DNA from: a virus
Length of the DNA stretch: 35,520 nucleotides
Strand: one strand, 5' to 3'
Virus record (IMG/VR): IMGVR_UViG_3300035670_000735
Coordinates: 1 to 35,520 of that record
The notes beneath the pieces are model-generated. The model was not told the origin of the DNA. It was given only the letters and a program-made list of their open reading frames with translations, and searched no databases. Positions 1 to 35,520 of the stretch are shown here, piece after piece (position 1 is the stretch's first letter; each line of letters begins with the position of its first letter). Made by a program: the position numbers and the translations under genes.

Positions 1-559
1 GTTTAAGTTCATCCACACTCGGCTCATCACCCTCTCCAATATAAAAATAATCTTTGATGGTGACGAGAGAATCGGTTTTATACTTGCACCGCGAATTACT
101 TGCCGTATAAGGAAACTGCGATTCGTCTGGAAGCCCGTACTTTTTCACGTAACTCCAAACATCATCAAACCACCCGCCGTTACATCCGTAGTTGTTGGAG
201 CACGACACAAGTTCCTGAGGAGATAATACAAGCCGAGAAAAAAAAGGACTTTTAATTATAAGTAAATCCTCAAGCTGTGATGTAGTTCCAAAACTATAAC
301 ACGAGCCGCATTTTCCCTGTGCCTTAACTGCACCAAGCCCTCCAGGAGTAACTGCGCGCCAGTCAAAGCTTTCAGGAAGCTGCGATAAAATAGGAACAGA
401 CGTCCTTCTCATCTCAGCTAGGTCTTTCTTTTTTAACCCAGTCTCACGAGGAAATGTGAAGTCCTTTTTAAAAAAAGTAGCAGTGCTGCTAAGAGCAACT
501 TGTGAGGCAGTTAAAAGAGAAAATAAAAAACAAAAACTAATTAGTCTTGCACTCAACAT
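1..559 (-). CDS. Papain-like (C1A) secreted cysteine protease, copy A, truncated by window edge
   Basis: The reading frame opens at the ATG at 557-559 and runs off the left edge after about 186 residues, so the C-terminal third is not visible. It starts with a hydrophobic signal peptide (MLSARLISFCFLFSLL) and then a short pro-region. The papain signature follows, here QGKCGSCYSF, with the catalytic Cys as the second Cys and the oxyanion Gln first; then comes the disulfide/CNGGW motif. The catalytic His and Asn lie beyond the edge. The start overlaps the end of the upstream collagen-like lipoprotein gene by 23 nt, which suggests translational coupling. It is a diverged copy of the complete gene at 34599-35432. 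The family hydrolyses peptide bonds; with a signal peptide the enzyme would act in the periplasm or outside the cell. The substrate is unknown. Confidence 0.85.
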   Translation of the reverse strand, partial: MLSARLISFCFLFSLLTASQVALSSTATFFKKDFTFPRETGLKKKDLAEMRRTSVPILSQLPESFDWRAVTPGGLGAVKAQGKCGSCYSFGTTSQLEDLLIIKSPFFSRLVLSPQELVSCSNNYGCNGGWFDDVWSYVKKYGLPDESQFPYTASNSRCKYKTDSLVTIKDYFYIGEGDEPSVDELK

Positions 560-647
560 ATTTTATCTCCCCAAAGCCTTTCCGAGAAAGAACAGCTTTT
601 CCATCCTTAAAATCAGCATCGAAAAACGCATTTCCAATCGCTAAAGA
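1..647. repeat. Left copy of a 647-bp near-repeat shared with the right end (34874-35520)
   Basis: Position n aligns with n+34873 without gaps across the whole 647 bp. The first 127 bases are identical, the last 56 bases (592-647) are identical, and a tract around the protease start (about 508-578) is also identical. The interior of the protease gene differs at roughly one base in five in the stretch I compared (128-180). The repeat covers the visible protease and the 3' part of the lipoprotein gene. It may be a tandem gene duplication, or an assembly overlap of a circular or terminally redundant genome carrying two alleles. Confidence 0.9.
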
Positions 648-986
648 GGAGTCGGTAAAAACAGCCGATGCAAAAAAATCGTGAGGAACCTTATCCTCGT
701 CAACATACGTTGTTTTAAGAGAGACAACACTTCCACCAGGGGTTTTTAATACCGAATACGTGTTTGTATATTTACGACCATACTCCATAACCCACTCGGC
801 AGAACATACCGTCGATTTAGCAGAATATCCTGGTCCCTGTGGTCCTACGGGACCTTGTGGTCCTTGTGGTCCAACCGGTCCTTGTGGTCCAGGTACGGTT
901 GAGTCTTTGCCGTCCTTACCATCGCGCCCAGGCATACCGCACGAGAACAATACGAACACTGCGAGTAAAACCGTTAATAATCGCAT
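537..986 (-). CDS. Collagen-like lipoprotein
   Basis: This 149-residue protein starts with a lipoprotein signal peptide whose lipobox is LFSC, with Cys16 as the predicted lipidated residue. Gly-X-Y triplets follow directly: four charged ones (residues 17-28, GMPGRDGKDGKD), a short break, then seven proline/glutamine-rich triplets (33-53). A globular C-terminal domain of about 95 residues has no family I recognise and contains two Cys. The likely product is a surface lipoprotein with a short trimeric collagen stalk holding a head domain. A strong Shine-Dalgarno (GAAGGAGA) precedes the ATG. Its end overlaps the protease gene, so the two are probably made together. The stalk codons form a near-repetitive GGTCC-rich tract that could vary by slippage. 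It might alter the host surface, for example in superinfection exclusion, or modify attachment; this is not shown. Confidence 0.85.
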   Translation of the reverse strand: MRLLTVLLAVFVLFSCGMPGRDGKDGKDSTVPGPQGPVGPQGPQGPVGPQGPGYSAKSTVCSAEWVMEYGRKYTNTYSVLKTPGGSVVSLKTTYVDEDKVPHDFFASAVFTDSSLAIGNAFFDADFKDGKAVLSRKGFGEIKYVECKTN

Positions 987-1000
987 ACTCTTCTCCTTCG

Positions 1001-1285
1001 TTAACTGGCTAAGGCCTGTATGATCTTTGCCGAAACCTCAACATAACGAGACAACACAGCTTTAATCTCAACAGCATCTAAATCAAAAACCTCTTCACTT
1101 AACTCTTCTGCGTTTGCGATAGCTTCGCTTGTCGCCTTGTAAACGTCCATAGCACTCGACCAAACTGCCGGACGCAGAACGTCTCCAATCGAGATCTTGC
1201 CGTCGTCACTTTTTGTCGTCTCGATTAAGTTTGCAACTTCGTCTAAAGCATCTGCAATGGATAAAATTTCATTTATACCAGACAT
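1001..1285 (-). CDS. Hypothetical 94-aa helical protein
   Basis: I do not recognise a family. The protein looks fully alpha-helical, is acidic and has no membrane segment or cysteines. AGGGAGG lies just upstream of the ATG. It ends 14 nt before the collagen-like lipoprotein start and is transcribed in the same direction, so it is probably the first gene of that short leftward operon. The 101 bp to its right separate it from a divergent gene set and must hold the promoters for both directions. Confidence 0.7.
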   Translation of the reverse strand: MSGINEILSIADALDEVANLIETTKSDDGKISIGDVLRPAVWSSAMDVYKATSEAIANAEELSEEVFDLDAVEIKAVLSRYVEVSAKIIQALAS

Positions 1286-1386
1286 ACTAAACCTCCCTGT
1301 TTAGGTTATGTAATACTCACACGCCTAATGATTGTTATAGTTTCAGACTACCACACTTTCAGCTTTTTTGATAGGATAGGAGTACA

Positions 1387-1602
1387 ATGCAAGTAACTCT
1401 TACGTTCTCTCTTCCAGATGAATCAGAGGCGTTAAAATCAGCCCAAAACGGAGCGTCGTACAAAAAAGCACTTTTGTCTTTTTTAAAAAAACTTAAGAAA
1501 ATTAGAGAAGATCGAATACTTACAGACGAGACCTCTACACTTTTTTCAAAAATAGAATATGACTTTATAACAGCTACAAAAGAATTAGATATCGTCGACT
1601 AA
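1387..1602 (+). CDS. Hypothetical 71-aa protein
   Basis: This is a small, lysine-rich, probably helical protein without recognisable motifs. AGGAG stands 5 nt before the ATG. It is the first of four closely packed rightward genes (1387-2340) that run toward the endolysin gene. The opposite-strand neighbour at 1001-1285 shares the intergenic region. I cannot assign a function. Confidence 0.65.
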   Translation: MQVTLTFSLPDESEALKSAQNGASYKKALLSFLKKLKKIREDRILTDETSTLFSKIEYDFITATKELDIVD

Positions 1603-1668
1603 ATTATAATTTAGGCGTATAATTCAACTAGCCCAAATACCAATTTGACGCATAGGAGTAACCGCACC

Positions 1669-1881
1669 ATGAAGTTTAATTGGCTTATCTATCGAGACTG
1701 CGACTCACTTCGGCTTAGAAAAGTTGTTGTCGAGCTTTATGAAAGTGGAACACTTGTCCACAAAACACGTCTTTTCTACCCATTTTTTGCTCCGTCTTTA
1801 TTTCCAAATATTCTTAGAAAAAGAAAAAAATGGATGCTTAAAGTGGCTAAACAAATGGTCTCGGCTGAGTCGGTCAAATGA
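1669..1881 (+). CDS. Hypothetical 70-aa basic protein
   Basis: I chose the ATG at 1669 because AGGAG sits 9 nt upstream; a longer frame from a TTG at 1645 would run across that Shine-Dalgarno. The protein is very basic in its C-terminal half (RKRKKW, KVAKQ). The N-terminal half reads like a short beta sheet. No family is recognised. Its stop overlaps the next start as ATGA (1878-1881), so the 33-aa membrane peptide downstream is probably translationally coupled to it. Confidence 0.65.
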   Translation: MKFNWLIYRDCDSLRLRKVVVELYESGTLVHKTRLFYPFFAPSLFPNILRKRKKWMLKVAKQMVSAESVK

Positions 1882-1979
1882 GTATCTACTATTTTTTAGC
1901 TGGGTTTATTTGCGGAATATCCGTTACTGTAGCCGTTGCACTTATATTTTTGCTTATTGATATAAACATAGAAAGTTAA
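1878..1979 (+). CDS. 33-aa single-span membrane peptide
   Basis: The frame starts at the ATG that overlaps the previous stop and encodes 33 residues. Almost the whole peptide is one hydrophobic segment (FLAGFICGISVTVAVALIFL) with a short polar tail (DINIES). It ends one base before the next ATG at 1981. Overlap on one side and near-contact on the other argue that it is a real gene. Beside an endolysin gene, a holin, antiholin or other lysis accessory is possible, but the sequence alone does not prove this. Confidence 0.55.
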   Translation: MSIYYFLAGFICGISVTVAVALIFLLIDINIES

Positions 1980-1980
1980 T

Positions 1981-2340
1981 ATGACTACAGCAATAATAAT
2001 CTTAGTCGTTATCGTCGCTGGGATTTGGGGAATAGCTCGCATTTTAAAAAATTGGTATGCAAAAGACATTGCCGAAAATAAAACAAAACGCTTTAGCGAA
2101 TGGCTGGCCTTCAGAATCGCACGCTGGCGTCGAAAACAACCAGAACCAATACCAAACAACCCGGTAGATCCAACGAAGCCTGTAGAGCCTATTAAGCCGT
2201 CTAAGCCGATCTGGACTCGTCGGCTCCTGCGGTGGGATGTACAATGCCCGTGCGGAGCTATGTTTTCTTGCCGGAGAGCCGTAAATTCTACTGTTTGCCC
2301 TGAGTGTGGATCTGTTATAACTAGAGATGATGTTGTTTAA
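1981..2340 (+). CDS. Membrane-anchored protein with Pro-rich linker and zinc ribbon
   Basis: The 119-residue protein has an N-terminal transmembrane segment (residues about 3-22), a basic stretch and a proline/lysine repeat (PVDPTKPVEPIKPSKP). A C-terminal domain carries two CxC/CxxC pairs (CPCG and CPECG) that resemble a zinc ribbon. The N-terminal anchor with an extended Pro-rich linker recalls spanin-like architecture, but the zinc-ribbon end does not fit a spanin. It converges with the endolysin gene and overlaps it by 4 nt at the 3' ends. The function is unknown. Confidence 0.65.
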   Translation: MTTAIIILVVIVAGIWGIARILKNWYAKDIAENKTKRFSEWLAFRIARWRRKQPEPIPNNPVDPTKPVEPIKPSKPIWTRRLLRWDVQCPCGAMFSCRRAVNSTVCPECGSVITRDDVV

Positions 2341-2702
2341 TACGTAACATAAAACACACGAGGACCAGTACGGACATCCAAATGAATAAATGTGTTGTCA
2401 ACGTGTATTCCTCGAAATCCAAGAGCGATGGCTTTAGCGACAATCGCGTAACGGTCGAACGAATCACGACAAGCAATATCAACTGCTCGCCCGAGACAAT
2501 GTTGGCTATTCTTAGATGCTTTTTTGATGCTGGAATTGTACGCTTTGCATCGATAACCAGAGTTGACGACTATCGGAGCGTTGAAGTAAGTTCTTAAGTC
2601 CTGAAGCTTCTCAAGTAGTTCTGGGACAATGTTATAAACACCACAGCACGGACACCAAAGCTCGTCTTTATAAAAGTTTATTGACGCCTTTTCACGAGTC
2701 AT
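2337..2702 (-). CDS. Peptidase M15 family endolysin (VanY/D,D- or L-Ala-D-Glu-type)
   Basis: This 121-residue protein has the zinc site of the M15 peptidases: SQHCLGRAVD (His68 and Asp75) and, near the end, FIHLDV with His107 as third ligand. The central YRC and N-terminal CPCC resemble the Peptidase_M15_3 type that many phages use to cleave the peptide cross-links of murein. The length is typical of single-domain phage enzymes; there is no signal peptide or cell-wall-binding domain, so release to the periplasm would need a holin. AAGGG precedes the ATG. The neighbours are small membrane proteins, as expected in a lysis region. Confidence 0.85.
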   Translation of the reverse strand: MTREKASINFYKDELWCPCCGVYNIVPELLEKLQDLRTYFNAPIVVNSGYRCKAYNSSIKKASKNSQHCLGRAVDIACRDSFDRYAIVAKAIALGFRGIHVDNTFIHLDVRTGPRVFYVTY

Positions 2703-2719
2703 ACAGCACCCTTTTTTGG

Positions 2720-2769
2720 ACCGGGCAAACGAAAAAAGACCGTCCGTAGCCTAGTTGCGCATGCCCGGT
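2720..2769. repeat. Inverted repeat upstream of the endolysin gene
   Basis: The 8-bp perfect arms ACCGGGCA (2720-2727) and TGCCCGGT (2762-2769) enclose 34 bp. A 13-bp direct repeat with one mismatch, AAGCCTTRAAACT, follows at 2772-2784 and 2792-2804 (period 20). On the leftward transcript the hairpin lies just before the ribosome binding site of the endolysin. There is no T-run after it, so a regulatory leader is more likely than a terminator. Confidence 0.4.
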
Positions 2770-2807
2770 GAAAGCCTTGAAACTTAAGTGTAAGCCTTAA
2801 AACTATA

Positions 2808-3227
2808 TTAGCACTTGTGCGTGTCTTTTTGAACACACTTTAGCTCTTTTATTTTTTCTTGCAATATACAAATTGAGTCGAATGACTCGTTGATTTTTCT
2901 AAGTATGTTTTCTTGCGAGTTTTCAACGATATGTACAGACTTTTCTAACATCTTAATGTTTCTTGCTGCAACAAGGGCTGTTGCAAGCTCTTTTTTAAAA
3001 TGATCAAACTGTCTGCGCAAAACCTCTACACTCTGAGACATGTGCATTATGTTTTTAACGTCTCCCTCAAGCTTTATAAACTTATGGTCAAAGCTTTCAA
3101 CCGATATAGAGACGTTATCTAATTGCTTTATTAACCGTTTAAAAAAGTAACAAATCCCACCAAATAAAACAGCAATTATGCTTATTGAGACGTGATTTAT
3201 TACTACCTGTAAGTTGTCAAGATTCAT
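2808..3227 (-). CDS. Membrane-anchored coiled-coil protein, possible holin or lysis accessory
   Basis: The 139-residue protein has one N-terminal transmembrane segment (about residues 12-31, SISIIAVLFGGICYF) and a long heptad-rich coiled coil (about 40-130). GGAG lies 7-8 nt before the ATG. It lies directly upstream of the endolysin on the same strand. The layout recalls small anchored phage proteins annotated as holin-like or lysis accessory, but no family motif is visible. It could equally be a virion or membrane-remodelling protein. Confidence 0.6.
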   Translation of the reverse strand: MNLDNLQVVINHVSISIIAVLFGGICYFFKRLIKQLDNVSISVESFDHKFIKLEGDVKNIMHMSQSVEVLRRQFDHFKKELATALVAARNIKMLEKSVHIVENSQENILRKINESFDSICILQEKIKELKCVQKDTHKC

Positions 3228-3245
3228 TTATTCGCTCCATGAATA

Positions 3246-3303
3246 ATCGGTTACTCACTAAATGTATTTTCGTACGCAAAATAAACTCAATAAAGTAACC
3301 GAT
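3246..3303. repeat. 10-bp inverted repeat in the gap before the lysis genes
   Basis: The arms ATCGGTTACT (3246-3255) and AGTAACCGAT (3294-3303) are perfect and separated by 38 AT-rich bases. They lie in the gene-free stretch between the virion operon terminator and the gene at 2808-3227. A regulator site for the lysis promoter is one reading. Confidence 0.35.
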
Positions 3304-3369
3304 AGAACTTCCATCTTAATTTATCCCCGATAAATCTTTCTATAAAACTCCTACACAAACGACCAATAG

Positions 3370-3400
3370 AAAAAACGGACGCGACACCATGCCACGCCCG
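3370..3400 (-). terminator. Rho-independent terminator closing the virion operon
   Basis: On the leftward transcript the bases complementary to 3400-3376 form a 10-bp stem (three G-U pairs) with loop AUGGU, followed by six U (3375-3370). It lies just after the last virion gene (stop at 3417). No comparably strong terminator with a clean T-run is seen inside the operon except the weaker hairpin after the capsid gene. Confidence 0.75.
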
Positions 3401-3416
3401 CTAATTCACTAACTTA

Positions 3417-4232
3417 CTAACTAACGGGTAAAATCGTCTCTGTGTGTGAACCTGTAAACTCAGTCGTAACAGCTAATGTATAAGTAGTACCACCAGTTAC
3501 AGCGTAGTTGCCTAAACTGATAACCAACTGAGACGCATGCCCACCACTCGTTGCGTTTGCAAGAGGAAGAATGCAACTCCTGAAATTAATTTCAGCTGCG
3601 ATATTGTCAGCACTTGTTGCAACAGCTTTAAGAGTTGACGAAGCAAGAAGTATTACGTTGTTAAAATAAAGAGCATCACCAGCATTTTTAGCAAGTAAAT
3701 CTACACACTGAATGCTTTCTTTTCCAGTCCCAGTAAACCAGCATTTAATCGATTTGCTCGTCGTCGTGTGATCAATGTTAACGCCAATACCGGTATCCGT
3801 TGCATTTGCAAAAAGAACGTTACAACGATGAAAGTAAAGTTCCATGTTCTGCGCTGCGCCACCGTTATTGTCTACGTCAATCACGTTTTTATCGGTATCT
3901 GCGCCCTGAAACGTAATGCCTTCAAAAGAAACAACAAAAGTAGAACCATACTGCGTAGGTACGTTAATACCAACAATCGCCGTACCAATGGTCGCTGATG
4001 ATGTAATAATAACACCACCGCGAGCGTCTAAAGACCTGAACGCAAGATTTTTAGCAATAGAAAGCTTGCTAGAAACCGTGTACGTTCCTGGCTCGATAAA
4101 AATAACATCGCCATGATTTGCGGCATCGATAGCTGCGTCGATCGTCTGATACTGATAGTGCGGCTCACTCTTACCAACATAGATTTGTTTTGATCCTGAA
4201 AGTAAACTACCAAATTCATAACCTGTTCCCAT
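3417..4232 (-). CDS. Right-handed beta-helix virion protein (tail spike/fibre-like)
   Basis: The 271-residue protein opens with a short N-terminal segment, then a pectate-lyase-like beta-helix signature: TIDAAIDAANHGDVIFIEPGTYTV, a pattern shared by phage spikes and parallel beta-helix proteins. The following strands repeat at helix-like intervals. No catalytic residues of a known depolymerase can be named. It is the last gene of the virion operon, beside other tail genes. The same EPGTYTV-type start occurs in the 633-residue protein at 17794-19695, so the two appliances share a fold. It is likely a second, shorter receptor-binding or decoration protein. Confidence 0.65.
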   Translation of the reverse strand: MGTGYEFGSLLSGSKQIYVGKSEPHYQYQTIDAAIDAANHGDVIFIEPGTYTVSSKLSIAKNLAFRSLDARGGVIITSSATIGTAIVGINVPTQYGSTFVVSFEGITFQGADTDKNVIDVDNNGGAAQNMELYFHRCNVLFANATDTGIGVNIDHTTTSKSIKCWFTGTGKESIQCVDLLAKNAGDALYFNNVILLASSTLKAVATSADNIAAEINFRSCILPLANATSGGHASQLVISLGNYAVTGGTTYTLAVTTEFTGSHTETILPVS

Positions 4233-4250
4233 GATAAACTCCCTTTAAAG

Positions 4251-4649
4251 TTAAATTAAAACAGCATAACACGAAGTAATATTACCAGCAGATGCACCAA
4301 CCGTCCCGGCCTTTACCTGAACTTGAACAAAACTAGCGCCGTAAAGAGGAACAGATACAACCTGCCCACCGTCGGCATCATAGTTAATCTCGTAGAGGCT
4401 CTTATCAACCAACGTTTTAGCCGTTCCGAGCGTGTCAAACGGTAGATAATATTCAACCGTACCACCCTCTTCAAGCTTACCAAGAATTGCTACCGTCACA
4501 TTTGACGAATCATTTATGTCTACGTTTAAGTAGAGATTGATTGAGTCAAACCCAACGACGTTTATCTCGGATCCTAAATCAGCTAGTGTGTCAGTTAATG
4601 CCTGGGACGAACTCTTAACAGTAACAATCTTCTTTGTTAAATCTAACAT
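4251..4649 (-). CDS. Small virion protein, paralogue of 7096-7491
   Basis: This 132-residue beta-rich protein aligns along its length with the 131-residue protein encoded at 7096-7491: a VGFDSINLYLNV/LEYDTLTLFFNI strand, then ILGKLE/VLGRLE, LPF/LPI, an SLYE/LVYE segment and a C-terminal SFVQVQV/PFVQLAI strand. The two paralogues bracket the tail-fibre gene and its short neighbour. A role as fibre adaptor or small tail decoration protein is plausible. GGAGGAAGGG lies immediately before the ATG. Confidence 0.65.
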   Translation of the reverse strand: MLDLTKKIVTVKSSSQALTDTLADLGSEINVVGFDSINLYLNVDINDSSNVTVAILGKLEEGGTVEYYLPFDTLGTAKTLVDKSLYEINYDADGGQVVSVPLYGASFVQVQVKAGTVGASAGNITSCYAVLI

Positions 4650-4670
4650 CCCTTCCTCCCTTTTCCACCC

Positions 4671-4817
4671 TTACTTGTCTTCTTTTTCTTCATCTTTGGC
4701 ACTCCTTTGTTTGTTAATTTCTTCAGCGATTTTCTGCTTAATCTGCTGAGCCTGAGCTGACAAATACTCAATCTGAAGCACAACTCGTCCGTATTCTGCC
4801 TGCAACTTCTCTAACAT
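4671..4817 (-). CDS. 48-aa coiled-coil peptide
   Basis: The frame encodes a short charged helix (EKLQAEYGRVVLQIEYLSAQ, then a lysine/glutamate-rich end) with heptad character. I prefer the ATG at 4815-4817 because AAGG stands 9 nt before it; the upstream in-frame ATG at 4824-4826 would give 51 residues but touches that Shine-Dalgarno. It fills an otherwise empty gap in the tail operon on the same strand. The function is unknown; a small structural or chaperone peptide is possible. Confidence 0.5.
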   Translation of the reverse strand: MLEKLQAEYGRVVLQIEYLSAQAQQIKQKIAEEINKQRSAKDEEKEDK

Positions 4818-4855
4818 GTTATTCATCCTTTTTGTTTTAACCTGTGTAATATTAA

Positions 4856-5170
4856 TTAAAAATCAAGCGCATCTGCGAAAAAATTAAGTTCCTTGCCGTT
4901 TTTATCAAGATTACTTTCTTTAATGTTATTATAAGCTGTTTCATAAGGATTACTATTTATAAAATGCTGCTTTCCTAATTTGTCTGATTCAAAATTAAAA
5001 ATTACTATGTCTAAAATACCAGCGTCTCCTATTTTATCTGACACTTGTTTAGAAACAAAACCGCCTAAAAAAACTTCTGTTCCATCTTTTGATAAATGAT
5101 TAATTCTTACCAATCTCCAATAATTAACTTCTTGTAAGTTTTTTAATATTTTATTTTTTATTAATGCCAT
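4856..5170 (-). CDS. Hypothetical 104-aa protein next to tail fibre
   Basis: No family is recognised. The protein is Asn/Lys-rich and its DNA is visibly more AT-rich than the upstream virion genes, like the distal part of the fibre gene. A start with AAGGA upstream is well placed. Because it directly follows the tail fibre and shares its base composition, it may have moved in together with the fibre tip, for instance as a fibre-tip or assembly factor. Confidence 0.6.
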   Translation of the reverse strand: MALIKNKILKNLQEVNYWRLVRINHLSKDGTEVFLGGFVSKQVSDKIGDAGILDIVIFNFESDKLGKQHFINSNPYETAYNNIKESNLDKNGKELNFFADALDF

Positions 5171-5188
5171 GTGTTTTTTTCCTTAGTT

Positions 5189-7099
5189 TTATTTAACAAA
5201 ATTAGATGCTGCCCCAAGTGTGTTTCTTTGTACATTAAACGCAAGGGCTAAAAGTCCGCACTTATTTGCTACTGGTACTACAACATTATAAGTATCGCTT
5301 GCACTTGATGAGTTTCTAAACAATCTTCCCATTAACACCCCTCTTATTTTATTATTATTTGCATCTGGTGTTATTTTCGCAAATTTAGAAACATAATGTT
5401 TTAGCGCTGTAACATTTGCATCTGTTCCGCTATCCGTATAATTAGACCCATCAGAATAAATAATTGTGGTTGTGGAATAAGTTGCTCCAACATTTTTCCA
5501 CCAATATTCTATGCCCCATCTTGGTGCGGCGGTCGTGTCATTAACATTACCAACCCAGTGAATTTCTGGGTAAATGTCTGATTCATTCCAAGACGCTGGC
5601 ATTGTAAATTCAAAAAATACTTCTTTTTCTGAAGCTGACACAACATCTGTAAATGAATAGGCATAAACACCTCTTGAACCTGACCCATTTGTTCCCCAGT
5701 TCTCAAAAGTTGGGGCGTTTGTCCCAGATGCTATTATTTGCGGGCATATTGGCTCATATTTTACTGCTGTGCCAAGAGCATACATACCGACATTCCCTGA
5801 CCCAAAATACATTCCATTTATATTACCACCTAAATAAACAGCATCATTACCTGCATCTGTAAGAATTAAATTGGTTTCAGTATCACCTTCAACCCTAAAA
5901 TCAGCATCCGCATCTCCTGTTTCGTTAAATACTGCGCCACCAAGCTTGTCTATTAAAGCTAATATTCCAGAGCTACTATTCAATAATTCAAACCCATTGG
6001 CAGTTTGACTACTGGCTAACTTAACTTGCAACGGCACAACACCAGCATTTACACCAGTAAACACTGTTCTCCCCGAATAAGTGCTACGGATATAATGCGA
6101 AAAAGTCTCTCTGTTATCATCGTCAAATACCGCAAGACGGTATGTTTCATTCGTGTTTCCAATCATTCTAAAATCTGTGACAATACCAGTTCCCCAAGAA
6201 GCTAAAGTCCCAAACTTTATTCCTCGATTTCTGACCGAATTGCTGTTACTGTCCCCTTGTAATGGAAGCCTCAACATTGGTGGGGTGTCAAAATACGATG
6301 CCCCAACCCCGAAAACCTTTGCGCCCTCAAGATTAAAAGTCATCAAGTTATTGCCTGATGATACATTGGTAACATTGAATCTAAACACCTCATCCCCTGC
6401 TGTCCCTAATTTGTCGGAAGTCCATATAGCAGTAGGGGTCATATATAGAAGTTTCGTATTGTCGCTTTTTAGCAACTCAAAAGGATTAGCTGTTTGACTC
6501 AACGCTTGTTTTATCATTAACCCTTTATATGTAGCGTCTGGGATAGTGATTGTATTATCTGATATAGATGCAGGAGATTTAACTATTGCATTAGACAAAG
6601 GTGTATAATAACTGCCGTGTTGTCCATCAAGCATATCTGCATTAAGATTTGTATTTAATGTTGTTGAAGTACAAGCATATGGTTGTGTTCCTGTTTCTAT
6701 ATCTGAAACAAAATTATCAGCGTTCAGGTTTCCAAGAAGCGTTAACGAAGTACCGTCGAAAGTAAGTCCTTCACTGTATAAGAAATCGTTTCCATCTGCG
6801 TTCATATACGGTATTTGCGTTGTCGTTCCAAAAGAAACTGTTGTAACGTCCTCCCACGACGGAAGCCCAGAAACAAGTTTTAAATACTTACCATCATCTC
6901 CCTTAGCTAAACGAGCCCACTTTGGCGTCGCGTTTCCGTAGACAAGGTCACCAGACGCAACCGATCCAGGTAATGTATCTGTATGAGTCTCAGAAAGAAG
7001 AGCATGAGAAAGAGGGCTTGTTGCTAACCACGCGGTGAACACCGGATCCGTTTCCGCGCCACCAAGAACAAGCTCACCAACTGTATTTATAAACGTCAT
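5189..7099 (-). CDS. Tail fibre protein
   Basis: The 636-residue protein has the modular look of phage fibres. The N-terminal part has an anchor-like SPLSHALLSETHTDT and a GDLVYGNATPKWARLAKGDD segment. Beta-repeat blocks follow (twice ASQTANGFELL/LSQTANPFELL and the FNETGDADADFRVEGD type), then a C-terminal head that probably binds the receptor. The start overlaps the stop of 7096-7491 by 4 nt (ATGA). Base composition changes around 6700, where the gene becomes AT-rich, suggesting that the C-terminal portion was exchanged. No chaperone-type autoprotease motif is recognised. Confidence 0.8.
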   Translation of the reverse strand: MTFINTVGELVLGGAETDPVFTAWLATSPLSHALLSETHTDTLPGSVASGDLVYGNATPKWARLAKGDDGKYLKLVSGLPSWEDVTTVSFGTTTQIPYMNADGNDFLYSEGLTFDGTSLTLLGNLNADNFVSDIETGTQPYACTSTTLNTNLNADMLDGQHGSYYTPLSNAIVKSPASISDNTITIPDATYKGLMIKQALSQTANPFELLKSDNTKLLYMTPTAIWTSDKLGTAGDEVFRFNVTNVSSGNNLMTFNLEGAKVFGVGASYFDTPPMLRLPLQGDSNSNSVRNRGIKFGTLASWGTGIVTDFRMIGNTNETYRLAVFDDDNRETFSHYIRSTYSGRTVFTGVNAGVVPLQVKLASSQTANGFELLNSSSGILALIDKLGGAVFNETGDADADFRVEGDTETNLILTDAGNDAVYLGGNINGMYFGSGNVGMYALGTAVKYEPICPQIIASGTNAPTFENWGTNGSGSRGVYAYSFTDVVSASEKEVFFEFTMPASWNESDIYPEIHWVGNVNDTTAAPRWGIEYWWKNVGATYSTTTIIYSDGSNYTDSGTDANVTALKHYVSKFAKITPDANNNKIRGVLMGRLFRNSSSASDTYNVVVPVANKCGLLALAFNVQRNTLGAASNFVK

Positions 7100-7491
7100 T
7101 TCTTAGTCCCGTAAGCATAAATTGAAACAACAAATCCAGGAACTGGTGCGTTTCCAGTTCCCTTAATCGCAAGTTGCACAAAAGGAATCCCCTGTACGTC
7201 AACAGAGAAGCAATTCTGAGGATCAGTTTCACTAAATTCATAGACTAAATTATTAATGCTTGTTTTAGTAGCTGTTGGTGTTTTGATAGGCAACACATAA
7301 TCATGATCTATGTCCTCAAGCCGTCCGAGAACCTTAACCTGAATAGCCGTGGAATTATTTGACGAAATGTTAAAAAAAAGTGTAAGTGTGTCATATTCAA
7401 GAACATTAAGCCGCTCGCCGATGTTGACAAAACTACCGGTTATGGTTTGGACGCTTGTTAGGACATCGTATCTCTGGTAATCTTGTCTCAT
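7096..7491 (-). CDS. Small virion protein, paralogue of 4251-4649
   Basis: The 131-residue beta-rich protein resembles the product of 4251-4649 throughout. AAGG sits 7 nt before the ATG and the stop overlaps the fibre start, so the two are likely translated in step. Placement just before the fibre suggests an adaptor between the tail and the fibre. No named family can be assigned from sequence alone. Confidence 0.65.
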   Translation of the reverse strand: MRQDYQRYDVLTSVQTITGSFVNIGERLNVLEYDTLTLFFNISSNNSTAIQVKVLGRLEDIDHDYVLPIKTPTATKTSINNLVYEFSETDPQNCFSVDVQGIPFVQLAIKGTGNAPVPGFVVSIYAYGTKK

Positions 7492-7492
7492 T

Positions 7493-7726
7493 ATGAAACC
7501 TTATTTTTTAATATCGCTAATTTCTCTTTGTGTATTCTCAGCACTTACGTGCTTTTCTTTTCTATTTATAATCCCAGTTACCCTATTTTCTTCTCTAACA
7601 ATCTATCTAGTTTGGTTCGATGTAACTAAGCCTGATACAAATCGTCTTAAAGAAATCGAAGCTAAACTAAAACGCATCGAAGATGTTGTAGCATCAATAA
7701 CAACATCTAAACTACTCTCCCGCTGA
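7493..7726 (+). CDS. 77-aa membrane plus coiled-coil protein on the opposite strand, holin-like
   Basis: The frame fills a 220-bp gap that has no leftward gene. It encodes a hydrophobic N-terminal half (one long or two closely spaced spans, about residues 4-44) and a charged helix (LKEIEAKLKRIEDVV). Such a layout is common among small phage holin-like proteins. Against it, no Shine-Dalgarno is visible before the ATG and it would be an isolated rightward gene inside a leftward operon. Its end overlaps the 3' end of the next gene by 15 nt. Confidence 0.45.
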   Translation: MKPYFLISLISLCVFSALTCFSFLFIIPVTLFSSLTIYLVWFDVTKPDTNRLKEIEAKLKRIEDVVASITTSKLLSR

Positions 7727-9184
7727 CTTACCACTTAAATAACCAGCAAGGCTTGGATATTTTTCAAGTAAAGAACGAAGTCTATCGGCCGACGTTGAAT
7801 TCCATGCCCGATCAGCTAAGTCAGCAGATCGCGCAGCAAATGCAGACCCACGCTCACGCGCAAGTTTATTCGCAAGCGCTCCACCACCAGCTAAAATCAT
7901 CGAAGGAACTGCAGCACCACCAGTAGCTACGGCAGTTCCTAGACCTGCAGCTGCGCCTATCCCGTAGTCACTTGGAGAAACAAATCGATTACTTAGATTT
8001 CCTAACGTTCTCTCTTCGGCTGCTTTTTGCGCTGTTTCAAAACTTCCGTATTTTTGTTTAACTTCTTTATATTTACCAAGAAGATCTGCGAGTTTCGTGT
8101 TTGGATTCTCTTTAGCCAAAGCTTCAGCCGTATTTTCCATCTCTTTAGAAACAATCCCACGCACTGCGTTCGTTGCGTCTTGGCCTAATACCTGCGTTGT
8201 TGTGTCGGTTGGTTTGAACTTGTAAGTTCCCTTAAACTTCTGTGCGTCCGAGAACGAAAAGTTACCCTTATTCTCGTAAAACTGCGCTTCTTTAAGAAGA
8301 TTTTTTATAACAGAGGTGTTCTTTGGCGTGTCTGGGATATTAGATGCGTATTTTAAAATTTCATCCGCAATCTTACGCCCCTCAATCGCGTTCTCAGCTG
8401 TTTTATCAATTTGCTCGCCGATCTCTCCTATTTTCTTCCCAAAGAAATCAGATTTTTTAGATGCGTTCTCTGCAATATCTTCAGATCTAGAGAACCAACC
8501 AACAACCGGCCCTCCAGCCTCGTCAGTAGTTAAAAGATCTCTTCCCTTTGTTTCTAATGAATCTGTTTTAAACGCTTCTTTAAAAGCTTTTTTATTTTGT
8601 CCAGTAGCTGCCTTAAAAGCTCTCTGCTCTGCGATTTCTGGAAGCTTAGACGCGAGTTTAGAAACACCCTTCGCAGCAAGACCGCCTGCCGCACCAAGGC
8701 CGCCGCCAAGAATCGCTGCGTTTTTTGCGTCTTTAGCTATGTCTAAAGGATTCTCGGCAGTACTTTGACCAATACCACTTAAGGCCCCTACACCAGCGCC
8801 TGTTATTGCTCCTTTTGTAACAAGTCCTGCTTTTCCAAGATTTCCAAGAATCCCAACACCAGGAATCACGGCAGTACCCAATGATCCGCCAAGTTCTCCA
8901 GCAAGATACGCTCCTGGGTTTTCTTTCTGCGCTTTCTCAAACCACTTTCTCCACTCATCTCGTTTCTTTTTATACTCAAACCCCTGTCCAGATAGTGCTC
9001 CCTTAGCAGCAGAACCAAGACCAGCAAGCTCATCTGCAAAACCAAACGACGCGCCTTGTCCTGCCCCGGCTAGAGCAGACGTAGACTCCGCTATGTTTGG
9101 TTCTAAATCTTTCGTCTCTCCAAATGCTGGAAGACGATCTTTTAGTTCAGTCGTATCTTCAAATCTTGGTAAAGATTGTGGCAT
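7712..9184 (-). CDS. Internal virion/DNA-ejection-type protein
   Basis: The 490-residue protein begins with an unstructured acidic stretch, then ASFGFADELAGLGSAAKG, a motif often seen in phage virion proteins annotated as ejection or internal virion proteins. Two glycine-rich hydrophobic blocks follow (about 90-165 and 405-435) that could insert into membranes; between them lies a helical region. It is the last of four large helical proteins placed between the tail nozzle and fibre genes, the position occupied by ejected internal core proteins in T7-like phages. The assignment rests on composition and position. Confidence 0.55.
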   Translation of the reverse strand: MPQSLPRFEDTTELKDRLPAFGETKDLEPNIAESTSALAGAGQGASFGFADELAGLGSAAKGALSGQGFEYKKKRDEWRKWFEKAQKENPGAYLAGELGGSLGTAVIPGVGILGNLGKAGLVTKGAITGAGVGALSGIGQSTAENPLDIAKDAKNAAILGGGLGAAGGLAAKGVSKLASKLPEIAEQRAFKAATGQNKKAFKEAFKTDSLETKGRDLLTTDEAGGPVVGWFSRSEDIAENASKKSDFFGKKIGEIGEQIDKTAENAIEGRKIADEILKYASNIPDTPKNTSVIKNLLKEAQFYENKGNFSFSDAQKFKGTYKFKPTDTTTQVLGQDATNAVRGIVSKEMENTAEALAKENPNTKLADLLGKYKEVKQKYGSFETAQKAAEERTLGNLSNRFVSPSDYGIGAAAGLGTAVATGGAAVPSMILAGGGALANKLARERGSAFAARSADLADRAWNSTSADRLRSLLEKYPSLAGYLSGKSAGE

Positions 9185-9187
9185 TGA

Positions 9188-10231
9188 TTATTTCCCCATT
9201 TCGTCTTCATAACCAACTGGGTTCTTATTCTGATCGTAAAGAACAACGCGTCCGTTAGGAGCCACTCGCCGGATATATTGAGGAGCAGCAACAGCTGTTC
9301 CATCTGGTGGTGTTGGTTTCTTTAATTGTGACGCTTTATTTGGCATTCCGGCTAATTGCTCGTTAAGTCTATCTCCTGCAGTGGCTGCTTCGGCTTTAAG
9401 ACCTGCTGTTACTGTTAGCCTATTTTGCCGCTTCTGCTCAAGAACCTCTGGGGTATCTCCAGGACGAGGAAAGTATTGCTGTTCAGCACTTGCGAATTCT
9501 GAAGGAGATATTGCCGCGCCAGATTCCTTGCGGAGTACGGCGTTTACAAAGTTTCTTTCAGCCTGACTGTGGCTTCTTAAATCACTCCCGTGTGATTCTC
9601 CGGGAAGGAATTTATACTTTAAATCTTCAACCCGACTAGATCTATCGTATCCTTTAGCTGCAAGATCTTCAAAAACCTTCTCACTATCTTCAAGCCGCTT
9701 AGCAAATGTTGCCGCCGTGAATTGCGCGGAAGTTGGTTTCTTTTCTTTTTCTGCTGTGTCTTTAAGTTTTGCTCTTGTTTCATCCATCCTGTATTTATGC
9801 TCTAAACCAAGTTTATTAACTTCAAACTGTTGTTTCTTTTCTGCAGCAAGTTGGTCCATTAAAAATTTCTGCGCACTAATATCTGCTGCCTGTTGATCCC
9901 TTAGCACATTTGCCTGTTCCTGAATTAGCCGATACTTATTAAGAATATTTTTAGTCGCTTCAGATTGATCTTGTCCAATAGAATCCCACGATTTCATCGC
10001 ATTTTGAGCGTAGCCTTGATACCTATCCTGTGGTCTCTGACCACTCATAATCTCTGCCTGTGTCACTGGCGTTCTTTGAAATGCTTGGCCGACGTTGTTG
10101 AATAAATTAGCTAAGGTACGCTGTCTCTGGAATTCCTTTTGATCAAGTTCGTCTTGCTCTTGCGCTGACTTTAAATCCTCAAGAGCTTTCATCTGTAGTG
10201 CATATGGATTTGGTGTCATTGCCTCTGCCAT
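9188..10231 (-). CDS. Predicted internal virion protein (helical)
   Basis: The 347-residue protein is almost entirely helical, Gln/Lys/Glu-rich, with a coiled-coil centre (about 110-200) and a short beta-hairpin-like C terminus (RRVAPNGRVVLYDQNKNPVGY). It ends 3 nt before the start of the next gene in the operon. No family name is certain. Its place and composition match internal core or ejection proteins. Confidence 0.5.
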   Translation of the reverse strand: MAEAMTPNPYALQMKALEDLKSAQEQDELDQKEFQRQRTLANLFNNVGQAFQRTPVTQAEIMSGQRPQDRYQGYAQNAMKSWDSIGQDQSEATKNILNKYRLIQEQANVLRDQQAADISAQKFLMDQLAAEKKQQFEVNKLGLEHKYRMDETRAKLKDTAEKEKKPTSAQFTAATFAKRLEDSEKVFEDLAAKGYDRSSRVEDLKYKFLPGESHGSDLRSHSQAERNFVNAVLRKESGAAISPSEFASAEQQYFPRPGDTPEVLEQKRQNRLTVTAGLKAEAATAGDRLNEQLAGMPNKASQLKKPTPPDGTAVAAPQYIRRVAPNGRVVLYDQNKNPVGYEDEMGK

Positions 10232-10233
10232 AA

Positions 10234-11358
10234 TTATGCTCCTTGCTTTTGAGGATATCGTCTATCCATATAATCTTGTTGCATTGCGTAATTTCCGTAT
10301 GCGTTTGCTAGATCTGCGAATGTCCCGTATTTCTGCCTTTGATAGTCAGCATTCGCAGCTCCAGACGCCCAAGAATCGCTTATTCCACCAAGAGCGGCGT
10401 TAGATAGGCTCTGTGCTTGCGCTTGTTTGGCCCCGTATAGAGCCTGTAGTTTTGAGTTTCTTGCATCTATCTGATTCTGTAAGTTCTGGTTCTGACTCTG
10501 ACGAGCTCTCATGGTTATGTCGTTAGCATACATCTGCGCCTGGTTTCTTCCTTGCGTATTAAGACCAGCAATTCTTCTTTGCTCTTCGGTTTGACTCTCA
10601 AGCGCACGGTTCTTTGCCTGTGTATTTGCGTTTAAAATGTCCTGACGACGACGAGAGTTTTCTAGGGCGAATTTATTCATTATGTCTGCATTGGTTGTGT
10701 TGAGTCCAATATCAGCCTGACGAAGACTCCCAGCGCCGCGCATCGCTAGTTCCGTAGCTAAGGCTCGTTGCTGTGCATTTGCTGCTGCCTTCTCTGCTTC
10801 TACCTGTGCGAGTCTATCTGCGCCTAACTGACTTGCCTGGCCTCGAAGTGCTGCTTCAATCCCAGAACCACCCATTCCACGAGCCTGAAGACTTTGCATA
10901 ACCGCTTGTTCTCGGCCTTTAGCCATCTCACCAGCATCCCTACGCGCACGCATAAATCCAGCCTGATCTTCGGCCGAAAGTCCTTCACTAGCTCGTTTTT
11001 GAAGATCTTGCAACGCGGCAAGTTGCATCGCACGTGCCTCTGGACTATCCGCAACAACCTGTCCAGACACATCCCCAGTATATTGGTAATCAAGCGGTGT
11101 AGCTCCAGCAATATAAGCGTATTCTTCTGGATTATAACGTATCCCAGAAGCAATATTAAGAAGGCTATTTAAACTCTCAGCGTCAAGCCCAGCTAGTTCG
11201 TTTGGATTAATGGTCTCTAGGTATGCCTTAGCATCGGCTCGTTGCCGAGCTGCTTCTTTCGCTGCTTTTGCACTAGCTTTTCTTGCTTCTTCGTTCCCAA
11301 GATAGTTAAGGGCTGCTCCGCCCAACATCGCCCCGCCAATAACTGCAGGTAAAACCAT
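10234..11358 (-). CDS. Predicted internal virion protein with N-terminal hydrophobic segment
   Basis: The 374-residue protein starts with a Gly/Ala-rich hydrophobic stretch (VLPAVIGGAMLGGAALNYLG) and continues as Ala/Gln/Arg-rich helices up to the C terminus. Phage ejection proteins often combine such an N terminus with long helices. It is tightly packed between two similar helical genes, with 2-nt and 10-nt gaps. No enzymatic motif is seen. Confidence 0.5.
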   Translation of the reverse strand: MVLPAVIGGAMLGGAALNYLGNEEARKASAKAAKEAARQRADAKAYLETINPNELAGLDAESLNSLLNIASGIRYNPEEYAYIAGATPLDYQYTGDVSGQVVADSPEARAMQLAALQDLQKRASEGLSAEDQAGFMRARRDAGEMAKGREQAVMQSLQARGMGGSGIEAALRGQASQLGADRLAQVEAEKAAANAQQRALATELAMRGAGSLRQADIGLNTTNADIMNKFALENSRRRQDILNANTQAKNRALESQTEEQRRIAGLNTQGRNQAQMYANDITMRARQSQNQNLQNQIDARNSKLQALYGAKQAQAQSLSNAALGGISDSWASGAANADYQRQKYGTFADLANAYGNYAMQQDYMDRRYPQKQGA

Positions 11359-11368
11359 GGTTAACTCC

Positions 11369-12814
11369 TTAACCGTTTAGGTATTTCATAATTTGACTTA
11401 ACTGAGCATTCCAAGGATTTAGCTCTTGCTGAAGAGCTACTTGCTGCTGCCCCAAGCCAAAAACTTCCGGTCTAAGCTGCCCGGCTTCGTTATATGCTTT
11501 TTGAAATGCCATACCACTACTAGCGCTATCAAATCTGTTGTTACCTCTATAATTATTTTTCAGTAAGTCGGCGGTTATTCGATCAAGTTCATCAAGTCTA
11601 GACTTCTTTAGAGCGGTTTCTGCATTCAACTTATTTAAATTAGATGTTAACTCCCCAACCCTACCAGTTACGTCTCCTACCATATTCTCATAAGCTTGTC
11701 GCTGTGCGGCTGCTTTTAAATCCGACGATCTTACGTTCCATGTTGGGTTTTTCCACTCTTGCGAACTAAGCTGATCAAACGTCTTCCCCTGGTTTTGACC
11801 GAGGAGTCCTGCGAGTGTGTTGTATCGTCCGACGCCCTGGTCACCTAATGCCTGCCATGCAGCTGTTTGCTGATTTGGATCAAACCCCTGGAACGACGCA
11901 TAATTTCCTACGTTTTGATTAGCATAGTTTCTTAGGTCTAAATAATTTTTTCCGGTAAGTGGATTTACACTTTGAACATCGCTAATCGCGTTGAAAAGTT
12001 CATCTTGAATGTTTCTATTCCGCTGCGCATCATACTCTGCTCTTTGCTTCGCAAGCGTGTCACTAACAGCGGCCTGTTTTCCACCCAAGTATTCTTCTAA
12101 CCCACTAAACCAACCTTGGCGCGCTGTGTCTAATGCTTGATCCGTAGATGTATCTAGTGCCTGCGCAGCTGATATCTTTGCTTCAAGCGGGTTTGTTACC
12201 TGCGTTGAATACTGGCTCTTAAGATCTTTTGCGAAGTTTTGAACAAACGCAGGATCACGCCCTAACAAGGCTTCGTCCATACGCTGAGCACCTAGTGTGT
12301 AGTTAGCACGTTTCGGCATTGTTGCTTTTGCGAAGTTTGTTAATGATCCGTAACTATTTTCTTGAAGACCAGATAGGTCTTGGTTTGGAGCAACACTGTA
12401 TTGTGAATAATCCATCTGTTGCTGAGGTTTTAGCCAATCCTGCTGAAGACCTTTACTTACTTGCTCTTCTGTCCCTGTGTCAGCGAGATCTTTCGTGTAC
12501 GCTAAGATATCAGGTCTTTTAATGGCATCGATCGCTGACTGCTGCTCTCCAGATTTCTTTGTTGCATCAGAAACAATCGCTTCACCCTGGCTTTTGAGTG
12601 TGTTCTGAAGTTTTTGACCGCCTTTTTGGTTCGCATTTAAAAAATCAGAAACGTTGTACCAAGCGTTTGGTGTTGCCTGGGCCTTCGTTCCAGATTGGCC
12701 TTGCGTTGCTGATTGGGCATTTCCTGCAACCGCGCTTTCACCGCCAGATAACATCGTCTGTGGTGTCCCATTAGATGCCGCTTCCTGCATTTTCTGATTT
12801 CTTATAAAAGCCAT
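11369..12814 (-). CDS. Predicted internal virion protein (Gln/Ala-rich)
   Basis: The 481-residue protein is rich in Gln, Asn and Ala, has no membrane segment and appears helical throughout. It is the first of the four consecutive helical proteins downstream of the nozzle genes. AGGA precedes the ATG. I recognise no catalytic site such as a transglycosylase. It is probably part of the capsid core or ejectosome. Confidence 0.5.
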   Translation of the reverse strand: MAFIRNQKMQEAASNGTPQTMLSGGESAVAGNAQSATQGQSGTKAQATPNAWYNVSDFLNANQKGGQKLQNTLKSQGEAIVSDATKKSGEQQSAIDAIKRPDILAYTKDLADTGTEEQVSKGLQQDWLKPQQQMDYSQYSVAPNQDLSGLQENSYGSLTNFAKATMPKRANYTLGAQRMDEALLGRDPAFVQNFAKDLKSQYSTQVTNPLEAKISAAQALDTSTDQALDTARQGWFSGLEEYLGGKQAAVSDTLAKQRAEYDAQRNRNIQDELFNAISDVQSVNPLTGKNYLDLRNYANQNVGNYASFQGFDPNQQTAAWQALGDQGVGRYNTLAGLLGQNQGKTFDQLSSQEWKNPTWNVRSSDLKAAAQRQAYENMVGDVTGRVGELTSNLNKLNAETALKKSRLDELDRITADLLKNNYRGNNRFDSASSGMAFQKAYNEAGQLRPEVFGLGQQQVALQQELNPWNAQLSQIMKYLNG

Positions 12815-12818
12815 GTTT

Positions 12819-13202
12819 TTATCCTAAAATAAGTATTCCAACAGAACCCGTCTTCCCTAAACCGCCACTAAAACTTATCGTTACGCCAACCTCTTTACTC
12901 GTTGTCTGACGAGCGTGCCATCCAACTATAGAAAGGCTTGAATCGTCTTTATTTGGAGGCTTAATGATTATTATACCAGAATACGTTGGCATTTTCGTCG
13001 ACACTCTTAGCTCTACCCCATGAACAAAGTCTAATTCTTTGTATTCTGTATAAAAATTGTCATAAAACGTTAGTCTTCCACGTAAAGCTCCAATAACCGT
13101 GTCTAAAAACCCATTGAGAGTAGATATAATTGGATCAAACCAATCTGGAGCTCCAGGAAGGTCTGATTTAAGAATCTTACTCACTCCCTTGATTATTGCC
13201 AT
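12819..13202 (-). CDS. Small virion-associated protein, 127 aa
   Basis: An amphipathic N-terminal region (PDWFDPIISTLNGFLDTVIGAL) is followed by a beta-rich domain ending in glycine-rich strands. It lies directly after the large nozzle-like gene, touching it by one nucleotide, and 4 nt before the first internal-virion gene. It could be a tail knob or needle component. No family is recognised with confidence. Confidence 0.55.
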   Translation of the reverse strand: MAIIKGVSKILKSDLPGAPDWFDPIISTLNGFLDTVIGALRGRLTFYDNFYTEYKELDFVHGVELRVSTKMPTYSGIIIIKPPNKDDSSLSIVGWHARQTTSKEVGVTISFSGGLGKTGSVGILILG

Positions 13203-16171
13203 TACGTATCAAGCCTCGTATCTACTGGATCAACAAGAACAGAAAACCCACATAAAGCAAGCTGCTCTCGAGGACGCTCGTGAACAACTTCAAGATCAAG
13301 ATATGTAAACCGCGTGTGCTCTTCTGGTAAGTACGTAGCCATCCTGTCGGTAGAAGATGGCGTTCCCCACTGGCCTAAGCCCCATTTAAATTTACCCCAA
13401 AGTGTTGTCGAATCAAACAAATGAGTATCAATAGAGATCCTATCAAGATCTGTGGCCGTTCTTAAAATAAGATCTCCGACGTCTGTTTCGTCGTTATCGA
13501 AGAAAAGAACAATCTTACTTCCCTGCTTCTCGTATTCCGGCATCCCACAATGAAGACTCTGATATTTTAACGTAGATACTATACCTGGGGTTATTGTAAT
13601 TGCCCCAACAACTAAGTTAGCTACTGTATTAACCTCATACGTAGCACTATTGATCGTATCTAATATCCGCGCTGTCGCCGCCCCTTGAGTTATTAAAGAG
13701 CCGTCTGGGATAACAAGGTTGCTGCTAACAACAATCTGATTTGTTGCAGAGTCAATTGAGGTAATGTTTACAGAGATTGAAGGACTTGCAAAGTCTGTTG
13801 TAGAAAAACTTTTGCGCTCTTTATAAACATACGGACCGCTTGTAGCTGCCGTATAAAGATATCCATTAATAACTCGACCTAGGTTTATGTATCTATCATT
13901 CGTATAAACACCGTGCTCTCTTTGAGTCCAGGCGTTTGTAAAGGTGTTGTACACAAGTACGCGGTCGTTTGATGTTGAAGATAAATTCGTGTGCGTTGCT
14001 ATAAAATATGATTTTTCTTCCTCGTAAAACCAACCGTATCCATCCGTTTCAAAGTTAGTTGAAGCTGAGGCTATAAGATCTTTAAACTCATTATCTCGTC
14101 CTACAACTTCAACACCAATATCACTAATCTTAACGAATCCAAGGGAGCTCATCATGAATATTGCATTCTGTCCCTTTGCTATGCTGTTTTTTTGAAGACA
14201 TTCAACCGTACCGTCAAATTCGTCGATAACAAACGAGCTTGCAGTTTCCCCAGTAAGACGAAAGATCCCGTCTTTTTTCTTAATTATAAACAAAGAATCC
14301 TTAAGCCCAACAACGGCTAAAATTGGATCGTCAGCTGAACCCACCTTTTGAATGTTGATCAAAGGAACATGTTCTGGTTCACCAGGTTTAGACCACATAA
14401 CAGCATTTGCGAAGTTATCGTTTACACTCTTATAATCTTTAGGTCTAACCAAACCACCGCTAATCCATGCATGAACATATGTTGACCCGGTTAGTGTAAA
14501 GCTTGTCGCGTCTACAACTACAACCGACCACGTTCCATTCGCTTCCGTAGTACCAGTCACATCACTTATTAAGACATTGTCTCCTGTGGATAACCCGTGC
14601 GCTAATGATGTTGTTATTTTTATAAGACCACCACTACTTGATGTCCCAGAAACAGATGAACTAAATGGGATAGGAGACGTGTAAAGAGCCTTGTCTTCTA
14701 CTCGTCCTACGTTTAAATAAAATTCACTATCTCCAATGTTCTGCGATGTTATAAGCATTTTTCCAACAACATCATCATATCCAGATATATAATATCCAAT
14801 CCAGCCGGGATTCCCCGTGCAAAGATTAATAGTTCTAATAATTGACCGAGCAGTCAAATCAACATCTACGCCAACAGAGCCTGTATTCGAAATTATAAAC
14901 CTTGGCGTTGATCCGACGTCTTCGTAAAAATCAACGGTTCCAGCCGTGGCCGTATATCCGGCTGACCATGCCTCGCCAAAGGTGAATTTATCATTTGCTG
15001 TTTTTGTTATCTCGAAAATCTTCTCATTAACTAATTCAGGAAAACCTCCAGCACCAGTCACATCAAGAAACCTAACATAGTCTCCAGTAGCAAGGCCGTG
15101 TGCTGCGGTTGTTTGAATCTCAGCTAACCCAGCAGCATCTGCTACTAAAGACACGGTTGAGTCTACAACATCTGCTGCACATCCAAGAGTAAGTGTTGAC
15201 GTGCCGTTACTAATCGTTAGTGTTGATGTCCCGGCTAATAAATCGTCAGAGTTTATTAAATTGAAATAAAGCCTCTGTATACTCTCTGTATTCGCGAAAA
15301 ATGTGAAAGTCTTATATTTTGTAATCGACGATGCCTTTGGAGGACGTGTGTTTGCGTTCTCTATCCCCTCTTGAGTAGGGTTCGTATAAAGCTCTAACCC
15401 ACGAAACCCTTCCGGAGACGCATCGGTAACAACCATATAGCCTTGAGCGATCTCAGCGGATGTCGGCTTTGCTTGATATACTAATTGGAAATCTTCCGGA
15501 GGAATTGATCCACTTGCTACTATCGAAGTTCTGTAAATTTCAAGATAATGACTTGTCGTAACATCGTCTGGAAGGCTAACGCGAAGGCTGACCTGCTTTG
15601 TTCCGCCACTCGTGTTCTCAATATCTTGACGCTCACTCGGAGCTCCGAACATCTTATTTCCGTTTATATCATACGTAGAATATAAACACCGATACGCCAC
15701 AATCTTATTATTATCAAACCACGTTCCAGTAACAAGCCGAAGATCGAAATCCTCACCCTGTGGCATACCTGCCGATGTTAAGGATCCTGTTAGTGAATCA
15801 AGCTTCTTCACGCCATCAAAAGTAGTTATATAAAGATTGCCGTTTTGCTCGACAAACTTAATTTTATAACCACTTTCAGGATCTGATATTGAACTAGACT
15901 TTAGCGAGAACGTCCCGGTCCCGTTAGAATCATAATAAAGAGAATTATTATCAAGATGAATGAATAGTCTATTTTTATACTCCAAAAACTGTTTAATTGT
16001 TTGGTTTGGAATGCCAGATCCGTAAGAATCTCTTCCCCTAGGCTTTCTATAAATACCGTCTCTTACGCACTCAAAATTCTTTCCAACACGCAATGTAGAT
16101 GGATTAAGAGTAAGTGGGTTTCCGTGCGTAGAAACGCCAAGCTTCTCGTGCAGGACTCTATATTCAGCCAT
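13202..16171 (-). CDS. Large tail protein, nozzle/gp12-like
   Basis: The 989-residue protein is beta-rich. It has an N-terminal GKNFECVRDGIYRKPRG segment and repeated TTAAHGLATGDYVRF / TTSLAHGLSTGDNVLI units (found twice, about residues 355 and 520) that look like small beta inserts. A propeller-like part contains FTNAWTQREHG. Phage tail nozzle proteins of podoviruses (T7 gp12 type) have this size, fold pattern and location just after the adaptor gene. It would form the distal tail tube that contacts the envelope. The family assignment is by context and general pattern. Confidence 0.65.
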   Translation of the reverse strand: MAEYRVLHEKLGVSTHGNPLTLNPSTLRVGKNFECVRDGIYRKPRGRDSYGSGIPNQTIKQFLEYKNRLFIHLDNNSLYYDSNGTGTFSLKSSSISDPESGYKIKFVEQNGNLYITTFDGVKKLDSLTGSLTSAGMPQGEDFDLRLVTGTWFDNNKIVAYRCLYSTYDINGNKMFGAPSERQDIENTSGGTKQVSLRVSLPDDVTTSHYLEIYRTSIVASGSIPPEDFQLVYQAKPTSAEIAQGYMVVTDASPEGFRGLELYTNPTQEGIENANTRPPKASSITKYKTFTFFANTESIQRLYFNLINSDDLLAGTSTLTISNGTSTLTLGCAADVVDSTVSLVADAAGLAEIQTTAAHGLATGDYVRFLDVTGAGGFPELVNEKIFEITKTANDKFTFGEAWSAGYTATAGTVDFYEDVGSTPRFIISNTGSVGVDVDLTARSIIRTINLCTGNPGWIGYYISGYDDVVGKMLITSQNIGDSEFYLNVGRVEDKALYTSPIPFSSSVSGTSSSGGLIKITTSLAHGLSTGDNVLISDVTGTTEANGTWSVVVVDATSFTLTGSTYVHAWISGGLVRPKDYKSVNDNFANAVMWSKPGEPEHVPLINIQKVGSADDPILAVVGLKDSLFIIKKKDGIFRLTGETASSFVIDEFDGTVECLQKNSIAKGQNAIFMMSSLGFVKISDIGVEVVGRDNEFKDLIASASTNFETDGYGWFYEEEKSYFIATHTNLSSTSNDRVLVYNTFTNAWTQREHGVYTNDRYINLGRVINGYLYTAATSGPYVYKERKSFSTTDFASPSISVNITSIDSATNQIVVSSNLVIPDGSLITQGAATARILDTINSATYEVNTVANLVVGAITITPGIVSTLKYQSLHCGMPEYEKQGSKIVLFFDNDETDVGDLILRTATDLDRISIDTHLFDSTTLWGKFKWGLGQWGTPSSTDRMATYLPEEHTRFTYLDLEVVHERPREQLALCGFSVLVDPVDTRLDT

Positions 16172-16173
16172 CT

Positions 16174-17094
16174 CTAGTAGATCCTCTGCCGCATGCTGTT
16201 TAGAAAATAAGATCTTGAAACAAGCTTTGTCGGAGCACTCGAAACACGTGTCTTAGAACGCTGTGCCATTGCTGAAAGCATTCTTTGAAGGCTTATCTGG
16301 GCTGTTTGTATACCCTTCACATCGTTTAAACTAATTAAAGCGCGTAGTGTTGCTGCCTGAGCAAGCACGGGGTGGAAGTCTTCTGGAATATTAGGTATTG
16401 GCGTTTCTCCACTAGCTGTTACATAGTCTCCTGCTACAGGTGCTGTTGAGAACAATGTTTTAGCGACTGTTATATTAAATCCAGCCACAACAGCAGATCC
16501 ACCAATTTCAATAAGACTGAATGGGTTACTCCCAGAGACAACATCTACTCCATCCGATGTTGACGGTATTGTATCAACGGTCATCTGATAACTTGCTCCA
16601 AGATCCGTAACCGTACTAATAAGACCAGCGCTGCTGACATTAACTAATTCATTGTGTATACGAACAAAATCAACTTCAAGACTTCCAGATACAGATGCGG
16701 AAACATCAGGTATTAGTACAATCTTAGTTCCTTCGATGTAAAACGCAGCTGGTCCATCGGCTGTTTGGTAATATGTGTAATCACCACGCATAGATCTGCT
16801 TATCTTCGAAAGCTTCCGGTAATCTCCACTTGCATTTAAATATCCGATCGATTCTACCTTCCATCCAACAGATCTTGACGGAAGTTCATACTCACTTGTG
16901 TTTGCTATTAATGGTATGACAGATCGTTCTATAAAATAATCTTGTTGTTGATTAATAAGCTCTGTGACGATAGTTAATTCTAACTCTTCATTAAGAAATG
17001 CAAGGAGATCTTGGTCTGAAAACTTACGTTGAGACGTCGGAACTCCTGCGTTTCTTTTAACAGTTTCGATTAACTTATCGCTCGTATACTTCAT
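16174..17094 (-). CDS. Head-to-tail adaptor (T7 gp11-like)
   Basis: The 306-residue protein begins with a helical SDKLIETVKRNAGVPTSQRKFSDQDLLAFLNEEL segment typical of podovirus tail tubular/adaptor proteins, followed by beta strands and a C-terminal helix. It directly precedes the nozzle-like gene and its start overlaps the previous stop by 4 nt. It would form a ring below the portal and join head to tail. Confidence 0.7.
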   Translation of the reverse strand: MKYTSDKLIETVKRNAGVPTSQRKFSDQDLLAFLNEELELTIVTELINQQQDYFIERSVIPLIANTSEYELPSRSVGWKVESIGYLNASGDYRKLSKISRSMRGDYTYYQTADGPAAFYIEGTKIVLIPDVSASVSGSLEVDFVRIHNELVNVSSAGLISTVTDLGASYQMTVDTIPSTSDGVDVVSGSNPFSLIEIGGSAVVAGFNITVAKTLFSTAPVAGDYVTASGETPIPNIPEDFHPVLAQAATLRALISLNDVKGIQTAQISLQRMLSAMAQRSKTRVSSAPTKLVSRSYFLNSMRQRIY

Positions 17095-17387
17095 TTTTTC
17101 CTACTCTTTTTGTTTTTTTGACGTTCAAGAGCTGCGAGTTTCGTAATAGAGATTGTAACGCCCTTTGGCTTTTCTTCTGCCATTGGCTCTTGCTCTGATT
17201 CGTTACCTTCGTACTCTTCGTCAACAAGCTCTTTAGGGAATTCCATCTCTTTTTCCTCGGGCTCTTCAACCTCAATCTCTTCTTTGCCAGAAGTTGATTC
17301 AGGCATTTTAAAAGAAGCGAGAAGTGCAGGCTTCACCACTGTCTGCATAAGATCTTTTAAAGCGAGTAATGATGCTTTTCTTTTCAT
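17091..17387 (-). CDS. Small acidic head-region protein
   Basis: The 98-residue protein has basic ends and a very acidic, disordered centre (EEIEVEEPEEKEMEF and following). No domain is recognised. It is embedded in the virion operon between a small head protein and the adaptor, overlapping the adaptor start by 4 nt. It could be a minor structural or assembly protein. Confidence 0.55.
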   Translation of the reverse strand: MKRKASLLALKDLMQTVVKPALLASFKMPESTSGKEEIEVEEPEEKEMEFPKELVDEEYEGNESEQEPMAEEKPKGVTISITKLAALERQKNKKSRKK

Positions 17388-17388
17388 A

Positions 17389-17766
17389 TTATGCTAGCTC
17401 CCATGCGCCGTCTGTTTTAAGTCTTAAAACACAATACTTTGGTGTTGCAGAGCAGTCTGTTGCGAATGTATAGAGTGTGGATCCTGCTTCTGATTTAACC
17501 AGTACGTTATTTACTGATGCGTCTGATGCGCACTTAATAACGATTACAGGTTGTTCGCTTTCCCGAAGATAATTAGCGTTACGAGACGAATCATAGTCAC
17601 GTACGAATACATCTGTCGCTGCGCCAAGAGCTCCTGAAACCGTCCATACGGCGAGGGAACCTTCCACAACGAAATCCGTATAAGTTGCGCCGTCACATGT
17701 AGCACGCGCCTTTGTTGGAGAATGAAGATTGTTAAACTGAGATGCGTAAAGATTCTGTGTAGCCAT
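17389..17766 (-). CDS. Small beta-rich virion protein, 125 aa
   Basis: The protein has alternating hydrophobic strands and no membrane segment or known motif. It is encoded between the head-fibre-like gene and the acidic 98-aa gene, with a 1-nt gap to the latter. A capsid decoration role is possible given its size and position close to the capsid gene, but this is an inference. Confidence 0.5.
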   Translation of the reverse strand: MATQNLYASQFNNLHSPTKARATCDGATYTDFVVEGSLAVWTVSGALGAATDVFVRDYDSSRNANYLRESEQPVIVIKCASDASVNNVLVKSEAGSTLYTFATDCSATPKYCVLRLKTDGAWELA

Positions 17767-17793
17767 GTTCTAAGTCCTTTATAAAAAGTTAAC

Positions 17794-19695
17794 CTAATAT
17801 GCCCAATTTGGTTTTCCATCTATCGCTATATCGCCAGTAAACATATATCTTGTTGTTGTTGCTGTTGCGTGACCGCACGTTAACATTAGTGTTGTAGATA
17901 ATCCAGAATAACCAGCACAAATACCAGGATCACACCACACACTTATTGCCTGAATGTTCGCCGAAACGTAGCTAACCCCCGCAATACTAACTCTACCATA
18001 ATCTCTTGATGCCGAAGATAGCTCTACAGTTACATTAAATTTTAATCTCCAAGACTTGTCTTGAACTTGGTATGGAATAAGATAAGCGAGATAAACTTGA
18101 GACATAGATCCAGTAGAAGTGCTTATTGTCGCTTTATTTCCACCATTATATGCGATGTCGTTTGCTCCACCTGATTTATCCGCTAAATATACTTTGTATC
18201 CAAGCTGGGTTGCGTCTTCGTTTGACATCTGCGGAGGAAATTGTTTGTTCTTATGAACTAATCCACCATATACAACAGTACTTGTTCCAGAACCATCTCC
18301 AGTAAACGTCTTTACAGAACCCGTTCTTGAATCAGATAGTTTAAATGTGTTTGTTTTAGGATCTGTCACATAATAAGTTGTACTAACACTAAGACCAGTG
18401 GGTAATGCTCCGCCAGAATTCGTAAAATATACACGGTCTCCTAAAGAAAAAGGTTGGGCCGTTAGTTTGACTACATAATCACCGTCCGCATCTCCAGTCT
18501 GGTCAAACGTAACTGTTTGAGCAGAATACGATGCTTTTGCGTCTCCAAGAAGATTCGTGTTTACAGGCTGTTGAGAATTAGACGAATTTCCTATGTTCAC
18601 ATGATATTCGTTTAAGTCAGTTGTAGCCCCTGTTACCCAACTAAGATTTTTAGACCCGTCTGTTTTTAATAGCTGCCCAGTTGTCCCGTCTCCGTCCGGA
18701 AGTTTGAACGTACAGTCTGCAGTTACAGCGTCAGGAGCAGATAGAGCTATGAAGTTAGTTCCGTTTCCAGATTGCTCTGCGAACTTCGCAGCAGCTTGGT
18801 TTTTGAAAATAAGATCTGTTACGATGCTTTTTCCGCTAATATCTTGCGTATCGGTTGTCCCAACAAAACTTCCGGCTATACCGTGTGCTTCGGATGTCTT
18901 ACCAATGTGTGTATCAATATCTGCGTGGGTTGTTGTACCCTTATTGGCTAAATTAACATGGTCGATTTGAGCTCCGTCTCCACCGTTGTGGTCGTGTGTA
19001 TCGCCGTTTGTTACTCCCTTTGCTATTGGAGCATATGTTGATCCTGCGTTACTAATAAACGTATCTATCTGAGCGTGTGTGTTTGTTCCCTTACTCGCTA
19101 GATTTACGTGGTCTGTAATTAAAGCTCCAACCTGAATTAAATCAGATAACGCTACAGAAGGAATTGAACTTAGGTTTTGAAGTACGTCCGTAGAATATGT
19201 TCCAGAAACTTTAACAGATGCTTCTATTCTTACCTTGTTTGCCACAGATAATGCATACGTAGGAGTTCCCGCTCCATGCGCTATTTTAATATTTTTTAAA
19301 CTAACACCATCTACGGTTATGCTTATTACAGGTCCAGTTGCGTGTGCTGCAGATGTTGTGAATACAGAACCTTCACCAGATCCTATTATAGATACAGGTT
19401 GGTCGATAACCTCAGTAGCGTCAACCGTATACGTTCCAGGCAATACATAAATAAGACCTGTACTAACGTCAGCTAACGCAGCAGAAATAGAGATGTGTGT
19501 CGCTTCGCCGTTTGCTACTTGAAGCGCAGATCCTATAATCGCATCAACTGACAATATTTCGTTAAGAAGTACGGTTTGATTTAATGCCGTTGTTACGTCG
19601 CTTGCCCAGTTTGTTGCAGCGACCCCCCAAGAATCATCACCTTCCTGTGGATAAGCACGAATCGCACCGCCTTTAATTTGTAAGTTTATAGTCAT
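17794..19695 (-). CDS. Head-fibre-like or decoration protein with repeats
   Basis: The 633-residue protein starts with a short anchor region, then a beta-helix start (LIYVLPGTYTVDATEV), then a fibre shaft with a repeated DHVNLANKGTTTHADIDTHI-type unit, seen twice (about residues 194-215 and 245-265). A C-terminal beta domain follows. Such repeats are frequent in phage fibres. Its gene lies right after the capsid gene rather than with the tail, which points to a head-attached fibre, though a tail location cannot be excluded. AAGG stands upstream of the ATG. Confidence 0.6.
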   Translation of the reverse strand: MTINLQIKGGAIRAYPQEGDDSWGVAATNWASDVTTALNQTVLLNEILSVDAIIGSALQVANGEATHISISAALADVSTGLIYVLPGTYTVDATEVIDQPVSIIGSGEGSVFTTSAAHATGPVISITVDGVSLKNIKIAHGAGTPTYALSVANKVRIEASVKVSGTYSTDVLQNLSSIPSVALSDLIQVGALITDHVNLASKGTNTHAQIDTFISNAGSTYAPIAKGVTNGDTHDHNGGDGAQIDHVNLANKGTTTHADIDTHIGKTSEAHGIAGSFVGTTDTQDISGKSIVTDLIFKNQAAAKFAEQSGNGTNFIALSAPDAVTADCTFKLPDGDGTTGQLLKTDGSKNLSWVTGATTDLNEYHVNIGNSSNSQQPVNTNLLGDAKASYSAQTVTFDQTGDADGDYVVKLTAQPFSLGDRVYFTNSGGALPTGLSVSTTYYVTDPKTNTFKLSDSRTGSVKTFTGDGSGTSTVVYGGLVHKNKQFPPQMSNEDATQLGYKVYLADKSGGANDIAYNGGNKATISTSTGSMSQVYLAYLIPYQVQDKSWRLKFNVTVELSSASRDYGRVSIAGVSYVSANIQAISVWCDPGICAGYSGLSTTLMLTCGHATATTTRYMFTGDIAIDGKPNWAY

Positions 19696-19709
19696 CTTTT
19701 CGCCTTATA

Positions 19710-19738
19710 AAAGTGGGTGGGAGAATTCACCCCCACCC
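19710..19738 (-). terminator. Terminator-like hairpin after the capsid gene
   Basis: The arms GGGTGGG (19715-19721) and CCCACCC (19732-19738) pair with a 10-nt loop. On the leftward transcript the stem is followed by ACUUUU, a short U-run. It lies directly after the capsid stop (19760) and before the 633-aa gene. Partial termination here would give capsid an excess over downstream genes. Confidence 0.6.
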
Positions 19739-19759
19739 TAATACGAGGAGTAGTTAACA

Positions 19760-21013
19760 TTAGGCTGCGTTAACAATGTCCGTAATTACGAGCGTCTGGT
19801 TAATCTTTGTAGAGAAAACAGCCAAGTTTGCATACAACCGAGTTTCAACACCGGCGTTTGCATCCATCGGTTTAAGATAAACTTTAGCGCCGTCGCTAAC
19901 CATTCCAGGAAGTTCGAACGTAGGAACTGTTTGAGCTCCAACTAATTCGAAAGCCTTCGAAGCGGTTGGGTGAACGAAAGCAATACCTTCTTTCATCATG
20001 CGGTGAGCAAACACGTTAACTTTTCCTGCTGGGCAGTAGAAGCTAAGTTTTTCAGAACCGTTTGCTGCTTCGCTTGATTTGTAAGAGCTGTCTTGCTGAC
20101 GTAAAGCCGCCATGTCGTTCCCGAGGTCTGCCCAAGTTGTCGTAGAAACAACAACATCAAGCTCTGGGATAATGCCCATACCGCGGTTTGCGCCCTTAGC
20201 AATAGCTTTCATGATCTTGTTGAAAGACAAAGGAGCAGATCCTGCCGAATACGTACCAGCGCCACGCCATAGGCCGTAAGAAGCTTTATCGATTCCCCAA
20301 AGAGTTCCAGTTGTGGAGCTCATTGCTGAATAAAGACCAGTCATGCAGTTTGCGCCGCTAAGGCCGTCTGCAGCAAAGAAGATAACGTTAGTTCCAGCAA
20401 CGCCTGGGTCTGCATCAATCGTGAACTTTTTGGATTCGATGTCGTATCCAGTAACAACTGCGGTACCTACGTTAACGCCACCGGCTGTCTGAAACTTAAC
20501 AACGCGGTTTTCGCTACCAAGCCAAAGACGTGATGCGAATGATGCGTCTGTAACAGTTACTTCAAGACCGTTAATAGCAGAAACAACGCCAATACCAGTT
20601 TTTCCGTACATAATGTCGGCTTCAATGTAGAAATACATGCTTGTTAACATGTTTTCAATCACACCCTTTGAAGCTTGAATGAAAGCGTTTTTAGATTCAG
20701 AACGGAAGATTGTTTCATAATCTAAAGCGTCGCGTAGTAAGAACTGAGAGCCTTCAGCTTCGCTCTGACGAGAAGCCATAGAGATAACTGAATTTAAAGA
20801 GAATGCCCCTGCGTTTGCAGCAGCTTTCGTGATCCCTTGTGAAGAAGTAACGTTAACGGCAGCTTTATAGCTTCCGCCAGTTTTCCCACTTGCAGGGACT
20901 GGAGTACATTCTTTGCAATAGTAAACGTCTGAAGGAATAAGATCGACAATCTTATCCGCATAGGCGGTTTTAAACCAGCCTTGTACTTGAGTCATGTTCG
21001 TATGGTCAGCCAT
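19760..21013 (-). CDS. Major capsid protein
   Basis: The 417-residue protein follows the scaffold gene, which is the usual place of the phage major capsid gene. Its N terminus (DHTNMTQVQGWFKTAY) and the region with SEAEGSQFLLRDALDYETIFRSESK are compatible with an HK97-type fold: N-arm, long helix, P-domain, and a central beta insertion (about 145-215). Copies of it would build the icosahedral shell. The assignment is based on context, size and composition, not on a recognised signature. GC-rich codon choice differs from the AT-rich fibre region. Confidence 0.8.
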   Translation of the reverse strand: MADHTNMTQVQGWFKTAYADKIVDLIPSDVYYCKECTPVPASGKTGGSYKAAVNVTSSQGITKAAANAGAFSLNSVISMASRQSEAEGSQFLLRDALDYETIFRSESKNAFIQASKGVIENMLTSMYFYIEADIMYGKTGIGVVSAINGLEVTVTDASFASRLWLGSENRVVKFQTAGGVNVGTAVVTGYDIESKKFTIDADPGVAGTNVIFFAADGLSGANCMTGLYSAMSSTTGTLWGIDKASYGLWRGAGTYSAGSAPLSFNKIMKAIAKGANRGMGIIPELDVVVSTTTWADLGNDMAALRQQDSSYKSSEAANGSEKLSFYCPAGKVNVFAHRMMKEGIAFVHPTASKAFELVGAQTVPTFELPGMVSDGAKVYLKPMDANAGVETRLYANLAVFSTKINQTLVITDIVNAA

Positions 21014-21045
21014 GATAATAACCTTTCTAAGTTAAAAAATTAAAC

Positions 21046-22086
21046 CTACCTTAGGTTTGAAAAATAATCGTGAATATCCATTTTCTTTCTACTCTTTTGT
21101 GGGTTTGTGTGCCCCAAAGACTCTAACGTAACTTCTCCGCCGATTGGTGAATTAGAAGATGCGGTTGGTATGCCTTTAATCCCCTTTGTATGCCTCTCGA
21201 CGATTAGCTTTTGGATCCTAGAAACAAACTTTGGAGGAAGACTCTCGAGTAAGAGATGATCTGGTATTTCATCAAATACTGCTGGAATACTTTCCTGCCA
21301 CTCTTGCTTCGCCAGATATATTGCATCGTTTACCGATAGTTCGTGGTTTGCCTCTAGTGCCGTCATTAGTTTTTGTACGGCTGAAGCGAGAACCACACTT
21401 TTACCGTTAGACGATAGTTTATTGAATCCGTGCTTTTGCATTGCTTCAACAAGCTGCTTATCGTATTTTTCGCGCTCAACTTCAACAGCGCGTGATATTT
21501 TTGTTTGCTCTTGCTCTTTTTCATATGCTTCAAGCCGCCTTCTGTATTCCTCTGCTTCTGCTTCTTTTTTGCGGAGTGCACGTTCTGCAGGAGTCATCTC
21601 GGCGTCTCGAACATGCTCCTCAAGCAGTTGCTGAGATAACTCAAGTGGGTTTAAGCCTAATCCTTGAGCCAGTTCCCAGATCTGTTTTGGGTTTTGTTTT
21701 AAAGACTGAAAGTAGTTTTCAGTTTCCTTAATCATTTGCTTAGCTTCACTTAGCTTCTGATATCCTGCCTGATTAAGATTAAAACCTTTAAAAACATCTT
21801 CCGGAGATGCGATGAACTTCTGTCCGTTTATTGGGACGATAAACTTAAGCTCTCCACTCTTATCCTGGAAGTATGTTACTTCTTTAGGGAGCTTAAGCTT
21901 TGTCATAAAGCTTTCGATCTCTTTTTTTTCTGATTCAGAGTAATCAGACTTAGAGCTAGGATCTTCTTTTGAATGCGTGACTTGATCTGACGTAATTTGT
22001 TCTGGTTGATTCGTCTCAACGGCAGAATCTAAAACGTCGCCATCACTTTGTACGGCATCGCTGCTTTGTACGGTTTGGTCGTCCAT
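21046..22086 (-). CDS. Scaffolding protein
   Basis: The 346-residue protein has an acidic disordered N terminus (about 1-60), a long charged coiled coil (about 160-225, rich in EAEEYRRRLEAYEKEQEQ) and a basic C-terminal tail (NPQKSRKKMDIHDYF). These are standard features of tailed-phage scaffolds. It lies between portal and capsid genes, as scaffolds do. It would guide capsid assembly and leave the shell before packaging is finished. Confidence 0.8.
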   Translation of the reverse strand: MDDQTVQSSDAVQSDGDVLDSAVETNQPEQITSDQVTHSKEDPSSKSDYSESEKKEIESFMTKLKLPKEVTYFQDKSGELKFIVPINGQKFIASPEDVFKGFNLNQAGYQKLSEAKQMIKETENYFQSLKQNPKQIWELAQGLGLNPLELSQQLLEEHVRDAEMTPAERALRKKEAEAEEYRRRLEAYEKEQEQTKISRAVEVEREKYDKQLVEAMQKHGFNKLSSNGKSVVLASAVQKLMTALEANHELSVNDAIYLAKQEWQESIPAVFDEIPDHLLLESLPPKFVSRIQKLIVERHTKGIKGIPTASSNSPIGGEVTLESLGHTNPQKSRKKMDIHDYFSNLR

Positions 22087-22104
22087 TTTTAAATCCTTAA
22101 AAAA

Positions 22105-24066
22105 CTATGTTAATGGTTTAGCTGAAGGCATCGGCTGAGAGCTAGGAGCTTGCTCAATCCCGCTTAGAGCTTGCTCCTGGCCCGTAACGTCGCCATCCAA
22201 CTCGTCGTTGGAAACCTGGTTAGGAGACGGGGCTTGTCCACCATAAATCATGGCAGCCAACTCATCTCCGTTTCTAACTAACTGCATATGCGCCGTAATC
22301 AAATTAGTTATGTTCTGTACAATTATTGCGTTGTCTGTATTATTGATTAAATCAATATCATAAAGCAGGGACTGAATCTCTTTGATGAACAGCTGGTGGT
22401 CGATTCCAGGAATCGCTGCTACTTGCTCTCCGGCGAGTAGCTTTTCTTTTACGTTTGCAATGTAATCAAGCATTCTTTCGTCTGCTTCTGTTGCTACGTT
22501 TAAATTCCCGGTGTTCATAACATCAAAGAATTGCTTCGGAGATATGATTCCTGTTTTTAAAAGCTCCATTGCTATTTCAATCTTACCGCTTGGAGTCTTT
22601 GCGATTGGATTTGTTCGGTCAATTATAACCCGACTAACACCGTCTAAATCTTTAGACGTGAATGTGGCGACAGCGGAACGCTGCGACTTACCACAGATCT
22701 CGTAAAGCCGTTGCTCGCTAGCTACTTCTTTTAGGGTTTGAAGTAAGAACGTTGTTATATCTTCAAACATTTCAAAATATGTTTGCTGAAGTGTCTGTGA
22801 GTATTCTTGAGCCTGGTTTATAACAGTGGCAATTGCTATTCCGCTTTTTAGGTTTGGGCTTTGAGCAATATTACCACGAACTACCGCTGACTGCCCGCTA
22901 AGAGTTTCCATCGTATTAATACATAAGCCCATCATGTTTGATAGGCCTGGATTCTCTCTATAGAAGTCGATAACCTCAGGCTTCACGTCTGAAGTAATTA
23001 CATTTAATGATCCGGATAACTCTTCTAAAGACAGATTAGCTCCAGATGGTTTCCAAATATTCATAACAGAACCAGCATTCATATTCGTAACCATGCTAGA
23101 GACTGCTATTGTTAAAGCCATCTGAGCAGATCTAAGTATGTTCGCTTCCGTAAACCCAAACGACGTTTCCATGTAGTGAGCAGGGCTTAGTCCAAAGATT
23201 GGAAGCCGATCTCTATATGGATTATCATTTTCATAAAGAGGTACTGGATTTTCGTTTGTCCCGCACCAAAGAATATACTTTCCTTTTGGAAGAACGTTAT
23301 TAGCGCGATGATATGTCGAGTAAAGCCATACGTCGTCACTATCGGAGTTATATAAACGGTCTCTCAGAAGGTCGCTGTACGGATCGTCCTTATAGTTTAT
23401 TTTAAGAGCTAATATTTTTTCTTTTTGTTTAGGAAATATAGATGCTAGATCGTATTTATTTCTTTTGCGACGAAACGTAACCCAGTCCCAATTTTGAAGA
23501 CATTTTTTCGTAGGATCGTAGAAAACATTTATTGGAGAAAGCGACTCAAATTCAAAATCACCTTCCCTAATATATCTTCCATTTTGATCAATTGTAACAA
23601 TCTTTCCAATTGATGGATTAAACTCAACCGCAATAAACCCGTCTCCATACACAACAGCCTTCTCTGCCGTTTCGTGCATGGTTTTATTAAGCCGCTTTGT
23701 TTTGTAGTAGTAGTTGACTAGATCTCTTCCGATTTTTGCGGAACGGCGTGAGCGGATATCAGTATTCGTTGCCGATACGTCAAAGACTGGATCGTTTGAT
23801 GTCAGAGAGTTGACGATATGCCGCAAGATGTTTCTGAAGTGATTAAAGCTCATCGCTTTAAGCTCTCCAATATCCCCCGTATCAATAATATCGTTTGAAA
23901 TTGAGTCAGATCCGCCGAGCATTCTATTTTCGTAGAACGCGCGGTTCTTGTTCCACACATGGATTAGGCCGAGATCGAGGATATACTTTTGGAAAGAATC
24001 GATGCGTTTAGCAAGCTCGCTAGTTAGTTCATCCCCTGATTTAGCAAACCAATACGTATTTTCCAT
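22105..24066 (-). CDS. Portal protein
   Basis: The 653-residue protein is the size of podovirus portals. It has the helical N-terminal wing, a central EKAVVYGDGFIAVEF segment (typical of portals) and a Gln-rich helical crown (about 410-440), followed by a disordered C terminus. Position between large terminase and scaffold supports the call. It would form the dodecameric vertex ring through which DNA is packaged and ejected. The 79-bp gap to its left neighbour in transcription holds no other gene. Confidence 0.85.
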   Translation of the reverse strand: MENTYWFAKSGDELTSELAKRIDSFQKYILDLGLIHVWNKNRAFYENRMLGGSDSISNDIIDTGDIGELKAMSFNHFRNILRHIVNSLTSNDPVFDVSATNTDIRSRRSAKIGRDLVNYYYKTKRLNKTMHETAEKAVVYGDGFIAVEFNPSIGKIVTIDQNGRYIREGDFEFESLSPINVFYDPTKKCLQNWDWVTFRRKRNKYDLASIFPKQKEKILALKINYKDDPYSDLLRDRLYNSDSDDVWLYSTYHRANNVLPKGKYILWCGTNENPVPLYENDNPYRDRLPIFGLSPAHYMETSFGFTEANILRSAQMALTIAVSSMVTNMNAGSVMNIWKPSGANLSLEELSGSLNVITSDVKPEVIDFYRENPGLSNMMGLCINTMETLSGQSAVVRGNIAQSPNLKSGIAIATVINQAQEYSQTLQQTYFEMFEDITTFLLQTLKEVASEQRLYEICGKSQRSAVATFTSKDLDGVSRVIIDRTNPIAKTPSGKIEIAMELLKTGIISPKQFFDVMNTGNLNVATEADERMLDYIANVKEKLLAGEQVAAIPGIDHQLFIKEIQSLLYDIDLINNTDNAIIVQNITNLITAHMQLVRNGDELAAMIYGGQAPSPNQVSNDELDGDVTGQEQALSGIEQAPSSQPMPSAKPLT

Positions 24067-24145
24067 TGAACTTTTTTCAAAGAAAGGTTTATACGCGCGG
24101 GATGTTCTAACTAGTAACTATTTTACATTGTATCACAAAAGTTAT

Positions 24146-25543
24146 CTAGGAGCCCACAAGTCTTTTTAAATTCACTTGACTTTTTTTAAAAAGTTCTGGG
24201 CTTATGAAGTGATCTGACCGAGTGACACCACTTTGAATCACTGGATAAGGATTTTCGTGAAAGTCGGTATTGTCGACCATGTAAGCAAGAGCCATAAGTG
24301 CGTCCAAATGCCCCATCGTTTCAGTCCGTTCAAAATCAGTCCTTCGCTCGTTCCAGATACCGTATTTAAGCTGAATCCTTGTGTTTGGAAGTTCGTCCGG
24401 ATCCATTGCTATGCGGTTATTAGATATGGCGACACGAAGGCCGTTGAGAACAGACTCACGAAATCCAGTATTATTCATCTTGCTGCGTTTAACTATTGGT
24501 GAGACTGGGTATCCCTGGTCTTTGCTTAAGTCGTAAAGTTGCTGTGGGTCAGAGCTATCTCCGAGTCTTCTTATGTTTGTCTTTATTCCTAAAGACCGTT
24601 CTACTTCTTTGCAACTTTCTGCGAGTTCTCGTGTGGACATATAGTTTGCGAGGAATTCTTTAACGAGAATCAGTTTGGCCTGTTTAAAATCGACATAACC
24701 CCATATTGCTGCAAAGTAGTCTTTAAGCCCAAGATCACAGCACATGAACCAATTAAAGTATTCAGGACGTTGATGTATTGATACATACAACGACTCGTCC
24801 TGAGCTTCTGGGATAACCAGGCGGGAGCGGTTGGCTATTAGATCAAGTTTATATTCACGTTTATACGCGTCGGAATCAATTCCTCCAGATCTTCCTATAA
24901 TTTTTTGATGAAGATCTTCGGACACATCTCCAGATCTGATTGAATCGTCGATATCCCATCTAAACATATTCCCGCTAAGTTCTGCGGATGCTAGTTCTTG
25001 CAAATAATAGTGCGTTAGATCTTCTGGTGGCGTTGATGTAACAACCAGCTGGCCGTCGGTTGTGTCGAGCTGTGGCGAAAGTACCGATTTAAGAATATAT
25101 TCCGGTTTATATTTCCAAAATCCGAACTCATCGCATATGATTATATGTGATTCAGTTCCCCGAGCCTTATCTGCTTCTCCACTATCTTTGCAGCCGAATA
25201 TGTGCATGCGAGAGCCGTTTGGCCAGTGGTATTCACCCATGCGTAGTTGCGGTTTTTCACTTGGGGCATGTGAGTAAATGTGGTCAATTAATATTTGTAA
25301 AATATCATAAGCCTGTGCCTGCGTTGGTGCGCCGTAACGAATGATTATTGGGCGTTTTACTGCCTCTTCAAACGCGTATACAAGTACAGTTGTTCCTTTT
25401 CCAAACCTGCGGTGACAATTAGCAATAAGGCGTTTTTTTATACGTAGTAATTTATAAAGTTTATATTGAGACGCTCTAAGATACCAAGGAGCGATGACTG
25501 CGCACTTATAGAACGCTGCATAATCATTTTGAGTAAGATGCAC
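24146..25543 (-). CDS. Terminase large subunit
   Basis: The 465-residue protein has the packaging ATPase motifs: Walker A at 43-52 (CHRRFGKGTT), Walker B at 134-139 (IIICDE) and the coupling motif TSTPP (169-173). A C-terminal RNase-H-like nuclease has Asp270 (CCDLG), Asp329 (GDSSDP) and Asp414 (HLDAL). It starts with GTG one base after the small-terminase stop. It cuts concatemeric DNA and drives it into the prohead through the portal. All three nuclease acids are present, so it looks functional. Confidence 0.92.
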   Translation of the reverse strand: MHLTQNDYAAFYKCAVIAPWYLRASQYKLYKLLRIKKRLIANCHRRFGKGTTVLVYAFEEAVKRPIIIRYGAPTQAQAYDILQILIDHIYSHAPSEKPQLRMGEYHWPNGSRMHIFGCKDSGEADKARGTESHIIICDEFGFWKYKPEYILKSVLSPQLDTTDGQLVVTSTPPEDLTHYYLQELASAELSGNMFRWDIDDSIRSGDVSEDLHQKIIGRSGGIDSDAYKREYKLDLIANRSRLVIPEAQDESLYVSIHQRPEYFNWFMCCDLGLKDYFAAIWGYVDFKQAKLILVKEFLANYMSTRELAESCKEVERSLGIKTNIRRLGDSSDPQQLYDLSKDQGYPVSPIVKRSKMNNTGFRESVLNGLRVAISNNRIAMDPDELPNTRIQLKYGIWNERRTDFERTETMGHLDALMALAYMVDNTDFHENPYPVIQSGVTRSDHFISPELFKKSQVNLKRLVGS

Positions 25544-25544
25544 T

Positions 25545-25955
25545 TTATGTTAGCCGTTTTTGTTGCTTAAGCTCAAATGCCATTAAAACCTTCTCGCTAA
25601 GCTGCTCTGGGGTCATGGTTATATTTTGGTTGATAGACTGCTCTAACCGCGCTACTTCAAGCCATTCCTCACGGAACCTACACTTCATATTATAAATCCA
25701 AAGAGCATGATTAAACATCTTGTTGTGGACATTATCTCTTCCAATTTTTTCCCAGAAAAGAAGCCCCATAGGAAGACCTCGTTGCCGAGCCTCGTCAAAT
25801 TCAGGATACCTCATAAACCAGCTGTATAGCGTGTCTCTTGGAACCCCTACGAGCCCAGCAAATGCTGAAACAGACAGTCCTTCTGCAAGATGTTTAACAA
25901 GCATCTCAGGATATTCTGGTTTATACTCGTAATAAAAGTATGTTTTTCCGCCCAA
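25545..25955 (-). CDS. Terminase small subunit
   Basis: The 136-residue protein has an N-terminal helix-turn-helix (about 18-46: LAEGLSVSAFAGLVGVPRDTLYSWF), the DNA-recognition domain of many small terminases, then a helical oligomerisation region. The start is TTG; the next ATG would remove the KPEYPE segment that is usual in this family, so I keep TTG, preceded by GGTGG. It is the first gene of the virion operon. It recognises the packaging site and supports the large subunit. Confidence 0.85.
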   Translation of the reverse strand: MGGKTYFYYEYKPEYPEMLVKHLAEGLSVSAFAGLVGVPRDTLYSWFMRYPEFDEARQRGLPMGLLFWEKIGRDNVHNKMFNHALWIYNMKCRFREEWLEVARLEQSINQNITMTPEQLSEKVLMAFELKQQKRLT

Positions 25956-25960
25956 AAACC

Positions 25961-25988
25961 ACCATATTTTGAATTACTGTGATGTCAA
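25961..25988 (-). promoter_or_regulatory. Candidate sigma-70 promoter for the virion operon
   Basis: On the leftward strand a consensus -35 TTGACA (complement of 25983-25988) is followed after 16 bp by TATGGT (complement of 25961-25966). Transcription would begin close to the TTG start of the small terminase, leaving almost no leader, which weakens the case. The surrounding 107-bp gap (25956-26062) holds no gene and is AT-rich. Confidence 0.4.
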
Positions 25989-26062
25989 TAATCCTTATTT
26001 TAACACATTTTATACAAAAGCCTGAACTACAACAACATCTTATTTTATAATTTATAACAACG

Positions 26063-26617
26063 CTAAGGATAATTCGTTTCGTAAGCGCAGAGCACGGCCA
26101 TGACTTCGTACTTCGAATCTTCTTTAGTCATTTCAGTCGAGAAGTCTGAGTAATATTCGTTTACTAGGCTGTATAAATACTGTGACTTATTGGCTCGATA
26201 AGACCAATACTTTTTAGGTGCGTCGATACGTTTAAGGTAATGCCTAATTCCCGCTGTCCAAGCTGTGCCGAAGTGGGCGTCGATCCAGTGTTCTCCGCAG
26301 CTATTTTCGTCGCTATCTTCATTATCCCATCGCCACGATAGGTTGTCCTGATTAATCTTATCTTTAATCTTGTAATAAGTGCCTGTTTCTAGATCTTTCC
26401 ATGCTTCATCTTTTTGAACTAATTCGTCTAATTGTTGTTTCGTCAGCCCCTTTACTGGCACCGGTTGTGTTTCTTGTTTTTGTTCTTCCATAACTATGGT
26501 TTCTGGTTTTTTTTCTTGTTGTTTTTCAGCCTCTTTTGACGAGGAATCTTTATCGTCTTTGCCGCATCCGAAAGAAAAGACGAGAGATATAATAATTACT
26601 GACATGTGATTTTTCAT
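26063..26617 (-). CDS. Predicted lipoprotein, 184 aa
   Basis: I chose the ATG at 26615-26617 because GGAG lies 5 nt upstream; a longer frame from 26638 has no such site. The signal peptide ends in SFGC with Cys18 as the lipidation site. A disordered Asp/Lys/Glu-rich linker (about 20-70) precedes a globular domain rich in Trp, Tyr and Glu with two Cys (ENSCGEHW and VLCAYETN) that may form a disulfide. No family is recognised. It sits between the terminase genes and the origin region. A role in superinfection exclusion or as an outer spanin-like factor is possible but unsupported. Confidence 0.65.
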   Translation of the reverse strand: MKNHMSVIIISLVFSFGCGKDDKDSSSKEAEKQQEKKPETIVMEEQKQETQPVPVKGLTKQQLDELVQKDEAWKDLETGTYYKIKDKINQDNLSWRWDNEDSDENSCGEHWIDAHFGTAWTAGIRHYLKRIDAPKKYWSYRANKSQYLYSLVNEYYSDFSTEMTKEDSKYEVMAVLCAYETNYP

Positions 26618-26643
26618 AAATACTCCATTTAAGTTCATGTTTA

Positions 26644-26838
26644 TTAGCCGACTACAACGACTGATTCGACTATTTCGTCTAGGCCCGAGTAATTTACTTC
26701 AAACTCAACCGTTGAGCCTTTATCTATGCTGATATTATCGTGTTGTGTTGTATAAAAGTGGTGATAGTGATTGTTTGAGTCTTTAACAATAGCGATTGAC
26801 TTTGATTTACTAACCCAGCAGATAACACCTTTTTTCAT
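26644..26838 (-). CDS. Cold-shock-domain-like OB-fold protein
   Basis: The 64-residue protein starts KKGVICWVSKSKSIAIV, followed by HHFYTTQHDNISIDKG and STVEFEV. This follows the layout of cold-shock proteins (KGxVKWF, KGFGFI, VFVH, G-VEF-V). The RNA-binding aromatic motifs are altered (KSIAIV for KGFGFI; HHFYTT for VFVH), so nucleic-acid binding may be changed. AAGGAG precedes the ATG and is part of an inverted repeat that could hide it. It is followed after 26 nt by the lipoprotein gene. Confidence 0.55.
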   Translation of the reverse strand: MKKGVICWVSKSKSIAIVKDSNNHYHHFYTTQHDNISIDKGSTVEFEVNYSGLDEIVESVVVVG

Positions 26839-26843
26839 AAATA

Positions 26844-26884
26844 CTCCTTTTTAAAAGGAGGGGAATAAGGTTAATTCTCCCCTC
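26844..26884 (-). promoter_or_regulatory. Structured leader hiding the ribosome binding site of the cold-shock-like gene
   Basis: Two stems overlap on the leftward transcript. The outer arms GAGGGGA / TCCCCTC (26878-26884 and 26858-26864) form a hairpin followed by CUUUU. The inner arms CTCCTTTT / AAAAGGAG (26853-26860 and 26844-26851, one base between) pair the Shine-Dalgarno with the sequence just before it. The stems share bases 26858-26860, so they compete. Confidence 0.4.
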
Positions 26885-27005
26885 AAGCATCACATGCCGT
26901 ACATAAATCTTGTCGGCAAATATTTGGAGTTACTTTAGGGTTATTTACAACTATTTGATATTATTTAGGAAAGCTAATATTAGGCGGAGGATCTCAATAG
27001 AATGC

Positions 27006-27077
27006 AGGTTATGGTAAGTTAATGATTAGACACCAGCATCTTACAATCATCTACAATATGTAGGTTATGGTAAGTTA
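27006..27077. repeat. Direct repeat pair between two small genes
   Basis: The 16-bp sequence TAACTTACCATAACCT (leftward strand) occurs at 27062-27077 and 27006-27021, 56 bp apart. The match continues for four more bases with one mismatch (RCAT). It lies in the 252-bp gene-free gap 26839-27090, whose remaining sequence is AT-rich with no other feature seen. The spacing is compatible with two regulator sites upstream of the cold-shock-like/lipoprotein pair. Confidence 0.5.
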
Positions 27078-27090
27078 GGTTTAAACGCGC

Positions 27091-27303
27091 CTAACGTCGA
27101 TTCTGACGCGACTTATATTCATCCCGTATCTTATTAGCCCTACGATCTATTTCGTCTCTTGCGATGCGTTTTATGGCGGTTGGGGCCGGTGTTCCTACCA
27201 GCCAAGCTAAGTAGTTCGCAGGTATAGCCGATATACCGACGCCCTCGTACTTACCAAACGGCATTTTAAACTCCTCAGACTTTGTGTGTGGGGTTTCAAC
27301 CAT
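27091..27303 (-). CDS. DUF3820-like small protein
   Basis: I start at the ATG at 27301-27303 because CCGGAG lies about 9 nt before it; a longer frame from a TTG at 27339 runs through a terminator stem. The 70-residue product has MPFGKYEG followed by IPANYLAWL and a basic C-terminal helix ending KSRQNRR. This matches the short DUF3820/exonuclease-X-associated domain. The domain is found in phage and bacterial DNA-metabolism contexts but its function is not settled. It sits just downstream of the replication origin candidate and two terminator-like hairpins. Confidence 0.6.
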   Translation of the reverse strand: MVETPHTKSEEFKMPFGKYEGVGISAIPANYLAWLVGTPAPTAIKRIARDEIDRRANKIRDEYKSRQNRR

Positions 27304-27318
27304 GGTGTGATGCTCCGG

Positions 27319-27380
27319 CAAAAGAAAAAGCCCCAACAAGTGCCGTAGTCCGATAATTGGACAATTTTCTTGTTAGGGCT
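27319..27380 (-). terminator. Terminator-like long hairpin directly before the DUF3820-like gene
   Basis: On the leftward transcript, 12-bp arms with one mismatch (complement of 27380-27369 and 27340-27329) enclose 28 nt containing an inner stem (GTCC/GGAC, 27348-27351 and 27359-27362). The 3' arm runs into UUUUUCUUUU. The Shine-Dalgarno of the next gene lies only a few bases further, so an attenuator rather than a plain terminator is possible. Confidence 0.6.
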
Positions 27381-27381
27381 C

Positions 27382-27408
27382 TAAAAAAACAGGGCTTGCC
27401 GACCTGTT
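27382..27408 (-). terminator. Second tandem terminator downstream of the origin region
   Basis: On the leftward strand AACAGG (complement of 27408-27403) and CCTGTT (27393-27388) pair with a 9-nt loop and are followed by a run of seven T including the last stem bases. It precedes the longer hairpin at 27319-27380; together they would stop transcription coming from the helicase side. Confidence 0.55.
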
Positions 27409-27483
27409 AATTCTATCTTCTGGTTATCGTACTACGGCGGTGAGAAGTATACGCCGTATTTTCTTAAAAGTAAACACTTTTTA

Positions 27484-27805
27484 AGGTTACACGGAGATAT
27501 ATCACGTGTAACCTACGAATACATACTGCCGCAACGCTTTTATCAAGGTTACACGGTTACACGGATTCCCCTATTTATTATACTTTTACTTATACCTATA
27601 CCTATATATATAAATACAAATATACATTTATATATAATACATGTAACCATGTAACTCATGTAACCTTGTTGTTTTTATTTGTGTTTTTTGGTTACACGGT
27701 GTTGCCTGGTTACATCACTTTGATGTAACTTTTGATTAAAAAAAAAGCACTGACTGTTTTTTATACAATTAGTGCATTTTTTATACAGACTGTGTCCGTG
27801 TAACC
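27484..27805. repeat. Iteron-like repeat cluster, candidate origin of replication
   Basis: Eleven copies of the core GTTACA (TGTAAC in reverse) lie in about 320 bp. Forward copies start at 27485, 27547, 27555, 27690 and 27708. Reverse copies start at 27507, 27642, 27650, 27659, 27724 and 27799. The full unit GGTTACACGG is perfect five times (27485, 27547, 27555, 27690, and reversed at 27796). The first pair forms 10-bp inverted arms (27484-27493/27505-27514); another pair gives 9-bp arms around 3 bases (27709-27717/27721-27729). The middle (27565-27640) is extremely AT-rich, like an unwinding element. No gene is present from 27345 to 27844. The cluster abuts the helicase gene end. Confidence 0.7.
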
Positions 27806-27844
27806 TTTTGTCTAAAATTTAATCACAGGCCTCCAGAAAAAGTA

Positions 27845-29332
27845 TTATTCTATAGTAAACAATCCACCGTCTGGGCGAATAAATAGATCTTGATATCGAC
27901 GTTCACATTTTCCGTTAAATTTAAAAACACGTGTTGTTATTTTATGTCGAGACCGCAACCATTTAATAAACTCATTATATCTAGCGTAGCTCCATCCAAG
28001 CCGACCACGAATTAGGTCAGCAAACGCAGGGACAGAACATCCTGGTCCAAAAAACACACGAACACCGTTTTCATCGAAAGCTCCGACGTTAAAATACCTA
28101 CTTAAAACAGCAGAAAAATCAGCCGTATTCGATTCAATAACAGCTTCTAGTTCGTCTGCATCTTCGGTAGGAATAACACCATAAGTAGGACACATGTCCT
28201 CGTACATTTTCCGACACGTCGCGATTATGTACGGAGCTTCTTGCCAAACCCGAGCATTATACTCACTATCTGCCTCACCACTAAACGGTTGCATCTCGCA
28301 GTATATGATTCTTTTTCTGTCTGCCTTTTGATCACCAACCTGCGGACGCTCGTTTGAGGCGAAGATATACTTACACGAAAGCGATGCCGTATATGCGTCC
28401 TTAAATTTACGTTCAATTGGTATTCGGTCGTTTCCGGTGATACTTTTAAACAAGCCAGATTTAACAAACGTATAATCATCTACATCCGTAAACGCTATTA
28501 GACGCTTTCCTATTAGCTGTGTACTCCAGTGCTTGTCGTAACCTCCACCAGGACTTCGTGTTGGTGTACTAACTGCACCAGCAGCTAGACCAAACACCCT
28601 CATTGCAAAAAGAATCCACGAACCCTTTCCGTTGTCCCCTTCGCCGAATAACCACACGTACTGACTACGATCACTTTTTTCATAAAATAAAGATCCGAAA
28701 AATGCAGCGAAAGCCTTTGCGTTTGTTGTTCTAGAAAGCATCTCGGAAAACAACGGGTGTTTTGATTCGTCGTAGATTGGATCAAACGGAAGCCTGTTAT
28801 AACATATACCCGGTTCTGATTTCATTAGTATCTGCTTTGGTTCTGAAATTGGGTCCGTTGCCATAATCCATGTATCTTTGGCCTTCACCGCCCCGGCTGC
28901 ATCAAGCGCATATCCGCTTAGGTATCGTGTGTGCTTATAGATCGCATGAGCTACGGCCTCTTCTTTAACAAATTCAACCACATTATCTCTAAGAAGCCTA
29001 AGTACGAGTCGTATCCCAGGTTCCGGCTGAACCACGAAGAACTGCGATCCGCACGCAAGTTCCCCTCGGTCAATCGTCTCGGCAATCTTACTGTATATGA
29101 ATGCCTTACTCGGTCCACGCTCTTCTTTAGATGGCGCCACATTACCATCATCAGATTTTTCAGAACTAACGGCCTGCGGCAATGTTTGCTCGTCTAAAAA
29201 CGGATTATCATCATCAGGCCTTGGTTCCTCTTTTGGCTTAACAATACGCTTTCCTCCGACGAGAGAAACTAATTTTCTTGGATCAAATGTTTTGTTGTTA
29301 TTTTCTTCGTTGTCTGACATAAGTATAGCCAT
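27845..29332 (-). CDS. SF3 helicase (D5/P4-type primase-helicase)
   Basis: The 495-residue protein carries the superfamily 3 helicase core. Walker A is GEGDNGKGS (230-238), Walker B IAFTDVDD (279-286), and the later motif YIFASNERP (322-330) has the conserved Asn. Before it lies a D5_N-like region (about 120-225) and a disordered N terminus. The C terminus (about 400-495) looks like a winged helix. It probably unwinds the origin as a hexamer. Its start overlaps the primase gene by 35 nt (a later ATG at codon 5 is also possible). The AEP-type primase next door supplies the primase function. Confidence 0.85.
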   Translation of the reverse strand: MAILMSDNEENNNKTFDPRKLVSLVGGKRIVKPKEEPRPDDDNPFLDEQTLPQAVSSEKSDDGNVAPSKEERGPSKAFIYSKIAETIDRGELACGSQFFVVQPEPGIRLVLRLLRDNVVEFVKEEAVAHAIYKHTRYLSGYALDAAGAVKAKDTWIMATDPISEPKQILMKSEPGICYNRLPFDPIYDESKHPLFSEMLSRTTNAKAFAAFFGSLFYEKSDRSQYVWLFGEGDNGKGSWILFAMRVFGLAAGAVSTPTRSPGGGYDKHWSTQLIGKRLIAFTDVDDYTFVKSGLFKSITGNDRIPIERKFKDAYTASLSCKYIFASNERPQVGDQKADRKRIIYCEMQPFSGEADSEYNARVWQEAPYIIATCRKMYEDMCPTYGVIPTEDADELEAVIESNTADFSAVLSRYFNVGAFDENGVRVFFGPGCSVPAFADLIRGRLGWSYARYNEFIKWLRSRHKITTRVFKFNGKCERRYQDLFIRPDGGLFTIE

Positions 29333-30191
29333 CCTTTATGGTGTTTATGATTTCAGCATCCGACACCTGCCGCGAGGTTGAAAACATAGGTCTCGCGGCC
29401 TTTATTAGCCGCACACATTCACTCTCTTCAACGTCAAGCCAACATAACGCACTTGCACACTTAAGTATCGACATATGATACGAATCTGCAAAACGTTCTC
29501 CACGCGCTAAAAACCGCTCGATATACCCATGAAATTTACCCGTGCGAATATAGTCTTGTTTTTGAAAATCTTTTTTTTGAAGCGCACTATCCGAAAGAGT
29601 AACCCGTCCGTAATCTGCACTTGGTAATAATACCTGAAGCGGAATACCGTTCGCAAACGAAATAACTTCAGGACTGTTGAAAAAAAAACGAGATCCACCC
29701 AGTGCTCCAGGATCAGCACCGACGACGCGGCACAGTAACTCCATATTATAATTGTAAGTACGAAGATCATTGATCACTTCACTAAACATTAATATAAGTC
29801 GAAACCTATCTTGCGCCGGGCTTATCCTCCCACCGGACATACGCTTTTCTTTTCTGTGATTGAGCGATGTGGCAATAACGAAAAAAAGATTAATACTACG
29901 AAGGTATTCGTCTATATATTCAATCGAAGCGTTCTCGTCAAAATCAAGCACCGCATAAACGGCTCCAACAAAATTACGTTCTCTCCTTCGGCCGTCAATA
30001 AAAGCAATGGGTGAGTAAACTTTAGTTGTGATTAAGTTTATTAAATCACCAAACATTGCTGTGTCGTGTACTTCGAATTTATCGCTGTAGGCCCAGCCCA
30101 TCTTAGACTTCTCTGCCGCGTCCCGCGGTGGACGTGCTGGTGAAATCGATATGAACTGACGGGGTAAATCCATAAACACCGCGAAGATCAT
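29298..30191 (-). CDS. AEP-type DNA primase (PrimPol-like)
   Basis: The 297-residue protein has the archaeo-eukaryotic primase motifs: DFD at 83-85 (metal-binding DxD), SLNH at 109-112 (nucleotide-binding sxH type) and DRFRLIL at 128-134. A helical C-terminal domain follows (about 210-297). It would make primers at the origin for the host polymerase. It is encoded just upstream of the SF3 helicase and overlaps it, as in many plasmid- and phage-type replicons. The start could also be the ATG at codon 7; neither has a strong Shine-Dalgarno. Confidence 0.7.
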   Translation of the reverse strand: MIFAVFMDLPRQFISISPARPPRDAAEKSKMGWAYSDKFEVHDTAMFGDLINLITTKVYSPIAFIDGRRRERNFVGAVYAVLDFDENASIEYIDEYLRSINLFFVIATSLNHRKEKRMSGGRISPAQDRFRLILMFSEVINDLRTYNYNMELLCRVVGADPGALGGSRFFFNSPEVISFANGIPLQVLLPSADYGRVTLSDSALQKKDFQKQDYIRTGKFHGYIERFLARGERFADSYHMSILKCASALCWLDVEESECVRLIKAARPMFSTSRQVSDAEIINTIKDGYTYVRQRRK

Positions 30192-30405
30192 GGGAGGGCT
30201 GCCGCAACAAATCTTTTGGAGGACTTTCGAGAGACGCGGTCAGGATAACTCTCGTGCAACAGCCTTCGCCAAACTGCATAATGTCAAATTTATTCTTTAT
30301 AATCTACTTTTTTTTGACGGCGTTTTAAAACTTTAAACTGAGAAAAAAGACGTGTAAACGAGATTATTTTTTTTATTTAAAAAAAATATATTGACTTATT
30401 ATAAT
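30192..30405. other. Gene-poor, AT-rich gap upstream of the primase
   Basis: No convincing gene is seen here. A consensus -35 TTGACA lies on the leftward strand (complement of 30282-30287) without a good -10. -10-like TATAAT hexamers occur on the rightward strand at 30298-30303 and 30400-30405 without good -35 boxes. A short inverted repeat CGAGAG/CTCTCG stands at 30228-30233/30249-30254. A, T runs (30366-30388) make the stretch easily melted. Confidence 0.4.
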
Positions 30406-30513
30406 TTATTTAAGTCTAGAGATGAAAAAAACAATCAAGAAGAAAATGACGGCTATTGCCGAACGAAACCCGATGAACACAACCGACGGCACTAACTCGT
30501 AATATTCACTCAT
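30406..30513 (-). CDS. 35-aa single-span membrane peptide
   Basis: The frame encodes MSEYYELVPSVVFIGFRSAI followed by a hydrophobic stretch (AVIFFLIVFFI) and a basic end (SRLK), the layout of a one-span inner-membrane peptide with its C terminus inside. It lies on the same strand as the replication genes, just downstream of a terminator. A short rightward frame in the same stretch (30422-30502) is less convincing. Only GAAAG can serve as Shine-Dalgarno, so the call is modest. Function unknown. Confidence 0.4.
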   Translation of the reverse strand: MSEYYELVPSVVFIGFRSAIAVIFFLIVFFISRLK

Positions 30514-30525
30514 AGGAATCTTTCG

Positions 30526-30562
30526 TAAAAAAAAGTGTGGCTCTCTAGATCGAAAACCACAC
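30526..30562 (-). terminator. Rho-independent terminator after the SSB-like gene
   Basis: On the leftward strand GTGTGG (complement of 30562-30557) and CCACAC (30540-30535) form a 6-bp stem with a 16-nt loop, followed by eight or more T (30534-30527). It lies 66 nt after the SSB-like stop and would end the HTH-RecT-SSB transcript. Confidence 0.65.
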
Positions 30563-30627
30563 AGGAAAAGAGCGATGAGACGATGTGACGAGCGGTGTAA
30601 GACTCGCCACTCGCAGTACGCACCTAC

Positions 30628-31101
30628 TTAAAAAGGAAGTCCATCGTGAGACGTAACAGTTTCTTTTCTTTGAGGTTCTTTGAAAACAGTAAGTTTATCT
30701 AAACACGCTAATAACTCACCAGTAACCGCAGCTTTCTTTGCCTCGGGCTTTACGTTAATCCACTTAACCGTAGGCCAAAGGCGTGATTCGTTTCCAGTCA
30801 TCTCAACGACGAGCTCAACGTCACGATCTGCGTTGAGTACGAATCCACTTTCGGCAGAAAGTTTAAGAACACTTTGACGATCAGTAATATTATAACCAAG
30901 AAGTTGAATTGTTTTTATCGCAGCTTCAGCAGATTTATCTGTATGAAAAAACCCAGACCATTTCACGGTTTCGTCTGAGCCGGTGATCTGAAACGTAACC
31001 TCAACTCGCAGCTCAGCTGAGTTGTTGTTGTTTCGGTTCACCCACGGAATTAAATCATGCTTAATTGGTTTTGCTAAATACTTCCCGGCTTCTAAAGTCA
31101 T
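30628..31101 (-). CDS. Putative single-stranded DNA-binding protein
   Basis: The 157-residue protein is beta-rich in its first 125 residues (compatible with an OB fold). It ends in a flexible tail, SHDGLPF, very similar to the acidic DD-I-PF tip with which bacterial SSB proteins recruit partners. It overlaps the RecT stop by ATGA with AAGGAG upstream, so the two are coupled. With RecT and primase as neighbours, protection of single-stranded DNA is the natural role. The core domain itself does not show a standard SSB signature that I can name, so the family is not settled. Confidence 0.6.
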   Translation of the reverse strand: MTLEAGKYLAKPIKHDLIPWVNRNNNNSAELRVEVTFQITGSDETVKWSGFFHTDKSAEAAIKTIQLLGYNITDRQSVLKLSAESGFVLNADRDVELVVEMTGNESRLWPTVKWINVKPEAKKAAVTGELLACLDKLTVFKEPQRKETVTSHDGLPF

Positions 31102-31841
31102 TTGTCAGTCTCCTTATTGTTTTGTTCTTCGATTATTTTTTCAACCCGCTCAACCATACGGCGAAGTGCGTCGAGATCGTTTCGGTGAGAGTCATAGTAC
31201 CGCTCCACCTTATCACATATGTCAGGATCTTTCACGTGCAGTAGTAAACTTTCGAGTGTGCGAGTCATGTCTTCGCACGCAGCTGCGTACCCGTCGTCTC
31301 TTCGCGCAGGGATATCAATTATATCGTCACTCGACGGATCCCCGCCAAGCTCTTCGGCAGTATATGATCCGAGGATGGCGTCAGGAAAAACGGCTCGAGC
31401 TACAGCACTTATACACCGCGCACGAAGCATCGCTGCCGGGTAGTTCTGCCACGGTGTCTTAGACATAAGCTTCGCAGCTTTTGCGTCTTCAATTGTAAAT
31501 GAAAACGTAGAGAACGCATCGACAGAGTTTCTTCGAGCATTAATCACGCACTCTGCCGCAGAAGTCTTTACGAATATAATCTGAGCTGAAGGGCATTTTT
31601 TGTAAATTAGCGCAAGCATTAGTTCTGCTGATAGTGTCGGCTTGCCGTTAATAACAGCGATCGAGGAGAATGAACTAATTGGTGGTATGCCGAGCTCTCT
31701 TCCTTTGAGAAGTATAATTATTGCCTGTTCTACTGTTTTTATAGAGTCCGGCAGAAACTTAGAATTAAGTGCGATGTGTGCTATTTTAGAAAGCCCAGCT
31801 AGATCGGACTCGCTAGGAATAACGTCGAGTTCATTTGCCAT
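31098..31841 (-). CDS. RecT-family single-strand annealing recombinase
   Basis: The 247-residue protein shows the RecT pattern: an N-terminal region with KTVEQAIIILLKGRELG and PPISSFSSIAVINGKPTLS, then FTIEDAKAAKL, W-QNYPAAMLRARC and AVFPDAILGSYTAEEL. This set is typical of the RecT-type phage annealing proteins. It would pair single-stranded DNA in recombination-dependent replication or repair. No RecE- or lambda-type exonuclease is adjacent. AAGGAG lies inside the end of the Cro-like gene, which overlaps its start. Confidence 0.85.
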   Translation of the reverse strand: MANELDVIPSESDLAGLSKIAHIALNSKFLPDSIKTVEQAIIILLKGRELGIPPISSFSSIAVINGKPTLSAELMLALIYKKCPSAQIIFVKTSAAECVINARRNSVDAFSTFSFTIEDAKAAKLMSKTPWQNYPAAMLRARCISAVARAVFPDAILGSYTAEELGGDPSSDDIIDIPARRDDGYAAACEDMTRTLESLLLHVKDPDICDKVERYYDSHRNDLDALRRMVERVEKIIEEQNNKETDK

Positions 31842-32007
31842 TCAATAGCTCCTTAAGGGCCTTTCTGTGCCAAAGAGGAACCGCTCCCACTTTGTTCCAG
31901 TAGTAGTAGAAATTAGTCGATTTAAGCCCCAGTTTCGTCGCTAAATCTGCCTTTGAATGTTTTCGTATGAAATTATTCATCTTTTTCAAAAGGCTGTCTT
32001 CCGGCAT
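31831..32007 (-). CDS. Small Cro-like HTH regulator
   Basis: The 58-residue protein contains a helix-turn-helix (about residues 19-45: KADLATKLGLKSTNFYYYW, then AVPLWHRKALKELL) of the Cro/CI-superfamily type. It starts with ATG at 32005-32007 behind GAGGG. Its end overlaps the RecT start by 11 nt. It is the first gene left of a divergent promoter region with two perfect palindromes, so it probably represses both directions, and its own gene. No CI-type partner was found in the window. Confidence 0.7.
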   Translation of the reverse strand: MPEDSLLKKMNNFIRKHSKADLATKLGLKSTNFYYYWNKVGAVPLWHRKALKELLNGK

Positions 32008-32030
32008 AAATAATCCCTCACTTTCATAAA

Positions 32031-32081
32031 AATTATATATAATTTCTAGTTTACTTTTGCAACAACTAATTATATATAATT
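32031..32081. promoter_or_regulatory. Divergent early promoters with two palindromic operators
   Basis: The 14-bp perfect palindrome AATTATATATAATT occurs at 32031-32044 and 32068-32081, 37 bp apart. Each copy overlaps the -10 of one promoter. Rightward: TTTACT (32050-32055), 17 bp, TATATA (32073-32078). Leftward: TTGCAA, 17 bp, TATATA within the left palindrome. This is the layout expected for a Cro-like dimer that silences both early promoters. Each palindrome extends to 16 bp. Confidence 0.65.
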
Positions 32082-32098
32082 AAAAGCGAGGTGACACA

Positions 32099-32350
32099 AT
32101 GCTTAATATCTTATGTCGTTTTTTTTGTCGGCATCGGTGGAAAAAAGATTTCGCGTTCGGGCACGGTTACCCGATTATGTATAATCTGTGTGTCCGCTGT
32201 GGTGTTCGCAAAAAAATAAAAGACACGTATCCACCGCTGATAGGAGAACCCAGTGTCGGAAAAATACAACACCAATGTGATAGACTTTCAAGCTGCGCTA
32301 AAGAAAGTTTCTCCTCAAGTCGAGGAATGGATGACCGATCAACAACTTGA
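32099..32350 (+). CDS. Small Cys/His-rich protein
   Basis: The 83-residue protein begins with a hydrophobic-basic stretch and a CRFFCRHRW segment, then CVRCGVRKK. Four Cys/His positions could bind zinc. GAGGTG precedes the ATG, so the start is well supported. Its last 98 nt overlap the next gene in another frame, which has its own Shine-Dalgarno; both frames seem genuine. It is the first gene of the rightward early operon. Function unknown. Confidence 0.6.
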   Translation: MLNILCRFFCRHRWKKDFAFGHGYPIMYNLCVRCGVRKKIKDTYPPLIGEPSVGKIQHQCDRLSSCAKESFSSSRGMDDRSTT

Positions 32351-32534
32351 GTTTAGATCTCAAGCGATGCTAGAGCGAATACGACGCGTAGGAGAGATGC
32401 TGCGGCAGTTGTCATTTCTAATCGTATTCGAGGAGGACAAAACAAAAATCGTAACGTATCGCCTCATGGAGAATACACTTCAAGAGTTAATACGCTCGTA
32501 CCAAGACATACTTCATTCGTGTGACGGAGAATAA
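32253..32534 (+). CDS. Hypothetical 93-aa helical protein (GTG start)
   Basis: GTG start with AGGAG 6 nt upstream. The protein is helical with two amphipathic segments (EFRSQAMLERIRRVGEMLRQ and ENTLQELIRSYQDIL) and no cysteines except near the end. No family is recognised. It overlaps the preceding gene and is followed after 2 nt by the next one, so it is part of the rightward early operon. Confidence 0.6.
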   Translation: MSEKYNTNVIDFQAALKKVSPQVEEWMTDQQLEFRSQAMLERIRRVGEMLRQLSFLIVFEEDKTKIVTYRLMENTLQELIRSYQDILHSCDGE

Positions 32535-32536
32535 TA

Positions 32537-32905
32537 ATGAACAAACACTTTTGTTTCAATTGTTGTAATTCTGTGGAAGACATAGAAAATCATATTTGTT
32601 GCCCTGAATCAGCTAGACCAGAAATGGATTACGTGATTATTCGCACAGTAAGCGCAGGTGTTTTTGCGGGCTTTTTAAAACAAAGAACAGGGGATGAAGT
32701 CGTCCTCGTAAACGCTCGCAGACTATGGCATTGGTCAGGTGCCGCGTCTCTTAGTGAACTCGCGATGCGAGGGGTGAAGTATCCTCACGAATGTCATTTT
32801 CCATGCACAGTACCAACAATCACGCTGCTTGGTGTTTCTGAAATAATTCCCATGACTCCAGAAGCGAAAAAATCCATAGAGGAGGTTCCTGAATGGCGGG
32901 CTTAG
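32537..32905 (+). CDS. DUF6948-like phage protein
   Basis: The 122-residue protein has a short Cys-rich head (CFNCCNSVEDIENHICC), then VIIRTVSAGVFAGFLKQR, VVLVNARRLWHWSGAASLSE and KYPHECHFPC, and ends with PMTPEAKKSIEEVPEWRA. This is the pattern I know from small phage proteins of the DUF6948 type, mostly in early operons. Their role is unknown. GGAG lies 7 nt before the ATG. The Cys-rich N terminus looks like a zinc-binding addition. Confidence 0.6.
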   Translation: MNKHFCFNCCNSVEDIENHICCPESARPEMDYVIIRTVSAGVFAGFLKQRTGDEVVLVNARRLWHWSGAASLSELAMRGVKYPHECHFPCTVPTITLLGVSEIIPMTPEAKKSIEEVPEWRA

Positions 32906-33123
32906 AAAGAATAACAAATGAAGAATATAACGAGTGCATGTATAAACATCTTAGAGAAGATTTCGGCGTCGGTTTTGGAACGGGCTCTGGATCTCCATCG
33001 TGTTGCGGGCCGGACTACAGCGTCAGATACGTGCATTCCTACGAAAGCGTGAGCGGATGGGACATCGGCAATTTCGAAGAGCCACAGGGTCGAGGGTCAT
33101 TTCTTGGACAAGGAAAAGGATAA
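32893..33123 (+). CDS. Hypothetical 76-aa Gly-rich protein
   Basis: AGGAGG stands 7 nt before the ATG, and the start overlaps the end of the DUF6948-like gene by 13 nt. The N terminus is helical (LERITNEEYNECMYKHLRED); the rest is rich in Gly and Ser with a Cys-Cys pair. No domain is recognised. It belongs to the rightward early operon. Confidence 0.55.
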   Translation: MAGLERITNEEYNECMYKHLREDFGVGFGTGSGSPSCCGPDYSVRYVHSYESVSGWDIGNFEEPQGRGSFLGQGKG

Positions 33124-33134
33124 CGCTGTATTTA

Positions 33135-33338
33135 ATGAATAAAATATTTCATAACCCCAACAATACCGACGATCCAATAAGCGTTTGCTTTAACGGCGAG
33201 ACGAAGACGCTAAAAAAATGGGCTGATGAATTAGGCATAAAACATGGTACACTTCATGGACGACTATTCAGACTCAAGTGGCCTATCTACGAAGCGTTTA
33301 CAGCTTCGGTCGAAAAAAAAGGACCGCGTCGGAAATGA
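33135..33338 (+). CDS. Stand-alone HTH domain related to the HNH endonuclease C terminus
   Basis: I use the ATG at 33135, not an upstream frame opening at 33000 that only shadows the previous gene. The 67-residue product has ISVCFNGETKTLKKWADELG at residues 15-34 and GTLHGRLFRLKWPIYEAF at 38-55. The same layout occurs, without gaps, in the C terminus of the HNH endonuclease at 34007-34612 (IYKETNLNLKEWSVKLK and following). This is the short helix-turn-helix seen at the end of phage HNH enzymes; here it is free-standing. It may be a remnant or a DNA-binding regulator. Its stop overlaps the next start (ATGA). Confidence 0.6.
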   Translation: MNKIFHNPNNTDDPISVCFNGETKTLKKWADELGIKHGTLHGRLFRLKWPIYEAFTASVEKKGPRRK

Positions 33339-33523
33339 AGAATATAAGTATCGACTTTGATCCAAATACAATCGAACAAAAACTACTAGAATTAGCTCGT
33401 AAAGACCGCATCGTGATTATAAACTGTGACGACGCACACGAAACTGAATCATGGATAAATTCACACATAAAATTTGTTCGCGCACTCATTTTTGAAGGAA
33501 CACTTTTCGTCATTAAACTTTAA
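33335..33523 (+). CDS. Hypothetical 62-aa protein
   Basis: The ATG at 33335 overlaps the previous stop as ATGA; the frame could open further upstream at 33278 but that part runs antisense to nothing and lacks its own Shine-Dalgarno. The protein is mixed alpha/beta (NTIEQKLLELARKDRIVIIN, later FVRALIFEGTLFVIKL) with no known motif. It lies in the rightward early operon just before the nuclease gene. Confidence 0.5.
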   Translation: MKNISIDFDPNTIEQKLLELARKDRIVIINCDDAHETESWINSHIKFVRALIFEGTLFVIKL

Positions 33524-33539
33524 AGCAAGGAGTAGCTTT

Positions 33540-33863
33540 ATGGCGTGTAATTCAAGAGCAAAGGGAGCCCGAGGAGAACGGTTTATCGCAGCGTGGATTC
33601 GTGGCGTACTTGGATTCGATGCGCGACGCGGCCAGCAGTACTGCGGTGCAAATGGAGACGCCGATGTCGTCGGGATTCCTGGAATTCATATTGAATCTAA
33701 ATTCGTACAAGCGCTTAACATAGATCGCGCAATGGAACAATCCGTGAGAGAAGCAGGACGAGACGTCCCGACAGTCTGGCACAAAAAAAATCGCGGAGAG
33801 CTTATGATCACTATCCGCGCAAACGATCTTATTAGATTTGCGAAAGCTATTATACCTTCTTAG
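33540..33863 (+). CDS. PD-(D/E)XK nuclease, Holliday-junction resolvase-like
   Basis: I start at the ATG at 33540, behind AAGGAG, not at the longer frame from 33474. The 107-residue product has the nuclease core: Glu13 in ARGERF, RRGQQY followed by GDADVV (Asp42), then HIESK (Glu52, Lys54), and a later Gln/His region. The order E...D...ExK with the flanking Q matches archaeal-Hjc-like phage resolvases and other small PD-(D/E)XK enzymes. It would cut branched recombination intermediates, in line with the RecT recombinase on the other side of the operator. Confidence 0.75.
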   Translation: MACNSRAKGARGERFIAAWIRGVLGFDARRGQQYCGANGDADVVGIPGIHIESKFVQALNIDRAMEQSVREAGRDVPTVWHKKNRGELMITIRANDLIRFAKAIIPS

Positions 33864-33957
33864 TAAATAGTTTTCTAATTATATTGTAAATTTCTATTGC
33901 TATTCTCGGCAATAAAAGAATAAGAATCTTTTTTAAGAATGTCAAAATAAACGGCAT
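33850..33957 (-). CDS. 35-aa hydrophobic-basic peptide (weak)
   Basis: The frame encodes MPFILTFLKKILILLLPRIA followed by a basic amphipathic end. No proper Shine-Dalgarno is seen and it runs opposite to both neighbours, overlapping the nuclease end by 14 nt. It is the only frame in the 143-bp gap 33864-34006. It may be a toxin- or lysis-type peptide or chance. Confidence 0.2.
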   Translation of the reverse strand: MPFILTFLKKILILLLPRIAIEIYNIIRKLFTKKV

Positions 33958-34006
33958 AACACCGAACCTAAGAATTTATTTTATTATATCACGAAAGTAA
34001 TAAAAA

Positions 34007-34612
34007 ATGGAGAAAGAAAATTTAGTTGGTAAAAAAATAGGACGATTATCTGTTATAAGACAAGAATCGCGAGATAAATTTTTTAATAGAATGTTCCTAT
34101 GTATTTGCGACTGTGGTAATGAAAAAACGGTCTCATTTAGTCATTTAAACAGCCGGCATACCATGTCTTGCGGTTGCTTAAAAAAAGAACCGAGACCGAG
34201 AAAACACGGCATGTCATGTTCTCCAGAATACTATACTTGGAGTGGTATGAAGGCGCGATGTAAGCCTGATACGAAAAATTATAATTGTCAAATATATGTG
34301 GCTAAAGGAATAAAATTATGTGATAGGTGGAAAAAATTTGAAAACTTTCTAGAAGATATGGGAACCAGACCGACACCGCAACATACACTAGATAGAATTG
34401 ATAACGATGGTAATTATGAACCAGGAAACTGTAGATGGGCTACAAAATCAGAGCAGGCCATAAACAGAAAAGGAGCAATTAACATTATTTATAAAGAAAC
34501 AAATTTAAACTTAAAAGAGTGGTCTGTAAAACTAAAAATTTCGTATTCATGCTTATATGCTAGAATCAAAAAAAGAAAATGGTCCATAGAAAAGGCGTTT
34601 AATACAAAATAA
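34007..34612 (+). CDS. HNH endonuclease with zinc-ribbon N terminus and HTH C terminus
   Basis: The 201-residue protein has three parts. The N-terminal half is a Cys-rich zinc-binding domain (CICDCG, later SCGCLKK). The middle carries the phage HNH core: YTWSGMKARC, GIKLCDRWKKF, DMGTRP, HTLDRIDNDGNYEPGNCRWA. The end is a helix-turn-helix (about 159-201) of the type found alone at 33135-33338. Such enzymes act as free-standing homing endonucleases or in packaging. The gene is more AT-rich than its neighbours and lies at the end of the rightward operon, convergent with the protease gene (14-nt overlap), as for a mobile gene. Confidence 0.8.
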   Translation: MEKENLVGKKIGRLSVIRQESRDKFFNRMFLCICDCGNEKTVSFSHLNSRHTMSCGCLKKEPRPRKHGMSCSPEYYTWSGMKARCKPDTKNYNCQIYVAKGIKLCDRWKKFENFLEDMGTRPTPQHTLDRIDNDGNYEPGNCRWATKSEQAINRKGAINIIYKETNLNLKEWSVKLKISYSCLYARIKKRKWSIEKAFNTK

Positions 34613-35432
34613 CAGCCGTAGCATGTTCTCCGATTCTATTGCACTTGAGCCCATTTGAATCAAGCATTTTCATTCTAATAAAGCCGTCTTCACCGTATTC
34701 TGTTCCCCAGCTGTTTCGAACCACCCAAACGTCTTTCTCAAAAGCTACAAGCTCCACTAAATGGTTCACATCTCTTCCGCGCGAACACGTGTTAAGCACG
34801 CCACCACCGTAATTCATAAAATCACCGCCTGCATAAACCGATACAGCTAACGGTCCGTAAAGTATCAACGCACGTTTAAGTTCATCCACACTCGGCTCAT
34901 CACCCTCTCCAATATAAAAATAATCTTTGATGGTGACGAGAGAATCGGTTTTATACTTGCACCGCGAATTACTTGCCGTATAAGGAAACTGCGATTCGTC
35001 AGGAAGCCCAAACTTCTTAACATAATCCCAAACAGCATTAAACCAGCCTCCGTTACATCCATAGTTATCTGAGCACGAGACAATCTCTTGAGGAGCTAAT
35101 ACAAGACGAGAGAAAAAAGGGCTTTTAATAATCAGCAAATCCTCAAGCTGCGATGTCGTACCAAAGCTATAGCACGAACCACACGACCCCTGGTTCTTTA
35201 CCGCACTTAATCCGCCAGGTGTAACAGCGCGCCAGTCAAAACTTTCAGGAAGCTGCGGTAAAACCGGAACGGACGATTTTCTCATTTCAACAAGGTCTTT
35301 CTTTTTTAACCCAGTTTCACGAGGAAATGTAAAGTCTTTTTTAAAAAAAGTAACAGCTTCTCCAAAAGCTCTGTTAGATGAGATTAAAAGAGAAAATAAA
35401 AAACAAAAACTAATTAGTCTTGCACTCAACAT
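34599..35432 (-). CDS. Papain-like (C1A) secreted cysteine protease, copy B, complete
   Basis: The 277-residue protein has a signal peptide (residues 1 to about 24), a pro-region of only about 35 residues, and a mature papain fold starting at LPESFDWRAV. QGSCGSC places the catalytic Cys at 87 with oxyanion Gln81. Further motifs are CSDNYGCNGGW (120-130), NHLVELV with His224 and NSWG with Asn240, so the catalytic set is complete. The I29-type inhibitory propeptide of eukaryotic relatives is absent. It would be exported and cleave proteins in the periplasm or outside the cell; the target is unknown. Its start overlaps the collagen-like gene. Such an enzyme is unusual for a phage. Confidence 0.9.
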   Translation of the reverse strand: MLSARLISFCFLFSLLISSNRAFGEAVTFFKKDFTFPRETGLKKKDLVEMRKSSVPVLPQLPESFDWRAVTPGGLSAVKNQGSCGSCYSFGTTSQLEDLLIIKSPFFSRLVLAPQEIVSCSDNYGCNGGWFNAVWDYVKKFGLPDESQFPYTASNSRCKYKTDSLVTIKDYFYIGEGDEPSVDELKRALILYGPLAVSVYAGGDFMNYGGGVLNTCSRGRDVNHLVELVAFEKDVWVVRNSWGTEYGEDGFIRMKMLDSNGLKCNRIGEHATAVILY

Positions 35433-35520
35433 ATTTTATCTCCCCAAATCCTTTTCTAGAAATTACAGCTTTTCCATCCTTAAAATCAGCATCGAAAAAC
35501 GCATTTCCAATCGCTAAAGA
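34874..35520. repeat. Right copy of the 647-bp near-repeat shared with the left end
   Basis: The same relation as described for 1-647, offset by 34873. The first 127 bp (34874-35000) and the last 56 bp (35465-35520) are identical to the left copy, the protease interior is diverged, and the contig ends inside the lipoprotein gene. The right copy shows the protease gene complete. Confidence 0.9.
35410..35520 (-). CDS. Collagen-like lipoprotein, copy B, C-terminal end only
   Basis: The frame open to the right edge encodes the last 36 residues, identical or nearly identical to copy A (end DGKAV-SRKGFGEIKYVECK, with one substitution seen). The stop at 35410 overlaps the protease start by 23 nt, the same arrangement as at 537-559. 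The rest of the gene, including the collagen stalk, would lie beyond the window. Confidence 0.8.
   Translation of the reverse strand, partial: SLAIGNAFFDADFKDGKAVISRKGFGEIKYVECKTN

Follow-up and report, generated by a model that had tools for sequence, protein, structure and literature searches.

Two protease alleles at the ends of a phage record that is very probably one lap of a circular map

Genes at the record ends and in the rest of the genome

The window analyzed in this study is the whole IMG/VR virus record IMGVR_UViG_3300035670_000735, which has a length of 35,520 bases and is filed as linear by IMG/VR. Both ends contain a protease gene and an overlapping lipoprotein gene, all located on the minus strand. 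The left end holds protease codons 1–186 and the entire lipoprotein, and the right end holds the entire protease and only the last 36 lipoprotein codons. The record as filed cuts off part of the gene at each end. An earlier note on this DNA described a protease-lipoprotein cassette at both ends; both genes are indeed involved, but each copy is only partial.

The left protease (allele A, 2–559; PF00112, 7.8e-31) runs off the contig start beyond codon 186, and the right one (allele B, 34599–35432; PF00112, 7.6e-51) is complete, with a size of 277 aa. Allele B has an N-terminal signal-peptide-like stretch. Its Peptidase_C1 domain scores 173.7 bits against a curated cut-off of 20.7, and an alignment to dipeptidyl peptidase I (PDB 1jqp, 2.8e-35) reveals all residues of the papain site (Gln81, Cys87, His, and Asn). 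The gene is thus predicted from its sequence to encode a secreted papain-family (C1A) protease. The lipoprotein (537–986, minus strand) carries a signal with a lipobox-like Cys and short collagen-like G-P-Q repeats, and its final codons overlap the beginning of the protease gene. In the other haplotype, the contig end cuts this lipoprotein down to its last 36 codons (35410–35520, minus strand). A scan for lipoprotein relatives gave matches mainly to the collagen-like repeats.

Three further minus-strand genes lie near the left end. A small protein of an unnamed family with a ‘DGKI’ motif (1001–1285) recurs in seven further protease-bearing contigs (L010, L014, L017, L025, L026, L028, L038) and directly adjoins the protease in three or four of them; most members of this family have no PHROG match. 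The second gene encodes an endolysin of the M15 peptidase type (2337–2702; phrog_894, 5.7e-31; PF08291, 2.4e-17), and the third a membrane and coiled-coil protein (2808–3227) with a weak Rz-like spanin match (phrog_739, 0.0037). At the other side of the protease, an HNH endonuclease gene on the plus strand (34007–34612; phrog_374, 1.8e-60) converges with the protease gene and overlaps its end by 14 bp. The GC content of the HNH gene is 33%, compared to 41% for the genome, and a stretch of about 200 bp is about 70% identical at the DNA level to HNH genes of Staphylococcus phages; the gene is probably a mobile arrival.

The remainder of the genome is that of a tailed phage. We identified, all on the minus strand, a portal protein (22105–24066; phrog_156, 2.3e-20), a terminase large subunit (24146–25543; phrog_2, 5.4e-22; PF03237), and a RecT-like annealing protein (31098–31841; phrog_561, 4.4e-24). 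A putative major capsid protein (19760–21013, minus strand) was assigned by its position and has relatives in contig G001 (60% identity) and in a Silvanigrella phage (25%). Tail genes, a primase, and a RusA-like nuclease are also encoded. Among annotated phages, recognizable relatives of the portal, terminase, and putative capsid proteins occur only in the phage of Silvanigrella aquatica (CP017838), which weakly suggests that the host may lie within the Bdellovibrionota.

Terminal match and circular map

Direct comparison of positions 1–647 with 34874–35520 yields a gap-free alignment with 87 mismatches (86.6% identity), a match far above chance level. Identical runs are found at 1–127 (127 bp), 511–575 (65 bp), and 592–647 (56 bp), and the first mismatch is at base 128. 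The diverged core, which has no strand as a feature, spans 128–510 in allele A and 35001–35383 in allele B, with 82 mismatches over 383 bp (78.6% identity). The other five mismatches are grouped at 576–591, within the lipoprotein gene. The earlier note had given the gap-free alignment and the identical ends of 127 and 56 bp exactly, and its estimate of about 80% for the core agrees with our value. Identical terminal repeats, as expected for a linear phage genome with direct repeats at its termini, were not found, as the two ends are 86.6% identical and both end genes are cut. The linear class given by IMG/VR is expected, since the record ends are non-identical.

The 127-bp word (1–127, identical to 34874–35000, no strand) represents the assembly-graph vertex where alleles A and B part. 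We read the terminal sequences of 25 other protease-bearing IMG/VR contigs and found exact terminal repeats of exactly 127 bp in five of them (G006, G007, G008, G027, and G032). This indicates that 127 is the assembler word length in this collection and, with the mismatch at base 128, bears out the earlier suggestion that the identical start equals an assembly k-mer. End overlaps of maxK length are known at contig break points of metaSPAdes, and within-population variation has been simulated as one source of assembly fragmentation (COBRA; PMC10914622).

As input for a k = 127 graph, we used the 34,873-bp circle carrying allele A together with the observed part of allele B. The graph contains a single branching vertex, at position 1, and two unitigs of 35,000 and 647 bp, which are an exact prefix and suffix of the record (35,000 + 647 − 127 = 35,520), a result that is partly built in because the record’s own sequence went into the graph. 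Two points are informative: the first base of the record coincides exactly with the branch vertex, and the common word has a length of exactly 127 bp. In addition, closing the circle restores an intact allele A protease of 277 codons across the join. The ends thus share an exact word of assembler length, and the genes are intact across the junction.

The record is therefore very probably one lap of a circular map that ends in a second protease allele, with no duplication involved. The source would be a 34,873-bp circular map of a tailed phage, assembled from a short-read metagenome with a word length of 127, and the record would comprise one lap plus 647 bp. The sample would contain at least two haplotypes, presumably coexisting in one population, which have a common genome except that the N-terminal two thirds of the secreted papain-type cysteine protease differ between them. 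The contig would begin at the 127-bp vertex from which the haplotypes diverge, follow allele A around the circle back to that vertex, then exit along allele B and halt 520 bp later. The virion DNA is probably circularly permuted. From the topologies proposed earlier, a circular or circularly permuted molecule is retained, but terminal redundancy is not, as the ends differ. In a clean two-allele bubble, the B branch would rejoin A and end, after 127 identical bases, at a point corresponding to position 718, but it actually stops at the equivalent of 647 (35520) with 56 identical bases. The likely cause of this early stop is either that B has low coverage or that a third haplotype is present.

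Two other protease-bearing contigs show comparable ends. The ends of G019 are diverged copies, 89% identical over 995 bp, in genes located about 0.8 kb from its protease. The starting 77-mer of G020 recurs about 0.9 kb before the contig end, at the 5' end of the protease gene, and the sequences differ thereafter. Both are probably circular genomes that were not called as such (G019: L094, L095; G020: L096, L097), and the phenomenon is therefore general to variable loci in such assemblies. Contig breaks lie within the protease gene in G006 and G031, and the branch word of G020 touches its 5' end; the statistics do not support the protease as a preferred break point, with end distances being only marginally skewed over all 34 related records (KS p 0.05) and p 0.43 for the 23 contigs longer than 25 kb.

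Divergence of the two alleles and alternative explanations

The two alleles differ in a manner expected for genes under purifying selection. Between codons 32 and 145, dN is 0.077 and dS is 1.14, and third codon positions account for 52 of the 82 changes. The substitutions within the protease frame are of six types (AG 26, CT 20, AC 13, AT 13, GT 8, CG 2), in agreement with the earlier remark that the changes are not limited to one base type. The signal-peptide end is the least conserved part of the protein, and the catalytic residues are kept, with Gln81 and Cys87 present in both A and B. Given the low dN relative to dS and the predominance of third-position changes, the divergence is most likely real and not an artefact. 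Beside the oxyanion Gln81, allele A has Ala80 and Lys83, at positions occupied in a set of 35 homologous sequences almost exclusively by Asp/Asn and Ser/Asn, respectively; judged from these residues, the specificity or activity of allele A may differ. At the differing sites, homologues match A and B equally (66 to 66), giving neither allele precedence in age.

At the substitution rate of the core, identical runs of 65 and 56 bp have a chance of about 1e-7 and 1e-6, respectively. Such runs are thus very unlikely, and the haplotypes are mosaics. We infer recombination as the source of this pattern, with the RecT-like protein as a possible route. These results support the earlier proposal of two secreted-protease alleles with a mosaic pattern that fits recombination, which was partly based on the flat identity of the flanks. 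This sign is only partly informative, because the contig starts at the common graph vertex, which by itself makes the left 127 bp identical. The further proposal of a phage locus that swaps a protease module, as an active process, goes beyond the data, which show no more than two alleles within a single assembly.

Four other explanations were weighed. A true tandem duplication, with lipoprotein-protease copies A and B side by side and an assembly broken within the repeat, is compatible with the contig taken alone, as a missing piece between 35520 and 1 could complete both copies. This piece would amount to unseen sequence at both contig ends, whereas the closed circle already yields intact genes and only one complete protease is present in the record. 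Moreover, a single papain protease is present in each of the 34 related viral records; G006 and G031 gave extra matches, but in each case these represent opposite ends of one gene. The duplication put forward in the earlier note is therefore highly improbable. It is very unlikely that the record is a chimera in which the common 127-mer links the genome to a terminal 520 bp from a different but related phage of the sample. The high divergence of the core (dS about 1.1) between identical flanks would agree with such a chimera, as would the B branch without a clean rejoin, but 100% identity resumes over 65 and 56 bp beyond the core. Allele B must then come from a genome that is nearly the same in the flanks, and the only difference from one circular lap with two alleles is the relatedness of the B genome.

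The two remaining explanations concern the origin of the variation. Homing of the HNH endonuclease at the 3' end of the protease gene could have driven co-conversion of its flank, leaving the near third of the gene identical and the far two thirds diverged. The HNH gene directly adjoins the protease, and its atypical GC content and similarity to Staphylococcus phage genes mark it as probably mobile. Identity resumes on the far side as well, however, and we found no HNH gene next to the protease of the nearest relative (G001). We consider homing unlikely as the cause of the mosaic, though compatible with a circular lap that runs into a second allele. Dense local variation within one gene could also recall targeted hypermutation by a diversity-generating retroelement or a similar system, but this has a negligible probability: all base changes are present, mostly synonymous and not adenine-specific, the scanned open reading frames include no reverse transcriptase, and a repeat search found no template copy other than the two contig ends.

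Protease-bearing relatives and comparison with known systems

The nearest viral relatives were found by a search with a protease alignment. At least 34 other diverse IMG/VR viral records (L008–L041) encode a papain-family protease, in several cases beside an endolysin. G001 is the nearest relative of the phage, with identities of 65% (terminase), 61% (portal), 60% (putative capsid), and 42% (protease), and its protease gene overlaps an M15 endolysin gene. Across the set, the neighbors of the protease include M15 endolysins, Amidase_2 amidases, and a GH108 muramidase, among others. In two phages, thioredoxin/AhpC-TSA-like proteins are probably located near the papain protease (L019:9271–9744 and L026:2868–3908) and are possibly linked to the cysteine protease. 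Single-protein scans of viral contigs with the protease, terminase, and portal gave no close relatives, and a scan with a portal alignment gave none that could be confirmed. Protease scans yielded no match in annotated phages, three weak matches in plasmids, and one weak Omnitrophota match in genome contigs. In the part of the literature searched, we found no paper on papain proteases in phage lysis modules.

The most likely role of the predicted protease, at about even odds, is to aid the breakdown of an envelope or surface protein during lysis. A more tentative and rather doubtful extension is that phage lysis modules repeatedly include secreted papain-type proteases as a fast-changing accessory, perhaps where the host is a predatory member of the Bdellovibrionota; the proteases would digest a proteinaceous envelope or prey remnant, and their allelic turnover would follow that substrate.

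The match between the ends was thus accurately observed; its main cause is very probably mundane, an assembly wrap at a polymorphic gene, combined with a moderately interesting phage gene family. The papain-type protease represents a little-described class of phage genes. A complete phage genome can be filed as linear when its closing point falls in a variable gene, as the k-mer word is present but the ends are not identical. Such genomes could be recovered, and variable loci flagged, by screening virus collections for contigs whose start word of assembler length occurs again close to the far end.

Compared to known systems, the protease shares with peptidase family C1A (papain, cathepsins) a whole-length PF00112 match, the Cys/His/Asn residues, and the oxyanion Gln, with dipeptidyl peptidase I as the nearest member in the PDB. 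It differs in being encoded by a tailed phage and in having a short pro-region with no inhibitor I29 match. The protease, the M15 endolysin, and the lipoprotein lie within one late block on the lysis side, which resembles phage lysis gene blocks with endolysin and spanins; standard blocks are not known to contain a secreted protein-cleaving enzyme such as this protease. Phage MWH-Nonnen-W8red 1 of S. aquatica shares relatives of the portal, terminase, and putative capsid with this phage, as well as other structural proteins (about 20–32% identity), but no papain protease was found in it. Finally, the record has the same 127-bp end word as circular metagenomic contigs with a k-length overlap (metaSPAdes, k = 127; COBRA, PMC10914622). 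In contrast to these contigs, it extends 520 bp beyond the common word into a second allele, so that a terminal-repeat test reports it as linear.

Follow-up and report, generated by a model that had tools for sequence, protein, structure and literature searches.

The window (the whole 35,520-nucleotide stretch of the viral record that was analysed) encodes a papain-like peptidase of family C1A carrying a predicted export signal, and relatives of this gene recur in uncultivated phages, where they lie close to endolysin genes more often than expected by chance. We propose, with moderate confidence, that the peptidase is a late, envelope-directed accessory protease that works with the endolysin and aids lysis. 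This model draws on the combination of export, envelope anchoring in a subset of members, catalytic conservation and endolysin linkage. The peptidase gene and the phage markers first needed here are the following:

34599-35432, minus strand: C1A papain-like peptidase, complete gene, allele B (Pfam, PDB relatives, AlphaFold2, Foldseek, 40-homologue alignment)
34007-34612, plus strand: HNH endonuclease (phrog_374, E 1.8e-60)
33474-33863, plus strand: RusA-like resolvase (phrog_244)
24146-25543, minus strand: terminase large subunit, a tailed-phage marker (Pfam and PHROG matches)

The peptidase gene starts with an ATG, has GGGGAG as ribosome-binding site and encodes 277 amino acids. PF00112 (Peptidase_C1) was matched over profile positions 1-207 of 220 with an E-value of 7.6e-51; the score of 173.7 bits against a cut-off of 20.7 means that the match is not due to chance. 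Gln81, Cys87, His224 and Asn240, which the first-pass annotation had named as residues of the complete copy, were all found in the order of the catalytic set; they line up with the catalytic residues of C1A enzymes whose structures have been solved and are invariant in an alignment of 40 phage homologues. The PDB relatives are cathepsin C, ficin and ervatamin. Structure prediction, proposed in the first-pass annotation as a check, recovered the papain fold: the AlphaFold2 model built from the 40 phage homologues has a mean pLDDT of 90.4, Foldseek aligned it to ervatamin-C (E 1.2e-21, TM 0.92 by target length), and comparison with C1A structures by VIA gave a Z of about 30. By sequence, residues and modelled fold the product is a member of peptidase family C1A, and proteolysis is its predicted activity. 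Peptidase_C1 was the sole family matched, Pfam giving no match to peptidoglycan hydrolases (NlpC/P60, CHAP, amidase, M15), and an identity as endolysin was rejected on this ground.

The predicted layout comprises a signal peptide (about residues 1-24), a short pro-region (about 25-60) and a mature domain from about residue 61. The signal peptide had been claimed before and is borne out by a hydrophobic N-terminus, which forms a helix at residues 4-18 in the model. Also as claimed, Pfam matched no I29 propeptide domain, the inhibitor domain of cathepsin L/papain-type zymogens, and the gap between signal peptide and mature domain is only about 36 residues; according to the ranges in the model, the stretch between about residues 33 and 60 aligns with the final portion of propeptides of solved structures. 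Compared with cathepsins C, L, K and S, ervatamin and ficin, the enzyme has the common fold, the Gln-Cys-His-Asn set and the CGSCY and NSWG motifs, but it is encoded by a tailed phage and has the pro-region of about 36 residues in place of the I29 propeptide.

The phage character of the surrounding DNA was then considered. The window, an IMG/VR virus record, carries a terminase large subunit, a P22-like portal, an M15 endolysin, RecT, RusA, an HNH endonuclease and a primase-like gene. The HNH gene is convergent with the peptidase gene and overlaps its 3' end by 14 bp, which places the peptidase gene inside the phage genome. A phage-encoded enzyme, as the first-pass annotation had it, thus agrees with the flanking HNH, RusA and late genes and with homologues that lie on contigs with a terminase; a host junction inside the contig, which would have spoken against it, was looked for and none was found. 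Rfam and tRNA scans gave no matches in the window, and a promoter scan gave sites no more numerous than in shuffled sequence. The product of 13202-16171 (minus strand) of the window is probably a structural protein; it matches the FCCH domain of ubiquitin-activating enzymes repeatedly (PF16190, E 1.6e-13).

Among annotated phages, only a Silvanigrella aquatica phage is related by both terminase and portal (25-27% identity). Structural genes are common to the window phage and the Silvanigrella phage CP017838, in which a profile search found no C1A gene. Silvanigrella aquatica is placed in the Bdellovibrionota/Oligoflexia, and this kinship is a weak hint, and the only one, to the host of the window phage. 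The nearest uncultivated relative (G035) has 65% identity in the terminase large subunit, 61% in the portal and 60% in the capsid-region gene at 19760-21013 of the window, and carries a tyrosine integrase. Its own C1A gene (42% identity) overlaps an M15 endolysin gene and is convergent with RusA, in a neighbourhood like that of the window. The next relative (G056, terminase 53%) has an NlpC/P60 endolysin and is without C1A, so the peptidase gene is accessory, not essential, in this phage group; a further related phage (G057) is also without C1A.

Relatives of the peptidase were sought by scanning IMG/VR DNA with degenerate forms of QGxCGxCY and QGxCGxCW and by requiring a C1A match above the Pfam cut-off. 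These degenerate motifs, together with terminase alignment, were needed to recover relatives: searches of viral contigs with peptides of the window protein, or with the terminase alone, gave no matches. Eleven matches to the Y motif and eleven to the W motif were dropped as spurious frames or short matches. Six further contigs were obtained with the first motif and 49 with the second, i.e. 55 contigs that encode about 46 distinct proteins at 85% identity; 36 of the 55 carry a terminase. It is therefore not the case that homologues are confined to cellular chromosomes, a finding that the first-pass annotation had named as one that would refute its reading. The contig L038 (5.8 kb, with an I29-like propeptide and without terminase) may be eukaryotic and is not counted as support.

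The enzyme had also been described as rare in tailed phages, which holds for isolate genomes and fails for uncultivated phages, as the 55 further contigs indicate. Among 50,697 annotated phage records C1A was essentially absent, the matches being a short one in a Lak phage and distant faecal fragments that carry no annotation; isolation bias can make a family look rare in isolate phage genomes. A scan of genome_contigs for C1A gave one distant match, in Omnitrophota, and no close bacterial homologue of the window peptidase. Phage C1A peptidases as such are already known, since BFVD lists Peptidase C1A proteins in uncultured Caudovirales and in Streptomyces phage Shady; a partial match to the window peptidase was also obtained with PHROG 16701 ("peptidase"). 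These belong to the same family and to phage genomes, but the identity to the BFVD proteins is about 15-21%, they have no assigned function, and we found no described link of the BFVD or PHROG 16701 proteins to lysis genes.

A simple hydropathy and lipobox scan detected an export signal (signal peptide or lipobox) in essentially all 5'-complete C1A members. Most have a plain SPI signal and not an anchor. A lipobox was found in about ten members and a hydrophobic C-terminal segment was scored in four; together these features concern about a quarter to a third of the family, and they point to retention in the envelope. Three homologues (L004:3767-4762, L026:4437-5387 and L063:4260-5612) combine an N-terminal signal peptide with a hydrophobic C-terminal segment resembling a membrane anchor. 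By inspection, some members have Ig-like C-terminal extensions.

We examined the position of the C1A genes relative to endolysin genes. In the window the relevant features, all on the minus strand, are:

2808-3227, minus strand: protein with an N-terminal membrane segment and a coiled coil, candidate lysis protein (weak Rz-like spanin match, phrog_739, E 0.0037)
2337-2702, minus strand: M15 peptidase endolysin (PF08291, E 2.4e-17; phrog_894 endolysin, E 5.7e-31)
1001-1285, minus strand: small helical protein, encoded by the first gene of the minus-strand unit whose last gene is the peptidase (homologue near the C1A gene of contig L048)
537-986, minus strand: lipoprotein with a collagen-like Gly-Pro-Gln repeat (open reading frame, and lipobox FSCG by inspection)

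The endolysin gene is on the same strand as the peptidase gene and 1.8 kb upstream of it. Across 50 contigs, linkage was evaluated with four endolysin-type Pfam models against random placement on a circle. The C1A gene was at most 2.5 kb from an endolysin gene in 17 of the 24 contigs with an endolysin, compared to 4.4 expected (P<5e-5), a figure to be read knowing that two of the four models were picked after the neighbours were seen and that the contigs are not phylogenetically independent. At a distance of at most 1 kb the count was 12 of 24 (2.2 expected), and after removal of four members of one clade it was 8 of 20 (1.6 expected, P 1e-4). Terminase served as a control and clustering was absent: 4 of 28 C1A genes were within 2.5 kb of it, for 5.3 expected. 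Thirteen of the 17 close C1A-endolysin pairs are co-directional, and an amidase gene lies directly upstream of the C1A gene in L023, L047, L064 and L079. In about half of the contigs no endolysin was recognised by the four Pfam models used, which counts against a lysis function. The C1A gene often ends a gene cluster, facing a convergent gene.

Two features of lysis proteins are thus found in the C1A family: genes linked to endolysin genes beyond chance, and products predicted to be exported or located in the membrane. According to the model that we favour, the C1A papain-like endopeptidase would be made late in infection and exported by the Sec pathway; it would reach the periplasm or the outer envelope, released from its short non-I29 pro-region, and there cut envelope proteins, for example peptidoglycan-linked lipoproteins, outer-membrane proteins or surface-layer proteins. 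This cleavage would help the endolysin to open the host envelope and progeny to be released. A lysis aid was one of the options raised in the first-pass annotation, and the endolysin linkage and the export signals argue for it, as does the nearest relative, whose C1A gene overlaps that of the endolysin and, like the one in the window, is oriented towards RusA. A mainly lysogenic role is made less probable by the tyrosine integrases, found in only 8 of 46 C1A-bearing contigs and not in the window. Against a lysis function stands the relative without C1A (G056), from which the enzyme appears dispensable in this phage group. Between the endolysin and the peptidase unit lies a block of small open reading frames on the opposite strand (1387-2340, plus strand), so a shared transcript is not required. 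Homologues of one frame of this block (1645-1881) lie in L074 and, in G035, upstream of the terminase gene.

Known phage lysis involves holins, peptidoglycan hydrolases and membrane-fusing spanins; with a dedicated exported protease, the degradation of proteins would join these steps. In the final phase of infection spanins (Rz/Rz1) and endolysins target the host envelope, and endolysin genes are the neighbours of C1A; however, spanins are non-enzymatic proteins that fuse membranes, the substrate of endolysins is peptidoglycan, and C1A enzymes cut proteins. A parallel exists in baculovirus V-CATH, fragments of which were matched in BFVD: it is a virus-encoded exported papain that contributes to the breakdown of the host as infection ends. 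The two have in common that they are exported papains encoded by viruses, but V-CATH belongs to an insect virus, liquefies animal tissue together with a chitinase and has an I29 propeptide, which the window enzyme lacks, and no close kinship is shown. More tentatively, and with considerable doubt on our part, the model may extend to many uncultivated phages, perhaps of Bdellovibrionota-like hosts, in which an exported or lipid-anchored papain would provide an extra protein-cutting lysis step beside the endolysin and possibly replace spanins. If true, the exported papain would represent a hitherto undescribed class of lysis protein. The lysis-linked grouping of phage C1A enzymes appears to be undescribed; the literature searched, of partial coverage, yielded no report that connects C1A papains with lysis by phages, which is weak evidence of novelty. 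Since the family recurs, has conserved catalytic residues and is tied to endolysin genes, the idea is testable in any culturable host.

The main rival, which we consider rather unlikely, is that the enzyme is extracellular cargo with no direct part in lysis, digesting outside proteins such as those of competitor phages or bacteria, pili, biofilm or surface layers, shed receptors or nutrients. Accessory cargo genes, too, are often located where late operons end, in the vicinity of lysis genes. A lysis function is therefore not proved by linkage alone, and the frequent placement of the C1A gene last in its cluster, opposite a convergent gene, fits cargo as well. The plain SPI signal of most members is in line with release, the Ig-like extensions could bind surfaces, and absence of the enzyme from G056, G057 and the Silvanigrella phage is what cargo would predict. 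However, the lipobox or hydrophobic C-terminal segment of the anchored subset would hold the enzyme in the envelope, and a cargo role does not require specific linkage to endolysins.

The two ends of the contig carry two versions of the peptidase gene:

1-647: self-overlap of the contig with 34874-35520 (spacing 34,873)
2-559, minus strand: second version of the peptidase gene, allele A, N-terminal 186 codons, cut by the contig start (sequence comparison)

The two segments are collinear and gapless, with 86.6% identity distributed as follows: the first 127 bp are identical, 87 mismatches fall in bases 128-591, and the last 56 bp are identical. When allele A is joined with 34599-34873 across a circle of 34,873 bp, a complete enzyme of 277 amino acids is obtained in frame. 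The first-pass annotation took the repeat at the other end as support for active selection. This does not stand: the repeat is best accounted for by self-overlap via a strain variant, and the comparison of the alleles (dS 0.58, dN 0.08, dN/dS 0.14) shows that they are under purifying and not positive selection, with a dN/dS of 0.36 in the signal peptide and pro-region and 0.05-0.08 in the mature part. Most simply, the terminal copies are two strain alleles on a 34,873-bp circle, with 520 bp of the second allele added. That one genome carries the peptidase-lipoprotein pair as a genuine tandem duplication, a question independent of the function of the enzyme, is improbable. Such a duplication would agree with purifying selection on both copies, and a graph with a repeated 127-mer would yield the same contig start. 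However, a single circle closes the peptidase gene in frame, and the second arm breaks off at 520 bp, as a minor variant would be expected to do. In addition, 127 is a common assembler word length; a contig that starts at a branch point of a k=127 assembly graph is expected to show identity over 127 bp there, and G056 likewise closes on itself with an exact terminal repeat of 127 bp.

The collagen-like lipoprotein gene lies upstream of the peptidase gene and overlaps it by 23 nt, and the two are probably co-translated. Tail-fibre PHROGs of collagen-like type match this lipoprotein in the repeat only. The overlap favours a role in host modification or superinfection exclusion, in which the protease and the lipoprotein would remodel the host surface during infection or lysogeny and remove receptors, and so does the integrase of the nearest relative. 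We regard this role as quite improbable given the scarcity of integrases among C1A-bearing contigs and their absence from the window, and because no homologue of the lipoprotein was found by tblastn in the C1A loci compared. Finally, it is very improbable that the peptidase gene is host DNA at a prophage edge or in a chimeric contig: C1A peptidases occur in many bacteria and the gene lies at a contig end, but the closed circle has phage genes on both sides (HNH and RusA; lipoprotein, endolysin and tail), the same genes flank a diverged C1A gene in G035, terminases accompany most of the other C1A contigs, and genome_contigs held no close bacterial homologue.

Other exported proteins were observed near the C1A genes. 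One of about 230-277 amino acids (cluster 1) is encoded within three genes of C1A in 10 of 47 contigs, for example at L029:724-1515, L028:433-1200, L026:3664-4356, L027:4236-5069, L034:4351-5166, L053:6096-6878, L055:3072-3827 and L060:1480-2175. It had no matches in Pfam, NCBIfam or phage records, is adjoined by a small holin-like membrane protein in L028, L029 and L034, and could be an unknown lysis partner. In four related contigs a second exported protein, bearing an HEIGH motif like that of zinc peptidases, directly follows C1A (L047:7180-8001, L046:1093-1899, L064:8359-9162 and L079:5641-6441). The HEIGH-motif protein of L047 is unrecognised by Pfam and NCBIfam; judging from the motif, the phages L047, L046, L064 and L079 may export two proteases.
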